Positions 1 to 64,000 of a stretch of DNA of 64,000 bases are shown in pieces; within the stretch, counting starts at the first letter, position 1; every line of letters starts with the position of its first letter. Both the position numbers and the translations under genes were made by a program. The DNA comes from Gammaproteobacteria bacterium (GTDB lineage: Bacteria; Pseudomonadota; Gammaproteobacteria; Pseudomonadales; Azotimanducaceae). The DNA lies in contig VXNM01000010.1 in the NCBI GenBank assembly GCA_009840545.1, positions 372,001 to 436,000 of the forward strand. The letters run 5' to 3'. The notes under the pieces are model-generated. The model was not told the origin of the DNA. It did no database searches and worked only from the letters and a program-made list of their open reading frames with translations.

Positions 1-55
1 ACAATCCGAAAGTGAAAGCGGCAACCAGCTAGCGCGAATGCGCCATCCTCTCGAG

Positions 56-625
56 CTAATATTTCGCTCGTTGCCTCGAATATTTCACGATCACGTAGGT
101 TAACGGCATCATACATGGCAGAATTAGTAAAGCCCAACTCTTCATGGCAAGAGCAGTCAAATTAAGGTCTTGACCAAAGATTACACGTCGAATTTCTTCT
201 TCGGCACCTAGTATTAAGAACAATACACTCAACAGGGGCACCAAGACTGTTGCAAAGATTGGTCTGTAGATCCATTTTTCAACGTTGTCATCAATCACTG
301 ATATGTACTTTTGTACTGTCGATCTCTCAATGTAATAGCGTACGTACAGACTAGTGCCTGGAATGCTAAACAGAGCTATCAAGACAAAAGCTATTGAGAT
401 AGACGTTAGACGATCACTGAAAATCCCTGTACCAAAACGCATGAGATCTACCACATTTACGGCAATAATGGAGATGTATAGAGATGAAAGGGTCCCGACG
501 AACTGCACCCTTTCACTTTTCTTTGCACACTTTATTGCGCATAGAGACCAAATGGACTCATCCAACAAACTAGAAGAGGGCGCGTGTTAGGGATTGTTGA
601 ATCTAGTTTCTTGTTTGGTCGCCGT
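56..625 (-). pseudogene. Decayed copy of a four-helix membrane protein
   Basis: This is the last of three tandem paralogs on the minus strand. The reading frame from about 589 down to 56 is intact and keeps the family pattern: four hydrophobic helices, a charged loop after helix 2, and a final helix with ALLILP and MMP blocks almost identical to the copy at 1566-2180. The 5' end is broken. Aligned codon by codon to that paralog, the expected start is ACG (623-625) and the Tyr of the conserved N-terminal NPY motif is a TAA stop (587-589), with identical 13-codon spacing. Translation could only begin at the TTG codons at 563-568, which would remove the NPY segment. Function of the family is unknown to me. 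The protein is either a pseudogene or an N-terminally shortened product. Confidence 0.6.
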
Positions 626-680
626 AAGTTGCCAGTTTCTACGGAGATTGATATCGAGACTAAAGGTAAAGCTATATGTT

Positions 681-1274
681 CTAAGAAACTCCTTCAAGCA
701 TCTTCTTGGCTCGACGATAGGTAAAGACAATTCCGAAGTAGACTACTGGTAACGCGACCGGCAACGCTACCAACGCCCGATGTCTCTCAGTAATCCATGT
801 AAACTCGAAACTCGGTAATGTGGTGAGACCCTCCTCATAAAGCAAGAGAAAAAAGCTGCCAAGTAACATGAGCAGCGACATCGCAAACGGTTGGTTATAT
901 GGTCTTCTTAGTTGTTTCTGTTTCAATTTAACAAAACCAGAAAAGTCACGCCGTTGCCGTTGATAGCGGACGTAATATTCACTGAACGGTACAACGCCAG
1001 CTAGCAAGACAACGAAGGCAATCGAAAACATCAATAGGGGAGGAATTTCAAAGGCTGATCCTCTATGCCATCCATGCAAAACGATATCCAAAGCAAGCGC
1101 GGTAAATAGATAGATGAAAACTGCGCCCGCCTGCCCAAACATGACGCAAGATGTAAACTCCTTGGCGCGACGGATTGTGAATTCAGACCATTCTGATTCA
1201 CCTCTGAAGTCGTTGGTTAATTGCGCCGAAGGTGTCCGATATGGGTTTTTGGCTTTCTCGTCCCGATCAGTCAA
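681..1274 (-). CDS. Four-helix membrane protein with N-terminal NPYxxP motif, paralog 2
   Basis: 197 residues. A short charged N-terminus holds NPYRTP at residues 10-15. Hydrophobic segments follow at about 43-66, 79-97, 130-147 and 167-185, which suggests four membrane helices with the N-terminus cytoplasmic. A basic RYQRQRR stretch follows helix 2 at about 103-109. It is clearly related to the copies on both sides (56-625 and 1566-2180) but is the most diverged of the three. All three point the same way, so they may be co-transcribed from a promoter upstream of 2180. I do not recognise a function. Tandem duplication of small membrane proteins in an accessory region is compatible with immunity, stress or envelope roles, but nothing in the sequence decides this. 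Confidence 0.7.
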   Translation of the reverse strand: MTDRDEKAKNPYRTPSAQLTNDFRGESEWSEFTIRRAKEFTSCVMFGQAGAVFIYLFTALALDIVLHGWHRGSAFEIPPLLMFSIAFVVLLAGVVPFSEYYVRYQRQRRDFSGFVKLKQKQLRRPYNQPFAMSLLMLLGSFFLLLYEEGLTTLPSFEFTWITERHRALVALPVALPVVYFGIVFTYRRAKKMLEGVS

Positions 1275-1565
1275 TTTGGGATTCCAATTTCCTCATTGTG
1301 TCGAAAACGCTCGACTCCAAAGTAACCATGACGAGGGTAGGTATAGATATGGCTTCTAAACTCGTCATTGAACGCGGTTGCTTTGAGCACTGTCGTACTC
1401 GGCTTGAACTTGTCGCAGATGCGGGACTGAGAGCGTTTTGGGTACAGTTATTGCCTACCAAGAACTCTGTCATCCGTTCATAATTGACATTGAATCCCTT
1501 CAGAATCAAATACTTATACCATTCTCTCCTTAAGTCATCAAGCAGTAAATCAAAATAGCAGCCCA
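1275..1565. other. Spacer between tandem paralogs; no convincing gene
   Basis: This 291-bp spacer holds a minus-strand frame with a GTG start at 1566 that overlaps the stop of the upstream paralog. It encodes up to 99 residues and runs into the start of the next copy. Its first 40 residues look protein-like but the remainder is Ser/Thr-rich and compositionally ordinary. It has no homology I recognise and is best left uncalled. Confidence 0.35.
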
Positions 1566-2180
1566 CTAACGGGATTGTACCATTTTCTTCAGCCAGTACT
1601 CTGCTCTTCGCTTCGAAGCTTTCGCCAGCATGTAGGTGATCGGCATCATAAAAGGAAGAATCAATAAAGCCCGACTCTTCATAGCAAGAACAGTGAAGTC
1701 AACGTCTCGATCAATAAGTGCACCGCGAATTTCCTCATAGACACCAGGCAATATGCACAACACAGTCACCAGCGGTAAGAAAATGGTTATAACGATTGGT
1801 TTGTAGGGCCAATTCTGAAAGCTAGCTTGGGTCATTGAAATGTACTTTTGCACGCTATTTCTCTTTCTCTGATACCGCAGGCTGAATTCACTTCCTAGAA
1901 AGCCACCAATCAGACCGAAGGTAAATACCATCCAAATAGAAAGTGTCTCGCCATCAAAAATGCCCACTGTCGTGCCAGACAATACAATATCTAGGATCAT
2001 TGTCGCGAGCAGAGAGGCGAATAGCGCGGAACAGATGCCAAACAACATAGCTCTTTGATGGTTCTTAGCACACTTGATTGCGAAATAAGACCAAATTTTC
2101 CCTTTTTCAGACTCATCCGAAAGGTTTGAGGACGGTGGTTGATAGGGATTGTCGCCTTCTTCTTTTTGCTTGATCATCAT
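1566..2180 (-). CDS. Four-helix membrane protein with N-terminal NPYxxP motif, paralog 1
   Basis: 204 residues and the first gene of the tandem set. NPYQPP lies at residues 11-16. Predicted helices are at about 44-67, 81-99, 128-146 and 170-186, with RYQRKR after helix 2 and a cytoplasmic basic tail. Two ATG codons are adjacent at the start and either could be used. Compared with the decayed copy at 56-625 the last helix is nearly identical, so that duplication looks fairly recent, while the middle copy (681-1274) is more distant. The NPYxxP N-terminus occurs in many uncharacterised bacterial membrane proteins. No function is assigned. It is divergent from the DUF3883 gene, with 183 bp between the two start codons. 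Confidence 0.75.
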   Translation of the reverse strand: MMIKQKEEGDNPYQPPSSNLSDESEKGKIWSYFAIKCAKNHQRAMLFGICSALFASLLATMILDIVLSGTTVGIFDGETLSIWMVFTFGLIGGFLGSEFSLRYQRKRNSVQKYISMTQASFQNWPYKPIVITIFLPLVTVLCILPGVYEEIRGALIDRDVDFTVLAMKSRALLILPFMMPITYMLAKASKRRAEYWLKKMVQSR

Positions 2181-2363
2181 CTCACGCCGATTAGCGACAC
2201 ATTTGAAGCCGACGCTCCTTCTTTAGAGCATTAGCCACGTACAAGACTGCTGGTTCGTCGCACTATACCAAAAAGCTTCAAAATCACCACATTGGCTTTA
2301 GTCAACTTTGATAACCACAGTAGTTAGCCATCAGATCTGTGCAAGTGGAATTAACATATAAGT

Positions 2364-3140
2364 ATGGTGAGGAAACCTTGGACAAGCTACGAAAACCATG
2401 CGGTTGTGGCAGATTACTTCACCATGTTGGCCGCTGACCTCGCCGGACAACAGTACAACAAAGCCCAACACAATCGAGAATTACAGTTACGTATTGGCCG
2501 CTCCAAAGGAGCAATAGAGTACAAACATCAGAACATTAGCGCGGTGTTGGTGGGTCTCGGTGAGACATGGCTCTCGGGCTACAAACCTGTGTCGAATTTC
2601 CAAGCTTCCCTTGAACAGGTTGTCGTGAATCATCTAGATCGAAATGAGGCATATATCGAAGCAAAGAATTCCATTTACCGCGTGTCAGATTCCATTTCAA
2701 CAAGCCGCTTACTGGTTGAAAAGGCACCGTCGCTGAGGGATTCAGTAGATCCCGACCCCTTCATCCAATCGAGTGCTGTAGCCCACAAGTTTGACGTAGC
2801 CGGCAGAGACGCTTGCAACCGACACTTGGGGAAGGCTGGTGAGCAGTTAGTGCTGTCACATGAGATAAGAGTACTTGAGAAGTCGGGAAGGAGTGATTTG
2901 GCCCGGAAAGTGTGCTGGGTCTCCGAAGAACTCGGAGATGGTTTGGGTTACGACATAGCAAGTTTTTCTCTGGACGGTCGACTCCGACTTATCGAAGTAA
3001 AGACTACAAACGGTTGGAATCGAACTCCATTCCAGATCTCCCGCAATGAAGTGGAAATATCGAAGCGAGAACGAGATACATGGTGTCTATTTAGAAGCGA
3101 AAGTGCACTTTATTCCGGATGCTGTGCAGCATTGTCTTAA
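2364..3140 (+). CDS. DUF3883 (Mrr/PD-(D/E)XK-like nuclease) domain protein
   Basis: 258 residues. Residues 5-95 match the helical N-terminal region usual in this family (W..YE, DYF.ML, YNK, a K-H-x-N-I-S-A block, GYKP). Residues 155-243 match DUF3883: E160 in GKAGEQ, D197 in GYDI and E211-V-K213, the pattern of a PD-(D/E)XK nuclease site. Family members often sit in restriction or defence islands and probably act on DNA. The last 15 residues are a Ser/Ala/Cys-rich tail unlike the usual family ending, so a 3' frameshift or truncation is possible. It lies next to vapBC and the tandem membrane paralogs, an accessory-type neighbourhood. A DNA-targeting role is inferred. Confidence 0.7.
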   Translation: MVRKPWTSYENHAVVADYFTMLAADLAGQQYNKAQHNRELQLRIGRSKGAIEYKHQNISAVLVGLGETWLSGYKPVSNFQASLEQVVVNHLDRNEAYIEAKNSIYRVSDSISTSRLLVEKAPSLRDSVDPDPFIQSSAVAHKFDVAGRDACNRHLGKAGEQLVLSHEIRVLEKSGRSDLARKVCWVSEELGDGLGYDIASFSLDGRLRLIEVKTTNGWNRTPFQISRNEVEISKRERDTWCLFRSESALYSGCCAALS

Positions 3141-3170
3141 CTAAAGCATCTTTCTGGTTCTAACTGCTAC

Positions 3171-3566
3171 TCACCCATGCTTGAATGCTGGTCTAATGTC
3201 TGTTCGCGAAAAGTCAAGACCCTTGAAGAGCAGCGGCTCGTCTTCAATTGTCGCTAAAGCATAAGCAAAACAATCGCCGAAGTTCAATGCCGCAGGATGG
3301 CGTCCTTTTCCAAAGCGTCGCCAAGCCTTTCTTGCCGCAGAAAAATGGTCGAAGGTAATTGGAACCAATTCGATACCACTCCATTCTCGAAAGTCGTCAA
3401 ACAACTCCGCTGCCCCATGGGATCTTCGACCTTCTGCAACCATTGCTGATTCCAAAGCATTGGCTGTAGACATGCGACAATGAGAATCTGAAATCAACTC
3501 CTCGTATGTCTCTGCCTCGGGCTCACGGAACAGCACTGCAAGAACTGCGGAACTATCAACGATCAC
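3171..3566 (-). CDS. vapC: VapC-family PIN-domain toxin
   Basis: 131 residues, the normal length for VapC. The PIN-domain acidic residues are visible at D4 (MIVDSSA), E39, D98 (NFGDCFAYA) and D118, which would coordinate the metal ion for RNA cleavage. Known VapC toxins cut tRNA or rRNA to arrest growth; the target here is unknown. It starts with GTG at 3566, overlapping the vapB stop by four bases (GTGA), which indicates translational coupling. There is no sign of inactivation. Confidence 0.85.
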   Translation of the reverse strand: MIVDSSAVLAVLFREPEAETYEELISDSHCRMSTANALESAMVAEGRRSHGAAELFDDFREWSGIELVPITFDHFSAARKAWRRFGKGRHPAALNFGDCFAYALATIEDEPLLFKGLDFSRTDIRPAFKHG

Positions 3567-3820
3567 TTTGGCAAGCCATTCTCGTCGTATAAGAAATCAC
3601 CGTGTTCTACTGCGGATGGTCCCGGACCCAGGTGTTCAGCAAGATGCTGAGCAATTTCTCGCATTTTTTCTCGTCTCTTTTGCGCGCCTCGGGCGTGACG
3701 CTCCTTTTCCAACTTATCACGCAGAGCAGCTGTAATTGCTCCTGTTTTGGTCGTGCCTGTCAATTCCGCCAATTCCGCTGCCAATCGACACGTTTCCTCG
3801 TTCTTGATATTTAGGCTCAT
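3563..3820 (-). CDS. vapB: VapB-family antitoxin
   Basis: 85 residues, upstream of and overlapping vapC. The N-terminal MSLNIKNEETCRLAAELA followed by TGTTKTGAI is the short DNA-binding and dimerisation region typical of the PSK/VapB group. The acidic C-terminal part should bind and block the PIN active site. It is expected to repress its own promoter, and a perfect inverted repeat lies just upstream of its start codon. Confidence 0.8.
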   Translation of the reverse strand: MSLNIKNEETCRLAAELAELTGTTKTGAITAALRDKLEKERHARGAQKRREKMREIAQHLAEHLGPGPSAVEHGDFLYDENGLPK

Positions 3821-3828
3821 TTGTTTTC

Positions 3829-3860
3829 AAGGGTAGAAGAATAGTAATGATTCTACCCTT
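3829..3860. promoter_or_regulatory. Perfect inverted repeat upstream of vapBC, candidate operator
   Basis: AAGGGTAGAA (3829-3838) and TTCTACCCTT (3851-3860) form a perfect 10-bp inverted repeat with a 12-base spacer, starting nine bases upstream of the vapB start codon. VapB dimers usually bind such palindromes over their promoter. The AT-rich spacer and the position fit an operator better than a terminator, since there is no gene ending here. Confidence 0.5.
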
Positions 3861-4161
3861 CTCAACATTCGATTGAGTCGATGTGAGACCTACCCAAGTC
3901 CAAACCGTTTCAAAAACTCCTCCGCAAAACAAATCAGATGCGAGATACACTTCAATTCGTCGCGTCGCGAGACGTTTCGATAAGGTTAGAAGAATTTCTG
4001 CTGTTTTAACGTCCAAAATTCGTCTTGCATTTCTGTGAGACGATTTGTTCCAATCAGCCCTTCTTGCGAATCGCGAGATTCCCATGCAAATTGAACATCC
4101 TTTCGGGCAGATGAGGTTCAAGCTGTCGGTTGGTTTCTTGAATTGACTAACTATCCCTTCG
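3861..4161. other. Non-coding spacer, no gene seen
   Basis: About 300 bp between the vapBC operator and the 3' end of the transporter gene. A minus-strand frame crosses it and runs into vapB, but it has no recognisable domain or ribosome binding site and its sequence is low in conserved features. No tRNA, hairpin terminator or repeat was seen. Confidence 0.4.
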
Positions 4162-5544
4162 CTACAGTCCAAAGTACAAGAAGCAGACCAAAGTAATAAT
4201 TGCCACACCAATCAGATTCAGCACGAATCCCTCTCGCACCATCCGGCTAACCGGAAAGCGATCCGTCGAAAACACCACCACATTGGGCGGTGTTGCAACA
4301 GGCAGCATAAATGCACAACTGGCACTCATCGCAGCTGCCACCATGAACATGCGAGGATCCACTGCTATTCCCAATGCTACAGCAGCCAATATTGGCATCA
4401 GCAATGTCGTGGTAGCTGTGTTGCTTGTGGCCTCCGTTAAGAAAGTCACTCCCGTGCAAATGATGAGAATGATCAATATTGCGGGTAATACACCAATTGC
4501 GGACAATTGATCGGCCAGAACTTCACTCAGTCCCGACTCCATGAAAGCTTTGGCAATGGACAAACCTGCTCCAAACAATAGCAGCATGCCCCATGGAATC
4601 CGTTCTGCCGTTTTCCAATCGAGAAGTCGACCACCCTTTCCGTCGGGAATAAGGAAAAAAAGTGCAGCTGATATGAATGCAACCATGTAGTCGCTAGAGT
4701 AGGGAAGACCCAACCATGACTCCCAACCGTCAAAAGGACCAGTACGACAAATCCAAGCCAACGCGGTGAATACGAAGACCGCCATCACTCGCTTCTCCGC
4801 AGGTGTCCAAGTGCCGATTTCAGGAATTTGGATGTTCGTCTTGTAGTTGAGGTTTCGGGTCAGCCACAGAGCCATCAGCGGTATGAAGAGCAGAACAACG
4901 GGAACGCCCCACATCATCCACTCAAAAAAACCTACCGTATCTCCAGTGGTTTGCTCGTAGATTCCCCTAAATACCAGATTGGGTGGAGTACCTATGGGAG
5001 TTCCAATTCCTCCCACACTAGCAGCATGGGCGACACCCAATAGCAAGGGAACCGTAAATCGATCATCCTTCGCTTGATCGATAATTGCAATTGCGACTGG
5101 CAAGAGCATCAACGTGGTTGCGGTGTTGCTAATCCACATGGATAGAACCGCCGATGTCGCCATGAATCCGAGAATCAACCGCCGCGGACTGTCTCCACCG
5201 AATCGGTGCAGCATTGTCAATGCGATCCGGCGGTGAGCACCACTCTTTTCCATGGCCGTAGACAGGATGAATCCGCCCAATAGAAGCAATATGAGTGGGT
5301 GTCCATAAGACGAAGAAACATCGCCAATTTTCAGCACGCCCAACATTGGGAATAATGTAAGAGGGATGAGTGATGTAACTGGAATGGGGATGGGTTCGAA
5401 CAACCACCAAACAATGACAAGGGCGGTTACGCTAGCCGTAATGATTCCGGCAGCTTCGAAACCCGAATAGAACATGAGGAGTCCAATCAGGATTGCTACG
5501 CCAGGACCGAGGATCAATCCCAAAGAACGAACATTAACAGCCAA
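4162..5544 (-). CDS. DASS/SLC13-family sodium-coupled anion transporter
   Basis: 460 residues, with about eleven hydrophobic segments. It shows the two SNT sodium-site motifs of the divalent anion:Na+ symporter family, at residues 139-141 (WISNTATT) and 374-376 (TSNTATT), each within a re-entrant hairpin-type sequence. It also has GTPPN at about 185-189 and its pseudo-repeat TPPNV at about 418-422. Family substrates are C4-dicarboxylates, citrate or sulfate; the sequence does not decide which. It lies in the inner membrane. Its start codon is 12 bases from that of the divergent sbcB, so the promoters must overlap the coding starts or one gene begins a little further in. Confidence 0.85.
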   Translation of the reverse strand: MAVNVRSLGLILGPGVAILIGLLMFYSGFEAAGIITASVTALVIVWWLFEPIPIPVTSLIPLTLFPMLGVLKIGDVSSSYGHPLILLLLGGFILSTAMEKSGAHRRIALTMLHRFGGDSPRRLILGFMATSAVLSMWISNTATTLMLLPVAIAIIDQAKDDRFTVPLLLGVAHAASVGGIGTPIGTPPNLVFRGIYEQTTGDTVGFFEWMMWGVPVVLLFIPLMALWLTRNLNYKTNIQIPEIGTWTPAEKRVMAVFVFTALAWICRTGPFDGWESWLGLPYSSDYMVAFISAALFFLIPDGKGGRLLDWKTAERIPWGMLLLFGAGLSIAKAFMESGLSEVLADQLSAIGVLPAILIILIICTGVTFLTEATSNTATTTLLMPILAAVALGIAVDPRMFMVAAAMSASCAFMLPVATPPNVVVFSTDRFPVSRMVREGFVLNLIGVAIITLVCFLYFGL

Positions 5545-5556
5545 GTCCCACTCCTA

Positions 5557-7011
5557 ATGCGTTTCCGCAACCGAACCTCAAATCCCCAAGAGTCATTTTA
5601 TTGGTACGACATTGAGACCACGGGAACGAGTCCGCGACACGACCGAATCATTCAGCTCGCCAGCCAACGTACTGATGAAGAGCTACGACCCATCGGCGAA
5701 CCCTATACTCGCCTAGTTCGAGTTCCACCTGAAGTGCTTCTCAAACCTGAAGCCATGCTGATCACGAAATTGGGACCCAAACTGCTAGAAACCGAGGGTA
5801 TCGAGGAATGGAAGCTCTTGTACGAACTCTCCGACCATTTCGCTCAGCCTCAGACGTGCATCGTCGGTTACAACAACGTATCGTTTGACGACGAGTTTCT
5901 CAGATTCTCGATGTATCGGAACTTACGTCCTCCCTACGAACACGAATGGAAAAGAGGGAACAGCAGGATGGACTTGATGGGCATCTTGCAACTGACATGT
6001 GCGCTTCGTCCCGAGGGAATGCGGTGGCCCATCAAAGATGAAGAACCGTCGTACACTCTAACTGACCTCGCGCAAGCAAACGATTTAGACACATCAAACG
6101 CTCACGACGCGCACGCCGATGTTGATATGACACTGAGTTTGGCCCGGCTAGTAAAGAAGAATCAACCAAAACTTTGGCAATTTGCTTGTTCACTGCGTTC
6201 GAAGGAAACCGTGAGTGGATACACGACCCCTCTTCGAACGAAACCTCTCCTGCACGTTTCCAAGTACTACTCAAAGCAACGCTACTGCATCGCACCGGTG
6301 TTGCCCATCGTTGTTCGACCCAATAGAAGCAACGAACTCATCGCGGTCGATTTGTCTTCCGACCTATCATTGATCTGCAGCGGATCAATTGAAGACCTAC
6401 GGTCCGCACTGTTTGCTTCGGAGGAGGACCGAGATTCATCTCAACCCAGACCTGGCATCCATACTATTACTCTCAATAAGTTTCCAATGATCGCGCCAAT
6501 CTCGACGTTGCGCGATGAGGATGCACATAGACTGAATATCAACAAAAAAGCAGTTCGAGACGCATGTGCGCAACTCAGCAGGAGCCAAGATCTACCATAC
6601 AAGCTCCAACAGCTATACGAGCAACCTCCCAGCTTCGAAGCACCGCAGACCGCCGAAGAAGCCCTCTATGAAGGATTTTTACCTGACGAAGATGTGAAAG
6701 ACTGCCTTGAATTCTGGAGAGACTTGGATCGGGGGCTCCCGTGGAGGGACATTGCACTCTCCGACACTCGATTGAACGATTTGCGACATCGTCTAAAGGC
6801 TCGATTTGCGCCAGAAGAAATGGACGATCGAGAAAAATCCCAGTATAGGTCTTTTGTCAAAGCTCAACTGACATCGAAGCAACAGAACTTTGGTGAGGTG
6901 CGTCAAAAAATCCAAGAATTGCGAACTTCGACACAAAATTCCCGAGACATCAAGCTTCTTGATGAACTCGATTCACACATGACTGAACTGGCGAACACTT
7001 ATGAACTCTGA
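5557..7011 (+). CDS. sbcB: Exodeoxyribonuclease I
   Basis: 484 residues, close to the E. coli length of 475. It degrades single-stranded DNA from the 3' end in recombination and mismatch repair. The DEDDh exonuclease motifs are visible: D18-x-E20 in YDIETTGTSP, an Asp pair at 111-112 in NNVSFDDEFLR, and an H-x4-D type motif in AHDAHADVDMT near residue 185. The C-terminal part has the exonuclease I-specific helical region. The distribution of this family is largely gammaproteobacterial. It is the first gene of a run of overlapping genes: its last 11 bases overlap the ABC ATPase that follows. Confidence 0.92.
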   Translation: MRFRNRTSNPQESFYWYDIETTGTSPRHDRIIQLASQRTDEELRPIGEPYTRLVRVPPEVLLKPEAMLITKLGPKLLETEGIEEWKLLYELSDHFAQPQTCIVGYNNVSFDDEFLRFSMYRNLRPPYEHEWKRGNSRMDLMGILQLTCALRPEGMRWPIKDEEPSYTLTDLAQANDLDTSNAHDAHADVDMTLSLARLVKKNQPKLWQFACSLRSKETVSGYTTPLRTKPLLHVSKYYSKQRYCIAPVLPIVVRPNRSNELIAVDLSSDLSLICSGSIEDLRSALFASEEDRDSSQPRPGIHTITLNKFPMIAPISTLRDEDAHRLNINKKAVRDACAQLSRSQDLPYKLQQLYEQPPSFEAPQTAEEALYEGFLPDEDVKDCLEFWRDLDRGLPWRDIALSDTRLNDLRHRLKARFAPEEMDDREKSQYRSFVKAQLTSKQQNFGEVRQKIQELRTSTQNSRDIKLLDELDSHMTELANTYEL

Positions 7012-7735
7012 TCCCGTAGTTTCGTTCAAGAACGTCGGAAAACACTTTGATGGGAACTGGGTTTTTCGTGGTCTTAGTTTGGACTTGCCTTCCTCTCAGG
7101 TGGTGGCGATCGTAGGTGAAAGTGGGAGCGGAAAAACCACCTTGCTTCAATTGATCAATGGAATTCTTCGGGCAAACGAAGGATCCGTCGAGGTAATGGG
7201 AGACCCTGTACCTGAAACTGGGTTGGAACGGTTCAGGAGAGGCATCGGCTATGCGGTGCAGGGTGGTGGACTCTTCCCTCATTTGACCGTCTATCGAAAC
7301 GTGACACTTCTGGCTCAGCTGGAGAAATGGGAACAAGAAAAGAGCCAGGATCGCTACTCAGAACTCTTGGAGATGGTTGGCCTGGATCCCGAACTACGCG
7401 GTCGTTATCCGTATCAACTCTCAGGTGGCCAACAGCATCGCGTAAGCCTCTGTCGAGCGCTAATGCTTCGACCAAAAATACTGCTCCTGGACGAACCGTT
7501 TTCCGCAATAGACCCAATGAGTAGAGGGGAAATCCATAGACAATTCACCGAGCTGCGACAGCAAGAAAAAGTGAGTGCATTCTTGGTCACGCACGACCTT
7601 CGTGAAGCCGTCGCGCTGGGCCAATACTTGGTGGTGATGGCAAGTGGCAACGTGGTGCAACACGGAACAACGCAGAACATCATTGAGAATCCAGAAAAGG
7701 ATTACGTTGCACGATTGTTGGAGACCTATCTATGA
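7001..7735 (+). CDS. ABC transporter ATPase, OpuC/ProV-type osmoprotectant uptake
   Basis: 244 residues. Walker A is GESGSGKTT at 39-47, followed by the Q-loop in GYAVQGGGLFPHLTV, the signature LSGGQQHR, Walker B ILLLDEPFSAID, and the switch histidine in VTHD. The GYAVQ..GLFPH block and the following fused receptor-permease gene place it with quaternary amine (glycine betaine/choline) importers. It lacks the C-terminal CBS pair found in many OpuCA/ProV proteins. Its start overlaps sbcB by 11 bases and its stop overlaps the next gene (ATGA). Confidence 0.88.
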   Translation: MNSDPVVSFKNVGKHFDGNWVFRGLSLDLPSSQVVAIVGESGSGKTTLLQLINGILRANEGSVEVMGDPVPETGLERFRRGIGYAVQGGGLFPHLTVYRNVTLLAQLEKWEQEKSQDRYSELLEMVGLDPELRGRYPYQLSGGQQHRVSLCRALMLRPKILLLDEPFSAIDPMSRGEIHRQFTELRQQEKVSAFLVTHDLREAVALGQYLVVMASGNVVQHGTTQNIIENPEKDYVARLLETYL

Positions 7736-9267
7736 AAAGATTAGGCTTCAAATGCATACTCGTTCTGCCTCTTTTCCTTTCGTTCCCAAGCACTATCGCG
7801 AGTGAAGGCACCCTGACCGATCCGATTGTCGTTGCCAGCAAAATATTTCCAGAGTCGTACTTTCTTGCGGAACTTATTTCTCAGATGTTGGAAGCCGAAG
7901 GCTACGTAGTCGCTAGGAAATTTGGCTTGGGAGGTACGAAGGTATGCAACGAAGCACTCAGAAGAGATGAAATCGATGTTTATCCCGAATACACCGGCAC
8001 AATCCAAGCAGTGATTCTGGAACTTGACTATCCACTCAGCCTTGAGGAAATTAACGCTAGATTCAAAGAATTTGATATCGAAGGTGTTCCAACGTTTGGA
8101 TTCAACAACACCTACGCAATGTCAGTTAGAAGATCAATGTCCGAAGAGCTCAATCTCACAAAGATTTCTCAACTTGTGAATCATCCTGAACTCAAGTATG
8201 GGGTCACCCATGAATTTCTGGAGCGAGAGGACGGTTGGCCAAAACTGGAAGAGGTCTATGGGCTCAAGTCTCGACCCGAGGGCATGCAGCACGAGCTTGC
8301 TTTGCGCGCCGTCGCCAACGGCGACATCGACGTCACGGATGGTTATGGAACAGATGCCAAAATCATCGAGTACGACCTTGTTGTCTTGGAAGATGACAAA
8401 AGTGTGTTTCCTATATATATGGCAATACCGCTCATTCGGAGTGATTTGTCCGCGCCAATCAAGAAAGCAATTGCCGGAGCGGCTGGAAAAATCGATGAAG
8501 CCCTCATGATTCAACTCAACGGCGAAATTGTGATCAAAGGAAGAACTTTTGCCAGCGTAGCGGATGAGTTTCTTGCGAGTATTGACATCGATCCAATTTC
8601 TGAAAACGTGGACACAAGACGCGGTGGGAAACTGACGGCAAATGTGGTGCGTCACCTTGAATTAACAGGCATTGCGCTCCTTGCAGCAGTGGTCATTGGC
8701 TTGCTAGTTTCTATTGCCGTCTATCGAGTGACTTGGTTGTCTCGATCAGTTGTCTACCTTTGTGGATTGATGCAAACAATTCCGTCGATAGCACTTCTGG
8801 CCCTCATGATTCCCTTACTCGGAATTGGAATGAAACCGGCTATTGTTGCCCTTTTCCTGTATTCCTTGCTCCCCATCGTGAGAAACACTGTCATATCTTT
8901 ATCCACGACCGACCCGCTGTTGGTTCGCATTGCTGAAGCCATGGGCATGTCGCAACTTGAGCGATTGCGATACGTGCTTGTACCACTGGCAATGCCCTCG
9001 ATCTTCGCTGGCATCCGCACTTCTGCGGTCATTTGTATCGGTACAGCCACTTTGGCTGCTTTCATCGGTGCCGGAGGGCTGGGAGATCCTATAGTTACGG
9101 GTCTTGCTCTTGACGACACAGGTCTAATACTTCAAGGGGCAATACCCGCTGCCATATTGGCGATTGCAACCGAGCTTGTGTTTGAAGGACTGGAGCGTCT
9201 TCTCGTCCCTGGACACTTGAAAGTATTTGGTACAACTAAGTCGAATCAGGCGGCTGAAGCTACTTAA
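7732..9267 (+). CDS. Osmoprotectant ABC transporter: fused substrate-binding protein and permease
   Basis: 511 residues in two parts. Residues 1-24 are a signal peptide. Residues 28 to about 290 match the OpuAC/OpuCC-type binding domain (SKIFPESYFLAELI; EIDVYPEYTGT; an NGDIDVTDGYGTD block). Residues 305-500 are a membrane permease of the OpuCB/ProW type with the EAA-like loop EAMGMSQLERLRYVLVPLA and the FIGAGGLGD ending. It would bind the solute in the periplasm and form the membrane channel as a dimer with the preceding ATPase. In the fused proteins of this class best known to me the permease comes first; here the binding domain is N-terminal. The substrate is inferred from family only. Confidence 0.87.
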   Translation: MKRLGFKCILVLPLFLSFPSTIASEGTLTDPIVVASKIFPESYFLAELISQMLEAEGYVVARKFGLGGTKVCNEALRRDEIDVYPEYTGTIQAVILELDYPLSLEEINARFKEFDIEGVPTFGFNNTYAMSVRRSMSEELNLTKISQLVNHPELKYGVTHEFLEREDGWPKLEEVYGLKSRPEGMQHELALRAVANGDIDVTDGYGTDAKIIEYDLVVLEDDKSVFPIYMAIPLIRSDLSAPIKKAIAGAAGKIDEALMIQLNGEIVIKGRTFASVADEFLASIDIDPISENVDTRRGGKLTANVVRHLELTGIALLAAVVIGLLVSIAVYRVTWLSRSVVYLCGLMQTIPSIALLALMIPLLGIGMKPAIVALFLYSLLPIVRNTVISLSTTDPLLVRIAEAMGMSQLERLRYVLVPLAMPSIFAGIRTSAVICIGTATLAAFIGAGGLGDPIVTGLALDDTGLILQGAIPAAILAIATELVFEGLERLLVPGHLKVFGTTKSNQAAEAT

Positions 9268-10028
9268 TGGTTCAAACGAAGCCGGTTCGCGATGCAGCCA
9301 CTCTTATGCTCGTCCGCGATTCGCCATGCGGGTTAGAAGTCTATATGCTGAAACGTCCAGGTCGAGGCGCATTTCCTGACCTGCACGTCTTTCCAGGAGG
9401 AAAAGTAGATCGATATGACGAAGGATTCGATGATCTGTGCGACTCTCTGAACGATGCTACGGCATCGAAAGTCCTCTCCGTCGCAAGAAACGGACTGCGC
9501 TATTGGATCGCTGCAATTCGCGAGTGCTTCGAAGAATGTGGTGTCTTACTTGCGAGACTTCAAGGTGGAAGTTGTCCGCTTGCAAAAGATTCCGACCTTG
9601 AGAAACTTATAGAATCGCGAGATTCAGTCGCAATAGATGAACTCAACTTCAAAGACTTTCTGGATTCAAACCAACTGATCGTTGAGACGTCACGAGTTCA
9701 TTACTTTAGCCATTGGATAACTCCAGAATTTGCACCGGCGCGTTTCAACGCACGTTTTTTCGTAACTGAAATGCCCCAAGATCAACAAGTGGTGGAGCAT
9801 GAGTCCGAGGTCGTGTCAGGAGAGTGGATTCGTCCGAAACAAGCCCTTCGGCAGTTCTCCAAGGGTGAATGGCAGATGATCGTTCCCACACTCACGAGCC
9901 TACGAATGCTTTGTGGCTATCAGAAGACTGAAAATCTTATCGCTTCCGTCCGTATCGGCTCGCACAAGATTCCCGTTACACCCTCCTTACATGCGCAAGG
10001 GATCCAGTACGATCCAAATCGGTGGTGA
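9267..10028 (+). CDS. NUDIX hydrolase, NUDT19/RP2-like
   Basis: 253 residues. The N-terminal RDAATLMLVRDS and the LKRPGRGAFPDLHVFPGGKVD segment are typical of the larger NUDIX group that includes NUDT19 and predicted acyl-CoA diphosphatases. The NUDIX helix is AAIRECFEECGVLLA, separated from GGK by an insertion of about 35 residues, as is usual for this subgroup. It would hydrolyse a nucleoside-diphosphate-linked substrate, possibly CoA esters. Its ATG overlaps the previous stop (TAATG), and its stop lies inside the next gene, so it belongs to the sbcB operon. The substrate is not shown. Confidence 0.75.
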   Translation: MVQTKPVRDAATLMLVRDSPCGLEVYMLKRPGRGAFPDLHVFPGGKVDRYDEGFDDLCDSLNDATASKVLSVARNGLRYWIAAIRECFEECGVLLARLQGGSCPLAKDSDLEKLIESRDSVAIDELNFKDFLDSNQLIVETSRVHYFSHWITPEFAPARFNARFFVTEMPQDQQVVEHESEVVSGEWIRPKQALRQFSKGEWQMIVPTLTSLRMLCGYQKTENLIASVRIGSHKIPVTPSLHAQGIQYDPNRW

Positions 10029-10678
10029 TTCGACTCGACAAAGTTGGAAAGAGCTTCAAGGACGGGAATACCGATCGCTGGATATTTCAAGATCTATCCT
10101 TCACGATAAACGACGGCGATGTCATCGCAATTTCTGGACCGAGCGGATGCGGAAAAACAACTCTGATGAACATGTTGGCTGGACTGTTGCCCATTGACTC
10201 CGGTTCAATCGAAATCCAGTTCGAAGACAGACCTTCATTTCAATTGAAACATCTGAATCGCTCAGAGCTGTTGGAGTATCGTAGATCCGACGTTGGCTAC
10301 GTCTATCAATTCTTCAATCTGGTTCCAACGTTGACCCTCAAGGAAAACGTGCTCCTGCCAATTGAGCTGACAGGTCGCAAACATCTGACAGATCAGGCTT
10401 TGTCTCGAATCGAGTCACTCGGTCTAGAGTCCAGAACCAACGCTTTTCCTGAAGAGATGTCTGGTGGGGAGCAACAGCGAGCGGCAATTGCTCGTGCCCT
10501 CGCACATGGTCCAAGAGTCCTGTACGCCGACGAACCCACAGGCAATCTCGATGCGAAGAACTCGTCGCTTGTCGTGGACATGTTGTGGCAAGAAGTCGCA
10601 TCGGCCGAAACCACACTGGTCATAGCCTCTCACAGTGAAGCCATCCAAGAGCGCGCCAAAAAACTAATCCACCTATAG
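10022..10678 (+). CDS. ABC transporter ATPase, LolD/MacB/AttE-like
   Basis: 218 residues with a GTG start overlapping the NUDIX stop. Walker A is GPSGCGKTT, the Q-loop region is VGYVYQFFNLVPTLTLKENV, the signature MSGGEQQR, and Walker B VLYADEPTGNLD, all hallmarks of the LolD/MacB type that drives FtsX-fold permeases. The partner permease and an AttH-like lipoprotein occur on the same strand from 12063, so this is the ATPase of an AttEFGH-like export system. The opposite-strand DUF4143 gene now separates it from its permease. A role in moving lipids, peptides or outer-membrane components is family-based inference. Confidence 0.85.
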   Translation: MVIRLDKVGKSFKDGNTDRWIFQDLSFTINDGDVIAISGPSGCGKTTLMNMLAGLLPIDSGSIEIQFEDRPSFQLKHLNRSELLEYRRSDVGYVYQFFNLVPTLTLKENVLLPIELTGRKHLTDQALSRIESLGLESRTNAFPEEMSGGEQQRAAIARALAHGPRVLYADEPTGNLDAKNSSLVVDMLWQEVASAETTLVIASHSEAIQERAKKLIHL

Positions 10679-10774
10679 AACATTCCGCCTCTTTGATTGG
10701 AAAAGGCGTGGCTTTCGCTACAGCCCGAATTGCATGAAATTCGATTTGGCTATTTAGCTGAACACAAGAACTGT

Positions 10775-11932
10775 TTAGCTGTACGCGCCTTCCCACAGGT
10801 TTTCAAGAAACACGTCGAAAGGCAGAATATCGATCCCTTCCCTGTGCAACGATCGGGACTCCAGACAGACACAAATGTGGTTCTTGAATGAGTGTTCATC
10901 CATGAGTGCTCTAAGCGATCGAAGATCTCGATTTCCTACATGAGACTTAGCCTTGACTTCAATTGCAGTGTGATCGCCGATAAGGAAATCCACTTCGTAA
11001 CCTGATTGTGACTTCCAATATTGCAGCTTCTCGTCTCGATCACTGTAATCGATCCAACTTCGCAGCTCGTGCAAAAGCCAAGTCTCGAAGGAGAAACCTT
11101 CTCTCTGCATAAGCCTGTGTGAACCCTGTTTTTGTATTGCCGTTGCCACTCCGATGTCGAAAAAATAATATTTGGACTTCACCGTAGGCTTGCGTCTACT
11201 GACCTGGCGCAACGCGGGCAGCTCAAACAAGATCAACGTGTCCCGAAGAATCTCGAAGTACCCATGAACTGTCGTTCGGGGCACTTGAGCATCGCTGGCA
11301 AGATTGGCGAAGTTGACTATGGTCGCATTGCAGTGGGCAGCAAGGTCCAGGAACCTCGCAAATGCAGGGAGGTTTCGGACGGATCCCTCTGCAGCGATTT
11401 CCTCTTGTAGATATGTTCCTACATAGTTGCGCAAAGTCTGTCGCGGTTCTTCTGACATGTAAACAAAGGGCAACGTTCCATACCGCAACGCTCTTCCAAG
11501 ATTGAAGTCGTCGCCAAGCTCGCGAGCAAGGAGAGGATGAAAATGAATGGTTTCCGCACGGCCTCCCAATAGATTAACTCCTCCCCGACGCAATTTTCGA
11601 GCACTGGAACCAGTGAGCAGGAAGCGAACCTTCCTTGTTTCGATCAAGCGGTGAACCTCATCGAGCAGTTGCGGAGCTTTCTGAATCTCGTCGATCACAA
11701 CAATTTCTGTATCTTGCAAAATGGCATTTTCGAGTGACTTGGGATTTGCGATAAGAGGAAAGAAATCATCACTACTTAGGAGATCGAATATCACGGCATC
11801 TCTAAGAGTTTCGCGTATTAGCGTAGATTTTCCAGTCATCCGGGGTCCGAAGAGAAAACAGGAATGCAACGCTAGTTTTGCGGACAGATCCAACGTCCGA
11901 GGAATAATGCGATTAGTCAACTGATTCGTCAT
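10775..11932 (-). CDS. AAA_14/DUF4143 family ATPase
   Basis: 385 residues. The N-terminal AAA domain has Walker A GPRMTGKST (29-37), Walker B IVVIDEIQ (about 77-84) and a sensor LLTGSSARKLRR. A winged-helix-like segment follows, and the DUF4143 C-terminal domain ends in a PD-(D/E)XK-like pattern, YEVDFLIG...AIEVKAK. Proteins of this class are very common, patchily distributed and of unknown function; many are suspected to be selfish or defence-linked. It is oriented against its neighbours and sits between the ATPase and permease genes of one ABC system, which indicates insertion into a pre-existing operon. A perfect inverted repeat lies just upstream of its start. Confidence 0.85.
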   Translation of the reverse strand: MTNQLTNRIIPRTLDLSAKLALHSCFLFGPRMTGKSTLIRETLRDAVIFDLLSSDDFFPLIANPKSLENAILQDTEIVVIDEIQKAPQLLDEVHRLIETRKVRFLLTGSSARKLRRGGVNLLGGRAETIHFHPLLARELGDDFNLGRALRYGTLPFVYMSEEPRQTLRNYVGTYLQEEIAAEGSVRNLPAFARFLDLAAHCNATIVNFANLASDAQVPRTTVHGYFEILRDTLILFELPALRQVSRRKPTVKSKYYFFDIGVATAIQKQGSHRLMQREGFSFETWLLHELRSWIDYSDRDEKLQYWKSQSGYEVDFLIGDHTAIEVKAKSHVGNRDLRSLRALMDEHSFKNHICVCLESRSLHREGIDILPFDVFLENLWEGAYS

Positions 11933-11942
11933 ATATTACAGA

Positions 11943-11967
11943 AAAGTGACGATTGTACCGTCACTTT
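11943..11967. promoter_or_regulatory. Inverted repeat upstream of the DUF4143 gene, candidate operator
   Basis: AAAGTGACG (11943-11951) and CGTCACTTT (11959-11967) are a perfect 9-bp inverted repeat with a 7-base spacer, starting 10 bases upstream of the DUF4143 start codon. Position and symmetry fit an autoregulatory binding site. No T-run follows, so it is unlikely to be a terminator. Confidence 0.45.
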
Positions 11968-12062
11968 GATAGTTTCCTTCATCTGGAAGGTGCATCGAAA
12001 TCCGAAAGTAGTTAGAACTTGCCGTTAAAATTGCAATAAATCAGATATTTACGTGTTTCAGA

Positions 12063-14375
12063 TTGAAACTCCTTTTGCTTAGCCAGTTGCGTGACCTTCG
12101 CCGCCACTGGATAGTTTCCATTTGTGTGGTCGCGGGAATGGCACTTGCGGTTATTGGAGTTGTAGTTGTCCACGTTGTGAGTGTCCAAGCCGTGCGTACC
12201 ATCGGAGAGTCCGGACTTCGCAATAGCTACCAGTTCGTAGTTCCGGTTCCGGACTCAAACGAGCAGAACTACTTCGAAATACGCAAGTTGTGGCGTAACG
12301 GCGGGATACCCGGTATTGACGGTTTGATTCCCGTGGTTGAAGGATCGGTGACCGCTAATGGCCGACTCGTACGAGTACTTGGATTTGATCTCCTTGCCGA
12401 TTTGAAGGTCAATCGAGAGGCCGATTTTGCCCTCGTGGATCCGCAACTTCTATCTGCCAATGCGCTAGTCGCTATGGGTGAAAACTTCGAGGTAGGACAA
12501 GCAATTGAAGGAGCTAGGGTCGTCGCGCATACTGCATCAGCCTCGGACATTCTCATAGCTGACTTGCCGACTGCTCAACGGCTTTTGGGGCGCCCAAATC
12601 AAATCGATTCAATTTGGCTGCGCCGGGCGTCCATCACCCACATTGCGTTTCTAGAGGAAATTTTGCCTGGTTTACTAACGGGACTAGGCTATAGATCACC
12701 AAAACTAGAGGTCGACGGGTTCGACATCCAAGACATGTCAAATTGGAACCCAACACACTCCTTTGCGGGATCCATCGCCTTCAACCTCAGTCTCTTAGGT
12801 GCGCTAACGGTCCTTGTTGCATCCCTTATAGCGTACGAAGCTTCTTTGTCTAACGTAAGACGCCGTGCGTTGGAAACTAGTCGACTACTGAGTTTGGGGG
12901 CATCTTCTGGACAAATCAAGCTTGTTTTTCTATTGGAGGCACTGCTGCTCGCGTTGGCTGGTTCACTGCTAGGTACAGTTGCGGCCTTCCTCTCCCTTCG
13001 AGGATTGAATTTCTTCGATGCAAGTACTGACTTGAGAGTATTTCTGGTTGGTGTATCAAAAGCGGTTGGGGTGGGAGTGCTCGCCTTTCTGGGGGCAGCC
13101 TATATTGCAAACTCTCATTCTCAAGAGCGACCTTACATAGTGTTGCGTTGGCTTCTCATAGCTTTGTCGCTGGGCGTTCTTGTTTATGGGTTAGCCCCGG
13201 GATCTGGCCTTGTCGGTGCTTTTCTTGTCGTTGTTGCGTTCTGCTTGTTCCAGGTACTTGTAGTGGTTCCTTTACTTGTGGCATTTTTTCGACGTTTTGA
13301 GCCGCAAGCATCTTTCAAGAAGCTTGTACGATCCTTGTTTCTGCGGCTCGCAGCCAGGCAGTTTAGATTGTTCCAAGTCCCTTTAAATGCCTTTTCAATA
13401 GCCATTGGTACTGCTATCGGAATTGGTCTCATGGTGTCGTCGTTTCGCACCAACTTCGAAGATTTGCTAGACCAACTCATCCGACCTGGACTGCACCTTG
13501 AGAACGCGGGCGAAGTCGATATAGCGGAAGTCGCTGGTTGGAGGGGTGTGGTGGATGTTCGACCGTACTATAGAGGCATTGGGCAACTTGCCGCCGGACC
13601 TGTTTCAATCAGAGCAGCCCGTTTGGACTCTTGGGAAGCGACTCGCTACGGCTATGACCAGCCCGTGTCTCAGGGAGCGCTAGTCAATCAGCAATTGGCA
13701 ACTCGGCATGGCCTTTCGATTGGTTCCGTAATGGAGATGCAACTACCTGGCGGAATTCAGCAAACTTTTCCGATTCTCCACGTGTTCAATTCATACGGCC
13801 GAAACGATTCCGTTGCAATTATCGACGCAGCTGAGATAGATCCCAAGGATTGGGTGCGTGACCGAATCACACTTCGGGTTACAGACGAGAATAAGACATC
13901 AATAACAAAAAAATTGAATGATTTGTATCCGGACGTGCAGGTTTCAGACAATGCGGAAATCCGATCCGCCGCACTCCGCATCTTTGATCGTACATTTGTA
14001 CTAACGAACGCCATTGCAGTTGTTGCGGTGATTGTCGCGGTTGTTGGAATCCTTAGTTCCTCCATAGCGTTGCACGAACGGCAAAAGCATGACTATCGAC
14101 TTCTTCGGACGATAGGTTTCTCCGAACGGGACTTGACCTTTTCTACAGTATTTCAATCTGGCGTTTTCGCAATTGTCTCCTGCGCCGGTTCAGTACCTTT
14201 GGGCATTGCAATCGCATGGGCGCTTTGCAATCTGGTAAATCCCCGTGCCTTTCAATGGACAATCGACCTTCAGTTGCATGCCTCACCATTGATCGTCCCA
14301 ATCGCATTATCGTTGCTTGCAGCGATGCTGGCCTGCGTCATTCCTTACGTTATTCGACGATATAGCGCGAACTAG
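12063..14375 (+). CDS. FtsX-fold ABC permease, AttF/AttG-like fusion
   Basis: 770 residues from a TTG start. An N-terminal membrane helix (about 17-40) is followed by a periplasmic MacB-PCD-like domain, a first FtsX four-helix unit around 235-400, a second soluble domain, and a final three-helix FtsX unit at about 640-765. Two FtsX units in one chain equal the AttF plus AttG subunits of AttEFGH systems, or a LolC/E-like pair. It should work with the ATPase at 10022-10678 and the lipoprotein that overlaps its stop codon. No ATG and no clear ribosome site precede residue 1, so the original start may have been lost when the DUF4143 gene was inserted. Confidence 0.8.
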   Translation: MKLLLLSQLRDLRRHWIVSICVVAGMALAVIGVVVVHVVSVQAVRTIGESGLRNSYQFVVPVPDSNEQNYFEIRKLWRNGGIPGIDGLIPVVEGSVTANGRLVRVLGFDLLADLKVNREADFALVDPQLLSANALVAMGENFEVGQAIEGARVVAHTASASDILIADLPTAQRLLGRPNQIDSIWLRRASITHIAFLEEILPGLLTGLGYRSPKLEVDGFDIQDMSNWNPTHSFAGSIAFNLSLLGALTVLVASLIAYEASLSNVRRRALETSRLLSLGASSGQIKLVFLLEALLLALAGSLLGTVAAFLSLRGLNFFDASTDLRVFLVGVSKAVGVGVLAFLGAAYIANSHSQERPYIVLRWLLIALSLGVLVYGLAPGSGLVGAFLVVVAFCLFQVLVVVPLLVAFFRRFEPQASFKKLVRSLFLRLAARQFRLFQVPLNAFSIAIGTAIGIGLMVSSFRTNFEDLLDQLIRPGLHLENAGEVDIAEVAGWRGVVDVRPYYRGIGQLAAGPVSIRAARLDSWEATRYGYDQPVSQGALVNQQLATRHGLSIGSVMEMQLPGGIQQTFPILHVFNSYGRNDSVAIIDAAEIDPKDWVRDRITLRVTDENKTSITKKLNDLYPDVQVSDNAEIRSAALRIFDRTFVLTNAIAVVAVIVAVVGILSSSIALHERQKHDYRLLRTIGFSERDLTFSTVFQSGVFAIVSCAGSVPLGIAIAWALCNLVNPRAFQWTIDLQLHASPLIVPIALSLLAAMLACVIPYVIRRYSAN

Positions 14376-15478
14376 TGACGACCACAACTCTTCGCAATTC
14401 TCTTGGATTGGCTCTTTATTTATTAGTCGTTCTTGGCTTTATGGGTTGCAACTCATCCGATATCCCAACCGATTCCGGAATTGCCGAATGGCTCGGAGAG
14501 ACCGTTGATTCCTCTCAATTCGCCCCCGTCGATGGATCGCACGAACTAACCTTTCCAACAGACCACGGTTCCCATGACGACTTCATGACAGAGTGGTGGT
14601 ACATCACGTCTGTGCTCAAAACCGATGCAGGCCGAGAGTTCGGCGTCCAGTTCACAATTTTTAGGCGAGCACTTGCTCCCGACTCCCGGTCAGAAAACCT
14701 ATGGGACAGCGGGCAAGTCTACATGGCACATGTCGCTCTATCCGACGTTGCTCGCAGAAAGCACTATGACGAAGAACGCATCAGTCGAGAACACCCTGAA
14801 CTGGCTGGCGTGTCAACGAACCCTTTCCGGGCGTTCGTAGAAAACTGGTCCGTTTCATCGATCTCCGGCGACTTCTCCCCACTGTCTCTACGTTTTCAAG
14901 CGGATTCGTTTGCAGTAGATTTGAGAATGAGCCAAACGAAGTCTATCGTGTTGCAGGGCGAGAACGGCTACTCAGTCAAGAGCCCAGAGCACGCTTCGTA
15001 TTACTACTCGATTCCAAGAATGTCGACCGAGGGAAGCTTGACCATAGGAAAGCGTTCGTACGAAGTAGTCGGACTCTCGTGGATGGATCGCGAATGGAGC
15101 AGCGGTCTCTTGGGACGACAATATGAAGGTTGGTACTGGTTTGCGCTCTCGTTTGAAGATGGGCGCGACTTGATATTTTTCTCGCTGCGGGATCGGGAAA
15201 CTGGCATGGATTCCAATCGAATGGCGAGTTGGATTGAGGTGGATAGTACGACCACTCCCATTGCAAGAGATTCCTGGTCCGTAAAACCCACTCGTTATTG
15301 GAAACAATGGCCTGTCGAGTGGGAATTGTCTGTTAAGGACAGTCGATTTGTCGTTTCAGCGAAATTTGAAAATCAGGAAATGAACACTCGCATTTCATAT
15401 TGGGAAGGAATTGTTGACATCAGGAAAGGTACCTCGGTCATCGGTTCCGGTTACATGGAACTCACAGGATACCAGTAG
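14375..15478 (+). CDS. AttH-like lipocalin-fold lipoprotein (carotenoid 1,2-hydratase-like)
   Basis: 367 residues from a GTG overlapping the permease stop. The first 25 residues are a hydrophobic signal ending in GFMGC, a plausible though imperfect lipobox, so it is probably a lipoprotein. The body shows the AttH/CrtC-like signatures: TEWWYITS near residue 72, FGVQFTIFRRAL, WMDREWSSG, and GWYWFALSFEDGRDLIFFSLR. In AttEFGH operons this protein accompanies the ATPase and FtsX permeases, in the same gene order as here. Hydratase activity is only a family analogy. A role in handling a lipid or hydrophobic export substrate is inferred from context. Confidence 0.82.
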   Translation: MTTTTLRNSLGLALYLLVVLGFMGCNSSDIPTDSGIAEWLGETVDSSQFAPVDGSHELTFPTDHGSHDDFMTEWWYITSVLKTDAGREFGVQFTIFRRALAPDSRSENLWDSGQVYMAHVALSDVARRKHYDEERISREHPELAGVSTNPFRAFVENWSVSSISGDFSPLSLRFQADSFAVDLRMSQTKSIVLQGENGYSVKSPEHASYYYSIPRMSTEGSLTIGKRSYEVVGLSWMDREWSSGLLGRQYEGWYWFALSFEDGRDLIFFSLRDRETGMDSNRMASWIEVDSTTTPIARDSWSVKPTRYWKQWPVEWELSVKDSRFVVSAKFENQEMNTRISYWEGIVDIRKGTSVIGSGYMELTGYQ

Positions 15479-15530
15479 TATCGGTCTCCGATTTTTCCCA
15501 AAATTGCCACCCCAGCCACCAGTGAATCCT

Positions 15531-16109
15531 ATGAGCGACAAGAATTTGAGCTGGACGAAAATTTCCAGCGAGAAAGGCGACGATCTGGCAATACTGCAAG
15601 TCAGACACGATTGGCTCCGCCATCCCAGGTCGGGAAAGGTTCTGAAGCGGCTTGTGTTGGAATCCGTGGATTGGGTGAACATCGTGGCAGTCACACCCGA
15701 CGAAAAATCTGTAATGGTGCGTCAGTATCGATTTGGAATTGAGTCTTGCACTCTAGAAACCGCGGGTGGCATGGTCGATCATGGGGAAACTCCTCTAAAC
15801 GCCGCGAAACGAGAACTAAGAGAAGAAACCGGCTACGGAAATGGCGACTGGTCGTACCTAGGTGCTGTGGAACCCAATCCGGCATTTCATCCGAACTTAT
15901 GCCATCACTTTCTCGCTCGAAACGTTCAGCGTTTAGGAGATCCTATTCCAGGAGAGGGTGAAGAAATCCGAGTGGAACTTCATACTCCAGACGAATTGAA
16001 ACAGGAAATTCTCAAAGGATCGCTAAGACACTCACTAGCACTTTCGGCGCTGTCGCGGGTATTCCAACTGTGGGAACTTCCGTTCGTTCATCACAAGGGT
16101 CCCAGCTAG
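15531..16109 (+). CDS. NUDIX hydrolase (ADP-ribose/NudF-E type)
   Basis: 192 residues from the ATG at 15531, chosen because the upstream in-frame extension overlaps the AttH-like gene and lacks family similarity. The NUDIX box fits the consensus exactly: G-MVDHG-E-TPLNAAK-RELREETGYG. Before it, VAVTPDEKSVMVRQYRFGIE and TLETAGG are typical of ADP-sugar pyrophosphatases. It would hydrolyse a nucleoside diphosphate linked to a sugar or similar group. It lies 52 bases downstream of the AttH-like gene and may be transcribed with it. The substrate is unproven. Confidence 0.82.
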   Translation: MSDKNLSWTKISSEKGDDLAILQVRHDWLRHPRSGKVLKRLVLESVDWVNIVAVTPDEKSVMVRQYRFGIESCTLETAGGMVDHGETPLNAAKRELREETGYGNGDWSYLGAVEPNPAFHPNLCHHFLARNVQRLGDPIPGEGEEIRVELHTPDELKQEILKGSLRHSLALSALSRVFQLWELPFVHHKGPS

Positions 16110-16228
16110 AACTTCCACATTGAAGCCACAAGAAATCTCGAGAACTCGTCCGAATTTCCTCGCAATCCGTCAAATCTCTATAAACTTGTCGTTTCGACTC
16201 GACGGCTTCGCTTCCAAAAGCCAAAACC

Positions 16229-17455
16229 ATGCCAGGATTCACGACTCAAATCATTCATTCCGATCGGCAACAGCCGATCGAACATGGTTCGTTACACAAA
16301 CCAATTCACGCAAATGTCGCGTTTGGGTTCGACGACGTTCAGGGTCTCGTCGACGTATTTCAGGGCAAGCAGAAAGGATTTGCCTATAGCCGTCAGGTGA
16401 ACCCTACGGTGACTGCACTGGAAAGCAAGATCACGAAGATGGAAAACGGCGTTGACACCGTATGTTTCGCAACCGGCATGGCAGCCATTGGCTCAACTCT
16501 ATTCGCTCTACTTCGCAAAGATGACCATGTCGTATCTAGTTCTTTTCTGTTTGGGAACACAAACAGTCTCTTCAACACCTTTGCAAGTATTGGAGTCGAC
16601 ATGTCGTTTGTTGATGCCACTGCCGTCTCTAACGTCGAAAATGCCCTTCGAGATACCACTCGATTGGTCTTTGTTGAAACCATTGCAAATCCCAGAACGC
16701 AAGTATCTGATCTCGAACGAATTGGAAAGTTGTGTGCCGACAGAAGTCTGATCTACGTCGTTGACAACACGATGACGTCGCCCTTCCTATTTCAACCCAT
16801 TGATTCATCAGCCAGTCTCGTCGTGAACAGCTTGACGAAGTACATCAGCGGACACGGAAACGCATTGGGAGGAGCGGTTACGGAGACTGGAAATTTCGAC
16901 TGGAGTCAGTTTCCCAACATCCATGACGACTACAAGAAAGACAGTTCAGAAAAATGGGGACTGACCCAAATCCGCAAAAAGGGACTACGAGATTTTGGTG
17001 CAACACTCTCTCCCGAAGCCGCTTTTCACATCGCCTTGGGCGCCGAGACTCTTGCATTGAGGATGGAACGTCAGTGCGCTACGGCACAGAGCTTGGCAAA
17101 TTTCCTCCACCAGCATTCTTGTGTCGAACGCGTCTACTATCCAGGACTCGAGAACCATCCAGAACATGAACGGGCAGATAAACTCTTTCAGAGGCCGGGC
17201 GCGTTGCTGTCATTTGAATTAGTGGATGGAATCGATCCCTTTCAGTTTCTGAATCGACTGAAGCTCGTGATTAATTCCACCAATCTTGGCGACAATCGCA
17301 CTTTGGCGATACCCGTTGCGCACACAATCTACTACGAAATGGGTCCCGAAATGAGAGCCACCATGGGAATTGCTGATTCTCTCATCCGCGTTTCGGTGGG
17401 AATCGAGGACTGCGAAGATTTGATCGAGGACTTCGATGTGGCTCTCCAATCATAA
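16229..17455 (+). CDS. Cys/Met metabolism PLP-dependent enzyme (cystathionine gamma-synthase/lyase family)
   Basis: 408 residues. Family features are the substrate-loop Tyr in FAYSRQVNPTVTALE, the GMAAIGST cofactor phosphate loop, the PLP-binding Asp in VVDNTMTSPF, and the Schiff-base lysine in NSLTKYISGHGNALGG. The enzyme carries out a beta- or gamma-replacement or elimination on a homoserine ester, cystathionine or methionine. The family subtypes cannot be told apart safely here. The following SDR and purC genes point the same way with gaps of 34 and 8 bases, so an operon is likely. Confidence 0.85.
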   Translation: MPGFTTQIIHSDRQQPIEHGSLHKPIHANVAFGFDDVQGLVDVFQGKQKGFAYSRQVNPTVTALESKITKMENGVDTVCFATGMAAIGSTLFALLRKDDHVVSSSFLFGNTNSLFNTFASIGVDMSFVDATAVSNVENALRDTTRLVFVETIANPRTQVSDLERIGKLCADRSLIYVVDNTMTSPFLFQPIDSSASLVVNSLTKYISGHGNALGGAVTETGNFDWSQFPNIHDDYKKDSSEKWGLTQIRKKGLRDFGATLSPEAAFHIALGAETLALRMERQCATAQSLANFLHQHSCVERVYYPGLENHPEHERADKLFQRPGALLSFELVDGIDPFQFLNRLKLVINSTNLGDNRTLAIPVAHTIYYEMGPEMRATMGIADSLIRVSVGIEDCEDLIEDFDVALQS

Positions 17456-17489
17456 CGACTAGGCTCCTCTCTCTAACACAAAAAGAACT

Positions 17490-18272
17490 ATGGAAGTTGA
17501 ACAATCTGACAATCGACTGCGTGACAAGACTGCGATCGTCACTGGTGCAGCAGGTGGAATAGGAAGAGCGGTCACCGAGATGTTCACGCAAAACGGCTGC
17601 AATGTCTTGGCGGTCGATCTCAACGAATCGGACTTGCGCGAACACGTGGACTCAGGTGGCAACAGTCGTTCAAGCCACTACGTTGCGGACGTCTCTCGGT
17701 TTGAAGACAACGTCGCCATGGTCCAAGCAGCCAAGGAACGCTACGGTGGATTCGACATCTTGATCGCCAATGCCGGAATCGAAGGCCAGATCAAGTCCAT
17801 CTTGGACTACGACGATGAAATTTTCGATCGCGTAATGGCGGTTAATGTTAAAGGCGTATGGAACGGAATGCGAGCAGCCGTCCCGAGCATGATCGAACGA
17901 GGAGGAGGAAGCATCGTAATAACGTCAAGCGTGGCGGGATTGCGTGGAGGCGCAGGGCTAAGCCCATATTGCACCAGCAAACACGCTGTAATCGGACTCA
18001 TGAGATCGGCGGCGAAAGAATTTGCTTCCGTAGGTATCAGAGTTAACACGGTTAATCCGTCCCCGGTGGAAACACGCATGATGCGAAGCCTCGAAGATGG
18101 AATGATGCCAAACGACAGAGAGGCAGCCAAGCAACGAATTACCTCCACCATACCCCTTCAGAGATATGCACAGCCCACAGAGATAGCACAGGTGATGCTG
18201 TTCTTGGCAAGCAACGAATCATCATTTGTAACAGGTGCTGTGTACACTGTTGACGGTGGAAACACCGCATAA
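17490..18272 (+). CDS. Short-chain dehydrogenase/reductase
   Basis: 260 residues. The cofactor loop is TGAAGGIGRA near residue 19, NAGIE follows near 95, and the catalytic set is ITSSVAG (Ser) and Y-C-T-S-K (Tyr and Lys). The C-terminal ASNESSFVTGAVYTVDGG is standard for the FabG-like classical SDR group. An Asp after the second strand (VDLNESD) suggests NAD(H) preference. The substrate is unknown. It is placed between the PLP enzyme and purC. Confidence 0.85.
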   Translation: MEVEQSDNRLRDKTAIVTGAAGGIGRAVTEMFTQNGCNVLAVDLNESDLREHVDSGGNSRSSHYVADVSRFEDNVAMVQAAKERYGGFDILIANAGIEGQIKSILDYDDEIFDRVMAVNVKGVWNGMRAAVPSMIERGGGSIVITSSVAGLRGGAGLSPYCTSKHAVIGLMRSAAKEFASVGIRVNTVNPSPVETRMMRSLEDGMMPNDREAAKQRITSTIPLQRYAQPTEIAQVMLFLASNESSFVTGAVYTVDGGNTA

Positions 18273-18280
18273 CTTAAGCC

Positions 18281-19213
18281 ATGACTAAGACCGTAACCGA
18301 AACTCGACTAACACTTCCAAATAAGCGCCAAGGCAAGGTCAGGGACCTGTATGACGTTACGCTGGCCAATGGAGATCCAGGGCTTCTCATCGTCGCTACC
18401 GATCGGATCAGTGCGTTTGACGTTGTACTTGAAAACGGACTACCAGGCAAGGGAGTTGTACTTACGCAAATTTCGCGATTTTGGTTTGACTATTTCGGTG
18501 AGAGGGTTAATCACCACCTAGTGAGCACGGATGTAGCCGACGTGCCTGGACTTACAGACGAAGAAAGAGAGCAAATCGAAGGTCGCATCATGCTTTGCCG
18601 CCGCACGTCAGTACTCCCGGTTGAGTGCATTGTTCGTGGCTACATTACAGGCAGCGGATACAAAGACTATATGAGGTCCGGAAAGGTTTGCGGAATTGAT
18701 CTTCCTTCTGGACTGAAGAACAGCGATCGACTGAGTGAACCGTTGTTCACGCCTTCCACGAAGGCCGAAGCCGGTCTACATGACGAGAACATCAGCTTTG
18801 AAGAAGGAGTTGAGATTGTCGGACGAGAAACCATGTCCTGGTTGCGCGACACAACGCTCGATCTCTACAAGACGGCGAGCGCTCATGCTCGGGATTGTGG
18901 AATCATCCTCGCCGATACGAAGTTCGAGTTCGGTGTGATCGAAGGTGAAGAAGAACCGCTTTTAATCGACGAAATATTCACCCCGGATAGCTCGCGGTTC
19001 TGGCCTGCTGAGGAATGGGAGCCTGGTCGAGAGCAAAACAGTTTCGACAAACAGATCGTCCGCAACTATCTCGAGACCGTGGTATCGGCTGGAACGTGGG
19101 ACAAAACACCTCCTGGTCCCGAACTTCCAGAAAACGTTGTAGACGCAGCATCTCGTCGCTACTTGGAAGCCTACGAATTGCTCACTGGCTCGTCTTTGGC
19201 ATTGCCTGCGTAG
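18281..19213 (+). CDS. purC: Phosphoribosylaminoimidazole-succinocarboxamide synthase
   Basis: 310 residues, the longer Ade1-like form rather than the roughly 240-residue E. coli type. It joins CAIR and aspartate using ATP in purine synthesis. Landmarks are the GKVRDLYDV loop, ATDRISAFDVVLENGLPGKG, LPVECIVRGYITGSGYKDY, KAEAGLHDENIS and LIDEIFTPDSSRFW. It follows the SDR by eight bases. No purine-box or riboswitch was seen upstream, as the gene is internal to an apparent operon. Confidence 0.93.
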   Translation: MTKTVTETRLTLPNKRQGKVRDLYDVTLANGDPGLLIVATDRISAFDVVLENGLPGKGVVLTQISRFWFDYFGERVNHHLVSTDVADVPGLTDEEREQIEGRIMLCRRTSVLPVECIVRGYITGSGYKDYMRSGKVCGIDLPSGLKNSDRLSEPLFTPSTKAEAGLHDENISFEEGVEIVGRETMSWLRDTTLDLYKTASAHARDCGIILADTKFEFGVIEGEEEPLLIDEIFTPDSSRFWPAEEWEPGREQNSFDKQIVRNYLETVVSAGTWDKTPPGPELPENVVDAASRRYLEAYELLTGSSLALPA

Positions 19214-19238
19214 CCCAACTAAGTAATTCGCCGATCCC

Positions 19239-19574
19239 ATGGATTGGTCTAGCTACAAGAAAGTCTGCGACAAGCCGAACGTTTTATCGCGATGGCTGAT
19301 TCAACAAACCTCAGCAGTCTGCAGCGCCGAGATCAAGCAATGCCTTAGCTCCATATTGAAGACAGTTCCGCTTGAGAAACCCGAAGATCACAAAGGAGGT
19401 GAAGTGCTCGACATGTTCCAGACGGACTTTTCTCAAACGAAGGTTAAAGACATCGTTGCACAAGTCTCTGCCGCGTGTGATGCTGGACTCCAGACAACCG
19501 GAGCGGTGGAAAGAGACTACTTGGGAATTCTTCGAGCATGGCACGAGTACGAACGTATGCTCGAGTCAAGTTAA
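19239..19574 (+). CDS. Small hypothetical protein
   Basis: 111 residues, starting 25 bases after purC. It appears soluble and mainly helical, with three Cys and no signal peptide or metal motif. Codon usage looks like that of its neighbours. I do not recognise a family. Its position right after purC on the same strand suggests co-transcription, and the uninterrupted frame favours a real gene. Confidence 0.5.
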   Translation: MDWSSYKKVCDKPNVLSRWLIQQTSAVCSAEIKQCLSSILKTVPLEKPEDHKGGEVLDMFQTDFSQTKVKDIVAQVSAACDAGLQTTGAVERDYLGILRAWHEYERMLESS

Positions 19575-19668
19575 CTAACACGGCGAAGTGCTAGGATCAT
19601 TGCGCCCATTCTGGAAGCGGGCTGCCATAATTGTCGAGGCATGTATCTACTTCTTGGATGATTGACCA

Positions 19669-21309
19669 ATGAGCAAGACTGTCGGAATTTTGTCGTTGAG
19701 TTGGTTAGCCTTCTCGTTAAATACTGCAGAAGCCGCCACTACTGGTAGCTATACCATCCATGGAAGGATTATTCCCTACGAAGGCCCAGCTAGTACCGAA
19801 AGTTCCGAAGAAGATGCGGCGACGCAACGAGCAAAACTCTCCCAAGCGCGAGTATCAATCACTCGCCAAGACTCAGACTCCGATCGAAGCGATGAACTCT
19901 TTGAATTAGTTGCAGGTAATTTCGACGAGGGCCGAGTTGATCTTCGGGGCGAGGTTGGACAAGCTACGGAAGTGGAAATCACTGTAGATGTGGGAGAAGA
20001 AGAGCCGCTGGGATTGCATGCAGTATTGGCTCCGGACACAGAGCTCTCGTTTGTAATCAATGAATACCCCGCCCCGTATCCAGCTCGAATTGAGTGGTAT
20101 GGGGCTTCTCGAAGGGCTATAGATCCTACGAGGAAATTCTCGATTTTTGGCGACCTCAGTTCGATAGACCTCGACATGAAAGGAGCGATAGTTGAAGCCA
20201 GCAGTTGGGAGTACGATGCCAATGGGGAGAGGCTAATTCTGGATTTCGGTAGAGTTGTGCTTGACGAAGGTAAGTTTGTCATCGAAGCCGAAGTCGACGA
20301 ACCTAAATTCGTCAATGTAGTGGTCTTGGTAATGGCGGCTAGGGAGCACACGCAGTTTCACGTCGTGGTAGAGCCCGGAGCTGAGATTGAGGTCGTAACG
20401 CACAGCGCTTGGTTAGGTGACCTGTATCCGATTTCTGGAACTGGCAAGCACTACAAACTATTGGAGAGTTGGCGACAGAGCAAAGAATATTTAGCGACAA
20501 AAGACGAATACCGCGAGACGTATCTGGCGTTTCAGACCGCAAGCGACGAAACTAATGAAGATGCACTAGTAGTGGAGTCTGCCGAATCTTCAAGGGCAAA
20601 TGAAACCCCGAGGCACGTAGAGCTGAAACGAAAACTGAATCGATTTCGCTACGACTTCCTAGAGGACGTTGCAAGTAACGCTCCTGACCCGATCGACTCT
20701 CTTCTCGCATTGGAGCTCGGAGCATATTGGGGCGAGGAAGAAGCCCTGGCCATCTACGACAGACTGGCGAAGACACTTGACAAGGACATGGTTGTCCGGC
20801 GAGTTACGACTGATCGAAACAACCATGCACGACACCTCGCAAGCGTTGGCACAGACAGAAGTCTGGCTATTGGTAAGGCAGTACCGGATTTCGCATTGCC
20901 TGACGGTAACGGAGCAGACCGTTCGTTACGCGACATTCTTGACGCCAATCAGTTTGTGTTTGTCGACTTTTGGGCTTCTTGGTGCAGTCCGTGCATAGAG
21001 TCCATTCCTGCACTAAAGATCGTTTACGACGCGTATAAACGACATGGGTTGGAGATTGTTTCGGTATCCATCGACGAAGATGAGGAATCGTGGGTCGAGC
21101 GCTCGGAAGAGCTTGATCTTCCATGGATTAATCTTGGTGAACTCAAGGGTTTCAAAGGTGAGGTAGCTTCATCCTACGGCGTCACCTTCATACCCAAAGG
21201 CTACTTGGTCGATGCGGACGGAGTCATCGTTCAGAAAAACCTGACTCCAGAGCAATTGGAGGATTTCTTGGCGGGAGAGATTGGCGATTCGGTAGCTCCT
21301 GCACCATAG
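19669..21309 (+). CDS. Secreted TlpA/ResA-like thioredoxin protein with long N-terminal domain
   Basis: 546 residues. Residues 1-22 are a signal peptide (SLSWLAFSLNTAEA-A). About 380 residues of beta-rich and helical sequence of unrecognised type follow, probably a DUF4369-like substrate or partner region. The C-terminal 150 residues are a thioredoxin fold: VFVDFWASWCSPCIESIPAL carries the C-x2-C redox site, and the cis-Pro lies in GVTFIPKGYL. It should be a periplasmic disulfide reductant or thiol oxidoreductase. It is one of two thioredoxin-fold fusions in the window (the other is at 39777-40988). Confidence 0.8.
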   Translation: MSKTVGILSLSWLAFSLNTAEAATTGSYTIHGRIIPYEGPASTESSEEDAATQRAKLSQARVSITRQDSDSDRSDELFELVAGNFDEGRVDLRGEVGQATEVEITVDVGEEEPLGLHAVLAPDTELSFVINEYPAPYPARIEWYGASRRAIDPTRKFSIFGDLSSIDLDMKGAIVEASSWEYDANGERLILDFGRVVLDEGKFVIEAEVDEPKFVNVVVLVMAAREHTQFHVVVEPGAEIEVVTHSAWLGDLYPISGTGKHYKLLESWRQSKEYLATKDEYRETYLAFQTASDETNEDALVVESAESSRANETPRHVELKRKLNRFRYDFLEDVASNAPDPIDSLLALELGAYWGEEEALAIYDRLAKTLDKDMVVRRVTTDRNNHARHLASVGTDRSLAIGKAVPDFALPDGNGADRSLRDILDANQFVFVDFWASWCSPCIESIPALKIVYDAYKRHGLEIVSVSIDEDEESWVERSEELDLPWINLGELKGFKGEVASSYGVTFIPKGYLVDADGVIVQKNLTPEQLEDFLAGEIGDSVAPAP

Positions 21310-21438
21310 ATCTGAAGAGACTAGCTGCAGTCTGGATTAGCAACAAGCCTCACTCTTCATGTGGCTTACATCGAATGTAAACACGAATTGCACGGTGAAA
21401 TCCGATTGATTGAAATGGCAACCTCGCCGAGCAACCAA

Positions 21439-23232
21439 CTACTTGGGTTCATCTTGGACATAGTTTCGCACTATTTCCATCTGTTGTTTCGTTAGTATCG
21501 GAAGATGTTCATTTGTAGCTACTAGTGCTGTGGCAAAAGTTGATTTGACATCAGCATTAGGGAGTTTCTCAAGGTACTCGAACATTTGCAAAGGATTGTC
21601 ATAAGCCCAAGCCCAGGTAATGTCGGCGTAGTACGCGCCTCTCTCGGCTTCTGACAATTGCAAAGCGAGTTTCAAGGCGTCGTCAGGTCGGTCATTTCGA
21701 ATGAGTGCTTTGCCTACAAAATAAAACGCATTGCTTCTAGATTCACTCCTCGGATCTGGTCGTACTCGAGCTAGCATTGCAACAGTATTGTCCGCGTCCG
21801 CGTTCCACGACATTTCCAATATGATTCGATACTCGGGTGGGGATTGGTCTTCCAAGACGGGTTGCTCAAGCGCTATTGCCATGGCCTTGTTTGGGTTTTC
21901 AAGGCTCAATTTACCCAACGCGTCTGGCAAAAGGCTGGAGCGTCGAGGGTCTTCGATGTTGTAATTCGACATAATCCAATCTACAGCGGCTTGCGGGTTC
22001 TGTTCCGACCAGACATCGACAATTCTGCGAGTAATCGTCGAAGTGTCTTCTATTGAGTCAACAAGCAGTTCAAGCTGACGTAGAGCTTCTTCAGGCGAGG
22101 ATTCTGCGATTTTGCCTAGCGCATCCTCCAGTGGACGTATTCGTTCTGCTTGTCCGAGAAGATTAACGTTTTCCACAAGATGAACTGGATCGTTACGTGC
22201 CCAAACATACGCGAGACCATCCACAAACGACTTACGCAACCTTGGCGGCTCGAATCCTTGAAGAGCATTCAATGCAGCAATTGGATCGGTCTGCGCCCAT
22301 GTATCCACGACAACTCTACCAACCAATTCACGTTCCTCCAGCTCCACTTCCGACAAGAAATCCAAGGCTCCTTGTGGATCAAGTTTCGATAGAGATTCGA
22401 TTAACGTGAAATACACGCGATAGTCCTCTCGATAATCCTCGTAGATTCGCGAAAGAACCTTCCATCCAATTTCAACGGACCACAACTCTGCTATTTGTAC
22501 CAGCAGCTCTAACTGATCCCGGTTGTCCACACCGTCGTTAACGATGAATTTCCATTTTTCACTTGGGCTGCCCGTATGTTCGAAAATTTTTTGATTAGCA
22601 ATTAGGGTCTTTGCGAGGTTTTCGTTTCCGAGCTGTTTGGCGAGTTGAAGCCTCTGGTCTTCAGCCAAGTCATCTCTAGAGTGAAGTATTGCACTAAGCG
22701 CTGTTTCTCGTTGCGAACCACGTAGCGACTCAGCTTGAGCAATCGCAGTTTCCAAATTTGTGGACGACCATTCTTCAAAGAGGCTGTGCCATAGAGGATC
22801 TTGTTCGAGTCTTGGCTTCTTCTGTACTTCACGAAGCGCAATTTCCGGGTCAATCAATGCTAGCTTTTGAAAAACCGCAGACTGGATTTCCCCGCGACGA
22901 CTCGCTGGCGATATTTCATTGGAGTTCTTCAATATCTCCAGCAGTTCCCTTACATCTGCGTCGGCAAGCAACGCAAAAAGAGCCGTCTTGCGGGCAAAAG
23001 ATGAACTAAGTTCCGCGATCGCTTGTGGGTCTGACGCCTGGGCAGATTCAGACGCACCAAGTGACAACTCCGCAGGCCGTTGTGACGTTGCGGATTCGCC
23101 AACTAACTGAGCACTGTTGGTATTGTTTCGCTCACTCAAGAATGAGTAGCCGGCAAGAATCGCTACGGTTAGACCAATTCCAATTGAAATTCCAGCCAAC
23201 AGTAGGAGGCTAGATTTGGCAGTTTGCTTCAT
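21439..23232 (-). CDS. Membrane-anchored helical repeat protein, function unknown
   Basis: 597 residues. A single N-terminal membrane helix (about residues 8-30) is followed by a Ser/Ala/Gln-rich linker and then about 480 residues of short helical repeats. Each repeat unit is about 32-38 residues with a recurrent D/N-P-x-x-A-L core, such as DPEIALREV, DPIAALNAL, SPEEALRQL, NPQAAVDWI and NPNKAMAIAL. This resembles a TPR- or HEAT-like solenoid in the periplasm. It is transcribed against the TlpA-like gene. No catalytic motif is visible, so a scaffold or protein-interaction role is inferred. Confidence 0.65.
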   Translation of the reverse strand: MKQTAKSSLLLLAGISIGIGLTVAILAGYSFLSERNNTNSAQLVGESATSQRPAELSLGASESAQASDPQAIAELSSSFARKTALFALLADADVRELLEILKNSNEISPASRRGEIQSAVFQKLALIDPEIALREVQKKPRLEQDPLWHSLFEEWSSTNLETAIAQAESLRGSQRETALSAILHSRDDLAEDQRLQLAKQLGNENLAKTLIANQKIFEHTGSPSEKWKFIVNDGVDNRDQLELLVQIAELWSVEIGWKVLSRIYEDYREDYRVYFTLIESLSKLDPQGALDFLSEVELEERELVGRVVVDTWAQTDPIAALNALQGFEPPRLRKSFVDGLAYVWARNDPVHLVENVNLLGQAERIRPLEDALGKIAESSPEEALRQLELLVDSIEDTSTITRRIVDVWSEQNPQAAVDWIMSNYNIEDPRRSSLLPDALGKLSLENPNKAMAIALEQPVLEDQSPPEYRIILEMSWNADADNTVAMLARVRPDPRSESRSNAFYFVGKALIRNDRPDDALKLALQLSEAERGAYYADITWAWAYDNPLQMFEYLEKLPNADVKSTFATALVATNEHLPILTKQQMEIVRNYVQDEPK

Positions 23233-23439
23233 GTATCGACGATTATGAAATGCGGTTCAGACTTGTATAGTAAATCCCCAATCGACATTAGTGGCCAAGT
23301 ATTGATTGCGACGTGTCTTGCGATTGACTACGAGGGTTTCGGTGGGGCGAACGGCGAGATACTTGCTCAAGTGCTTTAGGCTAGGTAACTGGATTTCCGA
23401 CAAGAGAGACTGCAAACGCAATCGCTGTATCTCATACAA

Positions 23440-24171
23440 ATGAAGATCGTATTTAGCCGGAAAGGTTTCGATAGTTCAGCTGGAGGCTCACCATCTCCGA
23501 TCATAGATGGACGTCCACTGAGCATTCCGATCCCAGCAAGAGATCGTTCTGCGACAACCTACGGTGACCTCGGTTTAGGTGAAGTTGTGGAACGGATGAG
23601 CAAGGGAAAGCACACTGGAGACTCTCTCTGTCACAACGATCCCATGTTTGAACTGGGAAAATGCTACTTTGGGCAAACAGGGAATGCCCAATCTCATCTT
23701 CGAAACAACGATGTCGGTCTAGGGGACGTTTTCTTGTTTTTTGGATTGTTCTCTAACCTGGATGGAAGCGATCGCCACCATCGAATCTATGGTTATCTCA
23801 AAGTCGAGGGAATTGTTCTATTGGGTGCTAATCCACAGTTCAAACAGCCCTTGCATGGTTTGCGGAATCAGCACCCACATACGATAGGAAGTTGGAATGA
23901 CAACAACACCGTGTACTTTGGAGCCGGTAATACGGCCAAATCAGCCAGAGAAGAACTGAGGTTGTCCAAACCGGGAGAAAATGTCAGTGTCTGGAAGGTT
24001 CCCAATTGGCTAAAGGATGCGGGATTGACTTTTCACCTCGACACGAAACGTTGGCTGGCCAGAGACACTCTGCAAACCGTAGGTCGGGGACAGGAATTCG
24101 TGACAGACTTTTCCGGCCGTTCCGATGCGGGACGATGGTTGAAGAAAATCCTCAAACTGATTGATGATTGA
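23440..24171 (+). CDS. Nmad3-like (nucleotide modification associated domain 3) protein
   Basis: 243 residues. The start MKIVFSRKGFDSSAGGSPSP and the IIDGRPLSIPIP and TTYGDL segments match, to my recollection, the Nmad3 family, predicted from gene context to act with DNA or nucleotide base modification. Other conserved-looking features are HNDPMFE, FGLFSNLD, HRIYGYLKVEG and NNTVYFGAG. No neighbouring modification gene is present; it lies 10 bases before the acyl-CoA carboxylase genes. It could simply be a housekeeping orphan of the family. The biochemical role is unknown. Confidence 0.6.
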   Translation: MKIVFSRKGFDSSAGGSPSPIIDGRPLSIPIPARDRSATTYGDLGLGEVVERMSKGKHTGDSLCHNDPMFELGKCYFGQTGNAQSHLRNNDVGLGDVFLFFGLFSNLDGSDRHHRIYGYLKVEGIVLLGANPQFKQPLHGLRNQHPHTIGSWNDNNTVYFGAGNTAKSAREELRLSKPGENVSVWKVPNWLKDAGLTFHLDTKRWLARDTLQTVGRGQEFVTDFSGRSDAGRWLKKILKLIDD

Positions 24172-24181
24172 GTTCTGACAA

Positions 24182-25519
24182 GTGCACCAACGAGTGTTAA
24201 TTCCCAATCGTGGCGTAATCGCTCGTCGCATCGTGAGAGCTTGTCGAAAACTAGGAATCCAAAGTGTTGTCTGCCATTCCGACCTCGATGCCCAGACTCC
24301 TGCCGTGGAAGAATGCGATCAGGCAGTTCGCTTGCCGGGGTACCAGGCAAAGGACACCTATCTCAATTCCCATCTAGTTCTAGAAACTGCGAAAAAGTGT
24401 CGTGCCGACGCGATTCATCCAGGTTATGGCTTTCTCGCAGAATCAAGCTCGTTTGCGGAAGACGTAGAAACTGCTGGCATCTCGTTTATCGGACCTTCTT
24501 CCGATTGGATCAAACGAATGAGTGTCAAGACCGAAGCTCGTTCTTCAATGAGCAAACTTGGCATTCCCGTACATGAAGGCAGCGGACTCCTCCAAAACGA
24601 AGACTGCATCCGAGATTTTGTCGGCCAAGTAGGACTACCCATAGTTCTCAAGCCAGCAGCAGGTGGCGGTGGAATTGGGATGTTCGTCGTACATGAAGAA
24701 GATGAAATCGCCATCAAGTTCCAACAAGCACAGCCACTGGCAAAGTCTGGGTTTGCGGATGATTCTCTCTATGCAGAAAAGTACTTGTCCAAACCGCGCC
24801 ACATAGAGTTTCAAGTAGTTGCAGATGGTTCCGATTGCTCAATCCTAGGCGTACGCGAATGTTCAATCCAACGACGTCACCAAAAACTGATTGAAGAAAC
24901 ACCAGTTCCAGGCGATCTAGACAAACAACTAGCTGACATCGAGCCTCAATTGACCTCAGCTATACGAGACTACGACAGTATCGGAACAGTTGAGTGTCTT
25001 TATGACGATGGCAAGTTGGGTTTTCTTGAAATGAATACCCGACTCCAAGTCGAGCATGGAGTTACGGAGGAAGCACATAACGTCGATTTGGTCGCTCTCC
25101 AAGTACAAATCTCCGCGGGCGAGTCATTGGATTCACTAGATCTCGGTTCTGAGAAACCGCAACAGTACGCAGTGGAAGCCCGCTTGTATGCAGAGGACTC
25201 GGAACGCATGCTACCCTCATCGGGCAAGCTCAATGTCTTTCGTCCAGTTCCCTTCGAAGGAGTGAGAATAGAAGCTGGCTATCGTGCTGGCAACTACATA
25301 ACTCCTTACTACGATCCTCTGCTAGCTAAAATCATTGGCACGGGATCAAGTCGGGAACAAGCGATCGCCCGAACTGCAATTGCGTTGAAAGCCTTTGAGG
25401 TCGAAGGAGTCTCCACAAACTCGGAGCTTCTTCAGAATATCCTCGGAAGCGAGGCGTTCATTCTTGGAAGAATTCACACCGGACTGCTCGAGGAATTGCA
25501 TACGCGTTCTTCGCGTTGA
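24182..25519 (+). CDS. Acyl-CoA carboxylase biotin carboxylase subunit
   Basis: 445 residues from a GTG start, matching the 447-449 residue stand-alone AccC type. The N-terminal VLIPNRGVIARRIVRA, the GYGFLAE loop, the glycine-rich ATP-grasp loop KPAAGGGGIGM, and the NTRLQVEHGVTE active-site block are all present. It carboxylates biotin with ATP and bicarbonate. The separate carrier and carboxyltransferase genes follow, so it belongs to a three-subunit acyl-CoA carboxylase. Residues that decide the acyl substrate lie in the carboxyltransferase. It starts 10 bases after the Nmad3-like gene. Confidence 0.9.
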   Translation: MHQRVLIPNRGVIARRIVRACRKLGIQSVVCHSDLDAQTPAVEECDQAVRLPGYQAKDTYLNSHLVLETAKKCRADAIHPGYGFLAESSSFAEDVETAGISFIGPSSDWIKRMSVKTEARSSMSKLGIPVHEGSGLLQNEDCIRDFVGQVGLPIVLKPAAGGGGIGMFVVHEEDEIAIKFQQAQPLAKSGFADDSLYAEKYLSKPRHIEFQVVADGSDCSILGVRECSIQRRHQKLIEETPVPGDLDKQLADIEPQLTSAIRDYDSIGTVECLYDDGKLGFLEMNTRLQVEHGVTEEAHNVDLVALQVQISAGESLDSLDLGSEKPQQYAVEARLYAEDSERMLPSSGKLNVFRPVPFEGVRIEAGYRAGNYITPYYDPLLAKIIGTGSSREQAIARTAIALKAFEVEGVSTNSELLQNILGSEAFILGRIHTGLLEELHTRSSR

Positions 25520-25534
25520 CACTGAACAAAAACC

Positions 25535-25756
25535 ATGGCATCCGTAAACGTCGAGAGCGAAGTCACTGGAAAGGTCTGGAAAATTGAAGCAAGTATTGGG
25601 GACAATGTTGACGAAGGCGATGTTCTCATGATTCTCGAGTCCATGAAAATGGAAATCCCCGTTGAAAGTCCGGTTTCTGGAACAGTGACAGAATTGCGGG
25701 TTCGCAAGGACGATTCCGTCGACGAGGATCAAGTCATCGTCGTCATCGAACAGTAG
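25535..25756 (+). CDS. Biotin carrier protein (single-domain biotinyl protein)
   Basis: 73 residues forming just a biotinyl/lipoyl hammerhead domain. The biotinylation site is the Lys in ESMKMEI at about residues 35-41. It lacks the N-terminal linker of AccB. It swings between the biotin carboxylase upstream (15 bases away) and the carboxyltransferase downstream. Stand-alone carriers of this size are known in some acyl-CoA carboxylases. Such a short gene is often missed by automatic annotation. Confidence 0.88.
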   Translation: MASVNVESEVTGKVWKIEASIGDNVDEGDVLMILESMKMEIPVESPVSGTVTELRVRKDDSVDEDQVIVVIEQ

Positions 25757-25808
25757 TCAAGAAGCCTTCTCGATTTGGCAGTACCAAACTAAACCTAAAA
25801 GGAGCACT

Positions 25809-26633
25809 ATGAGTTCTCTCGTAACCATTGAAATGATCGACGAGTACATCGCCGACGTTCGTCTCAATCGACCCGAAAAATACAATGCTCTGTCTCCAGA
25901 AATGTTTTCTTCCCTCGTGGAAGCAGGGGAGAGCTTGATGGCTCGTTCAGACGTTCGAGCCGTTGTTCTCTCTGGAAATGGTCCTGGATTCTGTGCAGGC
26001 CTCGACATGAACAGCTTTCGCGGAATGGCGGACCGGCCAAAGAACCCCGAACGGGTCGTACCGTCGATCAAGGCAGAAGATTCAAGACCAGAGAATTCTG
26101 CCCAGCGGGCAGCATATATTTGGAAACGCCTTCCCATGCCTGTCATTGCCGCTCTTCATGGAGTTGCTTACGGTGGTGGTTGCCAAATTGCTCTTGGTGC
26201 TGATATCCGGTTCGCGGCGACTGAAGCAAAAATCTCCGTGTTGGAAATTAAGTGGGGTCTAATCCCGGATATGTCTTTGACGCAAACTCTGAGAGACTTG
26301 GTCTCAATTGACATTGCGAAGGAATTGACTTTTACGGGAAGAATTCTCTCGGCCACGCAGGCACAAGACCTCGGACTCGTCACGCATGTGGTGGAAGATC
26401 CCCATGCGGCAGCAGTTGAGCTTGCTCAGGAAATAGCATCGAAGAGTCCGGATGCAGTGAGAGCTGGCAAATTGCTATGGGAAACGGCGTGGCACGGTGA
26501 CGAGAAAACGGGGCTGAAATTGGAGGCAAAGCTTCAATCCGGCCTAATTGGGTCGCCCAATCAAGTCGAAGCCATTCGAGCAAATATGGAACAACGTTCA
26601 CCAAAGTTTGAAAGCGTCGAACAAGGAGCGTAA
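25809..26633 (+). CDS. Enoyl-CoA hydratase/isomerase (crotonase family)
   Basis: 274 residues. Crotonase signatures are LNRPEKYNALSPEM, the CoA-binding oxyanion segment SGNGPGFCAGLDM and HGVAYGGGCQIALGADIRFA. The place of the first E. coli hydratase Glu seems to be taken by Ala/Leu in GGGCQIALGAD, while LEIKWGLIPDM keeps a Glu/Lys near the second acid. It sits between carrier and carboxyltransferase with a purine-rich AAAAGGAGCA ribosome site. It probably acts on the product or precursor of the carboxylase, as in branched-chain or isoprenoid-acid degradation. The precise reaction is not determined. Confidence 0.82.
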   Translation: MSSLVTIEMIDEYIADVRLNRPEKYNALSPEMFSSLVEAGESLMARSDVRAVVLSGNGPGFCAGLDMNSFRGMADRPKNPERVVPSIKAEDSRPENSAQRAAYIWKRLPMPVIAALHGVAYGGGCQIALGADIRFAATEAKISVLEIKWGLIPDMSLTQTLRDLVSIDIAKELTFTGRILSATQAQDLGLVTHVVEDPHAAAVELAQEIASKSPDAVRAGKLLWETAWHGDEKTGLKLEAKLQSGLIGSPNQVEAIRANMEQRSPKFESVEQGA

Positions 26634-26634
26634 A

Positions 26635-28191
26635 GTGAGCTGGGCGGCAGAAGTAGAGGAGCTGCGTCGCCGGAGGAAACTCGCAAAGCTACAAGGCGGG
26701 GAAGACGGCGTCGCAAAGCAGCATGCTCGTGGCCGCCTCACTATCCGCGAACGTATTGACACTCTTCTTGATCCAGGCTCGTTTCAAGAACAAGGATTGG
26801 CAACCGCAGTCCCCGACTATGACGATAACGACAAATTTGTTGGATTCGTACCCGCAAATTACGTTCTAGGCTTTGGTCGCATTGACAATCGCCGTGTTGT
26901 GGTAGGAGGAGAAGACTTCACGCTCAAAGGCGGTTCACCGAACTCTGCAGGACTACGCAAGAGCATCTACGCCGAACATCTAGCAGTTCAATACAAGATT
27001 CCCTTGGTCCGAATGCTTGAAGGCGGAGGGGGCAGCGTCAAAGGGAGCGGTAAGCGACGAGGAGGCGGAGGTGGAGACTCGGTCTTCTCGGAACCCCGAT
27101 TCAAGATTATTTCCGATGCGCTAGGGGAGGTCCCGGTTGTCTCCATGGCCGGAGGAGCGGTGGCGGGATTTCCCGCTGGTCGCATGGCTGCATCGCACTT
27201 TTCCGTTATGACCAAGTACACGGCTCAAATCTTGATCGGTGGTCCAAAGCTTGTTGAGCGAGCCTTGGGAGTCTCTCTCACCAAGGATGAACTTGGCGGC
27301 GCCCACATCCATACCAAGAGCGGATTGGTCGACAACGTTGCAGATGATGAAGCCACTGCCCTCGCACAGTGCAGAACATTCTTGAGCTACTTGCCGGCTA
27401 GCGTATACGAACGAACTCCCCGAATCGAATCCAACGACGATCCGACTCGAATGGAAGAGGAACTCTTGTCGATCATACCCCGCGACTCAAATGAAGGATT
27501 TGATGTTCGACAGATGGTCTCAATGATCATGGATAAGGATTCCTTCTTCGAGATGGGAGCCGAATACGGTGCGAGTCAGATTGTGGGACTGGCGCGTCTT
27601 GCAGGTCAGCCTGTGGGAGTCATGGCAAACGACTGTCGGGTCTATGCTGGTGCAATGACCGCCGAAGCTGCTCAAAAATATCGTCGATTTGTAGAAATGT
27701 GCGACACGTTTCACGTCCCTGTTGTGAATTTCATCGACCAACCGGGATTCATGATTGGTCCAGAAGCAGAACGGAAGGGGACCATACGCTATGGAATGGC
27801 TGCCGTTGCCGCAGCCGCACAGGCCACCATTCCGTGGGCATCAATACAGATACACAAGGGCTTCGGAGTCGCAACGGCCGCGCACTACGCACCGAACGCC
27901 TACGTGTTGGCTTGGCCATCCGTCGAGACCGGCGCATTACCCTTAGAAGGAGGAGTCGCAGTCGCATATCATCGAGAAATCGAGTCGGCTGAAGACCCTA
28001 TCGCGAAGCGAGCAGAAATTGAGGAACGACTTCGAGACGCAAGGTCGCCCTTTCCGCGTGCGGAATCTTTTTCCGTGCACGAATTGATCGATCCTCGTGA
28101 AACTCGCCCGATTCTCTGCAACTGGATCGAATGGATTCAACCTCAACTCGATACTCTGGTTGGACCTGTGAAATTTGGTATGCGACCGTGA
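26635..28191 (+). CDS. Acyl-CoA carboxylase carboxyltransferase subunit
   Basis: 518 residues from the GTG at 26635, which has AAGGAG seven bases upstream. A longer frame exists, but its extra part lies in the crotonase gene. The chain has the two crotonase-fold halves of PccB/MccB-type subunits: QHARGRLTIRERID near the N-terminus, the acyl-CoA region with a glycine-rich loop at about residues 130-150, then DCRVYAGAMTAEAAQKYRRF and IDQPGFMIGPEAE in the C-terminal half. It moves CO2 from biotin to an acyl-CoA. Propionyl-, methylcrotonyl- or geranyl-CoA are possible substrates. Together with the crotonase, branched-chain acid catabolism is plausible. Confidence 0.88.
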   Translation: MSWAAEVEELRRRRKLAKLQGGEDGVAKQHARGRLTIRERIDTLLDPGSFQEQGLATAVPDYDDNDKFVGFVPANYVLGFGRIDNRRVVVGGEDFTLKGGSPNSAGLRKSIYAEHLAVQYKIPLVRMLEGGGGSVKGSGKRRGGGGGDSVFSEPRFKIISDALGEVPVVSMAGGAVAGFPAGRMAASHFSVMTKYTAQILIGGPKLVERALGVSLTKDELGGAHIHTKSGLVDNVADDEATALAQCRTFLSYLPASVYERTPRIESNDDPTRMEEELLSIIPRDSNEGFDVRQMVSMIMDKDSFFEMGAEYGASQIVGLARLAGQPVGVMANDCRVYAGAMTAEAAQKYRRFVEMCDTFHVPVVNFIDQPGFMIGPEAERKGTIRYGMAAVAAAAQATIPWASIQIHKGFGVATAAHYAPNAYVLAWPSVETGALPLEGGVAVAYHREIESAEDPIAKRAEIEERLRDARSPFPRAESFSVHELIDPRETRPILCNWIEWIQPQLDTLVGPVKFGMRP

Positions 28192-28225
28192 ATTCCGACA
28201 ATCTAGTTAAGGAAAATTCATAGCC

Positions 28226-28408
28226 ATGGGTGCACTTGTCTTGTCGTTAGTCGGTTCCGTTGTCTTGGGGGGCGGACTGTGGGCGTTAATCGGCTCAAGG
28301 ATTAAGCTTGCGAAGGACTCGTTACAAAACGACGTCTTGAATTTCGCTGTATATTTCCTTGCCGTTCTCGTCGTGCTGTTTCCAATCATCATTTTCGTGC
28401 TCGCCTAG
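28226..28408 (+). CDS. Small two-helix membrane protein
   Basis: 60 residues with two hydrophobic segments (about 2-23 and 40-59) joined by a short basic loop containing SRIKLAKDSLQND. It starts 34 bases after the carboxyltransferase on the same strand, with GGAAAATTCATAGCC before the ATG. No family is recognised. The clear membrane pattern and intact frame support a real small gene. Confidence 0.5.
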   Translation: MGALVLSLVGSVVLGGGLWALIGSRIKLAKDSLQNDVLNFAVYFLAVLVVLFPIIIFVLA

Positions 28409-28532
28409 TAACTCAGCCTCACTCCTGGTTGCGACCCAACGACTCCATTTGTCGCAGGTTTCATCCTAAGCTCTACAAACTATGTGAATCGCCCAATTTG
28501 CGCAAAAATTCGCATACAATGTTCTTATTGCA

Positions 28533-28545
28533 TGAATGATTTTCA
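28533..28545 (+). promoter_or_regulatory. MetR box upstream of metR
   Basis: TGAATGATTTTCA fits the known MetR operator pattern TGAA-N5-TTCA with A at the centre. It lies 25-37 bases before the metR start codon and just downstream of a -10-like TACAAT at 28515-28520, a position suited to autorepression. No second target gene is next to it. Confidence 0.6.
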
Positions 28546-28569
28546 CGAATTTAAACTTTTAGGTGAATA

Positions 28570-29520
28570 ATGCTCACAAACAAAATTGAAATGAGGCATC
28601 TACGAACGCTACGTGCACTCCGAGAGACAGGTACGCTGCAAGATGCTGCAGAACGCGTTTGTCTAACACAGTCCGCTCTCTCCCATCAAATTAAGAATCT
28701 CGAAGACAGAATTGGATGCTCAGTGCTGTCGCGAAGGAGCAGACCGATTCAGTTCACTAACGCTGGAAATCGACTGCTTGAACTTGCCGATGAAGTTGTA
28801 CCGTTAGTTCGCAATGCAATGATCGATGTCGCTCGCCTAGCAACAGGTGCCACAGGGAGATTAAACCTAGCAGTGGAATGCCACAGTTGTTTTGATTGGT
28901 TGCTACCAGCGCTTTCTGCCTATCGGGAAGAATGGACGGATGTAGACCTTGACGTCTCGAGTGGGTTCCACTTCCAGCCGTTGCCCGCTCTTACCCGGGG
29001 TGATCTTGATCTCGTCATAACCTCCGATCCGGTCGACAATTTGGAACTGGTCTACGAACCGCTGTTTCGCTACGAGGCAAGACTCGGAATAGCGACTTCC
29101 CACCCACTAACAAAAATCAAACGAAAGTACATAGAGCCTGAGGATCTCGTAGACGAAACACTCGTGACCTACCCCATCGAGCACGAGCGACTAGACATCT
29201 TTAAGTTCTTTCTTGATCCCGCAGGAGTCGAGCCGGTGACCACTCGGCATTGCGAACTTACCACAATGATCATTCACGTTGTGGCAAACGGTAGAGGCGT
29301 GGCGTGCTTCCCCAATTGGGTTCTTGAAGAATACATGGAGAAGAACTACCTCACGACAAAGTCTCTTGGCAAAAATGGAATTTGGTCAACTCTGTATGCG
29401 GCAGTTCGCAAGGATCGCGCCCATCTGAGCTACTTGCAATCATTCTTTGAAGTTGCGCGCTCAACTTGCTTTCAAACACTCTCCGGGATTCGCCCAGTGA
29501 GCGAAGGCGTCAGCAACTAG
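28570..29520 (+). CDS. metR: LysR-type methionine regulator MetR
   Basis: 316 residues, against 317 in E. coli. The N-terminal helix-turn-helix has LQDAAERVCLTQSALSHQI, and the effector domain has the MetR-specific AVECHSCFDWLLPAL and SGFHFQPLPALTRGDLDLVIT blocks. With homocysteine as co-effector, MetR activates met genes and represses itself. A matching operator lies in its own leader. The next gene starts in the same reading frame directly behind the metR stop, but it is unrelated. Confidence 0.9.
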   Translation: MLTNKIEMRHLRTLRALRETGTLQDAAERVCLTQSALSHQIKNLEDRIGCSVLSRRSRPIQFTNAGNRLLELADEVVPLVRNAMIDVARLATGATGRLNLAVECHSCFDWLLPALSAYREEWTDVDLDVSSGFHFQPLPALTRGDLDLVITSDPVDNLELVYEPLFRYEARLGIATSHPLTKIKRKYIEPEDLVDETLVTYPIEHERLDIFKFFLDPAGVEPVTTRHCELTTMIIHVVANGRGVACFPNWVLEEYMEKNYLTTKSLGKNGIWSTLYAAVRKDRAHLSYLQSFFEVARSTCFQTLSGIRPVSEGVSN

Positions 29521-29586
29521 CTGTTCGTTGACGTTAAGTCGAAGTACAGCAAGTACATCGGGTCCGCAGACCCTCCAAACAAAGAC

Positions 29587-30551
29587 TTGGATCTTGACTC
29601 GGATGGCATCCCAAAACCGCCAGATGTGAAGTTGCAGGGCATGTTCTTCAAGGCACCAGACAAGCAAGTTGCCACATACCACAAGGACAAGCTCCAATTT
29701 GCGAGATTTGTCAGAGATAGACCGTTTGTATTCGCTACGACACTAGCCAGCAATCCGCACTTCTACACAGTGCGAAGGAGTGTTACCCGTAGCGCGGCAC
29801 AAGATCAACGAAACACATCTCATCACCCTGAAAACGACTGGGAGTTCACAGAGGCGTGTAGAGTGAGTCTGGAACTTGGCAAGAGTGAGAACTATTTTGG
29901 TAAGTGGTACAGATACGTAGAGATCAACGGCTTCAAGTATTGGACCATGGGGTGTCCCCCGGACATCAGCACGGTGTTGAATCGAAAGAGGTCGTTTTAT
30001 CCGATGCCCTATGATCTGATTGCCGAGAATATGACGAGCAGTATGGCAATACAGGAATTAAGGCGGTAGAGGAGGAGCTTCTCTACCACATCGGGTCAAT
30101 GGAGGGTAGACGGGTTTTGGATGTCGGTTGCGGTACCGGATGGCTGTTGGACCAACATCCGAAAATGGAGCCAGAGCAGTACGTAGGAATCGAGCCATCG
30201 GAAGGTATGCTGAGAAGGCTTATTTCCAAACATCCTACATTTTGGAATCGCCTGCTTGTGGCGAAATTTGAGGACTACTACCCACTGGAGAAATTCGATA
30301 CGGTGCTAATGCTTCATGGTGTGGGTGCGTATCAGACAGAAGAAGACTTGCAGAAGTTGCCGATGATGCTTGAGCCAGGAGGAGAATTCGTGGTCATGAC
30401 CTTTAACGAGCATCGATTGAAGAAGCAAATCATGAGAGAGAGGTTCAAGTTTACGGAAGTACTGCACGATACAAGAAATTATCTGGCTGCCAACTCACAT
30501 GAATATCACGACATTAGCTATCACAAACTGTACAAAGGACGAATGCAGTGA
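29587..30551 (+). pseudogene. Frameshifted SAM-dependent methyltransferase with extra N-terminal domain
   Basis: Two frames form one gene. The first (29587-30069, possible starts TTG 29587 or ATG 29641) encodes about 140 residues of an unassigned N-terminal region, with FVRDRPFVFATT, NPHFYTVRRS and YRYVEINGFKYWTMG, ending in PYDLIAEN. The second frame then carries YDEQYGN, KAVEEELLYHIG and the class I methyltransferase motif VLDVGCGTGWLLD, followed by YVGIEPSEGM and LEPGGEFVVMTF. Adding one base near 30030 joins them into one natural sequence. The N-terminal part resembles proteins I associate with phages and DNA-modification loci. It is either a real disruption or a sequencing error. Confidence 0.65.
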
Positions 30552-30768
30552 GGAATTTAGTCTAAACCGCTAGTCCGATACGGGATTGAGACAGGCAGTA
30601 GCACTGAACTTCATGGACTCATACGCAGAGAGCGCAATCGCAATCGCCAACTAGAACACGTGCAGAAACGTCAATTTGTGATCACTTCCAATATCCGTCT
30701 TGGGCAATCATTGCATCAGCTAATTGTTTCTTGTCGAAAACGTTAGTGTGAAAGATAGTGGTAATTCG
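30552..30768. other. Convergent spacer, no gene seen
   Basis: 217 bp between the methyltransferase frame and the minus-strand PNPOx-like gene. No strong terminator hairpin or RNA gene was found. A 27-codon minus-strand frame directly follows the PNPOx stop codon but has no start. Confidence 0.4.
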
Positions 30769-31344
30769 CTAAGGAACAATTTGTTGCGCCCTCCACGATT
30801 CCTCAACTCGTTCAAACAGAGTTCTTACGTGAAGTCCGTCGGACTGGTCAAGCAGTAACCGTTCAACGCTGTGCACCGGTTCAAAATAAAATCCCTTTGC
30901 AGTCATTGGAGCAACCCGGGGAACCGGCATTTCTTCTAGCAGACTCAGGAGCTGCTCTCGGTTCCGGGCTGAGGAACTCTGAGGGAAAGTCTCGTACAAG
31001 TAGTCAAGCTTCTTTGAGACGTCGGGACGCTTCTGCCACATTTCTTGCACAATTTCAGTGGCCATTGGGCGCAACTCGGTTTGAACTCGATATTGCACCC
31101 CTATCGACTCAAAGTACATCAAGATCGATACAGTCGAAGAATTACCGACCTGTTGGCACTTTGGGCTTGAACCGTTCGCGAAGATTCCCATACATCCTTC
31201 AACATCTCGAAGTACAAGAGTCCGAACCTCGGGATTACCGTCCTCGTTTACCGTAGCCAAGAAACATCGATCGCGTAGCGGGTCACGCAAACTAGCGGCG
31301 TGGGCGCGATCATCACTCAAAATTCGTAAGGGATCTGCGGTCAT
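30769..31344 (-). CDS. PNPOx-fold flavin-dependent protein
   Basis: 191 residues. The split-barrel FMN-binding pattern is visible: CFLATVNEDGNPEVRTLVLRD near the N-terminus, FANGSSPKCQQV, a VSILMYFESIGVQYRVQ strand pair, and a C-terminal GFYFEPVHSVERLLL. It resembles the pyridoxamine-phosphate oxidase-like family more than true PdxH, whose C-terminal substrate residues are not seen. FMN-linked reduction or oxidation is likely, with unknown substrate. It is upstream of no obvious partner. Confidence 0.72.
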   Translation of the reverse strand: MTADPLRILSDDRAHAASLRDPLRDRCFLATVNEDGNPEVRTLVLRDVEGCMGIFANGSSPKCQQVGNSSTVSILMYFESIGVQYRVQTELRPMATEIVQEMWQKRPDVSKKLDYLYETFPQSSSARNREQLLSLLEEMPVPRVAPMTAKGFYFEPVHSVERLLLDQSDGLHVRTLFERVEESWRAQQIVP

Positions 31345-31392
31345 CGACTTGTCCTTAAAGAGACTAGATCAATAGCAACACGCGGTCCTATG

Positions 31393-31572
31393 TCAAGAGT
31401 CTTTGAACCTAGACTCCAGTAGTTCTCGAATTTTGGCCACATCCCGTTGTTGCTCCGAGAGCTTGACCTCCATTTGAGGCAGTTCGTCGAGAATCCGATA
31501 GAGCAAGTACAGTACTCCAAGAAGCGCGAGGAAAATAAGAATAGTCATGGGGATTCGTCTCGCAAATGTCAT
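31393..31572 (-). CDS. Small membrane protein with coiled-coil tail
   Basis: 59 residues. A membrane helix at about 9-25 (MTILIFLALLGVLYLLY) is followed by a charged heptad-like helix (LDELPQMEVKLSEQQ, then DVAKIRELLESRF). This architecture is like small inner-membrane partners of cell-division or envelope complexes. A second ATG at residue 9 is an alternative start. It lies 53 bases downstream of the sixA-like stop on the same strand. No family is assigned. Confidence 0.5.
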   Translation of the reverse strand: MTFARRIPMTILIFLALLGVLYLLYRILDELPQMEVKLSEQQRDVAKIRELLESRFKDS

Positions 31573-31625
31573 GCTCTAATGATATGTTCGACTCTCTTAG
31601 TAGAGCCATTGGATTCTGCAGCCTG

Positions 31626-32138
31626 CTATCGAAACGAACGTGGAACCACAAACTTTCGAACAATAGCCGATCGAAGGTTGAATTCATGCCAAGATCCAAT
31701 GTGTTCCAAACACGCCATCGCCAGAGTCGGAAAAAATTCGATCACATTGCGTGTCTTGCAAGCCCACAAGCACCGTTCGATAGTGGGCAAATGAGTAACA
31801 ACCGCAACACTGGCTACGCTTTCCTCCAATTCTTGCATCAGATATTCGACTTCTGAGGAACCAGCTGAGTAGAGAGCTGGAACGAGTTCGATCTCGACTT
31901 GTAGATTTTCATTGATTAGTTCGGCTGTCTGACGCGTTCGCAACGCATCACTAACCAGAAACATATCCGGTGGGTTTTCAAACTTTGCAAGTTGCTTGGC
32001 CATGATGCCCCCATCCCGAAAACCACGCGGATTCAAGGGGCGTAGCATGTCTTCGACTCCGAACGGACGAGCGGACTTTGCGTGCCGAATAAGCCAAAGA
32101 TACTTTTCGCGTTGTGGCTTTGTTTCCTGCTGTGTCAA
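31626..32138 (-). CDS. sixA: SixA-like histidine phosphatase
   Basis: 170 residues. The phosphohistidine motif LIRHAKSARP is near residue 17, then LNPRGFRDGGIMAKQL, SDALRTRQTAEL and a second His in VVTHLPTIERC. SixA removes phosphate from His-containing phosphotransfer domains (ArcB; also NPr of the nitrogen PTS). The chain is slightly longer than the 161-residue E. coli protein. The genes on either side do not show a phosphorelay partner, so the target is unknown. Confidence 0.8.
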   Translation of the reverse strand: MTQQETKPQREKYLWLIRHAKSARPFGVEDMLRPLNPRGFRDGGIMAKQLAKFENPPDMFLVSDALRTRQTAELINENLQVEIELVPALYSAGSSEVEYLMQELEESVASVAVVTHLPTIERCLWACKTRNVIEFFPTLAMACLEHIGSWHEFNLRSAIVRKFVVPRSFR

Positions 32139-32219
32139 CTGAGGCTGCTTTCGATGTGAATTCGGTCGCTATTTCGACAATGGTAGCCTTATGCATTGTT
32201 GAATGCACAAAGAAAATCA

Positions 32220-33419
32220 ATGGGACTGAAAGGAACTGCCGCTATTGTTGGCTACGCAGAGTGGCCTCATGTTAGGCGCTATACCGACGAAAAGCGATTC
32301 ACGATCGACCAGTGGGCAGAATTGACCAAGCTTGCGTTGGACGACGCGGAATTGTCGGTAGACAGAGTGAATGGAATCGTATGTAGCGAAATTCGCGAAG
32401 CCGACATGTTTACGCCAGCGACCATCGTCGAATATTTGGGACGTCCTGTTAATTTCGCTGAAAGAGTCGATCTTGGCGGTGCAAATCCGGTAGGCATGAT
32501 TTGGCGCGCGGCGGCGGCAATCGAACTCGGCATTGCCGATGTCGTAGTTTGTGCAACTCCCGGGCGTCCCATTCCATCTAATCCCAATCGAGGGCCAGTG
32601 GATCCTCGTCGATACTTTCAATCTTCGAGCCACAAGTGGGGTTCTCCGCAGGCAGAGTTTGAAATCCCCTTCGGCAATTTGGCTCAAAATTGCGGCTACG
32701 CAATGATTGCACAGAGATATGCAGCAGAATTTGGCTATCAACCGGAAGCACTCGCCAAGTTGGTAGTCCACCAACGTGAAAGCGCTGCACTGAATCCGCT
32801 CGCGGCGTTCTACCAAAAACCAGTAACAACCGATGATGTCCTATCAAGTCGAATGATCGCGGATCCATTGCGCATGCTTGAGATTGTGATGCCCGTTGCA
32901 GGAGGAGGCGGGGTTGTTGTCGCAAACAAAGAGATTGCAGACCAGTGTCCGCACAGTCCCGCATGGATTACTGGCTTTGGCGAACACTTAACTATGAAGA
33001 CACCGACGTTCGCTCAAGATCTCTGTCGTTCACCTGTTGGTCCTGCGTCGGAGAAAGCGTTTGAAATGGCAGGGATTTCTCGGACGGAAATTGATGCATG
33101 TGAGATCTATGACTGCTACACCATAACTGTCTTGCTCACCATTGAGGACGCAGGTTTCTGCAACAAAGGGGACGGAATGCAGTTCATTCAAGAGCACGAT
33201 TTAGGATTCGATGGAGACTTTCCGGTCAATACACACGGTGGTCAGCTTGGTATGGGGCAAGCTGGAGCCGCTGGCGGAATGACGCAAGTCATAGAAGGAG
33301 CACGGCAGATTATGGGCCGTGCCGATGATCGACAAGTCCGTTCCTGCCAGAACGTATATGTATCGGGAACCGGTGGAATCATGAGCGAACAAGCCGCACT
33401 TATCCTGCAAGGAAACTAG
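32220..33419 (+). CDS. Thiolase-fold protein of the lipid-transfer (SCP2-thiolase-like) group
   Basis: 399 residues from the ATG at 32220; an in-frame TTG lies eight codons earlier. The N-terminal TAAIVGYAEWP, the loop ATPGRPIPSNPNRGPVD, and the C-terminal ACEIYDCYTI and THGGQLGMGQAGAAGGMTQV match non-canonical thiolases that pair with DUF35 proteins. The usual N-terminal nucleophile context is not obvious. These pairs act in steroid or acyl side-chain degradation as thiolases or aldolases. The DUF35 partner follows after one base. Confidence 0.83.
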   Translation: MGLKGTAAIVGYAEWPHVRRYTDEKRFTIDQWAELTKLALDDAELSVDRVNGIVCSEIREADMFTPATIVEYLGRPVNFAERVDLGGANPVGMIWRAAAAIELGIADVVVCATPGRPIPSNPNRGPVDPRRYFQSSSHKWGSPQAEFEIPFGNLAQNCGYAMIAQRYAAEFGYQPEALAKLVVHQRESAALNPLAAFYQKPVTTDDVLSSRMIADPLRMLEIVMPVAGGGGVVVANKEIADQCPHSPAWITGFGEHLTMKTPTFAQDLCRSPVGPASEKAFEMAGISRTEIDACEIYDCYTITVLLTIEDAGFCNKGDGMQFIQEHDLGFDGDFPVNTHGGQLGMGQAGAAGGMTQVIEGARQIMGRADDRQVRSCQNVYVSGTGGIMSEQAALILQGN

Positions 33420-33420
33420 C

Positions 33421-33840
33421 ATGGAATTCGAAAAACCACTGCCGTTGCAATCTCCAGCAGCGATCCCGTTTTGGAAGGCGTTGCAGGAAGAGACCGTACT
33501 TCTTCAACAATGCGACGAATGCTCTCATTGGGTGTTCTATCCCCGCAATCACTGTCCTCGAAACCTAGGAAACTCCCTCACGTGGCGTGAAGTCTCGGGA
33601 GAGGGAGTTCTCTACTCCTACACAGTTGCTCGGCAACCCACAGCCCCGCATTTTGCCGACGAAGTTCCTCAGCTCCTCGCAATAGTGGAGTTGAAGGAAG
33701 GGGTACGAATGACATCCACTATTGTTGGTGTTGACCCCAACGATCTTAAGGTCGGAATGCCGCTCGTTCCGTACTTTGATCATGTGACGGACGACGTTAC
33801 GTTGCTACGATTTACTGTTAGGAACAGTAAACGCTCTTGA
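33421..33840 (+). CDS. DUF35 OB-fold protein with partial zinc ribbon
   Basis: 139 residues. The N-terminal zinc ribbon has C31-x2-C34 and C45, but the expected fourth Cys is Asn48 (CPRN). The OB-fold part contains GVLYSYTVARQPTAPHFADEVPQ, LLAIVELKEGVRMTSTIVG and VGMPLVPYF. DUF35 proteins form complexes with the adjacent thiolase-fold subunit and bind acyl-CoA. The missing zinc ligand suggests weakened or absent metal binding. It begins one base after the thiolase gene. Confidence 0.83.
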   Translation: MEFEKPLPLQSPAAIPFWKALQEETVLLQQCDECSHWVFYPRNHCPRNLGNSLTWREVSGEGVLYSYTVARQPTAPHFADEVPQLLAIVELKEGVRMTSTIVGVDPNDLKVGMPLVPYFDHVTDDVTLLRFTVRNSKRS

Positions 33841-33911
33841 CTCTGACTCCGGGACAGTAGATCTTGCCAGAAGTCTTGTGCCTCCCCGGCTGACCACCAA
33901 GCACTACTCTT

Positions 33912-34375
33912 GCCGTTCAAGCAACGACCGGGAGTATCGGGACGCTATTGGTAGCGCTAGCTCAATATAGCGATCAACTGAAGGTTGGTATTGCAGAATT
34001 CGGAGTCGGTGATTTGATAGTCTCTTTTTCTCGCGAACCGGGCGTTTTCCGCGATATGCGGCAAGGTCCGCTTGGCGACTATCGCGATGAACACATGCGG
34101 GAATTCCGTGACTACATGGAAACTAGAGACCCTCTCAATTACGTTGCTCGAATCAAAGCGCAATGCTAATTGGTCAAGGGTTCAACAATCCGTGTTCTCC
34201 GCCACTAGAAAGCGAGAATTTCGCCGAAGCGTTGTCCGAATCTGGGGTTCCCGTTTGGTTCGTCCAAGCGAATAATGAAGGTAAGGGATTCGAAAAGAAG
34301 GAAAACCTCGATTTTTGGATGCGAACACTTGTGCACTTCCTTAAAGAGCACCTACTCTCTGAACAGCCGCTCTAA
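33912..34375 (+). pseudogene. Remnant of an S9 (prolyl oligopeptidase-type) peptidase
   Basis: Two frames give the C-terminal catalytic part of an S9 peptidase. The first (to 34169) reads LLVALAQYSDQLKVGIAEFG and REFRDYMETRDPLNYVARIKAQC; the second (from 34163) reads LIGQGFNNPCSPPLESENFA and GVPVWFVQANNEGKGFEKKEN. A frameshift joins them at about 34165. Catalytic positions are lost: the family D-P-R is N-P-C here, and E-G-H-G-F is E-G-K-G-F. The N-terminal propeller and the start are absent. It is a decayed gene. Confidence 0.75.
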
Positions 34376-34437
34376 CCGACGCTTCTTGATTCGAAACTAG
34401 AAGCACAGGCCCGTCCATGTGGTGTAGTTGCGTTTGA

Positions 34438-35169
34438 TCAACGACGTAATGTAAGTAATTTTTGCTTGGGCTTGAGCAACAGCACCAATCCCGCGCCCGC
34501 GACGAACCCTCCAATGTGTGCCCAGAAAGCGACACCACCTCTGTTAACCGAACCTAGCTCGGGCAGCCCGGATAGTAATTGGGTAAGAAACCATATTCCA
34601 AGAATCAACACTGCTGGAACTTCGATGATTGCTACGAAAAAGAGTAGAAATAACAGAGACTTAACCCGTGTACGTGGATGCAGCACTATGTATGCGCCCA
34701 TGACTCCTCCAATGGCTCCCGACGCACCCACCATCGGAACGACACTCGACACATCCGTTGCAATTTGTGCCGCAGCGGCCGCCAACCCGCATGCAATGTA
34801 GAAGAACAAGAACTTGTAGCGTCCCAGACTGTTCTCCACGTTGTCCCCAAATATCCACAGGAACCACATGTTTCCAATGAGGTGGAGCCATCCTCCGTGC
34901 ATGAACATTGACGTAATCAGAGTGTGAAGATCGGGGGACCCGTCAAATCGGCAGACCAAGTTGGAAGTCAATTGAATTCCCTGACCCGCCGATATGCGCC
35001 CGAGCAAATCACCACTTACGAGACCATACTTGCAGATCGATTCCACAAACATGGGATTGAACCCAGCACCCTGCAGCCCCAGCCAGGCAAGTACATTTAT
35101 TGCAATGAGCGAGTAGGTGACTATCGGAGTCTTGTCGACCGGATTGTGGTCGTAGAGCGGAATTAGCAT
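34438..35169 (-). CDS. Rhomboid-family intramembrane serine protease
   Basis: 243 residues with six or seven membrane helices. The serine motif GASGAIGG has the nucleophile at S150, the second catalytic residue is H218 in FWAHIGG, and HGGWLHLIGNMWFL (91-104) gives the oxyanion residues H96 and N100. The N-terminal IPLYDHNPVD and an insertion at 51-80 are common in the bacterial rhomboid clade. The substrate is unknown. It is oriented against the peptidase remnant. Confidence 0.9.
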   Translation of the reverse strand: MLIPLYDHNPVDKTPIVTYSLIAINVLAWLGLQGAGFNPMFVESICKYGLVSGDLLGRISAGQGIQLTSNLVCRFDGSPDLHTLITSMFMHGGWLHLIGNMWFLWIFGDNVENSLGRYKFLFFYIACGLAAAAAQIATDVSSVVPMVGASGAIGGVMGAYIVLHPRTRVKSLLFLLFFVAIIEVPAVLILGIWFLTQLLSGLPELGSVNRGGVAFWAHIGGFVAGAGLVLLLKPKQKLLTLRR

Positions 35170-35350
35170 CGGGCGTTAAGCCTCGTCGAAGATCATGATC
35201 GCTCCCGCGCGTATCCCGATCCTCGAATGCAGTTTAGGTGCAGAACAGGACATTATTTCGATCTATCGAACTTGAACGTAAACACACACGTTTCCGCGTC
35301 AGTGGTGTCTGTTTAGATCCATTCAATTTCTGTGCCAACGCATTGATTTG

Positions 35351-36415
35351 CTACTGCTTTGTTTGCTGCACGGAGTTGCGAGGAACACCAGGCTCAAGCA
35401 AATGAGCTATCCACTCCGTGGATTCGGATGTGCCAAAGGCAATTTTGGCAGTCATAGTGAGAGGTACAGAGAGCAACATCCCCACCGGACCGAACATCCA
35501 ACCCCAAAATACCAACGATAAAAACACGACCAACGTTGAGAGACCCAGAGTACGACCAAGGAATCGAGGTTCGATGCCCGCTCCAATTCCAACGTTGATA
35601 ACAACGTAGCCAATCAGTACGATGAACGCGGGACCATAGCCAAGTTGAACCATTGCGACTAATACTCCCGGGGTAGCAGCAATGAAACTGCCGATGTTCG
35701 GTATGTAGTTCAACAAGAACGCCAACAGACCCCACATAATCGCGAAATCCACTTGCATGACTGTGAGCAAGAGTGTCACCAGAACTCCTGTCAGGAGGCT
35801 GGTGGTGGACTTGATCGCAATGTATCGATTCAGCGTGGAGCCAAACTGATTCAGCCATTCAATCTCCATCTCTCTGTCAGATAGGAATGTGCGCAGCTTT
35901 TTGGGCCATTCCGTAGCTTCCGCCAGAATGAAGATCACCGTCAGGAGAATCAGAAAAAAGTTTGAAAGCACTTGCCCAATCCGTCTAATTGCAGCGCCCG
36001 CAAAGTTAACGACCTCATCAGTATTGAACAAGGTTGTTACGGTGTCCTCGGAAATGGGCAATCCGAGCCTATCACCGAAATTCGCGACGTTGTTGATCAG
36101 TTCCCTGACTTTCTCGATATAGACTGCTTGTTCTGCCTGATATTCTCGAAAGGTCTGAAGTACCACCAAGCCAAGTCCGGACAAGACAAGAACAACAGCA
36201 ATTGCTACCAGCAAGACCGAAAGCCAATTCGGTACGCGATGTCTTGTTAGCCATTGGATGGGTGTGCTGGCAATGGTGGCGATGAACACGGCCAACAAGA
36301 AAGGTACGAGTAGGGACTGTCCTGCCTTCAATCCCGCCAAAATGACTATAAGGGCGGCAATTATCAGCAGCATGTTCGTCGTTCGACGCGGAGCAATGGG
36401 TTCCCTCATTTCCAA
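35351..36415 (-). CDS. AI-2E/PerM-family membrane transporter
   Basis: 354 residues with about seven membrane helices, in the usual order: two N-terminal helices, a helical cytoplasmic/periplasmic stretch, then LLNYIPNIGSFIAATPGV and PRFLGRTLGLSTLVVFLSLVFWGWMFGPVGMLLSVPL, both hallmarks of the family. Members export AI-2 or exchange ions; the substrate here is not known. The start overlaps the nitrilase gene by 10 bases, so the last gene of the argC operon is translationally coupled. Confidence 0.85.
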   Translation of the reverse strand: MEMREPIAPRRTTNMLLIIAALIVILAGLKAGQSLLVPFLLAVFIATIASTPIQWLTRHRVPNWLSVLLVAIAVVLVLSGLGLVVLQTFREYQAEQAVYIEKVRELINNVANFGDRLGLPISEDTVTTLFNTDEVVNFAGAAIRRIGQVLSNFFLILLTVIFILAEATEWPKKLRTFLSDREMEIEWLNQFGSTLNRYIAIKSTTSLLTGVLVTLLLTVMQVDFAIMWGLLAFLLNYIPNIGSFIAATPGVLVAMVQLGYGPAFIVLIGYVVINVGIGAGIEPRFLGRTLGLSTLVVFLSLVFWGWMFGPVGMLLSVPLTMTAKIAFGTSESTEWIAHLLEPGVPRNSVQQTKQ

Positions 36416-37230
36416 CTACCTCGATTTTGCAAGCTTGGAAGTTCAGCGCGGATTCGATCTACTTCGTCGGGATCGATCTGTGCGATACCAACGTCGTTTT
36501 GCGCCTCGGCACACTCCGCCACAATGTTCCCCCACGGATCTGCAACCAAGGCATGTCCAAACGACTTTCTGCCCCGATGGTTGTGATCTCCAAATTGCGC
36601 CGCAGCGATGACGTACGCTTGACATTCGATGGCTCTAGCGCGCATCAGTACATGCCAGTGCCTTCGTCCGGTTGATCTCATGAATGCAGCTGGAATCGCA
36701 AGGGCAATCGCTCCGCGATCCACCAAATCTTGGTACATCGTGGGAAAGCGCACGTCATAACAGACGCTTAATCCAAGAACCCCAAACGGCAATTCAGTCG
36801 TGACTAGCTCGTTTCCAGGTGATGTGCTACGCGACTCCAACATGCGAGTTCCATCCGACAAGTCAACATCAAACAAGTGAATTTTTCTGTAGGCTGCAGC
36901 AGTTTCTCCGTCAGGAGTGATATGCAAGCAGGTGTTGTGCGCCCTACCATCTTTAGCAAGTTCTGGATATCCTCCAGCAACCAAATGAATTTCGTGTGTT
37001 CGTGCTAGATCTTGGCAACATGTCAAAATTGGTCCAGGGTTGTCGAGAGTCTCCAAGTGGTTTTTTATCCCTCGATCCGATCCTATGTATGCAAAAGCCT
37101 CGGGGAGAAAAACAACCTCAGCTCCTTGATCGGACGCTCGAGCCACCAAGTCCCTACACACTGTTAAGTTGGAAGGTACGTCTGCATTAGCACAAAGTTG
37201 TGCAATTCCAATTGTTGTCTTCTTCGTCAT
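36406..37230 (-). CDS. Carbon-nitrogen hydrolase (nitrilase superfamily, Nit1/Nit2-like)
   Basis: 274 residues. The catalytic triad is complete: E44 in FLPEAFAYIG, K116 in AYRKIHLFDVD, and C157 in GLSVCYDVRFP. Sequence context matches the NitA/Nit2-like group, which hydrolyses omega-amides such as deaminated glutathione or alpha-ketoglutaramate. It starts 9 bases after the aminotransferase gene, in line with omega-amide metabolism linked to transamination. The precise substrate is inferred. Confidence 0.85.
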   Translation of the reverse strand: MTKKTTIGIAQLCANADVPSNLTVCRDLVARASDQGAEVVFLPEAFAYIGSDRGIKNHLETLDNPGPILTCCQDLARTHEIHLVAGGYPELAKDGRAHNTCLHITPDGETAAAYRKIHLFDVDLSDGTRMLESRSTSPGNELVTTELPFGVLGLSVCYDVRFPTMYQDLVDRGAIALAIPAAFMRSTGRRHWHVLMRARAIECQAYVIAAAQFGDHNHRGRKSFGHALVADPWGNIVAECAEAQNDVGIAQIDPDEVDRIRAELPSLQNRGSWK

Positions 37231-37239
37231 GAAATCGAC

Positions 37240-38487
37240 TTAGCCGTTCTCTTGGCGAGCAGCAGCAAGACGTACACAGGTTCCCAGAACATCCATCGCG
37301 CTCTCGACTTCTGGCAAAGAAGCAAAAGTCGGCGCAATACGGATGTTGCGATCATCCGGGTCATTTCCATAGGGAAATGTTGCACCAGCGGGCGTCAAAG
37401 ATAACCCAGCATCCTTTGCCAATTGCACCACAGTGGATGCGAGTCCGGGTTTTACGTCCAAGGAAACAAAATACCCACCAGTCGGTTGCGTCCATGTCGC
37501 AATTCCGCGATTCCCAAGGGTCTCTGCCAAGCCTGTTTGGACAGCTTCGAACTTCGGACGCAAAATCTGTGCGTGTCGCGCCATGTGCTCGAGCAATCCT
37601 TCACTCCCGCCAAAGAATCGTGCATGTCGCAGTTGATTGACTTTGTCGAATCCCACAATCATGGGAAACAAGTAGTCGTCGAAGCTATCGAGAACGGCAT
37701 CCGATCCTCCAACAAAAGCAACGCCCCCTCCGGCAAAGGTGATCTTTGAAGTCGAAGCGAATTGAACAATGCGATCCTGGGTTCCATGTTCTCTTGCTCG
37801 TTGGTCGATGCAGTCTAGTTCAAGATTTGGACTGAGAAAATCATGAATTGCATACGCATTGTCCCAAAGCACATAGAACGGAGATTCTGGGTTTCCATTT
37901 CTCAATGTAGGCAACGCAGCAAGACGATCAACGGTGTCCGAGCTATAGGTGCATCCCGTTGGATTGGAGTGCTTGGGTACACACCAGATGAAGCTCGTGG
38001 ATAAGTCGTTCCGAACAAGCTCTTCCACCTTATCCATGTGCGGTCCAGCATCGGTTAGCTGAACGTTAATCATGTCAATGCCCAGACGTTCAGTCAACGT
38101 GAAGTGCCGATCGTATCCGGGTACCGGACAAATTGCTGAAATCGCAGATTTCTCACCAAGCGGAGGTCCTGCGATACCTCTGTCAACAAGCTGGTCCACA
38201 GTGAAATACATCAGCTGGAGGCTCGAGTTTCCCGCAGCAATAACACTGTCTGGAGAAAGTCCTAGTAGATGCCCACCAATTTCTCGAATTTCCGGAATTC
38301 CACGTAGTCCACCGTAGTTTCGTACGTCTGTGCCATCTATAGCTTGAAAATCGCCTTCGAGGACGCCGTCCAGCTCATCACACAAGTCCAACTGCTCACT
38401 ACCTGGTTTCCCTCGCGTGAGGTTGAGTGACAGCCCTTGAGAACAGAGCTCTCTGTAGCTCTTTTCTAGCAGCTCGAGCTCGTTCAT
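37240..38487 (-). CDS. PLP-dependent aminotransferase, MocR-like/aspartate type Ic
   Basis: 415 residues. The N-terminal LNLTRGKPG, the motif NYGGLRGIPEIRE, PKHSNPTGCTYS, WDNAYAIHDF and the PLP lysine in FASTSKITFAGGG are typical of the Aminotran_MocR/type Ic aspartate aminotransferase group, not of AspC. It would convert an amino acid and 2-oxo acid pair, probably aspartate or a related donor. It overlaps argC by four bases (38484-38487) and is followed by the nitrilase, all on the minus strand. Confidence 0.82.
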   Translation of the reverse strand: MNELELLEKSYRELCSQGLSLNLTRGKPGSEQLDLCDELDGVLEGDFQAIDGTDVRNYGGLRGIPEIREIGGHLLGLSPDSVIAAGNSSLQLMYFTVDQLVDRGIAGPPLGEKSAISAICPVPGYDRHFTLTERLGIDMINVQLTDAGPHMDKVEELVRNDLSTSFIWCVPKHSNPTGCTYSSDTVDRLAALPTLRNGNPESPFYVLWDNAYAIHDFLSPNLELDCIDQRAREHGTQDRIVQFASTSKITFAGGGVAFVGGSDAVLDSFDDYLFPMIVGFDKVNQLRHARFFGGSEGLLEHMARHAQILRPKFEAVQTGLAETLGNRGIATWTQPTGGYFVSLDVKPGLASTVVQLAKDAGLSLTPAGATFPYGNDPDDRNIRIAPTFASLPEVESAMDVLGTCVRLAAARQENG

Positions 38488-39419
38488 AAAGTCAATCCGG
38501 TTTCTTCAGGTATTCCTAGCATAAGGTTGAGATTTTGCACTGCAGCCGATGCCGCTCCTTTGCCGAGATTGTCCAACCGAGCAGTGATGGATACCTGTCG
38601 ATCGTGACCAAATGCCATCAAGTCCACCCGATTGGTACCGTTGCAAGATTGCGGAGAAAGAAATCCCCCGTCAGATGTTTCCGTTTCAGAGTCACAGATT
38701 CGAACGAAAGGTTCTTGTGCGTATCTCTTGCTATAGACATCCAAAATGGACTGCGGTGCGGAATAGTCGTTCAATTCGTCAGCAAACAAAGGAGTTTGAA
38801 CCAACATTCCACGGTAGAAAGCACCAACCATGGGTTCGAACAACGGTGACTGTTCAAGTCCGGAGTAGACCCTCATTTCGGCCAAGTGCTTATGCTGCAG
38901 CGCAGTAGCATAGGGACGGCTTTCCTCCGTAAATGCTTTTCGCGTCTCGTACTTCTCGATGAGCTTCTTCCCACCACCCGAGTAGCCAGAGAGCGCGTGT
39001 GTTCGAAGCAAACTATTGGTCGAAAGAAGGCCTTCATCAAGCAATGGGCGAATGGACAACAAAAATCCTGTGGGATAGCAACCCGGATTGCTAACCAATC
39101 TGGCAGTCGAAATCTTCTCACGTTGGCCAGAGTCAAGTTCCGGCAATCCGTAGACCCAATCAGCGTTTGTTCGATGAGCCGTGCTGGCGTCCAAGAACCG
39201 TGTAGTAGACGACAATTCAACAGCTTCGCGAGAGGCTTCGTCCGGCAAACACAATACGACCACATCAGCTTGTTCGTACATTTGCCGTTTGCAATCCACG
39301 TTCTTGCGCAGATCCGAACGGATCTGAAGCAGGTTCAGGTCTCGTCGAGACTCAAGACACTGCCGAATTTCGATGCCCGTCGTGCCCTCCGCACCATCGA
39401 TAAAGACTTGGTGAGGCAT
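38484..39419 (-). CDS. argC: N-acetyl-gamma-glutamyl-phosphate reductase, type 2
   Basis: 311 residues, the short type 2 form. It reduces N-acetylglutamyl phosphate with NADPH in arginine synthesis. The N-terminal FIDGAEGTTGIEIRQ binds the cofactor, C114 in SNPGCYPTGFL is the catalytic Cys, and SGYSGGGKKLIEKYE and QHKHLAEM carry the catalytic His region. It is the first gene of the four-gene minus-strand operon. It could serve both arginine and lysine-type pathways, as known for some members. Confidence 0.9.
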   Translation of the reverse strand: MPHQVFIDGAEGTTGIEIRQCLESRRDLNLLQIRSDLRKNVDCKRQMYEQADVVVLCLPDEASREAVELSSTTRFLDASTAHRTNADWVYGLPELDSGQREKISTARLVSNPGCYPTGFLLSIRPLLDEGLLSTNSLLRTHALSGYSGGGKKLIEKYETRKAFTEESRPYATALQHKHLAEMRVYSGLEQSPLFEPMVGAFYRGMLVQTPLFADELNDYSAPQSILDVYSKRYAQEPFVRICDSETETSDGGFLSPQSCNGTNRVDLMAFGHDRQVSITARLDNLGKGAASAAVQNLNLMLGIPEETGLTL

Positions 39420-39580
39420 CTACTGCACTGAAAGGATCGAAATCATGGTCGGATTGTAAGAAACCCCAGTATCTGATAATGCATCAGGGTGTGTCGAGAG
39501 AAACTCGTTATTTGGGTTGCTTCCCTGCAGGAACATACATTTTCAAAGGTCAATGGATTTGACAGGGAGGAAGAAAGTGA

Positions 39581-39766
39581 TTAATTCTGAAACGTTCCGT
39601 CCCGAACAACAAGCATCCCAAGTCCCTCTTCACCTGACTCAAGGAAATACGTGAACGTCGGTGAAGTTTGTACGTCATTCGAGACGGATTCCTCTGAATG
39701 TCCGGATCTAACAATCGAGAACGTCAACGAAGCAATAATCGCAATTGAGCGGCTAGAAGATTTCAT
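39581..39766 (-). CDS. Small secreted or membrane-anchored hypothetical protein
   Basis: 61 residues from the ATG at 39766, with GAGAGAT upstream. A short basic N-terminus and SIAIIASLTFSIV suggest a signal peptide with cleavage near residue 20. The remaining sequence is polar and acidic. It starts 10 bases after the thioredoxin-ankyrin stop, in the same direction, which suggests co-transcription. A longer frame starts inside the previous gene and is less likely. No family is known. Confidence 0.4.
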   Translation of the reverse strand: MKSSSRSIAIIASLTFSIVRSGHSEESVSNDVQTSPTFTYFLESGEEGLGMLVVRDGTFQN

Positions 39767-39776
39767 GCGAGATCTC

Positions 39777-40988
39777 TCATTCGCCGTTTGACTCGGATCC
39801 TTCAAGCAAGCCGATTACTTCACTGCGTAGGTCCAACACGCCACCCGTTTCTGGATTCATCCCACTCTCCGTTAACGCCGTAATCCATTGGTCACGTTCT
39901 GACCGCGCGATGTCAGCGGCGGTCTCTCCGTTTAACGCTTGAACTGTTGGATCCGCTCCGTGGTTCAAAAGTACTCTGACAGTGGGGGGATAGCCGTAGA
40001 ACGCAGCCCAATGCAGCGCGTTTCTTCCATCTTTGTCCACGTGATTGGGATTCAATCCCTTCTCTAGGAGTTCTTCTAGTACTTCCGGGCTGTGCACCGC
40101 AGCTCGACCCAAAGTGAATCCGGACGTATCTTGAATTCCTGGGTCGGCACCCGCATCAAGTACAGTACGCAGACAACTCCTCTCTTCCAATCGACCAGCT
40201 TGAATCAAAGCGGTTAGCAAAGGCGTATTGCCATCCGAGTCAGGACGATTGACTGCTTCTGGATATTGAGCAACAAGATTCTCAAACTCCTCGCATCGAC
40301 CGAGTCCTACAAGATTGCCTGCAGTGATCGTCGGATTCCCGGCCAATACTAGGTTGATTCGCTCTTCCCGATCTCCAACAAGTGAATTGAGTATTAGTGA
40401 TAGTGGAGACTGTCCATTCTCAAACGCTTCCGTGAGTAGGTTGGGAAATTGCTTCAGGGCTTTCCGTATTTCATCAGGTCTTTGGTTTTCAATGAAGTCC
40501 CTGCGGAACGAATCTTCGCCAAGCAGAGCAATTTTTATGTCTAAGGCAGGCGTACCTCTCTTCAAGCCTTTTAGGTACTTGATGTAGACCTCTCTTGACT
40601 GAGGCCCAATGATCCGGTCCTGTTCATTTCCCTTGTTGAAGAACAGAACGGTAGGAACACCCGCTAGTTGAAACTGCGTATATATTTCCGGTGATTTGTC
40701 GATGTCAAGCTTGAAAATTTTCGCGTGGCCCGACATCTCAGGCATTAATCCATCGATGATGGGATCAAGAATCTTGCATGGTCCACACCACGTAGCAGTA
40801 AAGTCCACTAGTACGGGTAGACTCGATTCCAACACTTCGGACTTGAAACTCTCAGTGGTTACATAAAGCACCTGCTCCTCAGGGTGCGGTGCATCCGACG
40901 TTCCAGGTACTTGACTGGCAACAAGCGTGAAAGGGCTTGCCAATACGAGTGCTAGTTGTATGAATGCAGGCATACTCTTAGTCGTCAT
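39777..40988 (-). CDS. Secreted thioredoxin-ankyrin fusion protein
   Basis: 403 residues. Residues 1-25 are a signal peptide. A thioredoxin domain follows at about 40-145, with the redox site WCGPC (C68, C71), LPVLVDFTATW before it and the cis-Pro in GVPTVLFF. A helical linker leads to ankyrin repeats at about 245-370 (DGNTPLLTALIQAG, DGRNALHWAAFYGYPPTVRVLLNHGAD). A periplasmic oxidoreductase that binds a specific partner through ankyrin repeats is the natural inference. It resembles DsbA-pathway helpers only in the catalytic motif. Confidence 0.83.
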   Translation of the reverse strand: MTTKSMPAFIQLALVLASPFTLVASQVPGTSDAPHPEEQVLYVTTESFKSEVLESSLPVLVDFTATWCGPCKILDPIIDGLMPEMSGHAKIFKLDIDKSPEIYTQFQLAGVPTVLFFNKGNEQDRIIGPQSREVYIKYLKGLKRGTPALDIKIALLGEDSFRRDFIENQRPDEIRKALKQFPNLLTEAFENGQSPLSLILNSLVGDREERINLVLAGNPTITAGNLVGLGRCEEFENLVAQYPEAVNRPDSDGNTPLLTALIQAGRLEERSCLRTVLDAGADPGIQDTSGFTLGRAAVHSPEVLEELLEKGLNPNHVDKDGRNALHWAAFYGYPPTVRVLLNHGADPTVQALNGETAADIARSERDQWITALTESGMNPETGGVLDLRSEVIGLLEGSESNGE

Positions 40989-41288
40989 ACAAATCTACTC
41001 ATACTCAGCCATGTCTCTTCATCGGTAAATCGGATTTAGTCGGTAGCTTATGTGATTTCGTTATAGCTCCCAATTTCCAATCCTATGCACGGGATTAGAC
41101 TATGGCGAAACACCTAGCGGTGGCCGTGCATAGATTGATTGTGGAAGGCCGATTCGGTGCCCTACACTCTAAGCTCATTGCCCCACCAGTGAGCCGTCGA
41201 TCGAAGCCGAATTGCACCCCAGTTAGAGTCGAACCATACAAACTAGAGACTTTCTTAGAAATTACGCCAATCGATTCCCCAAAAGAGA
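40989..41288. other. Spacer between divergent genes; weak frame only
   Basis: Upstream regions of the thioredoxin-ankyrin gene and rpsU. A plus-strand frame of 84 codons (41102-41356) overlaps the rpsU promoter and start, has no family signature and lacks a ribosome site, so it is not called. No tRNA or terminator is visible. Confidence 0.4.
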
Positions 41289-41316
41289 TTGATTTTGCCC
41301 CGGCACTGTGTACAAT
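41289..41316 (+). promoter_or_regulatory. Sigma70-type promoter for the rpsU operon
   Basis: TTGATT at 41289-41294 and TACAAT at 41311-41316 are separated by 16 bases, ahead of the rpsU start at 41343. This is the best match to the sigma70 consensus in the region. Confidence 0.45.
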
Positions 41317-41342
41317 CTCTGACCCGCAAACGAGGATACTGG

Positions 41343-41558
41343 ATGCCTTCAGTTAAAGTTAGAGACAACGAGCCATTCGACCTAGCGCTTCGACGCTTCA
41401 AGAGAGCGTGCGAGAAAGCCGGCGTTCTGTCGGAAGCTCGGCGCAGAGAATACTACGAAAAACCCACTACTGTACGCAAACGCAAGAACGCTGCAGCCGT
41501 AAAACGGCACCTCAAGAAATTACAAAGAGAAGCGCGGCGCTTCGAACGACTTCACTGA
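41343..41558 (+). CDS. rpsU: Small ribosomal subunit protein bS21
   Basis: 71 residues from the ATG at 41343, preceded by GAGG; a longer frame from 41289 adds unrelated sequence over the promoter. [29 protein letters not shown] and the basic C-terminus [15 protein letters not shown] are typical S21. It begins the macromolecular synthesis operon with the yqeY-like gene, dnaG and rpoD. Confidence 0.95.
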
Positions 41559-41573
41559 ACACACTTTAGCGTT

Positions 41574-41594
41574 CTCTCTCTTGATTTGAGAGAG
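41574..41594 (+). promoter_or_regulatory. Hairpin between rpsU and the yqeY-like gene
   Basis: CTCTCTC and GAGAGAG form a 7-bp stem around TTGATTT. In E. coli the rpsU-dnaG junction contains an attenuating terminator; this hairpin is in the matching place, but no long T-run follows. Confidence 0.35.
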
Positions 41595-41607
41595 CGTTCT
41601 TACATCC

Positions 41608-42060
41608 ATGACTACTAGTCTGCAAGCACGAATTGCTGATGCAACCCGTACGGCGATGCGAGAAAGAGAACGTCGGCTGGTCGCGGCTCTCCGACTGATC
41701 AAAGCAGAACTACAACAAGCTGAAGTTGAAGCCCGTGAACCTCTTGACGACAGCCAAGTGTTGGCAATCCTCAATCGCATGATTAAGCAGCGGCGGGGTT
41801 CCGCTGAACAATATCTTCAAGGGAATCGAAAGGACCTCGCAGACCAGGAAGACTATGAAATAGAGGTCATTCAAAGATTTACCCCTAAACAACTGAATGA
41901 CGAAGAGCTGCGAGTGGCAATTGACTCTGTATGTGACGAGTTATCAGCCGTAGACATGAAACAAATGGGCCAAGTCATGCGAAAATTGGCGAGCGATCTT
42001 GCCGGTCAAGCTGAGATGTCGCGGGTCGGTGCTCTGGTTCGCGAACGACTGACTGGGTAG
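41608..42060 (+). CDS. GatB/YqeY-domain protein
   Basis: 150 residues, the usual length. The GatB tail-like helical domain shows LVAALRLIKAELQQAEVEAR, VLAILNRMIKQRRGSAEQY, YEIEVIQRFTPKQLNDEELR and the final GQVMRKLASDL..QAEMSRVGALVRERL. It may assist tRNA-dependent amidotransfer or bind tRNA, though its role is unclear. A yqeY gene between rpsU and dnaG is a common arrangement. Confidence 0.9.
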   Translation: MTTSLQARIADATRTAMRERERRLVAALRLIKAELQQAEVEAREPLDDSQVLAILNRMIKQRRGSAEQYLQGNRKDLADQEDYEIEVIQRFTPKQLNDEELRVAIDSVCDELSAVDMKQMGQVMRKLASDLAGQAEMSRVGALVRERLTG

Positions 42061-42081
42061 CTGCACGAGGTCCCGGAGAGA

Positions 42082-43866
42082 ATGGTTCATTATTCACCTG
42101 AATTCCTGAACGCCCTTACAGTTCGCGTCGATGCTGTGCAATTAATTGGAGAAAGGGTCGCGCTGGAAAGGGCTGGGAAATCGTTCAAGGGCAAGTGTCC
42201 ATTTCATCAGGAAAAAACCCCATCGTTTCACGTATATCCCGACAACGGTACTTACCATTGCTTTGGTTGCGGCGCGCACGGATCGGTAATCAAATTCGTT
42301 CAAGAGACACGAAACGCTACTTTCCACGAAGCTGTGCAGGAGCTTGCCCGCATGGTAGGAATGAAACTGCCTACCAGTGGTTCCAGCCAAATATCCGACG
42401 CCAGATTGGAACGATTAAATTTGCTCTACTCCGCATTGGACCAGGGCAGACAATTCTTTGTCGAAGCGTTGCAATCCAGCAAGACTACGCAAGAGTACTT
42501 AGCGAGTCGTGGCTTGCTTAGGGAGACGATTGATCGATACAGCATCGGCTTTGCTCCCGACAGTTTCGCCGCATTAAAGACAGCGCTCTCCCATATCAAG
42601 GAACAGGATCTCCTTGATTGCGGTCTTCTTGCCAAGAAAGACAAAAGGGAGTCGTACGACCGATTCAGAAATCGAGTGATGTTTCCTATTAGAGACACAC
42701 GTGGCCGAGTCATGGGATTTGGTGGAAGAGTGCTAGGTCACGATGCAATTCCTAAGTACATCAATTCCCCAGCATCGGATGTGTACAAGAAGGGGCGCGA
42801 ACTGTACGGACTCTACGAAGCCCGAAACTCCGGTCACAAGCTAACAAAATTGTTAGTAGTCGAAGGGTATATGGATGTCGTTACGCTTGCACAACACGGA
42901 ATTCCCTATGCAGTCGCCCCCTTAGGCACCGCACTAACGCAGGAACAGTTTCTTGTATTGAGGAGGTACGCGTCGGAAATCGTCTGCTGCTTCGATGGAG
43001 ACGATGCCGGAAAACAGGCTGCGTGGAGGGCATTGCGTATCGGATTGTCTTGCCTAAAGGAAAGGCTAAAAATCCGTATCGCGATTCTTCCCAAAGAACA
43101 CGATCCCGACTCTTTTGTGAGAGAACATGGATCTGATGAATTTCAAGAGATGATTGAGTCTGCAGAACCAGCGGCCGATTACTTCTTCAGGGAATTGTCA
43201 GAAGACGTCGACCTAAACAGTGTAGAAGGAAGAGTGCAAGTTGTTGAGAAGGCCATGGGGCCCATTTGCTCGATTCCATATGCAACGTATCGACAGGCGA
43301 TGATCGCTAGGCTCGCAGAAACCACACGAATGTCGGTGCAAGACATTGAAAACATCGGTCGCTCTGATTCCACTCAATTTGCTGAGGAACAGGTGACTAG
43401 GCGAGAAAACGAGCGTGCTTCGTCGAATCCAGTTAGTCTGACGCCCGGCGAACGAAATGTGCTCAAATTGCTCGTTCACGACTTTGGACACGTGGCTCGG
43501 ATTCCCGACAGCCAATTGGCATCAATCAGAAAGTGGAAAAAAAGTTCGTTTCTCTTCGAAATTGTGTGTAGAATTCGTGACGATCAATTGGGGAACTTTT
43601 CCGAATTATTGGGGTCGTACTCAGGCTCCCATGAGCAGGAAGTTCTGTCCGGGTTGGCTTCGCTTCGAAGACCGGAGATTAGCGGCAACGATGTTGGTAG
43701 CGGAATTTCCGATGCGCTCGAAGCGATTTTATTGCGCCTGGAGCGGGAAGATCGTCGCAAACGCGTACCTAGAGAAACGACGCAGGAAGCTGGCAAAGAC
43801 TATCGCAACATCATCGAAGAAGGTAACGCTTCGGAAGAGAATCACACCCCAACGAACGTGAAGTGA
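42082..43866 (+). CDS. dnaG: DNA primase
   Basis: 594 residues. The CHC2 zinc finger is C39-x2-H42 and C60-x2-C63. The catalytic core contains RFRNRVMFPIRDTRGRVMGFGGR, and the TOPRIM fold has LLVVEGYMDV and CFDGDDAGKQAAWRAL, with the acidic metal ligands. The C-terminal part is the helicase-binding domain, less conserved as usual. It makes primers for replication. The start has GGAGAGA immediately upstream and lies 21 bases after the yqeY-like stop. Confidence 0.95.
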   Translation: MVHYSPEFLNALTVRVDAVQLIGERVALERAGKSFKGKCPFHQEKTPSFHVYPDNGTYHCFGCGAHGSVIKFVQETRNATFHEAVQELARMVGMKLPTSGSSQISDARLERLNLLYSALDQGRQFFVEALQSSKTTQEYLASRGLLRETIDRYSIGFAPDSFAALKTALSHIKEQDLLDCGLLAKKDKRESYDRFRNRVMFPIRDTRGRVMGFGGRVLGHDAIPKYINSPASDVYKKGRELYGLYEARNSGHKLTKLLVVEGYMDVVTLAQHGIPYAVAPLGTALTQEQFLVLRRYASEIVCCFDGDDAGKQAAWRALRIGLSCLKERLKIRIAILPKEHDPDSFVREHGSDEFQEMIESAEPAADYFFRELSEDVDLNSVEGRVQVVEKAMGPICSIPYATYRQAMIARLAETTRMSVQDIENIGRSDSTQFAEEQVTRRENERASSNPVSLTPGERNVLKLLVHDFGHVARIPDSQLASIRKWKKSSFLFEIVCRIRDDQLGNFSELLGSYSGSHEQEVLSGLASLRRPEISGNDVGSGISDALEAILLRLEREDRRKRVPRETTQEAGKDYRNIIEEGNASEENHTPTNVK

Positions 43867-43959
43867 TCTGAGCAAATCGCTTCGATCATCGTAATTCTTG
43901 CTATCTTGCGACCCATCCTGATGTTGGGTTGCTTCAAACCAAATTGAGACTGAAGGTAT

Positions 43960-45741
43960 ATGCAAACCGAAACCATTGACATCTTAAAGAATCAGATCTC
44001 GGAACTCATCGCGAAGGGTCGTGAACAAGGCTATCTCACATTGGCCGAAATCATCGACCACATGCCCGATGACACTGGAGAAGAAGAGCGCATCGAAGAA
44101 ATCACCGCGCTCTTGCTTGACCTTGGAATCCGAGTTGGCGAATCTGCACCCGATGCGGAAGACTTGCTCACCTCTAGCGAGTCTACGACGGATGATGTCG
44201 AAGCGGACGAAGCCGCAGCTGCACTTGCCGCAGTCGAAAGTGAAGCGGGTCGCACAACCGATCCAGCACGCATCTACATGCGAGAAATGGGAAGCGTCGA
44301 ACTACTCAATCGACAGCAAGAAATCGAGATTGCCAAGAAAATAGAAGAGGGCATGAGAGATGTCTTGTCAGCAGTAGCACATTTCCCGGGCACTGTGGAC
44401 CATCTGTTGAAAGCCTACGCCCATGCAACCGAGATTGAACGTCTCGAGACTCTGTTAGTCGGTTATCTCGATCCGACTACGGAGGTGCCTCGAGCTCCTG
44501 TCATCGATGCGTCTAAGTCCAATGGAACCACTACGACCAAGAGTAAAGGACCTGATGTCACGATCGCCAAGAAACGATTTGCTGCGCTGAAACGGGCACA
44601 CAACAAGTATCGAAGAACTGTCAAGCAGACTGGGGATCGCAAGAAGAGGAATTGTCGAGAAGAACTTGAGAAGCTTGCGGATGTGTTCTCGAGATTTAAG
44701 CTCGTGCCCATTCATCATGACGCTCTGGTGGAAATGCCTCGAAAAGCAGCGGACTTGGTCGAAGCCCAAGAACGAACGTTCACGAAACTCTGTCGAAAAG
44801 CCGATTTGCCATTGGACGAACTTAACACTAACTTTGAACAGAAGCTAAGAACTCGCTCGTGGCTGGATCGACTGATTAGGGAAAACCATTCCTTCAGTCG
44901 AAAACTGGAGCGCTACAAACCCGATATTCTTCGATCACAACGAAAGATCCAGGAAATTAGGGATCAGACCGGGCTGACCGTCCAGGAACTTAAAGACCTT
45001 AAGAACCGAATCGTCGCAGGAGAAGAGAAAACTCTGGAAGCGAAGAAGGAGATGGTCGAAGCCAATCTTCGATTGGTCATATCAATCGCAAAGAAATACA
45101 ACAATCGCGGCCTGCAATTCCTCGACTTGATCCAAGAAGGGAATATTGGTCTGATGAAGGCGGTCGACAAATTTGAGTACCGCCGAGGCTATAAATTTTC
45201 TACTTACGCCACTTGGTGGATTCGGCAGGCAATCACCCGTTCAATATCCGATCAATCTCGAACGATCCGGATCCCCGTTCACATGTTCGACCTAGTCAAC
45301 AAACTGAATCGAATTCAGCGTCAGATGCTTCAGGAGCTTGGTCGAGACCCCATTGCCGACGAACTTTCCTCACGGATGGAAATTTCCAGCGATAAAGTCC
45401 GGCACATTCAAGGAATCAGCATTCAGCCTGTATCAACGGACTCTCCGATTGGAGAGGACGAGGACAGCAACATCGGCGACTTCTTGAAGGACCAAGACGT
45501 GGAGACTCCAATGGAATCCACAGAAGTCCGCAACCTCAAGGAAGACATCGACGCCAAATTGGCAATTCTGACCGTACGAGAAGCAAAAGTACTGCGAATG
45601 CGCTTCGGACTTGGTCAGAACAGTGAATACACGCTTGAAGAAGTGGGTCGAGTTCTGAGCGTGACTCGCGAACGTATCCGACAGATTGAAGCGAAAGCGC
45701 TCCGCAAATTGAGACAACCGCTCCGAATCTGGAACACCTAA
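43960..45741 (+). CDS. rpoD: RNA polymerase primary sigma factor, copy 1
   Basis: 593 residues. Region 1.1 starts [20 protein letters not shown]. Region 1.2 has [11 protein letters not shown], a long non-conserved segment follows, then region 2 ([20 protein letters not shown]; the [14 protein letters not shown] core), and region 4 has [20 protein letters not shown]. It lies in the classical dnaG-rpoD position. Compared with the second copy, region 2.4-3 reads [12 protein letters not shown] where copy 2 and E. coli have IETIN, and the C-terminus stops 10 residues after the helix-turn-helix, shorter than usual. A terminator follows. Confidence 0.95.
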
Positions 45742-45765
45742 GACAAAGCTTCACAACCACCATGA

Positions 45766-45795
45766 AAAATGCCGGCGTCACAACGCCGGCATTTT
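45766..45795 (+). terminator. Bidirectional terminator after rpoD copy 1
   Basis: A perfect 13-bp inverted repeat, AAAATGCCGGCGT and ACGCCGGCATTTT, with a CACA loop. It gives a GC-rich stem with T-tracts on both strands, so it can stop rpoD transcription and also transcripts of the minus-strand tRNA gene. Confidence 0.9.
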
Positions 45796-45806
45796 CTTAT
45801 CCGATT

Positions 45807-46168
45807 TGGTGGGCCCACCAGGACTCGAACCTGGGACCTATGGATTCACGATCCAAGTGTTTCTTGGAATTTCCGACGGTTTCCCATCGGCGCGGACTAT
45901 CTCACCACCCGAGGCGAAGCAAGTTCTCCGTGCACGGGTGCAGGACGCTCTAACCTGTCATTAAGAACACTCGAATTTCCGGTTGAGAATTCAGTTCTCA
46001 GGTAGTCTCTGCACCTTCCAACGGTGTACCGCTGGCTTGGCTCAGGGTTGCCTTGACGGATAAAATCCGGTTTAGGTTTCCCTGAATTCATCCTGTTCAT
46101 CTTCCCGATTTCGCAGGAAGCGCACCATCCGATGAGTCCACTGCTCTAACCAACTGAGCTATGGGCCC
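45807..46168 (-). tRNA. tRNA-Ile(CAU), interrupted by a group I intron
   Basis: The 5' exon is 46132-46168 (37 nt) and the 3' exon 45807-45846 (40 nt, including an encoded CCA). Joined, they fold as a 77-nt tRNA: a 7-bp acceptor stem GGGCCCA/TGGGCCC, a D arm with AGCTCAGTTGGTTAGAGC, an anticodon stem TGGA/TCCA with loop CTCATAA, and a T arm with GGTTCGAGTCC. The anticodon is CAU. The stem, the GGACTCATAATCC anticodon arm and the G1-C72 pair favour tRNA-Ile2, read as AUA after lysidine modification, over initiator tRNA; elongator Met is the alternative. The intron must be removed for function. Confidence 0.9.
45847..46131 (-). ncRNA. Group I self-splicing intron in tRNA-Ile anticodon loop
   Basis: 285 nt, inserted between U36 of the anticodon and A37. 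The exon ends in U and the intron ends in G, the group I rule. A guide GUG at intron nt 7-9 (46123-46125) can pair with CAU of the anticodon. Core elements match the Azoarcus tRNA-Ile intron: GGGAAACCTAAAC (about 46069-46083; P4/J3-4), GGCAACCCTGAGCCAAGCC (about 46034-46052), GTGCAGAGACTACC (46001-46014; P7/P3) and GAGATAGTCC (45894-45903; P7). It encodes no homing endonuclease. Self-splicing is expected. Confidence 0.9.
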
Positions 46169-46179
46169 TTAGCCCGAAG

Positions 46180-46185
46180 ATTGTA
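46180..46185 (-). promoter_or_regulatory. -10 element of the tRNA gene
   Basis: TACAAT on the minus strand, 12 bases before the first tRNA nucleotide. A clear -35 at standard spacing is not visible, so the assignment is tentative. Confidence 0.35.
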
Positions 46186-46330
46186 TCTCACAGCAGCTCC
46201 ACAAGAGCAGACGAAGAGGAGTCCAATGACTAATCCAAACTATGGGAAATCAACCGCACAAAGTGGGATTATCCTGTGTGCTAAGATACTTCGATAGTGG
46301 CGCAGCCAGAAACTGCCGGGGTGTGACAGC

Positions 46331-48136
46331 ATGCACACGACGGAAACAAAATCCCATCAGGCGCGTATCAAAGAACTGATCGCCAAGGGTCGCTCTCAAG
46401 GCTATCTCTCCTTAGAAGACATCAATGATCACTTCCCTACCGAGGTGCTCGATGTCGAACACTTCACCGAAATTGTCGATATCCTTGACCGGCACGGCAT
46501 TGTTGTCAGTGAACTTGCTCCTGAAGTGGACGATCTGCTGTCAGGCGACGACTCCACCGACGACCTAGATCCAGAGGAATTGGCTGAGGCTATCGCTGCG
46601 GTCGAGTCGAGTTCTGGGGGAACGACCGACCCCGCTCGGCTCTATATGAGTGAGATGGGGCACTATGGGTTACTCACACGGGACGCTGAAATTCTCATTG
46701 CCACACGCATCGAAAACGGAATGCGGTCCATGATGTCTGCGGTGGCACATTTTCCAGATGCTGTCGATCTCTTGCTTGACAAGTACGATCAATTATTCAA
46801 GGAAGATCGACTCGAAAGATTTCTTGCAGGTTACCTGTGTCTCGTGGAGGATATACCCCCGGCTCGTAGAGTGAATCCAGGCGAGCAAAGCAATTCTCCT
46901 ATGACCCGCAAGCGTCTGAATCGAAGCCTCGCTAAGAACAAATTTACCTACCTGAAATGTGCCAGAACACGGCTGCAAAATGAAATGGGAAACAGTGGGG
47001 CGGCGAGAACCAAGGCTTCTCGTGACGCTCGTGCTTCACTTGCCGATAAGTTCTCGGAGCTCAAGATAGTGCCGGAGTTTTTTGAGGAACTAGTGGAAAT
47101 TCCCAAGCAGACTTTGCGAACGGTCCGAAATCTTCAAAACCGGATTCGCAAGCAGTGCGAAGACGTAGGTATGTCCCGCTCGGTATTTCACGAGAAATCA
47201 CTTGGACACGAGACCTCCACCTCATGGATAAACAATCTCATTGCTGAGAGTCGACCGTATAGCCGACGTCTCGAACGGGCCAAACCCGAGATTAAGAAGA
47301 CACAAAGTCGATTGGCATCAGCACTCAAGCGAGCGCGATTGACCATTGACGAAATCGAAGAACTCAATCGGCGTATCCAGGAAGCAGAGGAACAGGTTCG
47401 TATAGCAAAGAATGAAATGGTCCAAGCCAATCTGAGATTGGTCATTTCCATCGCGAAGAAATATAGCAACCGCGGGCTTCAGTTCTTGGATCTAATTCAG
47501 GAAGGGAATATCGGCTTAATGAAAGCTGTGGACAAGTTCGAGTATCGTCGAGGGTACAAGTTCTCTACCTACGCTACGTGGTGGATACGTCAGGCGATAA
47601 CTCGGTCCATCGCAGATCAAGGACGTACGATTCGGCTTCCGGTTCACATGATTGAAACTATTAACCGACTGAATCGAATCGAACGTCAAATGCGGCAAGA
47701 ACTAGGAAGAGAGCCGTCAGCCACTGAACTCGGAAAGCGCTTGGACTTGCCAGAGTACAAAGTGCTTCGAGTACAGAAAATTGCAAAGCTCCCGGTATCG
47801 ACAGAAGACTCGGTGGGCAGCGACGACGAAGCGCATGTAGGAGACTTCATCAAAGATCAAGCGGTGGAAACTCCAACTGAATTGGCGGAGCGGGACGCGC
47901 TTAGAGAGGCCGTGGGAGACATGCTTTCCGATTTGTCTGTGCGAGAAGCGAAGGTTCTTCGCATGCGATTTGGCATAGGGTCGAACAGCGACCAGACACT
48001 GGAAGAAGTCGGGCACAACTTGCACGTTACCCGAGAGCGCATCCGACAAATCGAGTCGAAAGCACTGCGCAAACTCCGAAAGAACCCAACCAAGCATCTT
48101 CGTGACTTCCTGCACGAAGATTCCGAGGCTAGCTAA
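46331..48136 (+). CDS. rpoD: RNA polymerase primary-type sigma factor, copy 2
   Basis: 601 residues with the complete primary sigma layout: region 1.1 ([20 protein letters not shown]), [11 protein letters not shown], the long non-conserved domain, region 2 [53 protein letters not shown], and region 4 with [18 protein letters not shown] followed by a full C-terminus. Region 2.4-3 is closer to E. coli RpoD than copy 1 is. Both copies are similar across their full length, so they arose by duplication, though not recently given their many differences. It lies beyond the tRNA gene with its own leader. Confidence 0.92.
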
Positions 48137-48139
48137 CGG

Positions 48140-49501
48140 TTACATCCGTATTGCTTCCGTCACATGGGCGGACAGTTCAGTTCTCGGCAGCCGAATTTGA
48201 TCCATCGAATCTCGATCTCGAATCGTGACCGTGTCGTCTTCGAGAGTTTGAAAGTCCACCGTTACGCACATTGGAGTACCCGCTTCGTCGTGCTTTCGGT
48301 AGCTCTTACCGATGTTCCCAGTGTTTTCCAACGTGATCCGTCCCAACCCTAGAAACTGGAGTTTCTTTACAGTTTCCCGAGCCACTGAAACGATCTGTTC
48401 GTGGTTCCGCTTCAGAGGCATGACGGCCACCTTAATCGGTGCAAGGTGCGGCGGAAGTCGAAGCAACGTCCGTTCCGCACCATTTTCGAGTCGCTCAATC
48501 TCATAGGCTTCGTTCAGCACAGCAAGAATTGCTCTCTCAACGCCTGCTGACGGTTCAATTACAAAAGGAACGAACCACTGATTGGTACTGAGATCCTGGA
48601 TTGCCAAACGAACGGTGCTGTCCCGATTGGACTTGACATCAGCGGTTAGTCCGAGTTTGCTTTGATGTTTCGTGTGAGATCCCAGATCGAAGTCGGTTCG
48701 ATTTGCAATTCCTTCCAATTCATCCATTCCGTGTGGAAATCGATACATCAGGTCTAGAGTGGCTTTCGAATAATGTGCAAGATCGTCTTTAGGCACATTG
48801 TGAAGTTGGATCGCATTCCGGCTAACTCCCTGACGTTCCCACCAGTCAAGACGAAGATCGACCCAAGTCTGGTGCCAGTCCTCGTCGGTTCCGGGTTTCA
48901 CAAAATATTCCAGCTCCATTATTTCGAACTCGCGAACCCTGAAAATAAAGTTCCTTGGAGTGATCTCGTTCCGAAAGGACTTGCCAATCTGCGCGATTCC
49001 GAATGGAACGGTTCTTGAAGTCGAATCCACAACATTCTTGAAATTTGTGAATATGTGCTGTGCGGTTTCCGGTCTCAAGTACGCAAAGCTCTCTTCGTCC
49101 TCAACTGGTCCGACATTGGTCTTAAACATCAAGTTGAAGGGACGAGGATCTGTGAGTTCGGTAGAACCACAATAAGGACACTTACCGTCGATTATGTGAT
49201 CGGCTCGGCTGCGCTTCTTGCAGTTACGACAGTCGACCAGTGGATCCGAAAACGTTTCTTCGTGACCTGAGTAATGAAGGACCTTCTGCGGCGTCAAGAT
49301 CGCAGCATCGAGGCCCTCCACATCGTCGCGTTCGTAAACCATGGATTGCCACCAGGCCGTCTTGAGGTTGTTTTTGAGCTCAACGCCGAGCGGACCAAAG
49401 TCATAAATACCTTGCATTCCACCATAAGCTTCACTCGACTGAAAAATGAAACCTCTGCGCTTGCACAGACTGGTTAGTTCTTCCATGCTCTTGGCTGTCA
49501 T
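48140..49501 (-). CDS. glyS: Glycyl-tRNA synthetase, alpha2 single-chain type
   Basis: 453 residues. This is the class II alpha2 form found in archaea, eukaryotes and some bacteria, not the GlyQ/GlyS alpha2beta2 enzyme usual in gammaproteobacteria. It has [25 protein letters not shown], a zinc-type CRNCKKRS and CPYCGSTEL pair, motif 2 in [18 protein letters not shown], and motif 3 in [14 protein letters not shown]; a C-terminal anticodon-binding domain follows. It is convergent with rpoD copy 2 (3-bp gap). A strong hairpin lies in its upstream region. Confidence 0.93.
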
Positions 49502-49539
49502 TTCAATGCTCTAAGTGGAGTCGTGGGGTATGTTAGGCG

Positions 49540-49560
49540 TTCCACGCGAAACGCGTGGAA
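49540..49560. repeat. Perfect hairpin between divergent glyS and the FAD dehydrogenase gene
   Basis: TTCCACGCG and CGCGTGGAA, 9-bp arms with an AAA loop, about 40 bases upstream of the glyS start. Both neighbouring genes are transcribed away from it and no T-run follows, so it is not a terminator; a leader hairpin or protein-binding palindrome is possible. Confidence 0.5.
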
Positions 49561-49709
49561 GTGGGCGGTAAGGCGCGTATTATGCATAGTCTCAACGATT
49601 TCAGCCTGTTCGACCGAGCCGCTCGCGCAGACGAATCGGCACAACTTTTTACAATGACTTGCGTTATTCGAGCACATAGCAAGACACCAGCACGTTGAGT
49701 TCACTGCAA

Positions 49710-51089
49710 ATGCAAATATCAGAGTTTCAATCCATCGTCGGAAGCAATGGAATACTTGTAGGCGAGGATGTCTCAAGCCGTTCCGAACGTATCTGGACCG
49801 ACGAGACTGTTCAAGCTTCTGCCATCGTTCGACCGAGAGACACTCAAGAACTTAGCGAAGTGCTTCGACTCTGCCACGAAAGAGACCAACCAATTGTCGT
49901 TCATGGTGGGCTCACAGGGCTCGTCGATGGAGCTCAAACAAAGCGTTCGGACATAGTTGTCTCAACGGAGCTCATGAACGAGATCGAATCAATCGATCCC
50001 ATTGCGCGAACCATGACCGTTCAAGCTGGCGTGAAACTACAGCAAATTCAGGAACTTGCAGAGTCCAACCGGCTACTGTTCCCATTGGATCTCGGTGCCC
50101 GAGGGTCTTGCTCAATTGGTGGAAACATTGCCACCAACGCAGGTGGCAACCGAGTGATCCGATATGGAATGACTCGAGACATGGTGCTTGGTCTTGAGGT
50201 AGTGCTCGCCGATGGAACGATAGTTTCGTCTATGAACGACATGATCAAAAACAACGCCGGCTATGACTTGAAGCATATGTTCATCGGAACCGAAGGAAGT
50301 CTAGGCGTGATCACCCGAGCCGTCTTGCGATTGAGAGAGCTACCGTTGACGGACGAAGCGGTGTTCATGAGCGTGGATGAGTTCAGCATGCTCCCGAAGA
50401 TCTTGAAACACATGGACCAGAAACTTGGCGGGACATTGACCTCGTTTGAAGTAATGTGGAACGACTACTACTCCCATGTGTGCGGAAACGGAGAAGCCCA
50501 TCAACCGCCTTTGCCTACAACTCATCCGTACTACGTACTCATCGAAGCTTGGGGCGGCGACTCGCGAAATGACCACGCCAGAATGGAAGCAGCAGTTGAG
50601 TCCGTCTATGAAGCGAAATTAATCAGCGATGCCGCTATCGCTCAGAATTCAGTTCAGCGCAATGCGTTCTGGGCAATCCGAGACAACGTAGAAAAATGCA
50701 TGACGATCAAACCCACTTTTGTGTTCGATGTCAGTTTGCGTATTGGTGACATGGAAGACTACGTAGTAGAAGTCAATCGGCGCTTAACCGAACAGTTTGG
50801 TACCTACCGCATATTCACATTTGGTCACTTGGGCGATGGGAATCTCCATTTTGCGATCAATACGGGAACAGACCCAGCTCATCAGCATCCAGTAGAACGA
50901 TGCGTTTACGAACCGCTACGTGCCATAAATGGGTCAATATCCGCGGAACACGGAATAGGTCTGGAAAAGAAGGAGTACTTGGACATTTCTCGCAACGAGA
51001 TTGAAGTGGGTCTCATGCGTACATTGAAGAAATCGCTGGACCCAAAGGGAATTCTCAACCCCGGCAAGATTTTCGAATTCAACGGCTAA
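49710..51089 (+). CDS. FAD-linked D-2-hydroxyacid dehydrogenase (GlcD/D2HGDH-like)
   Basis: 459 residues from the ATG at 49710; an in-frame TTG is five codons earlier. The PCMH FAD domain carries IVVHGGLTGLVDGA and IGGNIATNAGGNRVIRYG. The C-terminal domain has HLGDGNLHFAIN and the SAEHGIGLEKKEYL motif with the metal-binding His residues. It oxidises a D-2-hydroxy acid such as D-lactate, D-2-hydroxyglutarate or glycolate. The electron acceptor and exact substrate are unknown. Confidence 0.85.
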   Translation: MQISEFQSIVGSNGILVGEDVSSRSERIWTDETVQASAIVRPRDTQELSEVLRLCHERDQPIVVHGGLTGLVDGAQTKRSDIVVSTELMNEIESIDPIARTMTVQAGVKLQQIQELAESNRLLFPLDLGARGSCSIGGNIATNAGGNRVIRYGMTRDMVLGLEVVLADGTIVSSMNDMIKNNAGYDLKHMFIGTEGSLGVITRAVLRLRELPLTDEAVFMSVDEFSMLPKILKHMDQKLGGTLTSFEVMWNDYYSHVCGNGEAHQPPLPTTHPYYVLIEAWGGDSRNDHARMEAAVESVYEAKLISDAAIAQNSVQRNAFWAIRDNVEKCMTIKPTFVFDVSLRIGDMEDYVVEVNRRLTEQFGTYRIFTFGHLGDGNLHFAINTGTDPAHQHPVERCVYEPLRAINGSISAEHGIGLEKKEYLDISRNEIEVGLMRTLKKSLDPKGILNPGKIFEFNG

Positions 51090-51093
51090 GAGT

Positions 51094-51906
51094 CTAATTT
51101 TTTTCGGGCCACTGTCGATCCATTCCTTCAAACAAGCCGTTCACCCGAGACTGAATCATCTGGCGTGACTGCTCACCGTCGGTGAAGATGTAGAGTTCGT
51201 TGTTTTGAATCGCGCGCAAGACCGATTCACCAGCAAATACTGGTGTTACAGCATGTTGCAGAAGACCCAGCTGCTTCTTGCGCTTTTCGATCCCTTCAGT
51301 GTCCAGGTCGTCAAGATCCGGGTAGAAAATTGGAGTGTCGACGATGAACGGACAGAGAACAGATACACCGATGTTGGATTCCTGCAGCTCTTGACGCAAA
51401 CACTCACTAATTGCAACGACAGCAAATTTAGTGGCGCAATACGGTCCAGAGCCGCGCGACGTGTACAGTCCCATGATCGATGCAGTATTGACGATGTGTC
51501 CGCCTTCACCGTGAGCTTGGATTCGGGAAGTAAACACATGACAGCCGTTTACGACTCCCCATAAGTTCACGTCGACGACTTTGCGCCAACGATCCATAGA
51601 CGTGGAAGAAACAGGTCCACCCACTCCGATTCCGGCGTTGTTGCACACAATGTGAATCTTGCCAAAATGACTCTCTGCCAATTCAGCAGCATGTTCAAGA
51701 GAATCCAATTGAGAAACATCGGCTTCTACTGCAAAAAGCTTTGATTCATCTGCATCGAGAGACGCCTTGACTCGTTCCAGTCGATCCTCTCTTATGTCTG
51801 CAATAGCAACCCTCAGTCCCGCGTCGAGAAAAGCTTTTGCCATACCCCGTCCAATTCCACTGCCGCCTCCCGTAACGAAGGCGACCTTGTCTACGATGTC
51901 CTTCAT
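51094..51906 (-). CDS. Short-chain dehydrogenase/reductase
   Basis: 270 residues from the ATG at 51906, with GGAGTACTT upstream; a longer frame adds nine residues. Cofactor loop TGGGSGIGRGMA, NNAGIG, NTASIMG (Ser) and Y-C-A-T-K (Tyr/Lys) are present. The Asp after the second strand (ADIRED) suggests NAD. It is convergent with the FAD dehydrogenase gene (four-base gap). The substrate is unknown; it fits a hydroxy-lipid or alcohol oxidation step. Confidence 0.82.
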   Translation of the reverse strand: MKDIVDKVAFVTGGGSGIGRGMAKAFLDAGLRVAIADIREDRLERVKASLDADESKLFAVEADVSQLDSLEHAAELAESHFGKIHIVCNNAGIGVGGPVSSTSMDRWRKVVDVNLWGVVNGCHVFTSRIQAHGEGGHIVNTASIMGLYTSRGSGPYCATKFAVVAISECLRQELQESNIGVSVLCPFIVDTPIFYPDLDDLDTEGIEKRKKQLGLLQHAVTPVFAGESVLRAIQNNELYIFTDGEQSRQMIQSRVNGLFEGMDRQWPEKN

Positions 51907-52147
51907 AAGTACTCCAGCTCTCACACATGTCAAGGTTCACTCTAAGCATTATCCAGACTGTCGAAATCCCGGGAGAACACTTCGCACTCAGGCGTTCTAT
52001 CAAGTGACCCAAGTACCGAGTCTGGTTCCGCGAGAGTCCCGCTCCAATCAGGGAGATCTATGCACGGTTTTAAGCATGACTTATCATGTTTTGCGTAGAT
52101 AAACAGTGGGACACACGTCCCAATCAAGCATAGCGTTGGAGGGCGAT

Positions 52148-53197
52148 ATGAGAGTAGTTACCGGCGTTGGGGGAGTTCCTGAATCTATCGCAGATCAAGC
52201 ACAAAGTGCGGAGGCAAGCGGTTTCGATGTTGCAACTTGCGGTGAACTGGCACACGATTCCATTGTGACCATGACAATCGCGGCGACGGCGACCGAGAAA
52301 ATCGATCTCCAAACATCAGTAACTATCGCTTTTCCCCGAAGTCCAATGGTCCTTGCGATGGAAGCTTGGGATCTTCAACGACTATCTAAAGGCCGATTCA
52401 CATTGGGTCTTGGCAGCCAAGTCAAAGGGCATAACGAACGTAGATTTGGAGGTTCTTGGTCGGCTCCTGCACCGCGTATGCGCGAATACATTCAAATGAT
52501 GCATGCGATTTGGAACTCATGGCAAAACGGAGCAAAACCTGAGTTTCTAGGCAGGCACTACCGATTCACGCTGATGACTCCCGCGTTCGATGCCGGTCCC
52601 ATCGACTATAAGCGTCCCAAAATCGGTTTGGCGATGGTCGGACCAGGTATGGCCGCAGTTGCCGGAGACTTGGTCGATGTCGCCTTGCCTCACGGCGGAA
52701 TAATGTCCGACAAGTACATGCGCGAAGTCCTGCTTCCAGCGATCAAGAAGGGACTTGTACGTTCCGGACGAAGTTGGGACGACATAGAAATTGCTGAGAG
52801 CGGCTATCTTGTAATCGGAGACTCGGATGAAGAGATAGATCGCAAACTCAACGCAATGAGGCAACCGCTTTCGTTCTACGGTTCAACCCGAACCTACCAC
52901 TCGGTCCTTGCCCTCCACGGACTTGAAGAGCTTGGACAAAAGCTCCACGCCCTGTCGGTACAAGGAAAATGGAACGAGATGCGCGAGACCGTGACTACCG
53001 ATCACATTCTCGAGTTAGCGGATGTCTGTACCTACGACGAGTATCCCAAGTTCCTTCGAGAGCGAAGAGAGTACTCTCGCAGAACTTCATTCTCTATGGC
53101 ACGCAACACACCCGAACAAGAAGAAAGGTTTCAACACCTGCTCAAGGAGATTCAGAGTGTTGAGAATTCAGGGGTTCCGAACGGTCTGGAACTCTAA
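52148..53197 (+). CDS. LLM-class flavin/F420-dependent oxidoreductase (TIGR03617-like)
   Basis: 349 residues from the ATG at 52148, preceded by GGAGG five bases away; a longer frame reaches 52106. Sequence features are GFDVATCGELAHDS, RSPMVLAMEAWDLQRLSKGRFTLGLGSQ, and FGGSWSAPAPRMREYIQMMHAIW. These match the luciferase-like TIM-barrel group often using F420. The reaction is unknown. It ends four bases into the convergent ankyrin gene. It may belong to the same catabolic region as the PhyH and thiolase genes. Confidence 0.82.
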   Translation: MRVVTGVGGVPESIADQAQSAEASGFDVATCGELAHDSIVTMTIAATATEKIDLQTSVTIAFPRSPMVLAMEAWDLQRLSKGRFTLGLGSQVKGHNERRFGGSWSAPAPRMREYIQMMHAIWNSWQNGAKPEFLGRHYRFTLMTPAFDAGPIDYKRPKIGLAMVGPGMAAVAGDLVDVALPHGGIMSDKYMREVLLPAIKKGLVRSGRSWDDIEIAESGYLVIGDSDEEIDRKLNAMRQPLSFYGSTRTYHSVLALHGLEELGQKLHALSVQGKWNEMRETVTTDHILELADVCTYDEYPKFLRERREYSRRTSFSMARNTPEQEERFQHLLKEIQSVENSGVPNGLEL

Positions 53198-54180
53198 TCG
53201 GGTTCCGACTCGGCCTCCTCTTCTTCGTCGTCTGCAAGCATCTCTTTGATTGCCTCGCGAGCAGCCATGAGGTCTTGTTCAGGAAGAATCTCAATACCTA
53301 TGATGGATGCGAAGTAGCTGGTAGTTTCGTAGTCGAGTTCCAGCGTCGCAATCACATCTGTTCCTTGGTAATCTGTAATACTCGGGTCCGCTCCTGCATT
53401 GATCAAGGCTTTAGCAACTTCGGTGGAACCTAGAAACGCTGCTGCCGCGAGAGCTGTACCACCGGTAGTCTGGTTTTGAGCGTCCACATCGGCACCCGCT
53501 TTAGTCAGCGCGGATACGATATCGCTACGTCCTTGAATAGTTGCGATGAGTAGAGGACTCGTACCTTCAATCAGTGCGTTTACATCTGCACCTTCCTCAA
53601 TGTGGGACAAAATGGCATCTAGGTCGCCTAGGGCAATTGCCGCCCCAAAGTCGAACTTTGCCATTTGTCCGAGAATTGCAGTTCTTCCTTCCGTGACCTC
53701 AGCTTCAGTGAGACCAAGTTGTAGCGCATCGTTGGCAATGGCATTGGTAAAACCCCAATCCATCTGTAAAGCACTAGATGGAACGAGCCCAATATTGTTG
53801 CCCAAGCTCAAGTTCGCTTCCGCACCAACTAAGGCTTCGAACACATCTGAATAGCCAAAGAAAGCAGCAGCTAACGCGGCAGTATTTCCATCCGCATCTT
53901 GGCCATCCACGTCGGCACCGCTTTCGAGCAAGAATTTGACAGCTTCCGCATGGCCGTTTCGTGTTGCCAGCGCAAGGGGGAGCTGTTGATCGTCGGCACG
54001 GCTAGTATTTAGATCAGCACCTTCCTTGACAAGCTTCTGCAATGCTTCAACATCACCGCTCTCTGCAGCGGACCAGACATCCACCTGTTCGGATTCTGCT
54101 TCATCTGTGTCTTGAGCTTGCAATGACACTAGACTCAAAAAGACAGTGGCGTAGCAAGCAATGCGCATCAACGGGTTCAT
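53194..54180 (-). CDS. Secreted ankyrin-repeat protein
   Basis: 328 residues. Residues 1-22 are a signal peptide. Ankyrin repeats occupy about 35-135 (GDVEALQKLVKEGADLNT; GHAEAVKFLLESGADVDGQD) and 180-285 (GDLDAILSHIEEGADVNAL; GRSDIVSALTKAGADVDAQ), separated by a non-repeat helical insert. The C-terminus is very acidic (ADDEEEEAESEPD). Periplasmic ankyrin proteins are usually binding partners of other proteins; no partner is evident here. It has the same fold family as the thioredoxin-ankyrin protein at 39777-40988. Confidence 0.82.
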   Translation of the reverse strand: MNPLMRIACYATVFLSLVSLQAQDTDEAESEQVDVWSAAESGDVEALQKLVKEGADLNTSRADDQQLPLALATRNGHAEAVKFLLESGADVDGQDADGNTAALAAAFFGYSDVFEALVGAEANLSLGNNIGLVPSSALQMDWGFTNAIANDALQLGLTEAEVTEGRTAILGQMAKFDFGAAIALGDLDAILSHIEEGADVNALIEGTSPLLIATIQGRSDIVSALTKAGADVDAQNQTTGGTALAAAAFLGSTEVAKALINAGADPSITDYQGTDVIATLELDYETTSYFASIIGIEILPEQDLMAAREAIKEMLADDEEEEAESEPD

Positions 54181-54408
54181 CTTGTAGTTTCCTCTTTACG
54201 CAACGAAATCATTTGCTACATGATACAAGCACCCTTGCGGTACAACACTAGCTTTGTTTGTCGAAAGGATGCACAACATCGACTGAATCTACTCGTACTT
54301 TCTGGACTCAGATTCCGTCACAAGCACCATACAAAGGTCCGAATCGGTGTTCGAGATTCAGCTAGAACTCTTAAGACTCAACTAGTTAGCAGGGAGCTTA
54401 TGTACTCT
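54181..54408. other. Spacer, no gene seen
   Basis: Upstream region of the ankyrin gene. No RNA gene, hairpin or clear promoter was found. Confidence 0.35.
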
Positions 54409-54690
54409 TCAACTATCGGTTTCGTCAGACACGTTAGCACTTTCACGTGCACGTTGCCTCTTGTCAATTTCTTGAAGGATATTGCCCATCGAATCCGGTA
54501 AGCTTAACTCTCCACCCTGTAGAACAATTTCGATTTCATCCTTCAATTCCGCAATGTCGAACTCGCGCGTGGCCGCTGCAATGCCAGATTGCTGTTCCAG
54601 CAGGAGCAACGCCTTGGCTTGATGGCGTCTCTGGTTTGTCAGGTCCAGCTCGCTGCGAAACCCTCCATGACGATATCTTCCCATCGACAC
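54409..54690 (-). CDS. Possible small hypothetical protein, perhaps frameshifted
   Basis: 93 residues, polar and helical, with RRHQAKALLLLEQQSG and FDIAELKDEIEIVLQGGELS segments that look protein-like. A second minus-strand frame upstream (from 54736) gives MDKAMLRVVEATVRARVDGK and could be its true N-terminus if one frameshift occurred near 54675. No family is recognised. It might be a remnant. Confidence 0.25.
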   Translation of the reverse strand: MSMGRYRHGGFRSELDLTNQRRHQAKALLLLEQQSGIAAATREFDIAELKDEIEIVLQGGELSLPDSMGNILQEIDKRQRARESANVSDETDS

Positions 54691-54736
54691 GTGCCCTCAC
54701 AGTGGCTTCCACGACCCTGAGCATAGCTTTATCCAT

Positions 54737-54923
54737 CTAAGTTGAACAGCCTATTTGCGGAATTTCCAACCTTTTGGAGCCAAAGAGCTTTGAACGCAAC
54801 TGGATCCGATTCCGTAAAATCGAACACTTGCGATAACCGATAATCTCTACGTGACAGCAAGTCCTTTCGAAAGAACGGTAATTGCTACATGAGAGTCGTG
54901 CACATCAATAAGGGTTGGAAAGC
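54737..54923. other. Spacer ahead of thiolase 2, no gene seen
   Basis: 187 bp without an obvious RNA gene or terminator. AGGGTTGGAAAGC immediately before 54924 serves as the ribosome site of the next gene. Confidence 0.35.
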
Positions 54924-56102
54924 ATGGAGCGAACGGTACGAGGCAAGGTAGCAGTCGTTGGAGTAGGAGAAACCCCATACTACAAACGAGGCCAAGCGCC
55001 AGACCCCGAGTTCAAACTAGCTCTCAAGGCCATCATCGCAGCCTGCAAAGATGCCCAAATTTCGCCAAAGTCCGTCGACGGATTCGCATCGTTTTCCAAT
55101 GATCGAAGCGATCCTTCGCGTCTAGCCAATGCCTTGGGATGCGACGACCTACGCTTTTCCAACATGCAGTGGGGTGGTGGCGGAGGAGGCGGTTCCGGTG
55201 CGGTGGCCAATGCCGCGGCTGCGATAGCGACTGGGATGGCCGAATGCGTGGTTGTATTTCGAGCGTTAGCCCAAGGTCAATTCGGACGGTTTGGACAAGG
55301 TCCACGAAGCAATGTCATTTCGGGTTCAGGTGCATTTACTGTCCCCTATGGGCTCATGTCTCCCGCTCAATCGTTCGCAATGAAGGTCACACGTTTCATG
55401 CATGACCACGGAGTGAATCAGGAAGCACTTCAAGCTATTTCGCTCGCCTCATATCACCACGCACAAAACAATCCGCGCGCCGTGATGCATGGCCGACCTC
55501 TCTCAGAAGAGAAATACAACGAATCTCGGTGGATTGTCGAACCATTCCATCTTTTTGACTGTTGTCAGGAAAACGACGGAGCGGCGGCGATGGTCCTAGT
55601 TCCAGCTGAGCGGGCTAAGGATTTTCCTCATAAGCCCACTTACATTCTGAGTGCAGTGTCCGGATCGCACTATCGGGCGGGCGCATCGGTTCACAATACT
55701 CCTGATTATGCGACTTCAACCTTCAAGACTACTGTCCCGCGACTCTACGACATGGCCAAGCTTGGTCCCGATGAGGTCAACGTTGCCCAGATCTACGAGA
55801 ACTTCACCGGCGGTGTGCTAATGAGTGTCGTCGAGCACAACTTCTGCGAACCAGATGGATGCAACGAGTTCTTTACTAAAGAAAATTTGACCGCTCCTGG
55901 TGGGAAATTGCCGATAAATACCAGCGGAGGAAATCTAGCCGAGTGCTACATGCACGGGCTAGGACTTAACATTGAAGCAGTTCGACAACTGCGCGGAGAG
56001 TCGTCCAACCAAGTACCCGACCCGGACGTTTCTCTGGTAGCGTCGGGTCCGATGGTCACCCCAGTGAGTTCGTCAATTTATGGTTCGGAGGCGACATTGT
56101 GA
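54924..56102 (+). CDS. Thiolase-fold protein of the lipid-transfer (SCP2-thiolase-like) group, copy 2
   Basis: 392 residues from the ATG at 54924. KVAVVGVGETPYYKRG, the glycine-rich MQWGGGGGGGSGAVANAAAA, YHHAQNNPRAVMHGRPLS, VNVAQIYENFTGGVL and INTSGGNLAECYMHGLGL are typical of thiolase-like subunits that pair with DUF35 proteins. The partner follows with a four-base overlap. Like the copy at 32220 it probably acts on steroid, isoprenoid or branched acyl-CoA. The two copies are distinct paralogs. Confidence 0.85.
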   Translation: MERTVRGKVAVVGVGETPYYKRGQAPDPEFKLALKAIIAACKDAQISPKSVDGFASFSNDRSDPSRLANALGCDDLRFSNMQWGGGGGGGSGAVANAAAAIATGMAECVVVFRALAQGQFGRFGQGPRSNVISGSGAFTVPYGLMSPAQSFAMKVTRFMHDHGVNQEALQAISLASYHHAQNNPRAVMHGRPLSEEKYNESRWIVEPFHLFDCCQENDGAAAMVLVPAERAKDFPHKPTYILSAVSGSHYRAGASVHNTPDYATSTFKTTVPRLYDMAKLGPDEVNVAQIYENFTGGVLMSVVEHNFCEPDGCNEFFTKENLTAPGGKLPINTSGGNLAECYMHGLGLNIEAVRQLRGESSNQVPDPDVSLVASGPMVTPVSSSIYGSEATL

Positions 56103-56539
56103 GCTACTTGAATCCCGGTCTACCGCAGCCTGCTCCCGCTCGCGACGGGCTCGACGAAGCGTATTGGAAAGCCGCCCAGGAAGGAAAGCTCGTTCTTCAA
56201 CGATGCAAGGATTGCGGAGCCTATCAGTGGGGACCGGAATGGACGTGCCATCGTTGTTGTAGCGAGAATCTGACCTTTGAGGAAATTCCGCCGTACGGAC
56301 GGATTTACAGCTACGAGAGAGTCTGGCACCCCGTTCATCCCGCATTGTCTGAACAAGGTCCCTACATCATAGTGCTAGTTGAAATTCCAGATCGAGACGG
56401 CGCGAGAATGGTTGGAAACTTGCTAGGCGATCCCCAGCAGGAAGTTCAGATTGGTGCACCAGTGAGAGCAGTGTTCGAGCACCACGAAGCAGAACAAATC
56501 AACTATACACTCGTTCAATGGGAAGTGGACGCAAGCTAG
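56099..56539 (+). CDS. DUF35 OB-fold/zinc-ribbon protein, copy 2
   Basis: 146 residues from a GTG overlapping the thiolase stop. The zinc ribbon is complete: C36, C39, C50 and C53. The OB fold has GRIYSYERVWHPVHPALSEQ and PYIIVLVEIPDRDGARMVG. It should form a complex with the preceding thiolase-fold protein. It differs from the copy at 33421, which lacks one Cys. Confidence 0.86.
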   Translation: MSYLNPGLPQPAPARDGLDEAYWKAAQEGKLVLQRCKDCGAYQWGPEWTCHRCCSENLTFEEIPPYGRIYSYERVWHPVHPALSEQGPYIIVLVEIPDRDGARMVGNLLGDPQQEVQIGAPVRAVFEHHEAEQINYTLVQWEVDAS

Positions 56540-56604
56540 ATCAAGACAGCCGCAAGGCCGTACTTCAACCAACCGATTCCAACTGAAAACCAACAATTGA
56601 ATTC

Positions 56605-57810
56605 ATGAACTCTTCAGAAACCGTAACCAAATTCGATCACCCAACCCGGTTCTACAGCTACCTTGAATTCGAGGATGGCGCTTATCTTGGCGTAGATGAC
56701 AATGACGAACTGTGCATCGCGTGCGTTGGCAACGATCAAATCCTTTGGGAAGAACTGGAGGAGAAGAGCAAGTTTAAGCACGTAGTAAGCGGAGAAACTG
56801 TAGTCACCAGCCCTACGGAGTCAGGTAAAGTCACGATTTCGCATCGCGGCACAGCAGTAACTCTCGACGACCAGCCTGAGTCCGGTCCTGTCGAGCTTTC
56901 CGTTGTAAGGGGACCTAGCGAGTTGCCTTCCACGTATTTGTCCCATATGAAGGAGCACGGATGGGTGTGCATGACCGCTCTCTTGCGACCGGAAGTCGTA
57001 GACGGTCTCGAAAAGGTATCAGGAACAGGAAAATACGAGGGCAACACCAAACCAAACTGGCACAACCCAATCGCACACCATGCTGCCGTCGGTCAAGCTG
57101 CCGCCGAACCTGTTTCTTTGTGGGTGACTCGCGAATATATGCAGACTAACCAGATACGCTTCGCCCACTCACCTAGTCTCGCAGTCCTTCCACCCGATGA
57201 TGGCGAAAGAGATGTTCAAGGTTGGCATTCGGATTTTCCCTACTTGTGGGGAATCGCACGTACCGAAACACAGGGTCGAATTCCTGTGCACGAGGCGGAA
57301 GGACTGGTTCTCGGAGTTCAACGCAACCTTTGTATTTCACCGTTCACCAAAGAAGGTGGCGCAACGGCGTTCAAACTAGGTTCAAGCAAGCTACACAGGG
57401 GACCGCCCAAAGAGTGGGGCAACGGCACAACCTACTTTCCACGAGGATATCGCAAGGAGCACGGGCTACCCTACAACGGTCCCGATTCCGACATCGTCGA
57501 TGCACCGGCTGGGAGCATCATTCTTTACGATGCCCGAACTTGGCATCGGGCTGGAGTAAACCGCTCTAACAGATTGCGAGGAGCGATGCTCCAAGCAATC
57601 ATCCCGCATTACATGATGCCGTTTTTCGATACGACCGAGTCCTATCGCCAATTCTTGAAGAGCAACATGGCCGATCAACTAACTCAGCGGGAGTTCTTTG
57701 AAATCGAGAGCCTTATGCTTAATCGAATCGGGAACCAAGTCATTTCGGTGGACAAAGAACTCACAGAGGCGGTGAATCCACAAGCAAGCCAGCAGTCTTC
57801 TGGTTACTAA
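56605..57810 (+). CDS. Phytanoyl-CoA dioxygenase-family (PhyH) protein
   Basis: 401 residues. Residues 105-345 are the Fe(II)/2-oxoglutarate dioxygenase fold: the H208-x-D210 iron motif in GWHSDFPYLW, the distal His314 in ARTWHRAG, and the oxoglutarate-binding Arg in NRLRGAML (R323/R325). The first 100 residues are an extra N-terminal domain of unknown fold. Members alpha-hydroxylate branched acyl-CoA or other small molecules. It lies 65 bases after the DUF35 gene and may be co-transcribed with it. Confidence 0.83.
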   Translation: MNSSETVTKFDHPTRFYSYLEFEDGAYLGVDDNDELCIACVGNDQILWEELEEKSKFKHVVSGETVVTSPTESGKVTISHRGTAVTLDDQPESGPVELSVVRGPSELPSTYLSHMKEHGWVCMTALLRPEVVDGLEKVSGTGKYEGNTKPNWHNPIAHHAAVGQAAAEPVSLWVTREYMQTNQIRFAHSPSLAVLPPDDGERDVQGWHSDFPYLWGIARTETQGRIPVHEAEGLVLGVQRNLCISPFTKEGGATAFKLGSSKLHRGPPKEWGNGTTYFPRGYRKEHGLPYNGPDSDIVDAPAGSIILYDARTWHRAGVNRSNRLRGAMLQAIIPHYMMPFFDTTESYRQFLKSNMADQLTQREFFEIESLMLNRIGNQVISVDKELTEAVNPQASQQSSGY

Positions 57811-57830
57811 CCGCCTACTCGTCTCTACTG

Positions 57831-58760
57831 CTACTGAAAATTACTTAGTACTTCGTCTGCCACTCGAGAATATTCTTCCGGATTATCAGTCGGTATACCG
57901 CCGATCATGATTTCATCGGCACCGGCGTCCACAATTTCGCCAATTCTGTCAACCACATAGTTTTTCGACCCGGTCGCAGAGCCTGAACCTAGCCTCCGGC
58001 CTCGGACGAATGCTTCGATTTTGTCTTTGTCATCCGAAACCATCGTTGGCACTAAGACGGTGTGTTGTATCTCACTAGGGTCTCTGCCAACACTTGCGCA
58101 GTGCGCATTAAGCACACTGACTTTATGGTGAAAATACTCGGCTGTCATCGGTCCACCGGCCCAACCGTCCAAGTTCATTACGTCGCCATACTTGGCAAGC
58201 GTCCGTAAGGTTCGTCTCTCTCCCGTACCCCCGACAAGAATGGGAATTGCCGGTTTCTGAAAACTCCCAGGTGAGAGCGGGGCGTCATCCAATGCGTAGT
58301 ACCTTCCTTGAAAGGTCACTGGATCGCTGGAATGAAACAGGTCCCGTATGAGGCCACAGGCTTCTTCGAACCGATCTTGCCTCTCCTTCATGGATGGAAA
58401 GTTCCAACCGTAGGCTTCGTGTTCTCGTTTGAACCAAGCGGCACCGATCCCCAATGTAAACCTGCCATGAGAAATTTGATCGATTGTGGTCGCCATTTTC
58501 GCTACAAGTCCAGGATTTCTGTACGTGTTACCCAATACGAGATGTCCCAATCTCAATTTTGAAGTAAATCCGGCGACAGCTGCAACGATCGTGAAGCCCT
58601 CGTGTGCAGCAAGATGTTCCTCTTCTTTACGTCCAGGAGGCGGCAGGTAGTGATCGGCAAACCAAACACTGTCCCACGGTCCACTTTCTAGAACCTCCAC
58701 AACGTCTCGGATACTGTCCCATGTATTGCGATAGCACGTGACTTGCGCACCAAATTTCAT
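57831..58760 (-). CDS. LLM-class flavin/F420-dependent oxidoreductase (TIGR03560-like)
   Basis: 309 residues from the ATG at 58760, preceded by GAGGGGC; a longer frame extends 19 residues upstream. GPWDSVWFADHYLPP, HLVLGNTYRNPGLVAKMATT, ISHGRFTLGIGAAWFKREHEAYG and the final PTDNPEEYSRVADEVL match the F420-type LLM group. The reaction is unknown. It is convergent with the PhyH gene (20-bp gap) and divergent from the secreted repeat protein. Confidence 0.84.
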   Translation of the reverse strand: MKFGAQVTCYRNTWDSIRDVVEVLESGPWDSVWFADHYLPPPGRKEEEHLAAHEGFTIVAAVAGFTSKLRLGHLVLGNTYRNPGLVAKMATTIDQISHGRFTLGIGAAWFKREHEAYGWNFPSMKERQDRFEEACGLIRDLFHSSDPVTFQGRYYALDDAPLSPGSFQKPAIPILVGGTGERRTLRTLAKYGDVMNLDGWAGGPMTAEYFHHKVSVLNAHCASVGRDPSEIQHTVLVPTMVSDDKDKIEAFVRGRRLGSGSATGSKNYVVDRIGEIVDAGADEIMIGGIPTDNPEEYSRVADEVLSNFQ

Positions 58761-59105
58761 ACTGCCCCTCAAAGTTATCCTTGCGATCTGGGATCCACGA
58801 CCACTTTTTACTCGCAATTAGCACTGCGTTGTGCCTGAAGTGAACCCTCTACCATGGTAATCGGCGGGTATTTTGCAGAAGCCAGCATGGGCAAGAAATT
58901 GATGTAAGAAGCAACCCCTTGAGCAAGAAAATTCTCCCGGTGAAACTCTGATTTGCACATGCCTCGGAAGGTGTTGAGTGCGAGCTATCGTCAATCCAAA
59001 TGGTATCAATGTCAGGTTAGAATGCGTCGAAATATTCTGCTGCCTAAGCGGTCGGGGAATTCCGACTGTATCCGAAGATAACATGCTATGAGGTCAATTT
59101 CAGAT
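58761..59105. other. Divergent intergenic region, no gene seen
   Basis: About 345 bp between the start codons of the LLM gene and the secreted helical-repeat gene. Both genes have in-frame upstream extensions that reach into it, but neither looks homologous to the families. No palindrome or clear promoter stands out. Confidence 0.35.
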
Positions 59106-60152
59106 ATGAAGATTCACTTGTTGATGGGTGCAGTGATGTTCTGCATCGCGAACGCGTCGCAGAGTGTCGCCGAAGTCCTCGACGGACCAAACGGACCGGT
59201 CGAGTTCATAGGGTTGGAAGAGTGGACGGCTTCCGAGTTGTTCAAAGCCATCCAGGAGACGTCGCCGGATACAAAATTCCATGCGTGTGCAGCTGTCATG
59301 AAAAGCGAGTTGGACTTCGCCGATGCAGCAGCTATGGGATTCATCGATAGCTTTGGAGATGGGTCTTGGCAGGGTTATACGGTAGTAGTCGGCGTTGAAG
59401 ATAGCTCCGGTGTTCGCTATCGCACGGCAGGTAGTGAGACTCTAGATTTGCCGGAGGCTTGGCAGGAAGTGCAGGCCATCGCTGAGGAGGACTTCAGTAC
59501 GTTAGCAACGGTCGCTTGGTTACATCTCTTAGCCCCTAACGACGAAGAATCTGCACGCTCTGTCGCCGAACAGCTCGGTGCAAGCGCGGAGAAGTTTGAC
59601 GAAATGTGGACTCCAGTCAAGACACTTGTCGAGAATGCGGACGAAACTACGGATCATCAACTAGCTCTCGAAGTGTTGGAAACCGATGCATCGTGGTCTG
59701 CACGGGTGGTTGCGACGATTGTTCTAGGACACAATCCCGATAACGATTCGTCCTGGCATGGTCTGACCAATTCTCTGATAGACACTGCCACGCAGGTCAG
59801 AGATACAGCGCGGAAGCTGATCGACGGGTTGATGCAATCCGAACAATCGAAACCTGTCCAATGGTCGGAGGTTCGCGAGACGCTCTTGGCCCTATTCTCG
59901 GGCACCTATCCATTCGCATTAAACGATATCTTGGAAACGTTAGTTTCCACAGGAATCGATCCCGAATTCGGTCGGGAATTGGCGCGTGAAGCTCCGGACT
60001 TACTACTTGCGTATGCAGGGGCGGAACATGAAAAGTTTGGGAAACCGGCCCAAGACTTTCTTGTCGCCATCAGCGGCGAAGATTTTGGAAGGGATGTCGA
60101 AGCTTGGGCTGAATGGCTCAAAGAGCCGAAATCCAATCAAGTAAGTCCCTAA
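59106..60152 (+). CDS. Secreted helical-repeat (HEAT-like) protein, function unknown
   Basis: 348 residues from ATG 59106, with an alternative ATG at 59088. Residues 1-23 are a signal peptide (MKIHLLMGAVMFCIANASQS). A beta-containing N-terminal part is followed by helical repeats from about residue 130 (DDETTDH-type units such as SWSARVVATIVLGHNPD, DTARKLIDGLM). The C-terminus is Ser/Pro-rich. It is probably periplasmic. No catalytic motif was found. It belongs with the ankyrin and repeat proteins as another secreted scaffold-like gene of the window. Confidence 0.6.
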   Translation: MKIHLLMGAVMFCIANASQSVAEVLDGPNGPVEFIGLEEWTASELFKAIQETSPDTKFHACAAVMKSELDFADAAAMGFIDSFGDGSWQGYTVVVGVEDSSGVRYRTAGSETLDLPEAWQEVQAIAEEDFSTLATVAWLHLLAPNDEESARSVAEQLGASAEKFDEMWTPVKTLVENADETTDHQLALEVLETDASWSARVVATIVLGHNPDNDSSWHGLTNSLIDTATQVRDTARKLIDGLMQSEQSKPVQWSEVRETLLALFSGTYPFALNDILETLVSTGIDPEFGRELAREAPDLLLAYAGAEHEKFGKPAQDFLVAISGEDFGRDVEAWAEWLKEPKSNQVSP

Positions 60153-60342
60153 GTACAAAGATTGTGATTGCACAGGGTTAAGGCCCCAATCGTCACATGA
60201 GCACTTTTTCGGTGCCGAATCCATATCGAACATGTGGTACGCCGTAACTCCACAAGACAATAACTTCTCTTGAATATACTGAGTTCATTCGTAGCCGAGC
60301 TACAAACTCTTGCATTCACCCACTAGAAACTAGGAGTTATTG

Positions 60343-61413
60343 ATGCCCACAGTGAGCTCTTCCGATGGTCCCGTTGCTGTTACTGGTGCAGCCGGTTATA
60401 TTGGTTGCCATACCGTTCGTTCCTTCATGAAGCGTGGTTATACCGTCCGTGCTTGCGTAAGGGATCCAAATGCACCGGACAAAGTCGACCATCTCTTGGC
60501 GATGAACAACGAGAATCATCCAGGAAGTGTCGAAGTCGTGCGTGGAAATATCATGGAAAACGGTAGCTATGACGAGCCGTTCTCCGATTGCTGTGCGATA
60601 TTGCACGTTGGAACTCCGATGCTCTACGGTGGAAAGATCACGCCACGGGAGTGCTATGACGGGATGGTCGAGGGAATCAAGAATGTGCTTGGGTCCGCAA
60701 CGAAAGCCGGCACCGTAAAGCGATTTGTCTATACCAGCTCCTTTGCGGCGATTGGGCACCCAGCGCCTTCCGGGTATGTGTTCACCGAGGCAGATTGGGG
60801 AGACGCCCAACGGGATCGCGACCCCTCCTGGAATCCTGACGGAATCGACAATAACGGCGGCGTTGCATATGCATGGGCGAAAGTAAACACAGAGCGGTTC
60901 ATCAATGACTTCACCGCAACCAACTCCGACTACGATGCGGTTTCAATCTGCCCTTGCGTTGTTCTCGGTCCTCTAATGAGTACAGCGCATGAGGGCTTGG
61001 GTTCTTGGCAGTGGGCACTAGCCCGCATGCTAGAAGGCAAACCATGCCCCCGAGGCTGGAACGCTCTTTGGAATATCGTCGATGTTCGAGATGTTGCCGA
61101 AGCCCATGCGCTCGTCTGCGAAAGCGAAAATGTCGAATCTGGTAGCCGTTATCAACTGACTGCTACTGACAGATCAGGTGAGCTCAATGTAGATGAACTG
61201 CAAGACCACTTGTCGAAGCAATTCCCTGACCTCACTGTTGGCGGACGACCTCCAGAAATGGCTGCCTTTCTTGAACGGCGATCAATTCACGATGGGCCAA
61301 GAGCTTATTCCACCAAGGCAATCAACGACTTGGGTCTAGAAACCCAACCGATCGAGGATACGCTTCGTACGACGGGTGAAACGATGTTGGAATTGGGATT
61401 GTGCAATCCGTAG
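60343..61413 (+). CDS. NAD(P)-dependent extended SDR (dihydroflavonol reductase-like)
   Basis: 356 residues from ATG 60343 with AGGAG upstream. The Rossmann loop is TGAAGYIGCHTV, then RACVRDPN, an internal YTSSFAAIG, and the Y-A-W-A-K catalytic motif near residue 180. WNIVDVRDVAEAHALVCE is typical of the dihydroflavonol 4-reductase/3-beta-HSD-like group. It would reduce or oxidise a ketone or hydroxyl on a lipid-like or aromatic compound. A steroid/isoprenoid link is possible but only inferred from neighbours. Confidence 0.83.
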   Translation: MPTVSSSDGPVAVTGAAGYIGCHTVRSFMKRGYTVRACVRDPNAPDKVDHLLAMNNENHPGSVEVVRGNIMENGSYDEPFSDCCAILHVGTPMLYGGKITPRECYDGMVEGIKNVLGSATKAGTVKRFVYTSSFAAIGHPAPSGYVFTEADWGDAQRDRDPSWNPDGIDNNGGVAYAWAKVNTERFINDFTATNSDYDAVSICPCVVLGPLMSTAHEGLGSWQWALARMLEGKPCPRGWNALWNIVDVRDVAEAHALVCESENVESGSRYQLTATDRSGELNVDELQDHLSKQFPDLTVGGRPPEMAAFLERRSIHDGPRAYSTKAINDLGLETQPIEDTLRTTGETMLELGLCNP

Positions 61414-61444
61414 TCAGTCCGATTCACGAATCGCCGGGCTCTCT

Positions 61445-62227
61445 CTAGTCAGCGAGGTCCGCAAACACAGGAACGTGGTCGGAGGGGGTCATTTCTTCTT
61501 TTCTCTCTCTATATTGACGATCAATCTGTACTGACTCTGTCCGCGCACGAATCTCCGGAGTTCCATAGATCATGTCGATCCTGAGTCCCTGACTACGTTC
61601 AAACGCTCCCCCTCGATAGTCCCACCAGCTGTGTTGAACCGAACCGGGATTTAACTCCCTGTAGAGATCATGTAGATTCGCGTCCACAAAGCTTCGCAAC
61701 CGATCTCGCTCGCTGGTAGTGTGGAACATCTCTCCATCGCCTTCCTTTCCTCGCCAGGTGTCTCGGCTTGTGGGCACTATGTTGAAGTCTCCTCCAATTG
61801 CGGAAGCAGGATGTTCCTGAATTAAGTCGGACCAGTACTCGGTTAACGCGTCGAACCACGCTAGCTTCATTTGAAAGTCCGCATGATCCGGATTCTTCCC
61901 ATTCGGACAATAGACAGAGGTATAAGTAATGCTGTCAAATTTTGCCGTAATGAGCCGAGAGCCGTTATCCTCTTTTCCCGGAAGACCTCTCTGAATCACT
62001 TCGATATCTCGGCCCTGAGGTACTACCAGTCCGACTCCGTTCCAACTCTTCTGACCGTGAGTGTGAACTTCGTAACCGAGATCCGCGAAAAAACCATGGG
62101 GGAAGCTCTCGTCTTCCGACTTTAGCTCCTGAAGCGCCAACACATCAGGTTTGCGTTCCGCAAGCCAGAGTGCAACAAAGTTCAATCTAGCTCGAACACC
62201 GTTGATATTCCAAGTCGCTATTCGCAT
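61445..62227 (-). CDS. xthA: Exodeoxyribonuclease III
   Basis: 260 residues. AP endonuclease/3' exonuclease of base excision repair. Motifs: RIATWNINGVRARL, LALQELKSEDE (metal-binding Glu), VYCPNGKNPD, IGGDFNIVPTSRDTW (catalytic Asp/Asn), the RGGAFERSQGLRIDMIYG block and SDHVPVFADL (catalytic His). Length fits E. coli XthA (268). It ends the minus-strand run that begins with mevalonate genes but lies 85 bases after the kinase stop. Confidence 0.93.
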   Translation of the reverse strand: MRIATWNINGVRARLNFVALWLAERKPDVLALQELKSEDESFPHGFFADLGYEVHTHGQKSWNGVGLVVPQGRDIEVIQRGLPGKEDNGSRLITAKFDSITYTSVYCPNGKNPDHADFQMKLAWFDALTEYWSDLIQEHPASAIGGDFNIVPTSRDTWRGKEGDGEMFHTTSERDRLRSFVDANLHDLYRELNPGSVQHSWWDYRGGAFERSQGLRIDMIYGTPEIRARTESVQIDRQYRERKEEMTPSDHVPVFADLAD

Positions 62228-62312
62228 GCGACGATACCTAGCCTAGTCACTACTCCCGAGGTGAGGCGAATTGTAACCAGCGTTGAGTTTGAGGAAGCTC
62301 GAGTTTCTTGAA

Positions 62313-63287
62313 CTACTCGACCGACTCGACACGAAAACCTGCATCTTCTACTTGGACCTCAATTTCCTTCAAACCCATCTTCTCTGCGCTCTCCACAAGC
62401 CGGTCAAGAGCTTCCGGATCGGTGGACATCGCCAATCCGATATCTCCTCCTCCGGCTCCAGAAGGTTTGTATAACACCCCTTCCTGGTTAGCCAGAGACT
62501 TCATCGCTCGATGTTGTGGACCCCAGATCCCGATTCGCGATCCGCTGTCGATAAATTCTTGAATTTCAACGAAATAGCGAAGAGCGTCCAGAAAATCTGC
62601 TGCTTGTCCTACTGAACTTGCGACAGTCTCAGACGCACTCTTGATTCTTTCGGCAGTGCTTTTTGGTTGCTCCGACAACCAGTCTTTGAACAAGAGCACT
62701 TTATCGCTGGTTGTGGTGCTTGTTCCCACGTAAAGCACACGTGTCTTGACTCCTGAAGGCAAGCTTATGGATTGGACTTCGCGATCTTGAAATCGGACTA
62801 CTCCCCCTGTGTAGGAAGTAGCAATGTCAATGCCACTTCCAGACTCATAAACCTCGTCGTGTAAGCGAAGTGCGCCTTCCAATGAATGCTCCACTCCGCG
62901 GAGTGTGCAAACCGCGACATAGAGAGAGACCAGAGATGCCGCACTAGACCCCAAGCCCATTTTCTTACCGAAATGGAAAAGAGTTCGTGTATCTATGCTT
63001 AGCTCCGCGTGTGAGGGCAGGTTTACGACGGACGTTTCAATTCGTTGCAGTGCTGAAGCAATCAAGTCGTTCGGCTGCGAACGAGCAATTTCGGTAAGCG
63101 AGAACTCGCCATTCCAAAAACTCGGTTGTGAACGAATCGACCACCCTCCTTCGTCCGCAATTTGCACAGAGCAGATTGCACGACGACTGATCGCCATCGC
63201 TATTGCAGGTGCGCCGATCAGAACCGCATATTCGCCCGCAATAACGACCTTCCCTGGAGCCGATATATCAACAGAACTAATGGACAA
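62313..63287 (-). CDS. mvaK2: Phosphomevalonate kinase (GHMP family)
   Basis: 324 residues. GHMP features: SAPGKVVIAGEYAVLIGAPA near the N-terminus, the ATP loop GLGSSAASLVSL, and KPSGAGGGDIGLAMS near the C-terminus, the last typical of phosphomevalonate kinase rather than mevalonate kinase. It converts mevalonate 5-phosphate to the diphosphate. Its start overlaps the end of mvaD by 11 bases, so the two are coupled. Mevalonate kinase itself remains the alternative if the other genes lie outside the window. Confidence 0.82.
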   Translation of the reverse strand: MSISSVDISAPGKVVIAGEYAVLIGAPAIAMAISRRAICSVQIADEGGWSIRSQPSFWNGEFSLTEIARSQPNDLIASALQRIETSVVNLPSHAELSIDTRTLFHFGKKMGLGSSAASLVSLYVAVCTLRGVEHSLEGALRLHDEVYESGSGIDIATSYTGGVVRFQDREVQSISLPSGVKTRVLYVGTSTTTSDKVLLFKDWLSEQPKSTAERIKSASETVASSVGQAADFLDALRYFVEIQEFIDSGSRIGIWGPQHRAMKSLANQEGVLYKPSGAGGGDIGLAMSTDPEALDRLVESAEKMGLKEIEVQVEDAGFRVESVE

Positions 63288-64000
63288 CTGGTCCGTCTCC
63301 CACCCCGCACCTAATCGTTTGTGTGACTCCGGGAGTATTTCGAAGATGCTCCTCTACAGTATCCGCAGCCTCTGGCAAACAGAATGCCTTGACTTGAGGT
63401 CCAGCATCGATTGTGAAAAACGTCGGTACTGCGGCTTCCTGCAATATACGTAGAGAGTCCAACGCAGCAAGAGTTCCAGGCTTCCAATAAATCAATGGCG
63501 GATCGCTCGTTAACATCAATCCGTGCATCTTGCAGCAATTTCTCTCGGCCACTTTCGACAGTCGCGAAAAGTCACGATCCTCAAGGGCTTTGAGGCATTC
63601 TTGATAGTCACCCTCCGTGGTCTGACGCCACGCTTCATGGAAGGAAGAGGTGGCTACGCTCCTCTCCATCCCCTCAGTAGAAGACACCCCCTTTTGACGC
63701 GGGTCCGTTATAGCTACAACTACTCTTAGGTCCCAGTGTTCCTTGGGATACACTTGCTCCACCGTACATGACTCACCGGCTGGATTCAAACTAACAAATC
63801 CACTCCACATCGATCGCGCTGCCGAAGCGGAACCTATCCGTGCAAGTTCGGCCACTTCTTGATCTTCTAGTCCAAGTCCACAAGCTTGATTCACAGAGAC
63901 GGCGAGTGCGGAAAATCCCGATGCGGAGGAAGCGAGTCCGCTGCTTGCCGGGAAATTGCTCTCGGATCGAATGCAAATCGGTGGAATTTCATACTTTTTC
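63277..64000 (-). CDS. mvaD: Diphosphomevalonate decarboxylase, 5' end outside window
   Basis: The visible 3' part (about 240 codons) continues in frame to the window edge. NFPASSGLASSASGFSALAV is the diagnostic ATP loop of mevalonate diphosphate decarboxylase, and ARIGSASAARSMWSGFVSL, DPRQKGVSSTEGM and TIDAGPQVKAFC are also characteristic. It makes isopentenyl diphosphate. The start and the first 80-100 residues are off the right end. Together with the next gene it indicates a bacterial mevalonate pathway. Confidence 0.92.
   Translation of the reverse strand, partial: KKYEIPPICIRSESNFPASSGLASSASGFSALAVSVNQACGLGLEDQEVAELARIGSASAARSMWSGFVSLNPAGESCTVEQVYPKEHWDLRVVVAITDPRQKGVSSTEGMERSVATSSFHEAWRQTTEGDYQECLKALEDRDFSRLSKVAERNCCKMHGLMLTSDPPLIYWKPGTLAALDSLRILQEAAVPTFFTIDAGPQVKAFCLPEAADTVEEHLRNTPGVTQTIRCGVGDGPVVH

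Follow-up and report, generated by a model that had tools for sequence, protein, structure and literature searches.

The 64,000-nt stretch of gammaproteobacterial DNA analyzed here (the window) carries the only known tRNA-Ile2 gene of its genome. This gene is split after U36 by an intron that has no open reading frame and is, in all likelihood, group IA-like and self-splicing, and phages are the likely carriers of that intron. Its close relatives lie at the same spot in phage tRNA genes, which suggests that viruses ferry introns between bacteria.

A split tRNA-Ile(CAU) gene beside rpoD

The interrupted gene, which is of the ileX type, occupies positions 45807..46168 on the minus strand, as do all of its parts described below. 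Its 5' exon (46132..46168, 37 nt) terminates in ...CUCAU, of which the final base is U36, and its 3' exon (45807..45846, 40 nt) has CCA encoded. ARAGORN called the joined exons as a complete 77-nt tRNA with a CAU anticodon, and the acceptor stem is intact. This agrees with an initial annotation of the DNA, which had assembled a tRNA-Ile(CAU) of that length, with its CCA, from exons of 37 and 40 nt. The intron (45847..46131) begins with C and ends with G. The earlier description of a 285-nt insert that follows U36 and ends in G holds, coordinates included; the gene is read from the minus strand.

The Rfam group I intron model, RF00028, matched at 46143-45873 with 64.0 bits against a gathering score of 50 (E 6.6e-14, cmscan with all of Rfam), so that the covariance model also came out in favor of the first reading. 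No other Rfam family reached its gathering score in the 64 kb. When run without introns, ARAGORN found no tRNA anywhere in the window. When introns were allowed, it labeled the gene Gln(CTG), a label that we rejected because it sets the same 285-nt intron one base early. We fixed the boundary after U36 because of the group I rule that a U ends the 5' exon and a G ends the intron. A GUG guide able to pair with CAU had been proposed too, and it is present. This internal guide, GGUG (46123..46126; recognized by eye, with the position computed), is the 3' strand of P1 and has CAU|C as its partner, a pairing in which a U.G falls at the splice site (by eye). Among the ATG-started frames of the intron, the longest has 67 codons. 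Therefore, no homing endonuclease is encoded, as had been thought.

ARAGORN calls every CAU tRNA Met. The assembly has separate genes for elongator Met (L006) and initiator Met (L018), and no second Ile(CAU) was found among its 38 RF00005 matches (150 of 180 first-look candidates were scored). A pattern for the uninterrupted Ile2 gene had zero matches in the assembly, and the genome has a gene for TilS (TIGR02432, 164.1 bits, cut-off 93.6). We read the interrupted tRNA as Ile2 because of the separate Met genes, the lack of another Ile(CAU), TilS, and synteny with rpoD. It looks like the single AUA-decoding tRNA gene of an assembly rated 96.47% complete.

The neighboring rpoD gene (43960..45741, plus strand, with Pfam sigma-70 domains) has the tRNA on its 3' side and on the opposite strand. 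Two full-length sigma-70 (rpoD) genes in fact flank the tRNA, at 43960-45741 and 46331-48136, and both match regions 1.1, 1.2, 2, 3, and 4 in Pfam. Among the 45 bacterial loci with the intron, the window included, 34 have rpoD 99 to 621 bp away and the tRNA on the rpoD 3' side, and rpoD is missing from the examined stretch in the other 11. The tRNA is inverted relative to rpoD in 4 of the 34, namely in three genomes of the window's genus and in Gammaproteobacteria bacterium SB0677_bin_6 (SB0677). An uninterrupted CAU tRNA was found in 52 of 80 dnaG neighborhoods of named bacteria, and there was none in 28. Of the 77 exon positions in the window, 75 agree with the uninterrupted tRNA that G262 and G284 carry, and 67 agree with that of G244.

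We propose that the gene would be expressed as follows. The guide GGUG would pair with CAU|C, and a guanosine would be bound in P7. The RNA would be cut after U36, and U36 would then be joined to A37, with release of the intron and restoration of the anticodon loop. The tRNA-Ile2 would be lysidine-modified by TilS, and AUA reading would be possible only after splicing.

Fold and class of the intron

Alignment A1 contains 45 of the 50 introns of the window's kind that were extracted. L120, L331 (a duplicate of the window), L156, L140, and L152 were omitted on account of length, a long P1, or an unreadable base. The helices scored were P1, P2, P3, P4, P5, P5a, P6, P6a, P7, P7.1, P7.2, P8, P9.0, and P9, with P3 and P7 treated as a pseudoknot. 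Standard pairs filled 96.5% of 2902 cells in the 45 introns, compared with 83.6 ± 0.4 in shuffles. When partners were slid by 1 to 3 columns, at most 44.4% were paired, a comparison in which the structure is favored over its slid versions by having been drawn on one member, L149. Double-sided changes occurred in 41 of 66 pairs (24.9 ± 1.9 in shuffles), and the five observed pairing measures were reached by 0 of 500 shuffles; kinship alone can lift sequences above shuffles without structure. The double changes in P3, P6a, P7.2, P8, and P9 are the stronger part of the covariation evidence.

The helices are 95 to 100% paired except for the two weakest, P2 (89.9%) and P5a (77.9%). In P3, the 5' strand CAGGA (46091..46095) has UCCUG (45945-45941) as its partner; 225 of 225 cells are paired, and three of the five pairs show double changes over the 45 introns. 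In P7, the 5' strand GACUA (46003..46007) and its partner UAGUC (45899-45895) are also paired in 225 of 225 cells. P7 is invariant over the 45 introns and is therefore without a covariation signal. Between P7 and P3 lies a 49-nt P7.1/P7.2 domain (45954..46002). Each of its helices is 95.5% paired, and double changes are found in one of four pairs of P7.1 and in all four pairs of P7.2 (together 5 of 8, over the 45 introns). In alignment A1, the window intron also has an extra 3' hairpin, CCAAG/CUUGG (P9.x, 45853..45867), and hairpins resembling it were seen by eye in L118, L119, L138, and L155.

All of 49 introns, the window's included, are preceded by CAU, have G as the last base, and are followed by AAUC. 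All 49 also have a [GT]GTG guide in their first 75 nt. The joined exons gave a CAU tRNA in 48 cases, the exception being the gene of phage Muenster, which has a large D loop (ARAGORN). Without introns, ARAGORN detected 0 of the 49 interrupted genes, and this oversight explains some Ile2 genes that are missing from annotations. The introns span 231 to 367 nt, and the longest ATG-started frame in any of them is 78 aa, so none has its own endonuclease.

This conservation bears on whether the insert might no longer self-splice and need a protein, or whether the gene might be dead and AUA be read otherwise. With the assembly 96.47% complete, another copy of the tRNA could be missed, which would suit a dead gene. 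However, P7 is invariant in 45 introns, the terminal G and the guide are kept in 49 of 49, the acceptor stem and CCA are intact, and TilS is present. We consider a loss of self-splicing or of the gene very unlikely. The intron is very probably active, and in an essential gene.

P7.1 and P7.2 are a mark of group IA. The initial annotation had called the intron Azoarcus-type and had offered its P4, P7, and P3 words as the signature of that type. These words proved to be motifs of the general group I core, and the class was not borne out either. P7.1 and P7.2 are present, and they are listed among the features that separate group I classes in the portion of a review that deals with them (PMC3984707). 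Two profiles built from introns only also disagree with it. The own-kind profile was trained on 42 introns and excludes the phage Ile introns, the window intron, L120, L152, and L331. The other holds 12 introns (8 from Leu(UAA), 3 from Arg(CCU), and 1 from Ile at a different site) and excludes L002, L128, and L139. We take this second profile to be IC3, from the insertion sites, the absence of P7.1/P7.2, and the known features of the class, and we let L139 stand in for Azoarcus. At this Methylotenera locus, an intron of the other kind is inserted at the identical site, after U36 of tRNA-Ile(CAU), with P3 directly after P7 and no P7.1/P7.2 (by eye). The own-kind profile gave 188.6 bits for the window intron and 20.0 for L139, whereas the Leu/Arg-type profile gave 38.1 and 88.4. 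A version of the second profile with the tRNA exons included gave 40.0 and 104.0.

It is thus extremely improbable that the intron is of the Azoarcus type (IC3) and came from betaproteobacteria. Such an origin would fit the gene, the U36 site, and the similar core words. L139 shows that the other kind does occupy the U36 site, and the window's own genome has a Leu(UAA) intron of that kind. Even so, the P7.1/P7.2 helices are not only present but covarying, the two profiles differ as described (188.6 versus 38.1 bits), and the closest matches in the phage collection are phage introns. The Leu(UAA) intron in question, L002 (1476-1810), is the second tRNA intron of the genome and splits its tRNA after U34. 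It scored 32.7 bits with RF00028, below the cut-off, and 145.0 bits with the intron-only Leu/Arg profile. Together with the window intron, it therefore makes this one genome with two kinds of tRNA intron.

Among phage introns, the own-kind profile gave 82.3 bits for the terminase intron of Vibrio phage 11895-B1 and 52.4 for one in a T7-like polymerase gene. It did not recover the T4 td and nrdB introns, which are annotated as "group 1A," and the second intron of Vibrio phage locus L147 scored only 7.9 bits. Because these three fail, the IA label rests on P7.1/P7.2 and on the terminase and polymerase scores. Therefore, we word the label with some reserve, and the window intron would be classed as group IA-like.

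Distribution and inheritance among bacteria

In the surveys, the intron turned up repeatedly in gammaproteobacterial families that have been little studied, and it was absent from most of the rest. In the window's family, RF00028 matched in at least 21 of 61 sampled genomes, a lower bound obtained with stricter filters. When the loci were read individually, the window's intron was found in tRNA-Ile(CAU) in 19 of the 61. G244 and G248 have introns only in 23S genes (by eye). The uninterrupted Ile2 pattern occurred in 27 of the same 61 genomes, and 15 had neither state. The interrupted and uninterrupted sets share zero genomes (P 6e-7), and genera g116 (G253 versus G279) and g121 (G282 versus G258) each contain both states.

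A strict pattern matched at least 23 of 369 genomes of the class, in 17 families, the window's own included. All 23 places were confirmed by extraction, and a reversed control pattern matched one genome of the class. In a phylum-wide sample, the strict pattern matched at least 1 of 398 genomes, the window's own. These pattern counts are lower bounds because exact words were demanded. RF00028 also matched in 7 of 40 named genomes examined (of 80 fetched). The window-kind Ile intron is present in SB0677, Pseudomonadales bacterium N2_Bin_Bin_95_1, Acidiferrobacterales ES_Gamma_002, and Proteobacteria bacterium GL140_5_metabat_18, and in Woeseiaceae MO_140.B34, where it is broken off by the contig end (by eye).

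The initial annotation had expected such an intron to be unusual in a gammaproteobacterium, and this was half right. It fits the phylum-wide count of 1 in 398 and an older review, whose tabulation of known bacterial tRNA introns, as far as the relevant part goes, names cyanobacteria, alphaproteobacteria, and betaproteobacteria only (PMC4033280). However, it does not fit the 23 of 369 genomes in the class, and the survey of relatives at the same site, an idea of the same annotation, found the intron in 19 of 61 family genomes. One section of another report counts 36 genomes in which an fMet or Ile2 gene was missed through group I introns, and it names Ile2 introns for Acidovorax and Burkholderia (PMC8450103).

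Several other introns came to light in the survey. In L114, L116, L121, L122, L123, and L130, tRNA-Leu(CAA) is split in the anticodon loop, at U32/U33 by eye. These Leu(CAA) introns are from four other families of the order and are related to the window intron, with 41.4 to 73.1 bits in the window-kind profile (five tested); G097 has two copies. At L127 (1459-1783), tRNA-Ile(CAU) is split between U33 and C34 by an intron of the Leu/Arg kind (by eye). L133, L134, and L126 are introns of tRNA-Arg(CCU) in the order, and in two cases the genome (G179 or G039) carries the Ile intron as well. L128 (1048-1828) is a tRNA-Leu(UAA) intron of 694 nt, roomy enough for an inserted reading frame. The introns of L131, L129, L160, and L163 are in 23S rRNA genes (by eye). 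By eye, L160 holds two introns close together, and those of L131 and L129 each have a coding region for a LAGLIDADG-like protein. The best group I intron of the order survey, L113 (106.9 bits), is in a gene for a T7-like phage DNA polymerase in a bacterial assembly (by eye).

We built a tree of 55 introns over 234 columns, comprising 48 Ile introns, five of the six Leu(CAA) loci, and two phage or prophage protein-gene introns. L331, L152, and L295 were left out, and the phage Ile introns in the tree number four. Support of 80 is reached at 23 of 52 nodes of this short tree, which is taken as unrooted. A split with support of 95 separates the 48 Ile introns from those of Leu(CAA) and of phage protein genes, and another, at 97, sets 43 of the 44 bacterial Ile introns apart from all other introns, phages included. 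The 44th, L115, comes from a bacterium in a different family. It pairs with the Klebsiella phage intron as its sister (98), and this pair is nested in a clade of phage Ile introns (99). L115 has rpoD on the same contig, and its exons are unlike phage exons (by eye). The window intron pairs with that of SB0677 (99), next with that of G261 (99), and next with those of its two congeners (95). The window's genus is not a clade for the intron because G261 belongs to another genus, and this placement is not predicted by plain within-genus inheritance. If the protein-gene and Leu introns are used as the outgroup, the phage Ile introns flank the base of the bacterial clade, which would weakly favor transfer from phage to bacterium.

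Alternatively, the intron might have resided in chromosomes since an early ancestor of the gammaproteobacteria, passing down vertically with many losses, and the phages might have picked up host tRNA genes. The orthologous position next to rpoD that 34 of the 45 bacterial loci have in common speaks for this history, as do the grouping of 43 of 44 bacterial Ile introns at 97, the inverted tRNA common to the window's own genus (three genomes) and SB0677, and the absence of a long reading frame from 49 introns. Against it stand the two states within genera g116 and g121 and the grouping of the window with SB0677 and G261 and not with its congeners (99). L115 also lies inside the phage clade (98 and 99), though its exons differ from phage exons by eye. 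Weighing these points, we find such long residence rather unlikely. The history is better read as local inheritance superimposed on repeated transfer.

Phage copies and known systems

A blastn search with the intron against 50,697 phage records returned 40 records at E ≤1, of which 0 cover 80% of the query. One match is amid the tRNA genes of the jumbo phage Klebsiella phage Muenster, at a place left unannotated in the record. There, a tRNA-Ile(CAU) is split at the window's base step (by eye), and RF00028 matches with 104.1 bits; the joined exons were not called as a tRNA by ARAGORN. Four further Klebsiella phage records match the intron and exon edges, three at 99.6 to 100% and one at 91.0% over 92%.

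Of six pattern matches in IMG/VR, three (L286, L288, and L290) are CAU tRNAs split likewise. The other three (L285, L287, and L289) have no tRNA and were treated as chance. Of 23 core matches, one (L295) is a CAU tRNA split likewise, and the other 22 are without a tRNA (ARAGORN). The viral-contig pattern ATAGTCCN{20,50}GTGAATC was too loose, and its matches were discarded. Among the matches listed for a further pattern, there were 118 loci (L352 up), of which 5 passed a motif filter and 0 of these 5 had a tRNA (ARAGORN). The contigs of L286, L288, L290, and L295 all carry additional tRNA genes and are all classed as viral by IMG/VR. They show only modest signs of a viral nature, with matches to tail fibre proteins in L290, to a sigma factor family in L288, and to an ATPase family in L286. 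In L295, two other proteins were tested and gave no viral match.

The five phage CAU-tRNA introns score 78.8 to 152.1 bits with the own-kind profile and 39.0 to 50.7 bits with the other (introns only). A TilS-like gene is beside the tRNA in two of the five phage loci (L290, 117.6 bits, and L295, 111.7 bits; cut-off 93.6). TilS in a phage was reported earlier, for MIJ3, in a passage of another study (PMC6892783). An endonuclease-like gene is near the tRNA in three of the five (Muenster, L286, and L295). The Muenster HNH gene is about 240 bp from the split tRNA, with one tRNA between them, and matches phrog_2255 (5.5e-29). The L286 protein matches phrog_15137 (2.4e-13), and the L295 protein matches phrog_1271 (4.4e-8). 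In Pfam, the Muenster protein has only a NUMOD3 motif, and the L286 and L295 proteins, which are 35% identical over 96 residues, have nothing above the cut-off. At L295 (1426-3165), the split CAU tRNA, the endonuclease-like gene, and the TilS-like gene adjoin one another, and the end of the endonuclease-like gene overlaps the 5' exon of the tRNA (by eye).

The window intron belongs to a single lineage, which occupies one site both in many gammaproteobacterial chromosomes, where it interrupts ileX next to rpoD, and in the CAU tRNA genes of phages. Phages that have such genes would be the likely carriers between hosts, and the endonucleases encoded beside the phage tRNA may drive homing. Collaborative homing by free-standing endonucleases is described in one part of a review (PMC3984707). 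A large-phage tRNA-Ile(CAU) cassette, consisting of the intron with TilS, a free-standing endonuclease, or both, might repeatedly seed ileX by this route, a reading that we offer tentatively and rate somewhat below an even chance. If it is true, phage tRNA genes would be a reservoir and a shuttle of tRNA introns, and two unrelated kinds, IA-like and Azoarcus-type, would have converged on one base step.

The same 2014 review, in the sections that touch on these questions, sees little evidence for bacterial introns moving between bacterial species, considers phages possible vectors of some Bacillus recA and nrd introns, and places all phage introns observed by then in protein genes, even though phages have many genes for tRNAs (PMC3984707). 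A further paper assigns more than half of viral group I introns to IA2 and suggests phage-host transfer (PMC11835236). Among the papers listed by a search that covered few subscription journals, we found no report of IA-like gammaproteobacterial tRNA introns or of phage tRNA introns. Here, phage tRNA genes and the sole known Ile2 gene of many bacteria are interrupted at one and the same base step by introns of one lineage. One chromosomal copy is nested among phage copies, which makes a vehicle for tRNA-intron transfer testable. The lasting interest lies on the phage side, where the introns share both site and lineage with the bacterial ones and where endonuclease-like genes are suitably placed.

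The window intron can be compared with four known kinds. The Azoarcus tRNA-Ile(CAU) intron (IC3) interrupts the same tRNA, as do the Ile2 introns of Acidovorax and Burkholderia, and both the Azoarcus and the window intron are small and without an endonuclease. The Azoarcus intron is inserted after U36, as is the window intron. However, the window intron differs from the Azoarcus type, with L139 as the proxy, by P7.1/P7.2, by sequence lineage, and by its gammaproteobacterial host. Cyanobacterial tRNA-Leu(UAA) introns are bacterial tRNA group I introns as well, inserted after U34, and belong to another lineage than the window's. Among the phage group IA introns of protein genes, the terminase intron matches the own-kind profile, and P7.1/P7.2 is a feature of the class. 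These phage introns interrupt protein genes, whereas the window's interrupts a tRNA gene, and those of T4 have diverged too far to be recovered with the profile. The phage CAU tRNA introns have both site and lineage in common with the window intron, but their genes, unlike the window's, are in tRNA clusters, some of them beside a TilS-like or endonuclease-like gene.
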